A DNA stretch of 21,695 bases from a virus: positions 1-21,695 of IMG/VR virus record IMGVR_UViG_3300025168_000786; one strand, written 5' to 3'. Positions 1-21,695 of the stretch are shown here, piece by piece. The position numbers and the translations under genes are program-made. The notes under the pieces were generated by a model. It made no database searches, was not told where the DNA came from, and saw only the letters and a program-made list of their open reading frames with translations. Position 1 is the stretch's first letter. Each line of letters starts with the position of its first letter.

Positions 1-2168
1 TGAGTTCCAGTAGTCGATTCTCCCCAATTTGATGTGTTGGCTATGTCTAAAATTTGATAGGAGCCAGTAGCCGTGTAGTTGTTGGCGTTGCCACTTAGGT
101 TTTTCATAAAGAGTCTTAAGTATTGAAGGGCAGGTGCGCCACCGCCCGAAGCCGCTATGGTTCCATTAGCCGCTATGGTGATATTCGTTCCCGCTGTCAA
201 TGCGCCAACGACATTTGCTGTATCTGTCACATCTGCGTTTGTTTCAACAGTATCTAATTTGGTTCCATCAGCCGATACATCACGCCCGTCAAAGGTGCTG
301 TTTGTCGTGATTGCTCCGGTCATGGCTCCGCCCGCCTTGGGCAGGGCGTTATCAGCGGTTGTTCCTTGAGCCGCCGTAGCGTAGTCGGCTGAATCGAATG
401 CTTTGACTTGAGCGAGGTTGGTGACTTCGCTATCCATAAGCGCACCTGCGGCTGTGACATTCGCTGTGTCTGTGACATCTGCTGATGCTTCGATAGCATC
501 TAACTTGGTCTTGTCAGCACCCGACATAGAACCTGCGGCACTTGTTGTGGCCGCACTAATGCCAATTGTTCCTGTGCCTGTGATTGTGCCTCCGGTGATT
601 GGCGCAGTAGTAGCAACAGAAGTGACTGTACCACTACCGCCACCGCCACCTACTTCGCTTGAACCAAAATACAATTTATTTGAATCTCCACTGTTGACCC
701 ACAGGGTCTTAGCGGCCACATTGCCGGGGTTAGAAGCAACAGAAGTGAACTCCATACCGGTCGGGTCAATAAGTCCAGTGACTGTCAATTTGCCATTGAC
801 TAAGAGGGTGGATGTCCCACTCGTCCATGTTAATTTAGAATCCGATGAGAAGGTGCCAGCACCGTTGGATATTTGCAGTTGCCCTTTAGCCCCGTTTGAT
901 GGCGTGATAGGGAATGAATCGGAGAGCACTGAAACATATACTCCATCGGATAGTTGCGAGAAGTTCCAAGCACCCTTAATGAGTGGTCGCCTAACCGAGC
1001 ATATCGTGCTGGTGGTACCGGTGTTGGTTGTAGTCTGCCCTCGGAGGACTGCTCCGCTCTCGACAGTTAGGCTGTTGACTGATAGTGTCCGGTCACTTGG
1101 TATGAGTGTGACATGCCCTGCGGTATCGGGAGTGCGTATGATGAGATTATAGAACTTCGACACAAAGGGACCAGTACCATAGGAAGTGTCACCGCTGATT
1201 GGCAGTGGCCAATTGGTGGCGTTAAGTGTGAAAGCAAATGTACTGAGTCCTGTGTCAAAGGTGTCGTTTTGTAGTTGAAAGGTACTGGTCTTGGTGATGT
1301 CAAAGACCTTACCGCTGTTTAGTCGTGGTGATGCCGCAGGGCTTGCGTTAGGGGCAAAAGTACAACTGCTGTTTAACCTCAAGGTTCTCATGGTCACAGC
1401 ACCGAAGTCAGTGGATGTAGGGGCGTAGTATTCCGGGCTAAAGTTAGTGGAAGTCCCTACTACAATGGGGTAGGGCCCATCATCAAATAGAACCCTGTCG
1501 CTGACCCCGGTGTTGTAGTCGTATGTTATGTCGTCAACATTCTCGAGGACTGCGTTTGACCCATTAAACACATAGCGATTGCTTGCATCGGGGGGAGAGC
1601 CAGTAAATGTGATAGTCACTCCCGAACCACCAGTGTTGATTATCTTAGTATCGAGAGTGAGTTGTCTTGTGGTAAATGACGCGCTAATGTTGATTGAGAT
1701 GTCGCTTGTTATTGTGACATTTGCCCCAGCCGCCTCAGTTGTCAAAGAAGGGCTTGTGCTCACACTCATTGTATTGCTGGAAATTGTTAGGATTGTTCGG
1801 GGTTGATTGTTGGCGGCATCAGCGGCCCCCGATACTGTGATGTACATGCCTTGCTTGAACCCCAAGTCCCCCCAATTAGAGTGACTGTGAGTTATGGTGC
1901 CGGGTGCTGTGAAAGAAATGTCCGTGGAGGTCACTGTTGCGCCGTTGTAGGCACTTGATGTCTTTAGATGGGTTAGGGTAGTGGTGATGTCATAATTGCA
2001 CTTAGCGAAGCCTACTCCGACCTGCGCTGATACCTCATCACCAAAGTGTATTGTATCGTTGGCAGTAGGTAGTCCAGCGGCACCACCGCCGTCCGGGGTT
2101 GTGTTCCAATTAGATGCTGTTGATGCGGCAGTAGCGGCACCGTTAGCGACCCAGTAAATATCTGCCAT
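1..2168 (-). CDS. Tail fibre / receptor-binding protein, partial at its C-terminus
   Basis: An uninterrupted minus-strand frame runs from the ATG at 2168 off the left edge (722 codons seen, no stop). The N-terminus (MADIYWVANGAA, then SNWNTTPDGGGAAG) matches the YWV...NW...GG start common in phage tail-fibre and adhesin proteins. The middle is rich in Thr, Ser, Asn and Gly, as in beta-structured fibres. Around residues 549 and 630 there are two copies of a fibre repeat of the form KTKLDxIExxADVTDTANV, with GGAMTGAI between them, a combination seen in many phage fibres. It follows the connector-like gene by 6 nt (TGA TAAGAG ATG) with only a weak ribosome site, so it may be translationally coupled. 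Expected role: host recognition at the virion tail. Family call is from repeat style, not from a search. Confidence 0.82.
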   Translation of the reverse strand, partial: MADIYWVANGAATAASTASNWNTTPDGGGAAGLPTANDTIHFGDEVSAQVGVGFAKCNYDITTTLTHLKTSSAYNGATVTSTDISFTAPGTITHSHSNWGDLGFKQGMYITVSGAADAANNQPRTILTISSNTMSVSTSPSLTTEAAGANVTITSDISINISASFTTRQLTLDTKIINTGGSGVTITFTGSPPDASNRYVFNGSNAVLENVDDITYDYNTGVSDRVLFDDGPYPIVVGTSTNFSPEYYAPTSTDFGAVTMRTLRLNSSCTFAPNASPAASPRLNSGKVFDITKTSTFQLQNDTFDTGLSTFAFTLNATNWPLPISGDTSYGTGPFVSKFYNLIIRTPDTAGHVTLIPSDRTLSVNSLTVESGAVLRGQTTTNTGTTSTICSVRRPLIKGAWNFSQLSDGVYVSVLSDSFPITPSNGAKGQLQISNGAGTFSSDSKLTWTSGTSTLLVNGKLTVTGLIDPTGMEFTSVASNPGNVAAKTLWVNSGDSNKLYFGSSEVGGGGGSGTVTSVATTAPITGGTITGTGTIGISAATTSAAGSMSGADKTKLDAIEASADVTDTANVTAAGALMDSEVTNLAQVKAFDSADYATAAQGTTADNALPKAGGAMTGAITTNSTFDGRDVSADGTKLDTVETNADVTDTANVVGALTAGTNITIAANGTIAASGGGAPALQYLRLFMKNLSGNANNYTATGSYQILDIANTSNWGESTTGT

Positions 2169-2174
2169 CTCTTA

Positions 2175-2555
2175 TCACACCAAGCGAGTATTGCTACTAC
2201 CTGTCGCAAAAGTCGCAGTGCCTTGTTCAGCAATCAAAGCCACGGCCTCATCAGCCCGTTGCTGAAAGGTCACAATTTGTTGCTGAAACCGTCTGTCGTA
2301 CACACTTTGCTGGTCTTCACTATAATAGGTCGGAACGGTATCAATGAGAATGTTAAGGCAGTCAAGAGCAACCAGCATTTTGATTGCACCTTCCTTGAGG
2401 TTAGTGTCCACAGCAGAAGACACATTGTAGTTAGTGCCACGAGCCATCTTGTTGACTTCGTTGGTCCGAATGGTTATCATCTCGGAGATAGTGCCCTCGT
2501 TCAAGCCTCTCGGCCTGTTAAGGACATCCCGAATGTTATCACTCGTCACTGCCAT
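2175..2555 (-). CDS. Putative head-tail connector or head-completion protein (126 aa)
   Basis: A 126-residue soluble protein. The start was set at MAVTSDN because AGGTGA lies just upstream of that ATG; three more codons are open upstream. It overlaps the end of the SAP-like gene by 17 nt and ends 6 nt before the tail fibre. It is mostly helical in appearance, with a central EGAIKMLVALDCLNILID helix and a Gln-rich stretch (QQQIVTFQQRADEAVALIAEQG) near the C-terminus. I do not recognise the family. Its size and place between capsid and tail genes fit an adaptor, connector or head-completion protein, but this is inference from synteny. A small tail protein is an alternative. Confidence 0.6.
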   Translation of the reverse strand: MAVTSDNIRDVLNRPRGLNEGTISEMITIRTNEVNKMARGTNYNVSSAVDTNLKEGAIKMLVALDCLNILIDTVPTYYSEDQQSVYDRRFQQQIVTFQQRADEAVALIAEQGTATFATGSSNTRLV

Positions 2556-2907
2556 TAGATTCACCTATTCCCCATCTGTTGTTAAAGTCTTTGGGTACAT
2601 CAAGCACGGTTGCACTCTTTGGTACATCCATCTCTCGACCCATGATAAAGACCAGTTGGGTTTCGGCAATCATTCGAGCGAATCTGCTGTTAGGTACCCA
2701 GTATAGGACACCATGCTCAAGCATAGTTGCAGGGTTGTCATTCCCTCTCCGACCCGCTGGTATAGCCAGTCGGAAAAGGAAGCCTTTGCCTCCATCCCAA
2801 TGCTCAAGCCTATGCTTGAGTTCGGTCATAGACCCGTCTTTGGGGACGGGTACATCTTTTGCTTTTAGTCGTTTAATGAGTTGCGCCTTATTCAAGAGCA
2901 ACACCAT
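2539..2907 (-). CDS. SAP-like domain protein in the head module (122 aa)
   Basis: The start ATG overlaps the TGA of the capsid gene (TGATG), so translation is probably coupled. Residues about 5-36 read LNKAQLIKRLKAKD, then a loop, then MTELKHRLEHW: two short amphipathic helices in the manner of a SAP domain, a small DNA/RNA-binding helix-extended-loop-helix module. The rest (FLFRLAIPAGRRG..., VLYWVPNSRFARMIAETQLVFI) is more beta-like and unrecognised, and the tail is acidic. Related arrangements (a small protein carrying a SAP or HeH-type N-terminus right after the capsid gene) occur in tailed phages; the HeH comparison is family knowledge and not proof here. Possible roles are head-completion or DNA contact at the portal. 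Confidence 0.6.
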   Translation of the reverse strand: MVLLLNKAQLIKRLKAKDVPVPKDGSMTELKHRLEHWDGGKGFLFRLAIPAGRRGNDNPATMLEHGVLYWVPNSRFARMIAETQLVFIMGREMDVPKSATVLDVPKDFNNRWGIGESNGSDE

Positions 2908-3818
2908 CAAGCGATAACGCCGGTGATTTTGACGATGCGGTTGTTGGTACCACTGGAGGCACCATCTTGCATTTCGTGAATCACTGAGCCCATGTAGGAG
3001 GTGAGTAGCCAAGAGTAGCCGACACCTTCGATACGAGTAAGTTCTGTTTCGGTGAATCCGTCACCGTTGTAGGTGAAGAACTCAGCAGTCTGCGAGCCGC
3101 CAATCAAGAGAAGAGCGTCCTTGCCGAGTGCCTTGCCAGTGTCGAAGTCCCGAGTATAGAAGACCTTGAGGTTAATCATGGTGTTCAATCGCTCTTGGAG
3201 GGACTGGAGAACATTCGTGTAAAGACGAGTGTTCAACATTTGAGCACGGCAGATTGCTGGGAGGATGAGCGACAATGGTTCATTGCCGGACACACGAGCG
3301 TTTGCGAAGATTTTGTCCATCGAGTCGAGGATGTCTTGTTCTTCGTCTGCGCTACCGGTTCCCCAAACAGCGGCGGCGGCTTGGGTTTGACCAGCGCCAC
3401 CAATCAACTTGGAGAGGATGTGGTTGTCAATGAGGTCAGCACGGGCTTGAACGATAGCCATTTGCTGTCGGTTCATGTTCTCCCATGTCTCTCCACGAAG
3501 TAGTGTGGAGTCGAGGAAGATACAGCGGCCTTGACCTTTTTCCAATTTAACGGAGTAGTTCTTGGTACCAATCTTGGTCGGGTCCACGACTGCGTTATCG
3601 TCGAGGGGGTAGGTGAATGTTCCTTCTGCACCAGTGTACCAAGTAAATTGGAGCCAAGGGACAGTTCGCACACCGACGACTTGAGTTCCTACTGCAATCG
3701 TTGTGGATTGTAGTTGGATAAAGTCACGGAGGGTTTGTTCGAGCACCGCGTCACCTTTACCGAATGGTCCGGTTGCGGCAGTCACTTCAAGTAGTTCTTC
3801 GAGGGATTTATTAGCCAT
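2907..3818 (-). CDS. Major capsid protein, probably HK97 fold (303 aa)
   Basis: The start was set at MANKSLEELL because TAAGGAAGTGA, the same ribosome site used by the cement gene, precedes it; a nine-codon upstream extension lacks one. At 303 residues it has the size of a compact HK97-type capsid protein. Visible segments are an N-terminal helix (NKSLEELLEV), a central long-helix candidate (NRQQMAIVQARADLIDNHILSKLI), an Asp/Glu-rich segment (GSADEEQDILDSMDKIFANA) and a C-terminal beta-rich stretch ending in RIVKITGVIA. It has no signal peptide or TM segment. It follows protease/scaffold and cement genes, the canonical capsid slot. I identify it from that position, its length and secondary-structure pattern; I cannot name a specific capsid subfamily. 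Confidence 0.8.
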   Translation of the reverse strand: MANKSLEELLEVTAATGPFGKGDAVLEQTLRDFIQLQSTTIAVGTQVVGVRTVPWLQFTWYTGAEGTFTYPLDDNAVVDPTKIGTKNYSVKLEKGQGRCIFLDSTLLRGETWENMNRQQMAIVQARADLIDNHILSKLIGGAGQTQAAAAVWGTGSADEEQDILDSMDKIFANARVSGNEPLSLILPAICRAQMLNTRLYTNVLQSLQERLNTMINLKVFYTRDFDTGKALGKDALLLIGGSQTAEFFTYNGDGFTETELTRIEGVGYSWLLTSYMGSVIHEMQDGASSGTNNRIVKITGVIA

Positions 3819-3851
3819 ATATTTCACTTCCTTATTTTTTTTCAATCAGCC

Positions 3852-4307
3852 TCAAGCAATGTGTGCATGTGAGGTGTTCACACGGATTAGAGCACCTTCT
3901 GTGGCACCCGATTGTCCGTCGTTTCCACCAAGTGGGGCTGAGAGAGCAGTAGCGGCATGGGCGGCATCGCCCACATAGAGTCCCAACTTCTTGTTGGACC
4001 CTGCGGTGGATGTAGCAAGACCAGCGCCTCCGACATAGACGGTTGCGCCAATGTTAAAGGTTGATGCGGCATCGACTTGCACGAGCAAAATACCGGTCAA
4101 TGGGTAGTAGGACACAGTTGCTCCGGTGGTTTCGTACACTTGTAGTGCGTCACGGGAGGATTCTTCGACTGCGACACCAATGCAGATGTCTGTGGCATCT
4201 GTGGTTTCGAGTGTGTTCGTACTTCCATCCATAGTCAATAGGCGACCAGTGGAACGGACGATTTCTGCGTCTTTCAAAGTTGCGTTGAGGGGCTGTACAT
4301 AGTTCAT
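3852..4307 (-). CDS. Capsid cement / head decoration protein, DUF2190-like (151 aa)
   Basis: The sequence has the typical layout of phage capsid cement proteins: an N-terminal strand with NYVQPLNAT, then a glycine-led beta barrel (STGRLLTMDGSTN, ICIGVAVEESS, TGATVSYYPLTGILLVQVDA, FNIGATVYVGGAGLATST, KKLGLYVGDAA). These proteins bind the outer or threefold surface of the capsid and stabilise it. About 150 residues is a little longer than the usual 105-130. The ATG has AGGAAGTGA seven bases upstream. It lies between the protease/scaffold and capsid genes, where decoration proteins are usually found. Confidence is good for the decoration role and moderate for the exact family. Confidence 0.78.
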   Translation of the reverse strand: MNYVQPLNATLKDAEIVRSTGRLLTMDGSTNTLETTDATDICIGVAVEESSRDALQVYETTGATVSYYPLTGILLVQVDAASTFNIGATVYVGGAGLATSTAGSNKKLGLYVGDAAHAATALSAPLGGNDGQSGATEGALIRVNTSHAHIA

Positions 4308-4323
4308 TTTTTCACTTCCTTAT

Positions 4324-4788
4324 TCAGTTAAGTTCCTCGTACAACTTTGCCTTTTGCATATCGGCTCCAGCCATAACAGTGTTGTAAGCGTTAGCCCAAC
4401 TGTTGTAGCATCGTGCGTACAGGGATTCGGAGGATTCGACCATCTTCCCATTTAGGAAGTTAGCGATAACAGGTTCAGCGGATTTTTCGGAAGCCACTGC
4501 TGGTTCGCTTGCTGGTGCGACTGGTGCCATTTCAACGGCAGGTTCTGCGACTGGTGCAGGTCGGGAGGATTCCCAAGATGCGATAACTGAGTTAAGTGTT
4601 TCAGCAGTAAAGTCGTCGTGACCTTTTAGGCCCATTTCAGTTGCCTTGCTAACGAGGGCAAGACGACCGTCTTCTGCTCGTGCGACATCTGCGGCTTCAA
4701 ATTCTGCGATTTTTGCTTCTCGTAGCACAAGTTCTGCTTGTAGTGCCTCCATTTCGGATGCGTTTGATTCAATTTGCTCTTCGGTCAT
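4324..4788 (-). CDS. Predicted in-frame internal scaffold protein (154 aa)
   Basis: Within the protease-scaffold frame, the ATG at 4788 (MTEEQIESNASEMEALQAEL) is preceded by GAAGGTGAATAAA, a ribosome site as good as those of the neighbouring head genes. Starting there would give the scaffold region alone: a coiled coil (ALQAELVLREAKIAEFEAAD), an Ala/Pro/Val-rich linker and a C-terminal segment (SLYARCYNSWANAYNTV) that may bind capsid protein. Nested scaffold genes sharing the 3' end of the protease gene are well known in lambda (C/Nu3) and relatives. The start site is seen; use of it is inferred. Confidence 0.5.
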   Translation of the reverse strand: MTEEQIESNASEMEALQAELVLREAKIAEFEAADVARAEDGRLALVSKATEMGLKGHDDFTAETLNSVIASWESSRPAPVAEPAVEMAPVAPASEPAVASEKSAEPVIANFLNGKMVESSESLYARCYNSWANAYNTVMAGADMQKAKLYEELN

Positions 4789-6576
4789 TTTATTCACCTT
4801 CGACTGAACCGTGCTACCTTCGGGTTGATACTTAAGCATTGTCGATGCTTCAACCTTTTTGACTGATTCTATGTTTGCTTCGGAGTAAGCCGGGCGGTGT
4901 ACAATAGCAAGATGGTCAAAGGCGAAGTCGTCAGCGAACCACATGGTAGGCCGTCCACCTTCTTCTGTGGCTTCCACAATCTCGCTTGGGATTCCTGTAC
5001 CGCCAATAGAAACCCCGTACTCGGGGCGCATCCATAGGCCGGATTCAAGAGAAGCAAAGAGTTCTGTTCGGTGAACTTCTGCCACATATCGCACTTGATA
5101 CCCACTACTTGTTTGGTGGTATGATGCTTCGGTGACAATACCGACAGTAGCCTCGTCCACACCGCCGTCCATGTTGCGTCGGAAGCGACCCATTTCGGAC
5201 TTAGGGTGGTTAAGTGTGACATCTGCGCCAACCATATCGTTGGTGAGGCGTTGTGCGAGAGCAGGGCGAATGCCCCATGAGTTCTTATTGACTCCATCAG
5301 TAAATGCAATACCGGTGATACGCATAACACTCTTGCCAGTGCTTGCTTCAATGCGGGTTTCAATACTGTCGATTTCGATTTCACAGGTGACTGCAACACG
5401 AATGCACTCCCCGTTGACCATCTCTTGGCCAATAGGACATTCGTCGTCGCACTCCGATGCTTTCATTTTCTTTTCATCGTCGTCGTATGAGGCTTCTTCC
5501 TTGAAAGAGTGGCCTTCGTGTGCGGCCATACATTCCTCTTTGGAATAACCAGCCTTTTGACAACGAGTCATGTACTCATCGTGGGTTTCACCGGACGATG
5601 GTTTAGGTTCAGCCGCTTCGACTGAGTGACCTGTGCAACCACAGCCACAGTCTGCTTCCACTTCGCCGCAACCCATACTACTCTCGACGGACTCTTCCGA
5701 CTTATCAGCATTGGCTTCGACTTTGTTTGTGGACCATTGGCGACATGACCAGTAGCCGGGAGTTGTTTTATCTTTCTTGTTAGCACAGTCATGTCGGTCA
5801 CGGAATGCCTTTCGACGCTTAGGGTCGTCACGCTTGATTTCCATGTTAGGGTCGCCAAAGCGCACAATGATAACTCGACCTGCTCCGTTTTGTACATACA
5901 CGGCGAACTTCTTCTTCCCACCTTGAGTACGGAATGGTTTGTTTAGAGTGACTTTTTTACCTTGGTATTCAGCGGCGGCAAAAGGTTCACCCCAGTCTTC
6001 ATACTCTTCTTGGGCTCTTGGGTGGGACTTGGGCAAAAGGTCATTGTCTTGCTTGTAGTTCGGGTTGCTGGGTCGTCCGTTTCGCAGAAGATATAGGAAG
6101 GCTTTGACTCGAGCAAGACCCCATCCGTTTCGGGACATGTTAGGAGCGTGACTGCGGCTGAAAGCACCAGCACCCCTACGAAAGACTGACTTTAGCATAC
6201 CCATAGAGGCTTTGCTACCTTTGTCTTTCTTATTATGTTCTGTCATTAACTTACGAATGCTGGCCTCAGTCGATTCACTCATCTTGATTGAGTCGTTAGG
6301 CTTGCTTGCCGAGTCCTTTTTGTTTTTCTTAGAACCCTTTCGACGCTCGCTTGGTTTAGCGGGAGTCTTACGCTTATCGTCTTTGCCCGGTTTGCCGTAT
6401 TGTAGGGCTTCGACTGTTTCTATTGAAGCAGTCTTTTCCTTTCCACGGTCTTCAAAGTAGGTGTTGCATACTGCGGCTCTTTGAGATGGGTTGCCGAACT
6501 CTTCGACCATTTTGCTATCGCCCATACACCGGTCCATCCAGTCGTCTTCGCTTTCGTTAGGTTTTGGTGTAGGCAT
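4324..6576 (-). CDS. Multidomain prohead protease-scaffold polyprotein (750 aa)
   Basis: The start was set at MPTPKPNESE (GAAGTGA upstream). Modules in order: an N-terminal Cys motif of the W..RC...QRAAVC type (about 15-45); a basic low-complexity linker; a helical segment with RGAGAFSRSHAP and LLPKSH (about 130-190); a domain with FGDPNMEIKR and a YWSCRQW ending (about 205-290) known from many phage head-gene fusions; a Cys-rich insert (GCGEVEADCGCGC); an assembly-protease domain with LNHP (His457) and YGVSIGG (Ser523) as likely catalytic residues of an S78/U9-type protease; and a C-terminal Glu/Ala-rich coiled-coil scaffold (about 597-750). The protease should cut scaffold and itself during prohead maturation. 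Far longer than a plain prohead protease (about 200 aa), so this is a genuine multi-module fusion. Confidence 0.85.
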   Translation of the reverse strand: MPTPKPNESEDDWMDRCMGDSKMVEEFGNPSQRAAVCNTYFEDRGKEKTASIETVEALQYGKPGKDDKRKTPAKPSERRKGSKKNKKDSASKPNDSIKMSESTEASIRKLMTEHNKKDKGSKASMGMLKSVFRRGAGAFSRSHAPNMSRNGWGLARVKAFLYLLRNGRPSNPNYKQDNDLLPKSHPRAQEEYEDWGEPFAAAEYQGKKVTLNKPFRTQGGKKKFAVYVQNGAGRVIIVRFGDPNMEIKRDDPKRRKAFRDRHDCANKKDKTTPGYWSCRQWSTNKVEANADKSEESVESSMGCGEVEADCGCGCTGHSVEAAEPKPSSGETHDEYMTRCQKAGYSKEECMAAHEGHSFKEEASYDDDEKKMKASECDDECPIGQEMVNGECIRVAVTCEIEIDSIETRIEASTGKSVMRITGIAFTDGVNKNSWGIRPALAQRLTNDMVGADVTLNHPKSEMGRFRRNMDGGVDEATVGIVTEASYHQTSSGYQVRYVAEVHRTELFASLESGLWMRPEYGVSIGGTGIPSEIVEATEEGGRPTMWFADDFAFDHLAIVHRPAYSEANIESVKKVEASTMLKYQPEGSTVQSKVNKMTEEQIESNASEMEALQAELVLREAKIAEFEAADVARAEDGRLALVSKATEMGLKGHDDFTAETLNSVIASWESSRPAPVAEPAVEMAPVAPASEPAVASEKSAEPVIANFLNGKMVESSESLYARCYNSWANAYNTVMAGADMQKAKLYEELN

Positions 6577-6577
6577 T

Positions 6578-6691
6578 TTAATCACTTCTTTTTTGTCCAG
6601 TCACAAAGTCAACTTTAGTCTTTGTTTCCCTTTCATTTACTTTTTTAGACTCGGCATCAAACCAAGTATCAAGAATACTACATCGTGTCAT
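6578..6691 (-). CDS. Small charged protein of unknown function (37 aa)
   Basis: A 37-codon frame reads MTRCSILDTWFDAESKKVNE and ends in a Lys/Arg/Asp tail. Its ATG overlaps the TGA of the two-TM gene (ATGA), and its TAA lies one base before the ATG of the protease-scaffold gene, whose ribosome site (GAAGTGA) sits inside its last codons. It exactly fills the space between two head genes, which argues that it is translated. No recognisable domain, no TM segment. It may act mainly as a coupling cistron. Confidence 0.55.
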   Translation of the reverse strand: MTRCSILDTWFDAESKKVNERETKTKVDFVTGQKRSD

Positions 6692-7095
6692 TGCTCTTCA
6701 CCCATCTTATGTACGGGTGTCAACTTAGTGATTCCTACTTCATGCTTTTCAACATCGTGGGCATGTACTTGATGGTCCTTTTCCAAATCCATAGCATGTA
6801 TGTGTTGGTCTTGTGAACGCTCTCGGTCGTGCTTGAGTTCAACAGCAATGTTTTCGATTTCGACAGTCTGTTCGGACTCCCACATACGAAGCACTGTGTT
6901 TAGTGCAGGGGCGGCAACGCCACCAATGATAGCAATAAGAGCAATGAAACCATCGAGATTTTCGAGAACCACCTCGGGCTTCCAAATACCCATTGCGACA
7001 ACTGCGCCAGCGGCGGCAAGCCACAAATAAATTGCTGGTAGTACAGTGCGCTGTACCATTCGGTCATTGAATGACTTTCCTTTGGTATCTCTCAT
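6688..7095 (-). CDS. Two-TM membrane protein with charged His-rich tail (135 aa)
   Basis: The start was set at MRDTKGKSFN, two bases after the portal stop (TGA AA ATG); a longer upstream reading would lie entirely inside the portal gene. Two hydrophobic segments are clear: AIYLWLAAAGAVVAMGIW (about 21-38) and GFIALIAIIGGVAAPALNTVL (about 48-68). The rest is a long soluble tail with a heptad-like, highly charged helix containing several His residues (HDRERSQDQHIHAMDLEKDHQVHAHDVEKHE). Small two-TM viral proteins with charged tails are often holins or other lysis or membrane-contact proteins. Its place between portal and protease genes is unusual for a holin, so a virion or assembly-membrane role is an alternative. 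Confidence 0.65.
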   Translation of the reverse strand: MRDTKGKSFNDRMVQRTVLPAIYLWLAAAGAVVAMGIWKPEVVLENLDGFIALIAIIGGVAAPALNTVLRMWESEQTVEIENIAVELKHDRERSQDQHIHAMDLEKDHQVHAHDVEKHEVGITKLTPVHKMGEEQ

Positions 7096-7096
7096 T

Positions 7097-8494
7097 TCAT
7101 TCACTCTCTTCGGGGGGCTTGTTTTCGTTGTCACGGGGCAACTCTCCTGTACTACTTGGTGATTTCGATTTGACATATCGTTGTTTGCCCAAGTTGCCCT
7201 TCTCGGGACCGAGGCCAATATCCATTCTTGCCTCGTTTAGAGTTGTTATTCCAGCCTCATAAGCCATAGTGGTTCTGCGGGTTTGCTCGAACGGAGATTC
7301 TTCGTCGAGTGGTTGGAATACAACTTTGGGTAGGTCTGCGTTGGTGTGTGCAATACCAAGTAGTTCCAAGTGCTTTGAAAACAGACCTTGCATAGACTGT
7401 GCAAGAATTGATTGTAGGCGACGGATTGCTTGGACTGACCACTGGCTTGCATTGTATGTAGCGGCAAAGGTCGAACCTCGCTCTTGTCCCATGCTGACTC
7501 GTGGTACATGCAGTACCGATGAGATGTCAGCGTTGACTGAATCCATGAACCCGGAGTTATCGGGCACTGTATTCTTGAGGTCCACGAACTCCATCTTAAC
7601 ATAGTGGGGGAGGATAGGTACTTGGTCCGAGCGTAGTCCGTCCAATAGCGTTCCCACATTGTTAATGACATACTGGAGTCGTTCTGCGGCTTCGTCCGGG
7701 TCGCTGATATTCTCAACTGCCTCGGGACCAATGGTGATGTATTGCTTGGTCAACGAGTCTTCGAGAGCGATGCGGTTGTTCATGCTGTTGTACTTAGCAC
7801 GAATTGCTTGCTTGAGAGCAGTAAATCGGGATGCGCCCCATACACCATAGGTCCACCGACCCAATCGGTCACGGAACCAGTTGGACCGGTAGTCGATACG
7901 GATGTGTAGGATTTCATCGGCTGGGTATTCTTGTGGGTCACGGACCTGCTCACGGAGGATGTAGCGGGTTGCTACCAAGATAGCGTTCTCCTTGTCGGTT
8001 TGTGTCGAAGCACTACGGTCGTCAAGAGCGGTCACTTGTGAAAGTGGTAGGGATTGTAGGTCAGTGATGCCTGTTCCAGTCTTACCTACCATCTTTGAGA
8101 TGTCGTTGCCGTACACCATAAGGTTCCTCATACCGTTAATCAGTAGGTCGTCAAAGTCAAGGACTTCTTGTGTGAGTGTCATGATGGCATTTCGGATGGC
8201 TGTGTTTTTTCCACCGAGGATGTCGTACTTGTTTGCAGTTAGACTGATAGTTCGGACTGCCCCGTTGAGTTCCGGGTCGTAGTTCAGCATGTCGTCATAC
8301 AGGTCAAATTCATTTGTATGGTCGAATGACCCACGAAGTTGTTCTGTTTGTTTCACTATTTCGTCAATTCCAGATGCCATAACGGTAAATGGGTTGTCTG
8401 CTTGGCGGCTTGCTGTGCTTGTGATAGGGACAAGTCGATGCCCTTGTTCTTCAGCGACGACCGTTGTGGTCGAAAATGGGTTCCACCATGCCAT
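7097..8494 (-). CDS. Portal protein (465 aa)
   Basis: At 465 residues, this follows TerL by 44 nt and precedes the head genes, the standard portal slot. Features typical of portals are an N-terminal region with DDMLNYDPELNGAVRTISLTANK, a crown/wing region with DEILHIRIDYRSNWF and YGVWGASRFTALKQAIRAKYN, and the long C-terminal helical part (RRLQSILAQSMQGLFSKHLELL) followed by MAYEAGITTLNEARMDIGLGP, the loop-helix often seen near portal C-termini. It would form the dodecameric ring through which DNA is packaged and to which the terminase docks. The C-terminal tail is disordered and acidic. Ribosome site before ATG 8494 is weak. Confidence 0.85.
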   Translation of the reverse strand: MAWWNPFSTTTVVAEEQGHRLVPITSTASRQADNPFTVMASGIDEIVKQTEQLRGSFDHTNEFDLYDDMLNYDPELNGAVRTISLTANKYDILGGKNTAIRNAIMTLTQEVLDFDDLLINGMRNLMVYGNDISKMVGKTGTGITDLQSLPLSQVTALDDRSASTQTDKENAILVATRYILREQVRDPQEYPADEILHIRIDYRSNWFRDRLGRWTYGVWGASRFTALKQAIRAKYNSMNNRIALEDSLTKQYITIGPEAVENISDPDEAAERLQYVINNVGTLLDGLRSDQVPILPHYVKMEFVDLKNTVPDNSGFMDSVNADISSVLHVPRVSMGQERGSTFAATYNASQWSVQAIRRLQSILAQSMQGLFSKHLELLGIAHTNADLPKVVFQPLDEESPFEQTRRTTMAYEAGITTLNEARMDIGLGPEKGNLGKQRYVKSKSPSSTGELPRDNENKPPEESE

Positions 8495-8538
8495 GTTCTC
8501 AGCACATGTGGTATGCTACTTGAACATCACGACGATTT

Positions 8539-10056
8539 TTAACTAAATCCGACATATTTGCCGTGAGTATTGCGTGCTTTTGACGCTTTTGTTGGTTTTT
8601 TATTTTTTGACCAACCACCCATGCTACTTTTTCCAGTAGCCATAGGCATATAATCCATGCGTTTTGCTTTGAACTGGTCGATTGCGTGGGCGAATGCCAT
8701 GACCGTATCGTTGTGCTTACCAACATCAATAATGTTCCCGTCTTTCCATACATGGTTTTCCAGTTCGTCGAGAATGATTGCCACTTTCTTGCGTATTTCG
8801 TCGGAACCATACGGGAAAATGATAAGTTCTCGCTCAAACCATACCCTAAAGCGGTTAAGTAGTCCCTGTTTCAGTCCCTTATTTGAGGCTTTCGACGGAC
8901 GATAGTCGAGAACTGCGCCTTTTTGCTCAATGACTGTTTCATACAGTCGCTGAAAACCTACATCTTCTGCGGCTACTGGTGCTTTGAACTGATGGGCCCA
9001 CTCAATAATGACATCGGCTTGCTTGTCCGGCGGAAAATCATTTCGTCGCCACATATCAACAAAGTGGATATATCCTTGAGCATCTTGACGCAAGCATATT
9101 AAAACGGAGTAGTCTTTACCAATACCATGAGCAGGGTCGAAGCCGAGAATGAACCGGGAACCATCATCGAGATGAGCATTGAAACCACCGAGGGAACTTA
9201 TGTCTATGTTTTTTCGGATGAGGTTCCTGTTGAAGACTTGGGCATCATCATCCACGACCTTGCACAGATACTCTTGAGCGAAGGCGAGGTCGTCGTCCAT
9301 GCTGATTTTTTGTTCCAAAAGAAAGTCGGTAGGTCGGAACTCGGGCCACAGTGGGAGTAGTTGTATTTCGGGGTTGGCTCTATGCTCGTCCCAATTGGGG
9401 AATGCTGACCACACACCGGACTTCCATACTTCCTTAGCCTTCTCGGACAGCATTTCGGTTTGGTATAGGTCGGTGTGGGACATAGGCGTACCTACACAGA
9501 ACAGTGATGTGCCGGGGTCGAGCATAGGTGTTATGACTTTCTTGAACCACTCTCGCACGGAGTCCATTGTCATGTCCCCCATCTCAGCCAGTACATCGTC
9601 AAGTGCTACGACGGCAGGGTGTTCACCACGGATAGCAGAACCTACACCTGTGGCTTGAATCCACGCACCGTTTGTGAAGGAGATTCTTTGCTTGTTAGAC
9701 CGGCGCTCATCGAGGTACTTTCGTAGTTCCGGGTGTCGGCGCATGTCAGTCTTAATTTCCTCAAGACGGTTGGTTGATTGTCGAATAGATGCCGAGAACA
9801 ACCACACTTCCATAGGGTTGCCGTTGCGTTCCTCGAATAGACACATGTGTAGCAACTTGACACGCAGTGTAGCAGACTTGCTGTGGGAACGGGGGGCGAT
9901 AATACACACACGATGTACTGCCGCTTCCTTGCGCTCACTGTACAATTCTATCCACTGACCGATATGGTCAGCCCACTTGTACTCGGGGGATAGCCATTCA
10001 TAGAAGTGCTTGATGTCGTACTTGGACCGCTGAAAATTAAAGTTGGTTATACTCAT
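8539..10056 (-). CDS. terL: Terminase large subunit (505 aa)
   Basis: DNA-packaging motor with N-terminal ATPase and C-terminal nuclease. Visible motifs: adenine-binding/N-terminal region; Walker A-like APRSHSKS at 54-61 (SKS in place of the usual GKS/T); Walker B VVALDD at 149-154; coupling motif GTP at 189-191; a QEYLC segment at 261-265; RNase-H-like nuclease residues in GFDPAHG (Asp307), AAEDVG (Glu364/Asp365) and HNDTVMAFAHA (Asp450). Length is typical for TerL. Its ATG overlaps the stop of the zinc-ribbon microprotein (ATGA). No conventional small terminase lies beside it; see the upstream HTH-phosphoesterase. Confidence 0.95.
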   Translation of the reverse strand: MSITNFNFQRSKYDIKHFYEWLSPEYKWADHIGQWIELYSERKEAAVHRVCIIAPRSHSKSATLRVKLLHMCLFEERNGNPMEVWLFSASIRQSTNRLEEIKTDMRRHPELRKYLDERRSNKQRISFTNGAWIQATGVGSAIRGEHPAVVALDDVLAEMGDMTMDSVREWFKKVITPMLDPGTSLFCVGTPMSHTDLYQTEMLSEKAKEVWKSGVWSAFPNWDEHRANPEIQLLPLWPEFRPTDFLLEQKISMDDDLAFAQEYLCKVVDDDAQVFNRNLIRKNIDISSLGGFNAHLDDGSRFILGFDPAHGIGKDYSVLICLRQDAQGYIHFVDMWRRNDFPPDKQADVIIEWAHQFKAPVAAEDVGFQRLYETVIEQKGAVLDYRPSKASNKGLKQGLLNRFRVWFERELIIFPYGSDEIRKKVAIILDELENHVWKDGNIIDVGKHNDTVMAFAHAIDQFKAKRMDYMPMATGKSSMGGWSKNKKPTKASKARNTHGKYVGFS

Positions 10057-10196
10057 TTACGAACCACCCTCATGTAGCCGCAGTACACCATTTTCTTTTT
10101 GGTAGGGCACCAGTTCTTGTGACTGTTGTATCGTGATTCGGTAGTGTGCCCGCAATTTTGGCATTGCCTAAGTGTTTTCCTAACTACCCGTGCCAT
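10053..10196 (-). CDS. Zinc-ribbon microprotein (47 aa)
   Basis: A 47-codon frame (MARVVRKTLRQCQNCG, then Cys at 30 and 39) that starts six bases after the phosphoesterase stop and overlaps the TerL start by four bases. The CxxCG knuckle (Cys12, Cys15) with later His and Cys residues suggests a single zinc ribbon; the protein is strongly basic (net positive at both ends), so it may bind nucleic acid. Its position directly before TerL suits a packaging accessory factor, but no function is recognised. Coding status is supported by exact packing between two real genes. Confidence 0.7.
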   Translation of the reverse strand: MARVVRKTLRQCQNCGHTTESRYNSHKNWCPTKKKMVYCGYMRVVRK

Positions 10197-10201
10197 ACTA
10201 A

Positions 10202-11566
10202 TCACTCATGCGATACTGGTGCGAACAGTGAGCCGATGTAGCCTTCTTTGTCGTCGATAAGATATGCGGCAAGCCCTGCTTTGCTGGTAGTGTACCCGGA
10301 GCGAGCGTGGTAGCGGTCATGACCGGCAAGAGATGGCATTTGAATAATGAGGCACCCATCCTTCTCGTGCATTCGCTGGTGGTGTAGGTGGCCGTGGAAC
10401 CAAATCTTGTGTTCGGTGTTGCCCCACATCTCACGAGCCTCGACAGCCATGAGCGGACCGAGTGCAGTCTTACCAAGTCCATCTCCGTGAGTGAAGCCGA
10501 GGATAGTGTTGCCATATTCAATGTAGCGTCGGTTGTTAGGTGTGATAACAATTTCGACATCACTGACATTCTCGTATGCGGCAGATAGGTACATCATTAG
10601 CGCAAGGGATGAGTGACGGTCGTGATTGCCAGCCATCATAACGATTTCAACGGGGGCGACCTGTCGTAGCATGTCGATATGCTCACGAGCCAACTTGCAC
10701 CCGGTGATGAGGATTTCAGCAGGGGTGGCACACATGTCCTGTGGCGTACCACGAGTAGTCATTCCAGCATCATTGTCCACATGGAACCAATCGGACCCAG
10801 CGCCAACAAAGATTTTTTCGGGCTTGGTCGAAATACGGGACACAAGTGTTTCAGTCTTTTCCATGAGTCGCTTCCTTGCTTCCTCGAAATTGTATGATTC
10901 TCCTACCTCATCGACCCAGCCGTACTTGCCCCAATGGAAATCAGTAGGACATACGACGAGAGCGTATGGGTTTTTTGCTTTCTTTAGGCTCAACTTGGGT
11001 ACAGACTTAGGTGCTTTTTGTAGCGACACCATGTGCTCCAAGTAGTCGTACTTGAGGGTCTGCCAGTTGCTCGAGTCTTTGACCAATTGCTTGTGCTTTT
11101 TCTTAGCAATCTCGGTCATGAGAGTCTGTCGTCGGGATGAAAGGATTTCTTCAACAAGACCTTCTTGCTCATCTGCCTCAAACAACTGCTCATCGGTCAC
11201 AGGGACTGAGTGTCGAGTCATTTTGTGCACCTTGCGGTATTGTCGTGCTCGCAACTCCGGTATGCTGTGCTTGACACAGAACTCACTGGTGGACATGTTA
11301 GCGGCCCAATCACGCATCATGGTTCGGTGCTCATCACCGGTCTTGACGACAGGCACACCCGTTAGGTGCGTGGTGTAGGTATCGGTAGGTTCGTCGTACT
11401 CGTATGAGTTCGTACCCTGTCCTCCATCAGATACCGCTCGAATGAGCCGCATCTCCCAACCCTTCACTGATACCATCGGGTACAGTGAGTGCAAATGCCG
11501 GGCAAATTGCATACGGGATGTGAAGTCATTAGGGTCATGCTCGCTGATGATGGCTTGGAAGTCCAT
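10202..11566 (-). CDS. HTH-containing calcineurin-like metallophosphoesterase (454 aa)
   Basis: C-terminal half carries the metallophosphoesterase motifs in order: PTDFHWGK (Asp209, His211), GAGSDWFH (Asp259), AGNHDRH (313-319), FTHGDG (His360) and WFHGHLHHQ (His391, His393). These coordinate two metal ions and hydrolyse phosphodiesters or phosphomonoesters. The N-terminal 200 residues are not part of that fold: residues about 83-115 (MRDWAANMSTSEFCVKHS... RARQYRKVHK) look like a helix-turn-helix, followed by a charged helix. It is first in the packaging/head operon, where a small terminase usually sits. The fold is sure; substrate (DNA end, nucleotide or protein phosphate) is unknown. Confidence 0.85.
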   Translation of the reverse strand: MDFQAIISEHDPNDFTSRMQFARHLHSLYPMVSVKGWEMRLIRAVSDGGQGTNSYEYDEPTDTYTTHLTGVPVVKTGDEHRTMMRDWAANMSTSEFCVKHSIPELRARQYRKVHKMTRHSVPVTDEQLFEADEQEGLVEEILSSRRQTLMTEIAKKKHKQLVKDSSNWQTLKYDYLEHMVSLQKAPKSVPKLSLKKAKNPYALVVCPTDFHWGKYGWVDEVGESYNFEEARKRLMEKTETLVSRISTKPEKIFVGAGSDWFHVDNDAGMTTRGTPQDMCATPAEILITGCKLAREHIDMLRQVAPVEIVMMAGNHDRHSSLALMMYLSAAYENVSDVEIVITPNNRRYIEYGNTILGFTHGDGLGKTALGPLMAVEAREMWGNTEHKIWFHGHLHHQRMHEKDGCLIIQMPSLAGHDRYHARSGYTTSKAGLAAYLIDDKEGYIGSLFAPVSHE

Positions 11567-11644
11567 GTTCTGTATGGTATGGTCGCCACCTTATCAATGT
11601 TTCTAAAAAAAATTTGCCAAAAATTCGCGTGGTGCTTGGCTGTC

Positions 11645-11656
11645 CCTATATATGAT
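11645..11656 (-). promoter_or_regulatory. TATA element for the packaging/head operon
   Basis: On the minus strand the sequence reads ATCATATATAGG. A transcript starting about 26 nt downstream would have a leader of about 58 nt before the phosphoesterase ATG at 11566. A T-rich/A-rich tract lies between. An AAGGTGG sequence occurs in the leader but too far from, and out of phase with, the ATG. This is the only strong promoter-like site seen ahead of the 11 kb operon. Confidence 0.6.
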
Positions 11657-11718
11657 AGTCTTTGTGTTTTTGGCGGGCGTGAAATCCTCAATGTAAAGGC
11701 CATGCTGATACTGGGAGA

Positions 11719-11746
11719 ACCCAACCCCACCGAGGTGGGGAAGGGT
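11719..11746 (-). terminator. Nested stable-loop hairpin behind the 35-aa gene
   Basis: Minus-strand RNA would form ACCC-TT-CCCCAC-CTCG-GTGGGG-TT-GGGT: an inner 6-bp stem with a CUCG tetraloop and an outer 4-bp stem, separated by a symmetric TT/TT internal loop. It lies about 40 nt after the stop at 11786 and before the next promoter. No T-tract follows, so it may be an RNA 3'-end stabiliser or processing signal as readily as a terminator. Confidence 0.6.
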
Positions 11747-11785
11747 CCGGCTCATAGGCTCAAGGCCCGTCGTTGCTGTGGGTGC

Positions 11786-11893
11786 TCAATCTTTGTCGAG
11801 CAATTCGCTGAGGTAGTTGCGTAGGTCAGTCCAAGGGAAGCAGACCACAACGGCCACGACAGCCAATTCAATCAGTGCCTGTGTCACTGCCAT
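11786..11893 (-). CDS. Small single-TM protein (35 aa)
   Basis: A 35-codon frame (MAVTQALIELAVVAVVVCF, then a polar tail ending LSELLDKD). Its ATG overlaps the stop of the Cys-rich gene (TGATG), implying translational coupling. Residues 6-19 form one hydrophobic helix and the C-terminus is amphipathic. Function unknown; the size and layout suit a small membrane-active peptide. Confidence 0.5.
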   Translation of the reverse strand: MAVTQALIELAVVAVVVCFPWTDLRNYLSELLDKD

Positions 11894-12111
11894 CAGCACT
11901 CACATCCATCCCAGCAAGCAGGGCAACACGCTTCAATTTCGCATTCACCGCACCACATTGGTTCGTCTGTCTCTTCTCCACACTCGACGCACTCATCAAG
12001 TACTTCTTCGGTCTTCCATAGTCCCTTTGCTTTGTGACCCTCGGGGAAGTCACAGTTGCCACAGGCAACACACCATTCCTCGGTGCATAGGGTCGTTTGT
12101 TCCTCGTTCAT
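11893..12111 (-). CDS. Cysteine-rich acidic zinc-binding protein (72 aa)
   Basis: The start was set at MNEEQTTLCT because GGAGG lies ten bases upstream; upstream Met codons at 12132 and 12150 lie at or before the expected transcript start. Cysteines come in pairs: CTEEWCVACGNC near the N-terminus, ECVECG in the middle, and WCGECEIEACCPACWDGCEC at the end, more than a dozen in 72 residues. Several zinc knuckles or ribbons are likely. It is acidic, unlike a typical DNA-binding zinc finger, so protein-protein contact (for example with host transcription or replication machinery) is as likely as nucleic-acid binding. Followed by an overlapping small TM gene. No family recognised. Confidence 0.72.
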   Translation of the reverse strand: MNEEQTTLCTEEWCVACGNCDFPEGHKAKGLWKTEEVLDECVECGEETDEPMWCGECEIEACCPACWDGCEC

Positions 12112-12151
12112 AGGTTCGGTTCCTCCGTCCATGCCACTCCTACGGCACACC

Positions 12152-12161
12152 CCTATATCAA
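12152..12161 (-). promoter_or_regulatory. TATA element for the Cys-rich gene
   Basis: Minus strand reads TTGATATAGG. A start about 26 nt downstream (near 12130) gives a leader of about 19 nt that begins just before the GGAGG ribosome site, and it decides the start codon at 12111. Confidence 0.65.
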
Positions 12162-12173
12162 TGGTGGTGGTGG

Positions 12174-12205
12174 GAACCCCAGCCCACCGAAGTGGGCTGA
12201 GGTTC
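12174..12205 (-). terminator. Nested UUCG hairpin behind the 62-aa gene
   Basis: Minus-strand RNA: GAACC-TCA-GCCCAC-TTCG-GTGGGC-TGG-GGTTC. The inner 6-bp stem carries a UUCG tetraloop and the outer 5-bp stem closes it. Same architecture as the hairpin near 11730 with both stems changed compensatorily. It is followed on the minus strand, within about 15 nt, by the next TATA element. Confidence 0.62.
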
Positions 12206-12247
12206 GGCTCATAGGCTCTCAGTGGCCCGATGGGGGTTGAGTGCTAC

Positions 12248-12436
12248 TCACTCAAAGGCTGGCAAGATGCCGTGGCCGTGGTTGTCTGCGTTGCGGTCAA
12301 GGTGAACCTGCATCACAGCATCGGCAAGGTTGGGGCGTTCCATAATGGACATGTCCCTCAACCGTGTGTCTTCCAGCAAGCAAATGATGTCCCTCAACCT
12401 GCGTATTTCATTCATCAGTTCTTCGTTTGTTTTCAT
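12248..12436 (-). CDS. Small coiled-coil protein (62 aa)
   Basis: The start was set at MKTNEELMNE because AAAGGAGG sits eight bases before that ATG; the 17 codons upstream are basic, low complexity and overlap that ribosome site. Residues 4-30 (EELMNEIRRLRDIICLLEDTRL) form a leucine-rich amphipathic helix likely to dimerise. The tail ends GHGILPAFE. It is a single-gene unit with its own TATA box and 3' hairpin. Function unknown. Confidence 0.65.
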   Translation of the reverse strand: MKTNEELMNEIRRLRDIICLLEDTRLRDMSIMERPNLADAVMQVHLDRNADNHGHGILPAFE

Positions 12437-12520
12437 GTTTTTTCCTCCTTTGTTTTTACGGTTCGCCACTACTACTTTTCGCCTCATGACTATTCCGTAT
12501 TGTGCATACTAACACCTATC

Positions 12521-12532
12521 TCATATATAAGC
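12521..12532 (-). promoter_or_regulatory. TATA element for the 62-aa coiled-coil gene
   Basis: Minus strand reads GCTTATATATGA, close to the archaeal TTTATATA consensus. Expected start near 12500, giving a leader of about 64 nt with AAAGGAGG before the ATG at 12436. Confidence 0.65.
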
Positions 12533-12610
12533 CGTTCCCGAATAATGCTCATCGGTGATTTGGGCCTCGAGGGACCATCACCATACTTGCGGGGGGACTC
12601 CCGTGTTAAA

Positions 12611-12702
12611 CGAAAACGCGCTGGGGAGAGAGATTCGTTGATGGTATTAACGAAGTCTTACGCAAATATATGGCTTCGCCCGTAGGGAGAGAGAGAGAGA
12701 AG
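12611..12702. repeat. GA/AGTCTTA three-part element, copy 1
   Basis: Plus-strand order: GAAAACGCGCTGGGGAGAG box (to 12632), 21-nt spacer, AGTCTTACGCAAA box (from 12654), about 24-nt spacer, GGGAGAGAGAGAG box (from 12685). The last box and the hairpin behind it form a 58-bp block (12685-12742) identical to 13360-13417. Short arms CGAAG and CTTCG flank the AGTCTTA box. Confidence 0.85.
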
Positions 12703-12706
12703 GAAG

Positions 12707-12738
12707 GCCCCCGACCCCGCCGAAGCGGGGAAGGGGGC
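12707..12738 (-). terminator. Nested UUCG hairpin behind the 126-aa gene
   Basis: Minus-strand RNA: GCCCCC-TT-CCCCGC-TTCG-GCGGGG-TC-GGGGGC. Inner 6-bp UUCG hairpin and outer 6-bp stem. It lies about 37 nt after the stop at 12775 and is part of the 58-bp block shared with the next cassette. Confidence 0.65.
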
Positions 12739-12774
12739 GGCTATCATCGTTGAGTGGACGGTTGTTCTGACTAC

Positions 12775-13155
12775 CTACTCGTGGTGTCGTCGGTTGAGCG
12801 GGCCAAGATGGCCCGTTCGTAGGTCGTCCGTGTTGTGGACGCCCATACCGAGGGTTCGCATTTCGTTGCGGGCTACGGCCAACTTCTTCTCAAGTCGAGC
12901 ATACCGTTCTGCGGTTGCCACGATGTTGCCGAGGTCTGCGTTGTCTAAGCGTACCATTGCTATTATCGCTCGTCGTGCAACTCGTCGCACTGTCGCTCGG
13001 TCCCTCAAGATGAGGTTTCGCTCTTGGATGTCTTGGTAGGCAAGGTGTAGTACTTGCATCATCCATTCCATCGGCTTCTGTCTCTTGCACTGCTCAATAA
13101 TGTGTGTCCATAGGTACACCATCATTAGCGGGTTCATCCATTGTTTTCTGCTCAT
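12775..13155 (-). CDS. Basic helical protein of unknown function (126 aa)
   Basis: ATG at 13155 has GGAGATAAAAAA directly upstream. The protein is Arg-rich and helical: Met-rich N-terminus (MNPLMMVYLW, KPMEWMMQVLHLAYQDI), a basic core (RDRATVRRVARRAIIAMVR) and a long helix (IVATAERYARLEKKLAVARNEM). No TM segment, no zinc motif. The net positive charge suggests binding to nucleic acid or to an acidic partner. Stand-alone cassette with own TATA box and 3' hairpin. Family not recognised. Confidence 0.65.
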   Translation of the reverse strand: MSRKQWMNPLMMVYLWTHIIEQCKRQKPMEWMMQVLHLAYQDIQERNLILRDRATVRRVARRAIIAMVRLDNADLGNIVATAERYARLEKKLAVARNEMRTLGMGVHNTDDLRTGHLGPLNRRHHE

Positions 13156-13212
13156 TTTTTTATCTCCATTTGTTTTGGTCGCTGTGCGACTTATCTAATG
13201 CTATGGTACTCA

Positions 13213-13222
13213 CCTATATCAA
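13213..13222 (-). promoter_or_regulatory. TATA element for the 126-aa basic gene
   Basis: Minus strand reads TTGATATAGG, the same ten bases as the element at 12152. Expected start near 13192, leader of about 37 nt carrying GGAG before the ATG. Confidence 0.65.
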
Positions 13223-13286
13223 GCCAGCGGAGCGAAGCCAATCTCGGGCTGTTTGCCCCAGTCGCCGGGGGACACCCGTATATACC

Positions 13287-13374
13287 GAAAATGCGCTGGG
13301 GAGAGAGATGTTGGCATTGCATTAACTAAGTCTTACGCAAAACAATGCTTCCGCTGGGTGGGAGAGAGAGAGAG
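13287..13374. repeat. GA/AGTCTTA three-part element, copy 2
   Basis: CTGGGGAGAGAG at 13296-13307, 21-nt spacer, AGTCTTACGCAAAA from 13329, 24-nt spacer after AGTCTTA, GGGAGAGAGAGAG from 13360. Perfect 6-bp inverted arms GCATTG (13314-13319) and CAATGC (13343-13348) flank the AGTCTTA box. Spacing is the same as in copy 1, but the spacer bases differ. Confidence 0.88.
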
Positions 13375-13381
13375 AAGGAAG

Positions 13382-13413
13382 GCCCCCGACCCCGCCGAAG
13401 CGGGGAAGGGGGC
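13382..13413 (-). terminator. Nested UUCG hairpin behind the 124-aa gene
   Basis: Identical to the hairpin at 12707-12738 (GCCCCC outer stem, CCCCGC-TTCG-GCGGGG inner hairpin on the minus strand). It is separated from the stop at 13454 by a stretch with GAGCCTACGAGCC that also occurs behind the genes ending at 11786 and 12248. Confidence 0.65.
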
Positions 13414-13453
13414 GGCTCGTAGGCTCAAGGCCCGCTGTGGTTATGCTCGCTAC

Positions 13454-13828
13454 TCACTCAAGGTGAGCGACAGATGAGAGGACTTCAACGAGCCCTGCCA
13501 CTTGTGCTTGTAGTCGGTTGATTTCCGATTGCATCTTAGCGATGGTTTCGTCCATTTCCGGTGCGTTTTGCATGTTAGCGATTGCATTAGCGACCGCTGT
13601 GGTTGCTTGTGCTGTCACTTCATCCATTCGTGTTGTCAAGGTTTGAACTTCGAGTGTGTTGTCTTCAATCATCGCCTCGTTGTGTTCAATCCTTGCGTTT
13701 TGCGATGCTTGGGTCTCAATGACCTCGCCTACCATTGGGTAAGCGACGCTGTGGGCTATATCGACCACCGCTCCAAGCATTGCGTTGCTTGCTGTCGTTC
13801 GTGTGTTGTTGCTTCCTGTTTTTTCCAT
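13454..13828 (-). CDS. Coiled-coil protein (124 aa)
   Basis: The start was set at MEKTGSNNTR because GGAGG lies ten bases upstream and the TATA box predicts a transcript beginning only about 19 nt before it; longer GTG/ATG readings would not fit. After a polar N-terminus comes a hydrophobic patch (LGAVVDIAHSVAYPMVGEVI), then heptad-rich helices (IEHNEAMIEDNTLEVQTLTTRMDEV; MDETIAKMQSEINRLQAQVAGLVEVLSSV). It probably oligomerises. Could be a structural or host-interaction protein; no family recognised. Confidence 0.65.
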   Translation of the reverse strand: MEKTGSNNTRTTASNAMLGAVVDIAHSVAYPMVGEVIETQASQNARIEHNEAMIEDNTLEVQTLTTRMDEVTAQATTAVANAIANMQNAPEMDETIAKMQSEINRLQAQVAGLVEVLSSVAHLE

Positions 13829-13868
13829 GTTCCAGTTGCCTCCTTCGGCGTTCATCGTAGGGGGCACA

Positions 13869-13878
13869 CCTATATCAA
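13869..13878 (-). promoter_or_regulatory. TATA element for the 124-aa coiled-coil gene
   Basis: Minus strand reads TTGATATAGG, matching the elements at 12152 and 13213. Expected start near 13847 with a 19-nt leader that contains GGAGG. Confidence 0.65.
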
Positions 13879-14004
13879 ATCATAGGTGGGATTTCCGCAT
13901 TTTTTGCCCTATTTTGAGCCGCCGAGCGCCCGCCGAGCATTTGCCGGACGAATCGGACCTCGAGGTACTGTCAGCCTCCTTGCCGGGGGATGCCCGTATA
14001 AATT

Positions 14005-14091
14005 GAAAATGCGCTGGGGAGAGAGTTCGACCCAGTATAGTAAGTAAGTCTTACGCAAAATACTGCCGTTGGCGAGGGAGAGAGAGAGAGA
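14005..14091. repeat. GA/AGTCTTA three-part element, copy 3
   Basis: GAAAATGCG, then CTGGGGAGAGAG at 14014-14025, 21-nt spacer, AGTCTTACGCAAAA from 14047, 22-nt spacer, GGGAGAGAGAGAG from 14076. Perfect 6-bp arms CAGTAT (14033-14038) and ATACTG (14060-14065) flank the AGTCTTA box; the arm sequence is wholly different from copy 2 while pairing is kept. Confidence 0.88.
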
Positions 14092-14113
14092 TTTGCCCCT
14101 CGCCGGAGCCGCT

Positions 14114-14147
14114 GGGAGTCCCAGCCCTCGGGCTGGGAATCGCTCCC
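14114..14147 (-). terminator. Nested hairpin behind the 198-aa gene
   Basis: Inner 7-bp stem CCCAGCC/GGCTGGG with a 4-nt loop (CGAG on the minus strand) inside an outer GGGAG/CTCCC stem. Same two-level design as the other cassette hairpins but with unrelated stem sequence. It begins about 12 nt after the stop at 14159. Confidence 0.6.
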
Positions 14148-14158
14148 CACCGCCGCCC

Positions 14159-14755
14159 TCAGTGCTGTCGGTTCGCCGCTGATTTCCTCGCTTCGTTGAT
14201 AGCGTGATTCACTGGGTCACATTGGGGACAGGCTGTCACTTTACACAATTGCATCTCAAGGTACATGGTGCGGAAGGTGTTGGTGATGTCAGCGCCGTTC
14301 TCATCAAGGAATTGCTCAAGGGTAGCAAGTGTCTCAACGACTGACTCTTGAACCATGTCGTTGCGCTGTCGGTATTCGGGGCGTTCGGGGTTGGTTCTCT
14401 CAAGTCGTGGTTGAACTTCGGTGGTCCACTTGAATGAAGTCCCAACATGGGACCATTTTTGGGTGCTGATGTTGTACGACTTGGCACTCTTTTGGGTTGT
14501 TGTCTTTCGGACGAATGAGCCGAATCCGGTATGGACTGCGGGGCGAAGCATGGCGTACTTTGGCTGTCGGTCAAACTTGACGGTTCGGGGTCGGTATTGG
14601 CCGTTTGTTGCTCCAAGTAGTTCCGTGGGTAGGTTGTTCACTTGCTGGGACAGTGCGTCATATTGGGCTTGACACTTAGCGATGAACTCACCTCCGTCAT
14701 CGGCTTGGTTCATCTTGTCGGTTAGGCTGAGGGTTGGGAATTGGTGTCCGTCCAT
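14159..14755 (-). CDS. Hypothetical protein with C-terminal CxxC, probably leaderless (198 aa)
   Basis: The start was set at MDGHQFPTLS. The TATA box at 14776-14784 is about 24 nt upstream, so the transcript would begin at or next to this ATG and there is no ribosome site; a Met two codons earlier is the alternative. Longer readings to 15001 would cross the promoter and a GA element and look unlike the rest. The protein is polar with a central NISTQKWSHVGTSFKWTTEV beta-like stretch, Arg-rich middle, an amphipathic helix (VVETLATLEQFLDENG) and VTACPQCDPVNHAI near the C-terminus, perhaps half of a zinc site. Function unknown. It is the last minus-strand gene before the divergent region. Confidence 0.65.
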   Translation of the reverse strand: MDGHQFPTLSLTDKMNQADDGGEFIAKCQAQYDALSQQVNNLPTELLGATNGQYRPRTVKFDRQPKYAMLRPAVHTGFGSFVRKTTTQKSAKSYNISTQKWSHVGTSFKWTTEVQPRLERTNPERPEYRQRNDMVQESVVETLATLEQFLDENGADITNTFRTMYLEMQLCKVTACPQCDPVNHAINEARKSAANRQH

Positions 14756-14775
14756 GCCCATCCCAGTGCATGGTT

Positions 14776-14784
14776 GTATATCAA
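14776..14784 (-). promoter_or_regulatory. TATA element for the 198-aa gene
   Basis: Minus strand reads TTGATATAC. Distance to the ATG at 14755 is about 24 nt, which predicts a leaderless transcript. Confidence 0.6.
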
Positions 14785-14854
14785 GCCAGCGATGTTTAGG
14801 TTTTGGTTGGATTTGCCGCCAGTGTTGCCGCCGTGCTTGCGTCATTAGAAAATG

Positions 14855-14942
14855 AAAATGCGCTGGGGAGAGAGTGCTTGGCGTTGTCTTATACAATAGT
14901 CTTAGGTACTTCTCATTTTCCACGAGGGGCCTTGGGAGAGAG
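14855..14942. repeat. GA/AGTCTTA three-part element, copy 4 (diverged)
   Basis: GAAAATGCG, CTGGGGAGAGAG to 14874, 23-nt spacer, AGTCTTA at 14898-14904 (lacking the CGCAAA extension), longer 29-nt spacer, GGGAGAGAG at 14934-14942. A small TTGT/ACAA inverted repeat precedes the AGTCTTA box. Confidence 0.75.
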
Positions 14943-15037
14943 ATTTTCAATACCGTGAAAGTCCAAATGTCAGCGCCTCCGCCATGCTTTGGCCACATCA
15001 TGAACGCTTATGAATGTGTATGTTCCAACGGCCTAAT

Positions 15038-15187
15038 CGCTGTACTGCGAGGCCGCCGACCCCTCTCAACCGCCGAATGTTCATTTTTGGGCTGTTTTGG
15101 GGCATTTGGCCGATTGTCCGCCCTTGATTTTCTTGTGAGCCGACCTACCTATCATGATAGGGTCAGGCTCTCAGTACAGCGTTTTTT
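15038..15187 (+). ncRNA. Putative 150-nt RNA closed by a 10-bp stem and ending in T6
   Basis: CGCTGTACTG at 15038-15047 pairs perfectly with CAGTACAGCG at 15172-15181, and six T follow at once (15182-15187), giving a closing stem plus terminator-like T-tract on the plus strand. GAG/CTC and GCC/GGC next to the stem may extend it. Inside are CCTAT-CATG-ATAGG (15148-15161) and pyrimidine-rich loops. A plus-strand frame through here has no ribosome site and no protein-like character. Size and shape recall small regulatory or 6S-like RNAs, but no family is recognised. Confidence 0.5.
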
Positions 15188-15199
15188 GGGCCGACAGGT

Positions 15200-16160
15200 T
15201 TAAGGTGTGGTGGTCTATGTTCTAATTGCTTGGGAAGTACCGACCCGAGCCGAAGAAGTATAGGCCCTTAGCAATGGCAACCGGCGGCGGTTGTTAGTAG
15301 GGGACACGAGTCCATGCGACTCATCGTGGCGGCTATTCCAGCGGAAAATGCCCTTGCGAACAACCAAACGGAACCTACCAAAGTTCACACTCGACAAAGC
15401 AGTCGGTCAAAGACAGTCCCTCGAATGGGGCTCGGGCATCCATGAAGATGCCTTGCTGAGATGTGACGGAGGTCGATAACTCACAGACATTCGCAAAGTA
15501 CGGATAATCACCGGAAATGCAAGCGGGAGCGGCGTAAATAACAAAGCCTAATCATCCATCGTAAAGACGGAGCCCCACTCTCACAATGGCACAACCGTGC
15601 CGGGAACACGAGAATGGCTCGAGACAAACCGGCGATTGGGAGTGACTGATTCGCAGTCGCACCTACCCAAAAGCCACCTTGTCCCTCGAGACTACACACA
15701 GGTGTAGTGATACGCAATGCAGTGAGTCGGGCCTGAAACAGGGACTGAGCCTCGAAAGAGGCACCGGGGTAGGATGTGCATAGAGTGTTGAACACTCGAT
15801 GTCGAAGCGGGGTCAAAGTCCGTGGGTCTTAGGCTAAGTTGCACATAGCGGATGAGACAAGGTTCTCAGTCGAGCCAAAACATCGGTCAGCGAGTCTCAT
15901 CTGCGAACATTCGTTCTTTCACATCACCTGTGAAGATGCTGTGGGGGGGAGTAGTCGATGGCCTTGAGCCAACACCGTTGCGCCAAAGTACCGGTAGGCG
16001 TTGATACCCCCCCACTTTTCCTACTCACCAGCAGGGTTTGCTACAAACAACCCGAGGCTTGTACCCTCACCCTGCATCATACGGACACTGACCGACCAAA
16101 GACAGGCTCGAGCCCCGATTGCTGGGGCAACTATCGAGAGTCCCTAAAGGCAACAGGACA
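15200..16160 (+). ncRNA. Putative giant structured RNA (about 0.95 kb)
   Basis: This gene-free stretch is packed with perfect local hairpins: CAACCG/CGGTTG (15278-15293), CAC-GAGTC/GACTC-..GTG (15305-15328), GGCATC/GATGCC (15435-15452), GGCAC-AACC-GTGCC (15588-15601), ACTG/CAGT (15642-15662), CTACAC-ACAG-GTGTAG (15692-15707), GCCTC-GAAA-GAGGC with a GNRA loop (15749-15762), GAGTG/CACTC (15783-15797), TTCACA/TGTGAA (15918-15934) and a nested CTCGA-GCCCC/GGGGC-..TCGAG (16107-16138). Longer-range stems are GCGGATGAGAC (15848) with GTCTCATCTGC (15894; one G-U pair) and GTGGGGGGG (15941) with CCCCCCCAC (16007). A TTTAAG TATA-like site lies at about 15199. Size and density recall large ornate phage RNAs such as GOLLD and ROOL; it could instead be a huge leader of the downstream gene. 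No rRNA, tRNA, RNase P or tmRNA hallmark was seen. Confidence 0.68.
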
Positions 16161-16182
16161 ACCCCAAACTGGAGGAAAAAAT

Positions 16183-19026
16183 ATGCAAAACGAAACAATG
16201 ATGAACAACGCAGACGGATTCGGGTTCGTATTGGCAATGGGCTGGGTACTTGTACTCATGGCCGCTACCATACTATCCGCTACTGTCCAGCGAAAGAACG
16301 AACGAAAGCAGTACGCCCAAGTAGGCGCTACCAAGATGTACGGCATTGGTCTCGAAATCGAGGCCATCCGCTCCGCACATGCTGAAAACGCACCCAACAT
16401 GAAGATAGCCCATTGGCTCAATCTTCACAAAGCAAGGGACGCACCGGGAGCATTCAAACGCTTCCTGTCCTTTGTACAGGGTCAAAATGCCAAGGCACGA
16501 CGAACTCGTGCTTCACGGAGGACTTATCTCCGCTTGGCGAAGGCACAGAAGGAGCAGACCACACACACGCACCAGTCCTCGGACTGGATGCAAGGTCGCA
16601 CTACTGGCGGTGTCACCCGTGTCACCACGGATGGCTCCCTCAGCAGTGGCGGATTTGAGGTGGTTTCACCACCTCTTGCCCCGGAAGAAGTGACCGCATG
16701 GATTCTCGAGACAGTCGAGCCATTGCGAACCATTGCCACCATCAACCGCACGACAGGGCTCCACGCACATGTCGCACTAAGAAAGCCCGACGAATCGTTT
16801 GGGTACGACGGTGTGATGAGTGATACGGAAGCCAAGTCAATCGGTGGACGAGTCGCCTACGCTTGGTCATACTTTTGGCATGACTTGAAGATGATTTTCC
16901 CGGCTTCCCGCTGGGAAAACCAGTACGCACAGGCATCGAATGTACACTCCGCTCATAACCATCCGAGCGAGTCGAAATTCACCGCCAGTACGCACATTCG
17001 ACGAGAATACAACCACAGTATCGACGAGTACGACATGGTTGAGAAAACCGGTGACGACCACTACCACTACATCTTTGACTGGCAAGCCGGTCAAGGACGC
17101 TACCAACACCTCAACCTCAAGTCACTGTTCAGCCGTGGCTTTGGTACAATCGAGTTCCGGGCACATCAAGGCACGCTTAACCCAATGAAGATTAACCGTT
17201 GGGTCGAGTTCTGCACACGGTTTGTGGCCGCTTGTGAAGACGAAACCAACTACATCGGTTTCTTCGACATGGACGACCTACCACAAACCCGAGATGCGCT
17301 ATGGGCCTTCATGGACCTTGAGTCAGACCACCACTTGCGTGACTACTACGAAAAGCGAGCACTGGTACTCCACGGAGTGCCAACAGTGGCTTGCATGACT
17401 TGTGGTAGCACTGGCTGTGTACACGGAGAATGCGAAGTGTACATCGACAGGGCCTCGGCCCTCAGTCAGTTCAACGACATCGGGGAATCCAACCGCATCT
17501 GCTTGGACACTACACGAGTCCATTGCACAGACGAAGCGTGCGAAGGGTCATTTTCCGTGAGGAATCTCACTACGACTCTCGAGGACTCAGTGCTACGACA
17601 GTATGTAGCAGTCCAAGAAGAGTACAACTACTTGGACGACCTACCGGACCTCGAGTGTCCGTCGTGTGTTTATTGCGGCGGAACAGAACTGACTATGGGA
17701 AGCCATCGTCACACCTCGACCTACAACATGGGTGCGCTACCAGTGTTTATGCTCGGCCTCATGGTCACAGCACCTCTTGTGGGTGCAGTGGCACTACTGG
17801 TCGGGTGTGGCATTGGCCTCATCCACTCGGGCTCAGTCAAAGGCAACAACGCTAAGAAGGCATCAACACGCCTCTTCAGTGGACTGTCCAGCCGTGGCAA
17901 CCAAGCGGCTGGTGCGGCGTGGTTCAACACCACCGATGCCGAAGTGTACTACCAAAAGTCACCAATCAGCAGTGTGGCTCTTGCCCCAAAGTTGGTCAAG
18001 AAGTGGTTCAACAAACACACCACTTGGATGATGATGCACACACGGTATGCGACGCACGGTAAGAACACCTCCGACAACGCACACCCTCACTTCGGCCCCA
18101 AAGCCGAGGTGACTCTTGTGCACAACGGTGTGGTCCACAACTACGACGACGCTTGGAAAGCACTCGAGGCCAAACAAACCGGCCCAGTCGACAGCCAAGC
18201 AGTGGCCGCATGCCTTGAAGCAGGTGGCATCGAGAAGGTGGTCGAACTATGTGAGGGTTCAATGTCCCTCATTTGGTCCGACGCCCGTGACCCAGCAGGT
18301 ACACTCAAGTTCTGGACCAACGGCGGCAACCCTCTTCATGCGGGTCGCCTTGACTCCGAAACAGGTATCATCGTGGTCGCCTCGACTGAGAAGCATCTGC
18401 ACGACGCCTACGGCAAGCGCCTCTTCAACGATTGGGCTTGTGCCATCGGTAAGGAGTACACCATCTCCCCAGACGGTGTGCTAACCAACCGACACATCGA
18501 CGGCAGTGCAGAAACAGCAGGTATCTCGTACGACTGGCGCACATACGGCCAGTGGAACCAAACGACATACAAGGCAACGACCCTCAAGGCAACCGGCGAC
18601 TCGGACACATGTGCCATTGACAATGTGAATGTGGCATCAATGCCCCTCGAGATTTACGAGTGGGACAACCTGTCACTCAACGACGCAGTGGACAACGCAT
18701 ACAACGAGATGCTCGGTACCAATTGGAACATGAAGAAGGCGGCGTACTACCAGTCATGGCCAGCAGACCACATATACCACGGTTTCGATGGCTTGTCACA
18801 CATGGGCATCCGTCCAGACGGGACCAAGTACGACCTCCCACTCCGGTGGGCTGACGGCAAGGACATGTCACCAGACATTTGCTCCGACACAATGGTCATG
18901 GTCCTCACGGGCCGCTTCGACCCCGACAACGACACCGAAGTGGTGCAAGTCGAGGTGGTTGACCCATTCGACAACGAGTGGACTGACATTGTTGCCGGAA
19001 CAAACGGCGACTGGTACCACTGGTAA
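16183..19026 (+). CDS. Membrane amidoligase - class-II glutamine amidotransferase fusion (947 aa)
   Basis: The start was set at MQNETMMNNA (GGAGG seven bases upstream); a 75-codon upstream extension lies in the RNA-like region. Domains: TM segment 12-35; amidoligase-2 (COOH-NH2 ligase, glutamine-synthetase-like fold) about 53-370, with YGIGLEIE, GGFEVVSPPL, TGLHAHV (191-197) and FGTIEFRAHQGTL (320-332); Cys-rich zinc-type segment 404-498 (CMTCG, CPSCVYCGG); hydrophobic segment 517-541; class-II glutamine amidotransferase from Cys542 (CGIGLIHSG, SSRGNQAAG, HTRYATHG with Arg621, HNG at 647-649, VDSQAV with Asp670); a C-terminal region of about 170 residues that I do not recognise. The amidotransferase should release ammonia from glutamine and the ATP-dependent ligase should amidate a carboxylate. 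Normally the nucleophile Cys must be N-terminal; here it follows a hydrophobic segment, so cleavage is predicted. Substrate unknown. Confidence 0.85.
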   Translation: MQNETMMNNADGFGFVLAMGWVLVLMAATILSATVQRKNERKQYAQVGATKMYGIGLEIEAIRSAHAENAPNMKIAHWLNLHKARDAPGAFKRFLSFVQGQNAKARRTRASRRTYLRLAKAQKEQTTHTHQSSDWMQGRTTGGVTRVTTDGSLSSGGFEVVSPPLAPEEVTAWILETVEPLRTIATINRTTGLHAHVALRKPDESFGYDGVMSDTEAKSIGGRVAYAWSYFWHDLKMIFPASRWENQYAQASNVHSAHNHPSESKFTASTHIRREYNHSIDEYDMVEKTGDDHYHYIFDWQAGQGRYQHLNLKSLFSRGFGTIEFRAHQGTLNPMKINRWVEFCTRFVAACEDETNYIGFFDMDDLPQTRDALWAFMDLESDHHLRDYYEKRALVLHGVPTVACMTCGSTGCVHGECEVYIDRASALSQFNDIGESNRICLDTTRVHCTDEACEGSFSVRNLTTTLEDSVLRQYVAVQEEYNYLDDLPDLECPSCVYCGGTELTMGSHRHTSTYNMGALPVFMLGLMVTAPLVGAVALLVGCGIGLIHSGSVKGNNAKKASTRLFSGLSSRGNQAAGAAWFNTTDAEVYYQKSPISSVALAPKLVKKWFNKHTTWMMMHTRYATHGKNTSDNAHPHFGPKAEVTLVHNGVVHNYDDAWKALEAKQTGPVDSQAVAACLEAGGIEKVVELCEGSMSLIWSDARDPAGTLKFWTNGGNPLHAGRLDSETGIIVVASTEKHLHDAYGKRLFNDWACAIGKEYTISPDGVLTNRHIDGSAETAGISYDWRTYGQWNQTTYKATTLKATGDSDTCAIDNVNVASMPLEIYEWDNLSLNDAVDNAYNEMLGTNWNMKKAAYYQSWPADHIYHGFDGLSHMGIRPDGTKYDLPLRWADGKDMSPDICSDTMVMVLTGRFDPDNDTEVVQVEVVDPFDNEWTDIVAGTNGDWYHW

Positions 19027-19057
19027 AACGCTTTCGTTCGTTGACGCTATGAACACC

Positions 19058-19137
19058 CCTTGATTCAATCAAGGCTCACTCTCGCCATGCGAGAGGTACT
19101 ACGGGGACGCTGGGGGCCAAGTGCCCCCAGTCTCCCC
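19058..19137 (+). terminator. Three hairpins in tandem behind the amidoligase gene
   Basis: CCTTGA/TCAAGG (19058-19074), CTCTCGC-CAT-GCGAGAG (19079-19095) and a nested GGGGA-..-CTGGGGGC/GCCCCCAG-..-TCCCC (19103-19137), starting 32 nt after the stop. The third has the same two-level design as the cassette hairpins on the other strand. No T-tract. Confidence 0.6.
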
Positions 19138-19143
19138 ACCCCC

Positions 19144-19153
19144 CATTATATTC
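19144..19153 (+). promoter_or_regulatory. TATA element for the 100-aa gene
   Basis: CATTATATTC on the plus strand. Expected start near 19176, leaving a leader of about 28 nt with AAAGGAGGTGA before ATG 19204. Confidence 0.5.
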
Positions 19154-19203
19154 CAGCCTTCGGGCATTTACATTCCACCACAGGAAAGGAGGTGAAACAA
19201 AAC

Positions 19204-19506
19204 ATGGACAATAAATACATGACCACAATTAGGCGCTTGTATGTGACGCTTGTACGCGCACATCTTGCACTACTTGATGAGATAATCGACTCGGCCACAT
19301 CCGAAGCGGCACGCCGATGTGCAACCATAGCCAGCGAGCAAATCTGCTCGACTGTGTATCACATGATACACGACACTGGTGTGGACTACATACACGACGC
19401 AGATGCTTCCGGCTGTTCCGAGTGGGTGCTTAGGCAAATGGAGCGAAGAGTGTTCCCGTCACCAGTAGGCGGCTACACTGGCTTCGGACACTACCCAAGC
19501 AACTGA
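19204..19506 (+). CDS. Hypothetical helical protein (100 aa)
   Basis: ATG 19204 has one of the best ribosome sites in the window (AAAGGAGGTGA). An upstream in-frame reading from 19060 would cross the hairpins and TATA box, so it is rejected. The protein starts MDNKYMTTIRRLYVTLVRAHLALLDEIID: a long amphipathic helix, followed by a Cys-containing middle (RRCATIASEQICSTVYHMIHD) and a Gly/Pro-rich end (VGGYTGFGHYPSN). Soluble, no recognised family. Own promoter and 3' hairpin make it another single-gene cassette. Confidence 0.7.
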   Translation: MDNKYMTTIRRLYVTLVRAHLALLDEIIDSATSEAARRCATIASEQICSTVYHMIHDTGVDYIHDADASGCSEWVLRQMERRVFPSPVGGYTGFGHYPSN

Positions 19507-19572
19507 TTCTCAACAAGCAGTCCAGACACACAGGGGGAGTCGCAGACAGACCCCATTCCCGCAAGGGTATTC

Positions 19573-19603
19573 GGACCCCTCCCGCTTCGGCGGGGGGTGG
19601 TCC
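19573..19603 (+). terminator. Nested UUCG hairpin behind the 100-aa gene
   Basis: Plus-strand RNA: GGACC then CCTCCCGC-TTCG-GCGGGGGG, a bulged T and GGTCC. It has the UUCG loop and outer stem seen in the minus-strand cassettes, now on the plus strand behind a plus-strand gene, so orientation follows the gene. Confidence 0.65.
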
Positions 19604-19652
19604 CCACACTCCTTTCACATCACAGTCCCCACACAGGACAGGAGGTTCGGAA

Positions 19653-19709
19653 ATGCAAATGACACTTGGTCATTATGGATTTACCGGCGAGGACGGTAAG
19701 CCATTATAG
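19653..19709 (+). CDS. Possible micro-ORF (18 aa)
   Basis: ATG 19653 follows GGAGGTTCGGAA, a strong ribosome site, and reads MQMTLGHYGFTGEDGKPL then TAG. Too short to judge. It could be a translated peptide, a leader ORF for the RNA downstream, or a truncated gene remnant. No TATA box is evident close upstream. Confidence 0.3.
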   Translation: MQMTLGHYGFTGEDGKPL

Positions 19710-19777
19710 ATATGGTAAGATGCTAACGCGCACACCCCTGTACACACCCCATAAAAGGCGGGTTAAAGACACCGAGT

Positions 19778-19918
19778 GACACCCACTCCCCGGAGGCTGA
19801 CCGGGACACCAACAGCCACTCCATCTCACAATGAAAGACGAACAGACAGTAGTACCTCCCGTCGTGGGGAGTGATAAGACGCATGGCCGGAGACTATGGC
19901 GTTTTTTTTATTTTTTTT
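19778..19918 (+). ncRNA. Putative structured RNA with poly-T end (about 130 nt)
   Basis: A TATA-like CATAAAAGG at about 19750 predicts a start near 19778. CACTCCCC (19784-19791) pairs with GGGGAGTG (19866-19873) and the adjoining GGAGG (19792-19796) pairs with CCTCC (19855-19859), giving a 13-bp interrupted stem around a 58-nt loop. A terminator hairpin and two T8 tracts close the unit. A 44-codon frame from 19831 runs through it but has no ribosome site and crosses the T-tracts. Confidence 0.5.
19880..19918 (+). terminator. Hairpin plus two T8 tracts
   Basis: CGC-AT...AT-GGCG imperfect stem (19880-19901) followed by T8, A, T8. Poly-T tracts are the usual archaeal termination signal. This is the clearest terminator in the window. 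Confidence 0.65.
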
Positions 19919-19929
19919 CGGGCCCCCTA

Positions 19930-19973
19930 AGTCTTAAGACTAATCAAGACCGTACACACGCATAGGGAGAGCG
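19930..19973. repeat. AGTCTTA / GGGAGAG element, copy 5 (palindromic form)
   Basis: AGTCTTAAGACT (perfect 12-bp palindrome, 19930-19941), then 23 nt, then GGGAGAGCG (19965-19973) followed by T6. Distance from AGTCTTA to the GGGAGAG box is about as in copy 4. The CTGGGGAGAG box on the left is missing. Confidence 0.7.
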
Positions 19974-20071
19974 TTTTTTGGTCGCCCAAAAACCCAAAGT
20001 CTCATGCGCCCGCACATGCGCCCCTGCGTAGGTATTAACAGCAGTGCTTTCCGGTCCAATCGGCCTTTTGT

Positions 20072-20116
20072 AGTCTTAAGACTCAGCCTATTTGCCCATG
20101 CACATTAGGGAGAGAG
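20072..20116. repeat. AGTCTTA / GGGAGAG element, copy 6 (palindromic form)
   Basis: AGTCTTAAGACT at 20072-20083, then 24 nt, then GGGAGAGAG at 20108-20116. It also shares GCTTTCCGG-type flanking words with copy 5, suggesting a local duplication of about 140 bp that has diverged. Confidence 0.72.
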
Positions 20117-20434
20117 CCTTTTCCACCCAGAAAAGTCCAAGTGAAGGCAGATTTCGTGCTATATATGGCAAAGTGCCCCGCTTTCCGGCATAATTCCAAC
20201 GAATTGCGTAAAAATACGGCGATTTGTGAGCATGTGGGTAGGTTCCAGCCCACTTCCCCGCACATGAGGCGCACTTGCACACACGAAACCTTCTTAAACG
20301 CACCTGCGTACACGCACTCGCACGCCCCTGCCTCATGTACACGCACATGAGAGGTTCGGATTCCGGTAGCCCATGCCGCCCTAACGCCGATATTCGGGGC
20401 TAACTATGTTAAGTACAAAATGACGAACGCCACC
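20117..20434. other. Intergenic region with hairpins and a TATA-like site, no gene supported
   Basis: GCTATATATGG near 20158 looks like a plus-strand TATA element, but no frame downstream has a ribosome site or protein-like sequence. Hairpins: GTGGG/CCCAC around 20235-20255 and CTCATGT-ACACGC-ACATGAG near 20331-20350. The stretch is rich in CGCAC/GCACAC words. It may hold a regulatory region or another RNA. Confidence 0.4.
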
Positions 20435-20444
20435 TTGATATACC
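20435..20444 (+). promoter_or_regulatory. TATA element for the right-hand operon
   Basis: TTGATATACC on the plus strand, centred about 27 nt before ATG 20467, which predicts a leaderless mRNA. The core matches the minus-strand cassette promoters. Confidence 0.65.
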
Positions 20445-20466
20445 GGGAACCTGCAATTTCACTTTG

Positions 20467-20874
20467 ATGCAACAAGAAACAGACATCTATGCCTCGGAGA
20501 AGGCTTACCTTGCGGAGGGCAAAGCACCCCGCTACAAGGCATGGTCCGAAGACGAGTACACCAGCGAAGGGCATGAGCCCCGAAATTTTGTGAGCCACTT
20601 TACCTGCTTGAACCTGCACGCAGATGGCCAACCGCACGAGACTCCGCTTTACCGCTTCGGTGGGGACGGAATTTGGTGTCAGCACTGCGGTCCCGTAGGG
20701 AGACCAATGAAACGCACTACCCGAAAGCAGTTCTTCCGTGCAGTGCCCGCAAGTACTGCGGAGGATTCCTTCGCCTATTACAACGGCTACACACTCGAGT
20801 GGACAGCAGAAGATTTCGACAAGCGCAAAATCGAGGTCATGCTGGCCGGATTTGACGACGGAGATGAACTTTGA
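20467..20874 (+). CDS. Hypothetical protein, first gene of the right-hand operon (135 aa)
   Basis: The ATG coincides with the transcript start predicted from the TATA box, and there is no ribosome site, so it is probably leaderless. The protein begins MQQETDIYASEKAYLAEGK, has a central segment with HFTCLNLHADG and GIWCQHCGPVGRP (Cys-x2-Cys plus a lone Cys and several His: possible zinc site), and an acidic C-terminus (AEDFDKRKIEVMLAGFDDGDEL). Followed by three overlapping small genes. No family recognised. Confidence 0.72.
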   Translation: MQQETDIYASEKAYLAEGKAPRYKAWSEDEYTSEGHEPRNFVSHFTCLNLHADGQPHETPLYRFGGDGIWCQHCGPVGRPMKRTTRKQFFRAVPASTAEDSFAYYNGYTLEWTAEDFDKRKIEVMLAGFDDGDEL

Positions 20875-20990
20875 TGAGGACATTTTACAGCAACTGCAAC
20901 GACTGCGCCCACTACTACATCTGCGTGTATGAGAAGTGCGGCAGATGTGGACAGCACCTGCATGATGAAGGCAAGGGGGTGGATGAATGA
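20874..20990 (+). CDS. Cys/His-rich zinc-binding microprotein (38 aa)
   Basis: Start overlaps the preceding stop (TGATG) and stop overlaps the next start (ATGA). Sequence MRTFYSNCNDCAHYYICVYE, then KCGRCGQHLH: three Cys-x2-Cys-like pairs and three His in 38 residues, enough for one or two zinc sites. Coding is supported by exact coupling on both sides. Confidence 0.65.
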   Translation: MRTFYSNCNDCAHYYICVYEKCGRCGQHLHDEGKGVDE

Positions 20991-21193
20991 GCCCACGAAT
21001 GCCCGTGTACTACGGCTTCCGGTCATACTCACCACCCTACCGGCGAAGCAGACGAAGACCCGCTCTCAAGCACACACCCGCTCTCGTGTATGCAAAGACG
21101 GATGTGACCTTTCATCGCCTCACGACTATCGAAGTACACAATGTGCATTCCGACTTTAGGGGTTATTTTTACAACCTCGAGGTGGTCGCATGA
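20987..21193 (+). CDS. Basic hypothetical protein (68 aa)
   Basis: Overlaps the preceding gene by four bases (ATGA). The first half is Arg/Pro/Tyr-rich (YYGFRSYSPPYRRSRRRPALKH), the second half beta-like (ALVYAKTDVTFHRLTTIEVHNV, then FRGYFYNLEVV). Possible nucleic-acid binding. Not recognised. Confidence 0.6.
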   Translation: MSPRMPVYYGFRSYSPPYRRSRRRPALKHTPALVYAKTDVTFHRLTTIEVHNVHSDFRGYFYNLEVVA

Positions 21194-21225
21194 GCAACGC
21201 ATTCACGGCTGATAGAGAGCGAACA

Positions 21226-21235
21226 GTATATATGG
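21226..21235 (+). promoter_or_regulatory. Internal TATA element before the SAP gene
   Basis: GTATATATGG, expected start near 21257, leader of about 29 nt containing AAGGAGA before ATG 21286. It would let the distal genes of the operon be transcribed separately. Confidence 0.6.
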
Positions 21236-21285
21236 GGGATGCCACCCATAGGAAACCAACGGCAACCAAACAAGGAGATACGAAA

Positions 21286-21423
21286 ATGCAAGAAAAAATG
21301 AACTACGAAGCGATGAGTAAAAAGGAACTCAGACACCTATGTGAGATGGCTGGTCACAAGCGTACCGGCACAAAGGCGCAATTGCTGGAGCGATTGCAGT
21401 ACCACTCGGAGGTGGAGCAATGA
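21286..21423 (+). CDS. SAP-domain microprotein (45 aa)
   Basis: MQEKMNYEAMSKKELRHLCE and the following AGHKRTGTKAQLLERLQ match the SAP pattern (Leu-x2-Leu-Cys...Gly-x-Lys...Gly-x-Lys-x2-Leu-x2-Arg-Leu), a helix-loop-helix DNA/RNA-binding motif; here it makes up almost the whole protein. The ATG at 21286 has GGAG nine bases upstream and its own TATA box; a longer reading from the ATG at 21190, coupled to the preceding stop, would add 32 polar residues and cannot be excluded. Confidence 0.75.
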   Translation: MQEKMNYEAMSKKELRHLCEMAGHKRTGTKAQLLERLQYHSEVEQ

Positions 21424-21602
21424 ATATGCAAGAAATGAGGAACATGATACACGACAAATTTGATGAGATTTCACACATGCTCATCGAGGACTACCCGACC
21501 GGCGTGAATGGCACGGCACGCACCACCACAGGTGAGAAGATGTACTACATGGATGGCTTCGTTGAAGCCCTCGAATGGATTTTGAGCGAGGTGGGTGAAT
21601 GA
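21420..21602 (+). CDS. Acidic hypothetical protein (60 aa)
   Basis: Overlaps the SAP gene stop (ATGA), with GGAGGTGGAG just upstream. MNMQEMRNMIHDKFDEISHM and EALEWILSEVGE are two amphipathic helices around a short polar TTTGEKMYYMDG turn. A small helical adaptor or inhibitor is plausible; family not recognised. Confidence 0.65.
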   Translation: MNMQEMRNMIHDKFDEISHMLIEDYPTGVNGTARTTTGEKMYYMDGFVEALEWILSEVGE

Positions 21603-21695
21603 GCGTAGCAGTGGATAGTAGCGTCTTTGCGGATTGCCCACATTGCAGTGCTGAAAATGATGCAGTGGACCTATGGGATGCCAGCATCGAGTCAT
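21599..21695 (+). CDS. Zinc-ribbon protein, partial at the right edge
   Basis: Start overlaps the previous stop (ATGA). 32 codons visible: MSVAVDSSVFADCPHCSAEN and an acidic continuation. The CPHC knuckle suggests a zinc ribbon; the second pair would lie beyond the window. Confidence 0.55.
   Translation, partial: MSVAVDSSVFADCPHCSAENDAVDLWDASIES

Follow-up and report, generated by a model that had tools for sequence, protein, structure and literature searches.

The window analysed here is a 21.7 kb IMG/VR record of a tailed virus (21,695 nt at full length). Terminase, portal and an exonuclease-like gene are among the genes that point leftward. Between the start of the last leftward gene (15001) and that of an amidoligase gene (16183) lie about 1.18 kb without a credible gene, and the features of the locus are collected in Table 1. 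The amidoligase fusion protein shows apparent transmembrane segments near its N-terminus and around residue 530.

Table 1. Features at and around the predicted structured RNA (window coordinates).
Feature	Position	Strand	Basis
Amidoligase (PF12224) - class II glutamine amidotransferase (PF13522) fusion, apparent transmembrane segments	16183..19026	+	domain matches
Shine-Dalgarno sequence GGAGG	16171..16175	+	precedes amidoligase gene
Promoter/operator-like divergent region: inverted repeat AATCGCTGTACTGCGAG (15035-15051)/CTCTCAGTACAGCGTTT (15168-15184), TTTTTGGGC repeats	15035..15184	.	
Perfect palindrome CCTATCATGATAGG, operator-like	15148..15161	.	
Predicted structured RNA (about 970 nt), ends approximate	15205..16176	+	folding, covariation, relatives
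Outer helix of M1	15212-15222/15255-15266	+	
Element M1: UUG-CUUGGG...CCCGAG-CCGAAG, helix flanked by UG and CCGAAG	15226..15255	+	
Hairpin, C-G to G-C compensatory change in L075	15275..15296	+	
Hairpin GAGTC/GACTC; GTGTC/GACAC in L075 (A-U to U-A)	15308..15322	+	
Helix 15579-15582/15610-15613 around hairpin 15588-15601; C-G to U-A in L075	15579..15613	+	
Stem domain CTCGAGAC... with ...CCCTCGA, one compensatory change	15619..15689	+	
Inner hairpin GACTGATTCGCAGTC of the 15619-15689 stem domain	15644-15658	+	
11-bp stem GCGGATGAGAC/GTCTCATCTGC	15848..15904	+	
3′ domain closed by GTGGGGGGG/CCCCCCCAC	15941..16015	+	about 92% identical over 75 nt to L077
Predicted stem GCAGGGT/ACCCTGC	16031..16075	+	
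Predicted stem CTCGAGCCCC...GGGGC...TCGAG	16107..16138	+	
Element M2: hairpin GTCC-CTAAAGGCAACA-GGAC, just before Shine-Dalgarno	16140..16159	+	

Relatives were drawn from IMG/VR. Scanning viral contigs for the terminase yielded 73 loci, 16 of them with the amidoligase, and a scan with an amidoligase alignment added a few more. Five relatives have a 1.0–1.2 kb counterpart in the corresponding position, immediately ahead of the same amidoligase/GATase gene: L075 (also L002), the nearest to the window, L076 (L008), L077 (L006), L078 (L010) and L079 (L005). In the distant loci L080–L085 and L090, roughly 300–550 nt separate the 5′ element M1 from the gene. Pattern scans for the RNA motifs in viral contigs returned only known loci and chance matches (L156, L158, L159 and L189 among the latter), genome contigs scanned with the amidoligase alignment contained only weak amidoligase domains, and blastn against phages gave no match. 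Two further features of the leftward side were recorded. The gene at 14159–15001 (minus strand) matched nothing in Pfam or PHROG and has relatives only in L002 and, partly, L006. Three copies of a 110–154-nt intergenic repeat (12589–12742, 13264–13417 and 13982–14091; 75–83% alike) sit between small leftward genes, are present also in L002 and L004, and might serve as repeated leaders or promoters.

The first-pass annotation had proposed a giant ornate RNA at 15200–16160 from the presence of at least ten perfect hairpins. The count was confirmed: this interval contains 13 perfect Watson-Crick hairpins (at least 5 bp, loop of 3–10 nt), against 5.75 ± 2.3 in its dinucleotide shuffles, only one of 300 shuffles reaching 13. 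The hairpin count alone is nevertheless not decisive, since coding stretches of the window reach 12–13 (961-nt stretches across the window have 7.9 on average), and folding energy is the better evidence for structure. The folding z-score was −3.66 on the plus strand and −1.30 on the minus strand with 20 shuffles, and −3.61 and −1.85 in a repeat with 40. The plus strand was the better folded one in all six members, with z-scores of −2.6 to −5.7 versus −1.0 to −3.5. The proposed limits proved nearly exact, the sequence upstream of about 15200 being promoter/operator-like. Other details were less robust. GNRA-type loops cap only two stems on the plus strand, and GNRA and UNCG loop counts show overall no strand bias. 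As to the two long-range stems originally described, the long-range inverted repeats of the region are 11–14 nt long; the core pairs of 15423–15433/15570–15580 are kept in L075 (one GC to UG), 15427–15437/16106–16116 is not kept and a 12-nt deletion removes 15697–15710/15919–15932. An internal duplication (three direct repeats spaced 488–490 nt apart) rose above shuffles in the window and was rejected as chance, because no such alignment was obtained in L075, which is 89% identical.

Covariation was evaluated by folding one sequence alone and scoring the other on that structure, with a null in which substitutions were permuted among same-letter columns within 150-nt blocks. For the window and L075, which are near neighbours, the fold of the window alone gave 7 compensatory pairs versus 0.9 ± 0.9 in the null and 16 broken pairs versus 35.7, neither value being reached in 300 permutations. 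Helices with a compensatory change numbered 7 (null 0.6 ± 1.0), and RNAalifold on the same pair gave 268 pairs, 7 of them changed on both sides. The stem at 15848–15904 carries two adjacent compensatory changes, from GATGAGAC/GTCTCATC in the window to GATATGAC/GTCATATC in L075. Other pairs of close members behaved similarly, with 39 compensatory pairs versus 17.4 ± 3.8 and 93 broken versus 140 for L078/L079, and 41 compensatory pairs versus 26.6 ± 4.8 for L076/L077. Coding controls taken from amidoligase and terminase segments of the window and L075 genomes stayed at the null. Global covariation was not above the null in the distant pairs L080/L081 and L087/L088, and L093/L094 showed little; these distant loci were therefore rejected as relatives over the full length. 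One-sided changes gave about as many A-C as G-U mismatches and point to neither strand. The close members number only six, too few for a full consensus structure. Most hairpins are kept in the relatives. The first-pass annotation had named lack of covariation and of hairpin conservation as grounds for rejection; covariation and kept hairpins were both found, and they support its main proposal of a large structured RNA beside the amidoligase gene. We consider it very probable that 15205–16176 (plus strand) is a real structured RNA.

Could the folding simply reflect the composition of an unrecognised or decayed protein gene? Chance open frames reach 102 aa, no longer ORF lying wholly inside the region, and upstream of the amidoligase its frame is free of stops from 15958 onwards; the start of this gene was placed at 16183 on account of its good Shine-Dalgarno sequence. 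However, eleven indels separate the window from L075, and as most are not multiples of three, frames are broken between the two. Of five ORFs checked in L075, two lacked an internal stop and only the 62-aa one (TTG start) kept its length and frame; no frame over 62 codons was conserved there. These observations, together with the lack of covariation in real coding controls, make a protein gene very improbable, and uphold the initial description of the stretch as gene-free. A conserved reading frame, the third ground for rejection named in the first-pass annotation, was not found at any substantial length.

The 5′ end of the predicted RNA is marked by M1. With a strict script, M1 was found with helices of 3–7 bp in 11 of 27 upstream regions versus about 0.9 expected (background rate 0.033 per 1.5 kb), an enrichment that is descriptive, because the motif was picked with these sequences in view and several of them are closely related. 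Two matches in L095, beyond these 11, are likely due to chance. The pair adjoining CCGAAG is C-G in the window, L075, L078–L081 and L084, and U-A in L076, L082 and L090; the L077 copy fits with a longer, bulged helix. MAFFT misaligned the M1 copies. At the other end, L076–L079 have a hairpin with the loop TAGGCA in the place of M2. In L085, the last 90 nt or so before the Shine-Dalgarno sequence contain a terminator-like arrangement in which a T run comes after the stem GACTGAG/CTCAGTC; relatives keep the hairpin as GATTGAG/CTCAATC, mostly without the T run.

Upstream of the RNA, L076–L079 possess sequence similar to the 15035–15184 region. The palindrome CCTATCATGATAGG is probably the operator of a regulator. 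Its half CCTATCATGA turns up again close to the amidoligase of other loci, either alone or in tandem, the tandem halves lying 19–20 nt apart upstream of the gene in L080–L082, L084 and L085. Sequence conservation also points to a putative promoter at 15035–15205, where the TATA-like candidate is weak. A sigma-70 promoter scan, a type of scan unsuited to archaea, stayed at chance level. The same inverted repeats and palindrome at the upstream edge would suit an element with hairpins that function at the DNA level (a replication origin, a packaging site or a strand-switch site), and the region does lie where transcription diverges, AT skew changes sign and cumulative GC skew reaches its peak. 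Against this, there are hundreds of predicted pairs over about 970 nt that are not AT-rich, one strand folds better in six of six members, and the M1 helix is capped on the plus strand by GCAA or GCGA (GNRA) in L080, L081, L082 and L090. We therefore regard a DNA element as improbable.

What the RNA does is a separate matter. In every locus seen, it lies directly upstream of the Shine-Dalgarno sequence of one gene, a position whose weight is limited, as collinear genomes could by themselves explain synteny with the amidoligase. We favour a leader because the RNA follows a conserved operator-like region and precedes the amidoligase Shine-Dalgarno sequence, and because no terminator-like site was found on the plus strand in the window. 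Transcription would start in the operator-bearing promoter region (15035–15205) and run into the amidoligase/GATase message; the RNA would then most likely act as a leader setting the timing or amount of membrane amidoligase/GATase made, by means of the 5′ UG-helix-CCGAAG element and of the hairpin that adjoins the ribosome-binding site on its upstream side. Processing may also release the RNA from this transcript to persist in stable form. Taken as a whole, the statement that a conserved structured RNA of about 970 nt (plus strand) acts as a giant 5′ leader of the amidoligase gene appears to us somewhat probable.

Leaders are usually far shorter than 1 kb, and a size and complexity far beyond most of them are what one would expect of a stand-alone giant ornate RNA, similar to GOLLD or ROOL, whose promoter serves the amidoligase by read-through. 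Conservation, which also speaks for a structured RNA as such, is in line with this reading, being higher than in the neighbouring gene: between the window and L075, the structured region is 89–90% identical, versus 83% for the first 1000 nt of the amidoligase and 71% for the next 1000 nt, and the L077 amidoligase is only about 40% identical to that of the window while the 75-nt 3′ domain is about 92% identical. Modules differ between clades and the 5′ element is constant. There is also the precedent of GOLLD and ROOL, phage-encoded RNAs that form cages (PMC12286853). On the other hand, no terminator of its own was found in the window, and the RNA is always placed directly before the same gene's Shine-Dalgarno sequence in the loci seen and has no tRNAs nearby, unlike GOLLD and ROOL. 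We hold a stand-alone RNA to be a possible but minority reading.

The setting in an archaeal virus, which the first-pass annotation had considered likely, is retained at that strength on the basis of magrovirus-like genes and a polymerase alignment. A 62.7 kb relative encodes a family B DNA polymerase, an RFC-like clamp loader, an ERCC4 nuclease and a pyrimidine dimer glycosylase, so that this genome and the window together hold a magrovirus-like set of family B DNA polymerase, ERCC4 nuclease, DNA glycosylase and tailed-virus head genes. The published magrovirus gene list contains comparable replication and repair genes, and DNA ligase as well (PMC10160649). The GlmS-type gene of magrovirus surveys could correspond to the GATase domain of the amidoligase fusion (16183–19026). 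By coverage times identity, the best matches of the polymerase of the 62.7 kb relative are haloarchaeal tailed viruses; most of its 718 matches are cyanophages. The largest relatives are records of 55–63 kb, marked linear, and described Magrovirales genomes are larger, at 90–110 kbp (PMC12999244). The window probably derives from a tailed virus of a marine archaeon, and Poseidoniales are the likely hosts.

The RNA belongs to no Rfam 15 family at a detectable level. Rfam 15 gave no match on the whole window at E≤1, and at E≤10 the interval 15000–16200 gave three minus-strand matches far below gathering score, taken as chance. Membership in GOLLD, ROOL, HEARO, group I or II introns or RNase P, families brought forward as candidates at the outset, was not borne out by any credible match to the Rfam 15 models; riboswitches and other Rfam 15 families likewise lacked a credible match in the region. 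The GOLLD model (RF02032) had no match, nor had those of ROOL (RF03087) and OLE (RF01071); since the searches with the latter two models detected no control genome, it is mainly cmscan that supports the ROOL and OLE negatives. A literature search thin on subscription journals turned up no RNA of this kind from an archaeal virus. For a large structured RNA in a virus of marine archaea, we found neither an Rfam family nor a paper. Large structured RNAs are rare, and the functions of phage GOLLD and ROOL are unknown. We suggest, as a speculative and rather unlikely extension, that viruses of marine archaea harbour a further class of giant ornate non-coding RNA, which is either freed from the amidoligase message or made independently of it and which, during infection, assembles as an RNA-only structure or binds host machinery; if true, viruses of archaea would share the way of life of GOLLD and ROOL. 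Functional tests could start from the range of sizes, from the shared UG-helix-CCGAAG element and from the constant association with a single enzyme.

GOLLD and ROOL are thought to be abundant in infection, possibly as RNA-only oligomers, and tRNA genes are often, not always, found near GOLLD. Like GOLLD, the RNA described here is very large and densely structured, comes from a virus of prokaryotes and combines a variable with a conserved part. It differs in that no tRNA genes were found near it, in lying directly upstream of a protein gene and in its probably archaeal host; moreover, the conserved half of GOLLD is the 3′ one (PMC12286853), whereas here it is the 5′ end that carries the conserved element. 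ROOL, itself phage-encoded, is similarly large, ornate and of unknown function, but its model has 574 positions versus about 970–1200 nt here, and the present RNA is not near tRNAs. OLE is another large ornate RNA, treated as bacterial in PMC12286853. Long structured 5′ leaders and riboswitches offer a different likeness, that of a structured RNA directly before a Shine-Dalgarno sequence and a metabolic-type gene; compared with these, the RNA of the window is several times longer, matches no ligand-binding family and has no visible terminator/antiterminator pair.
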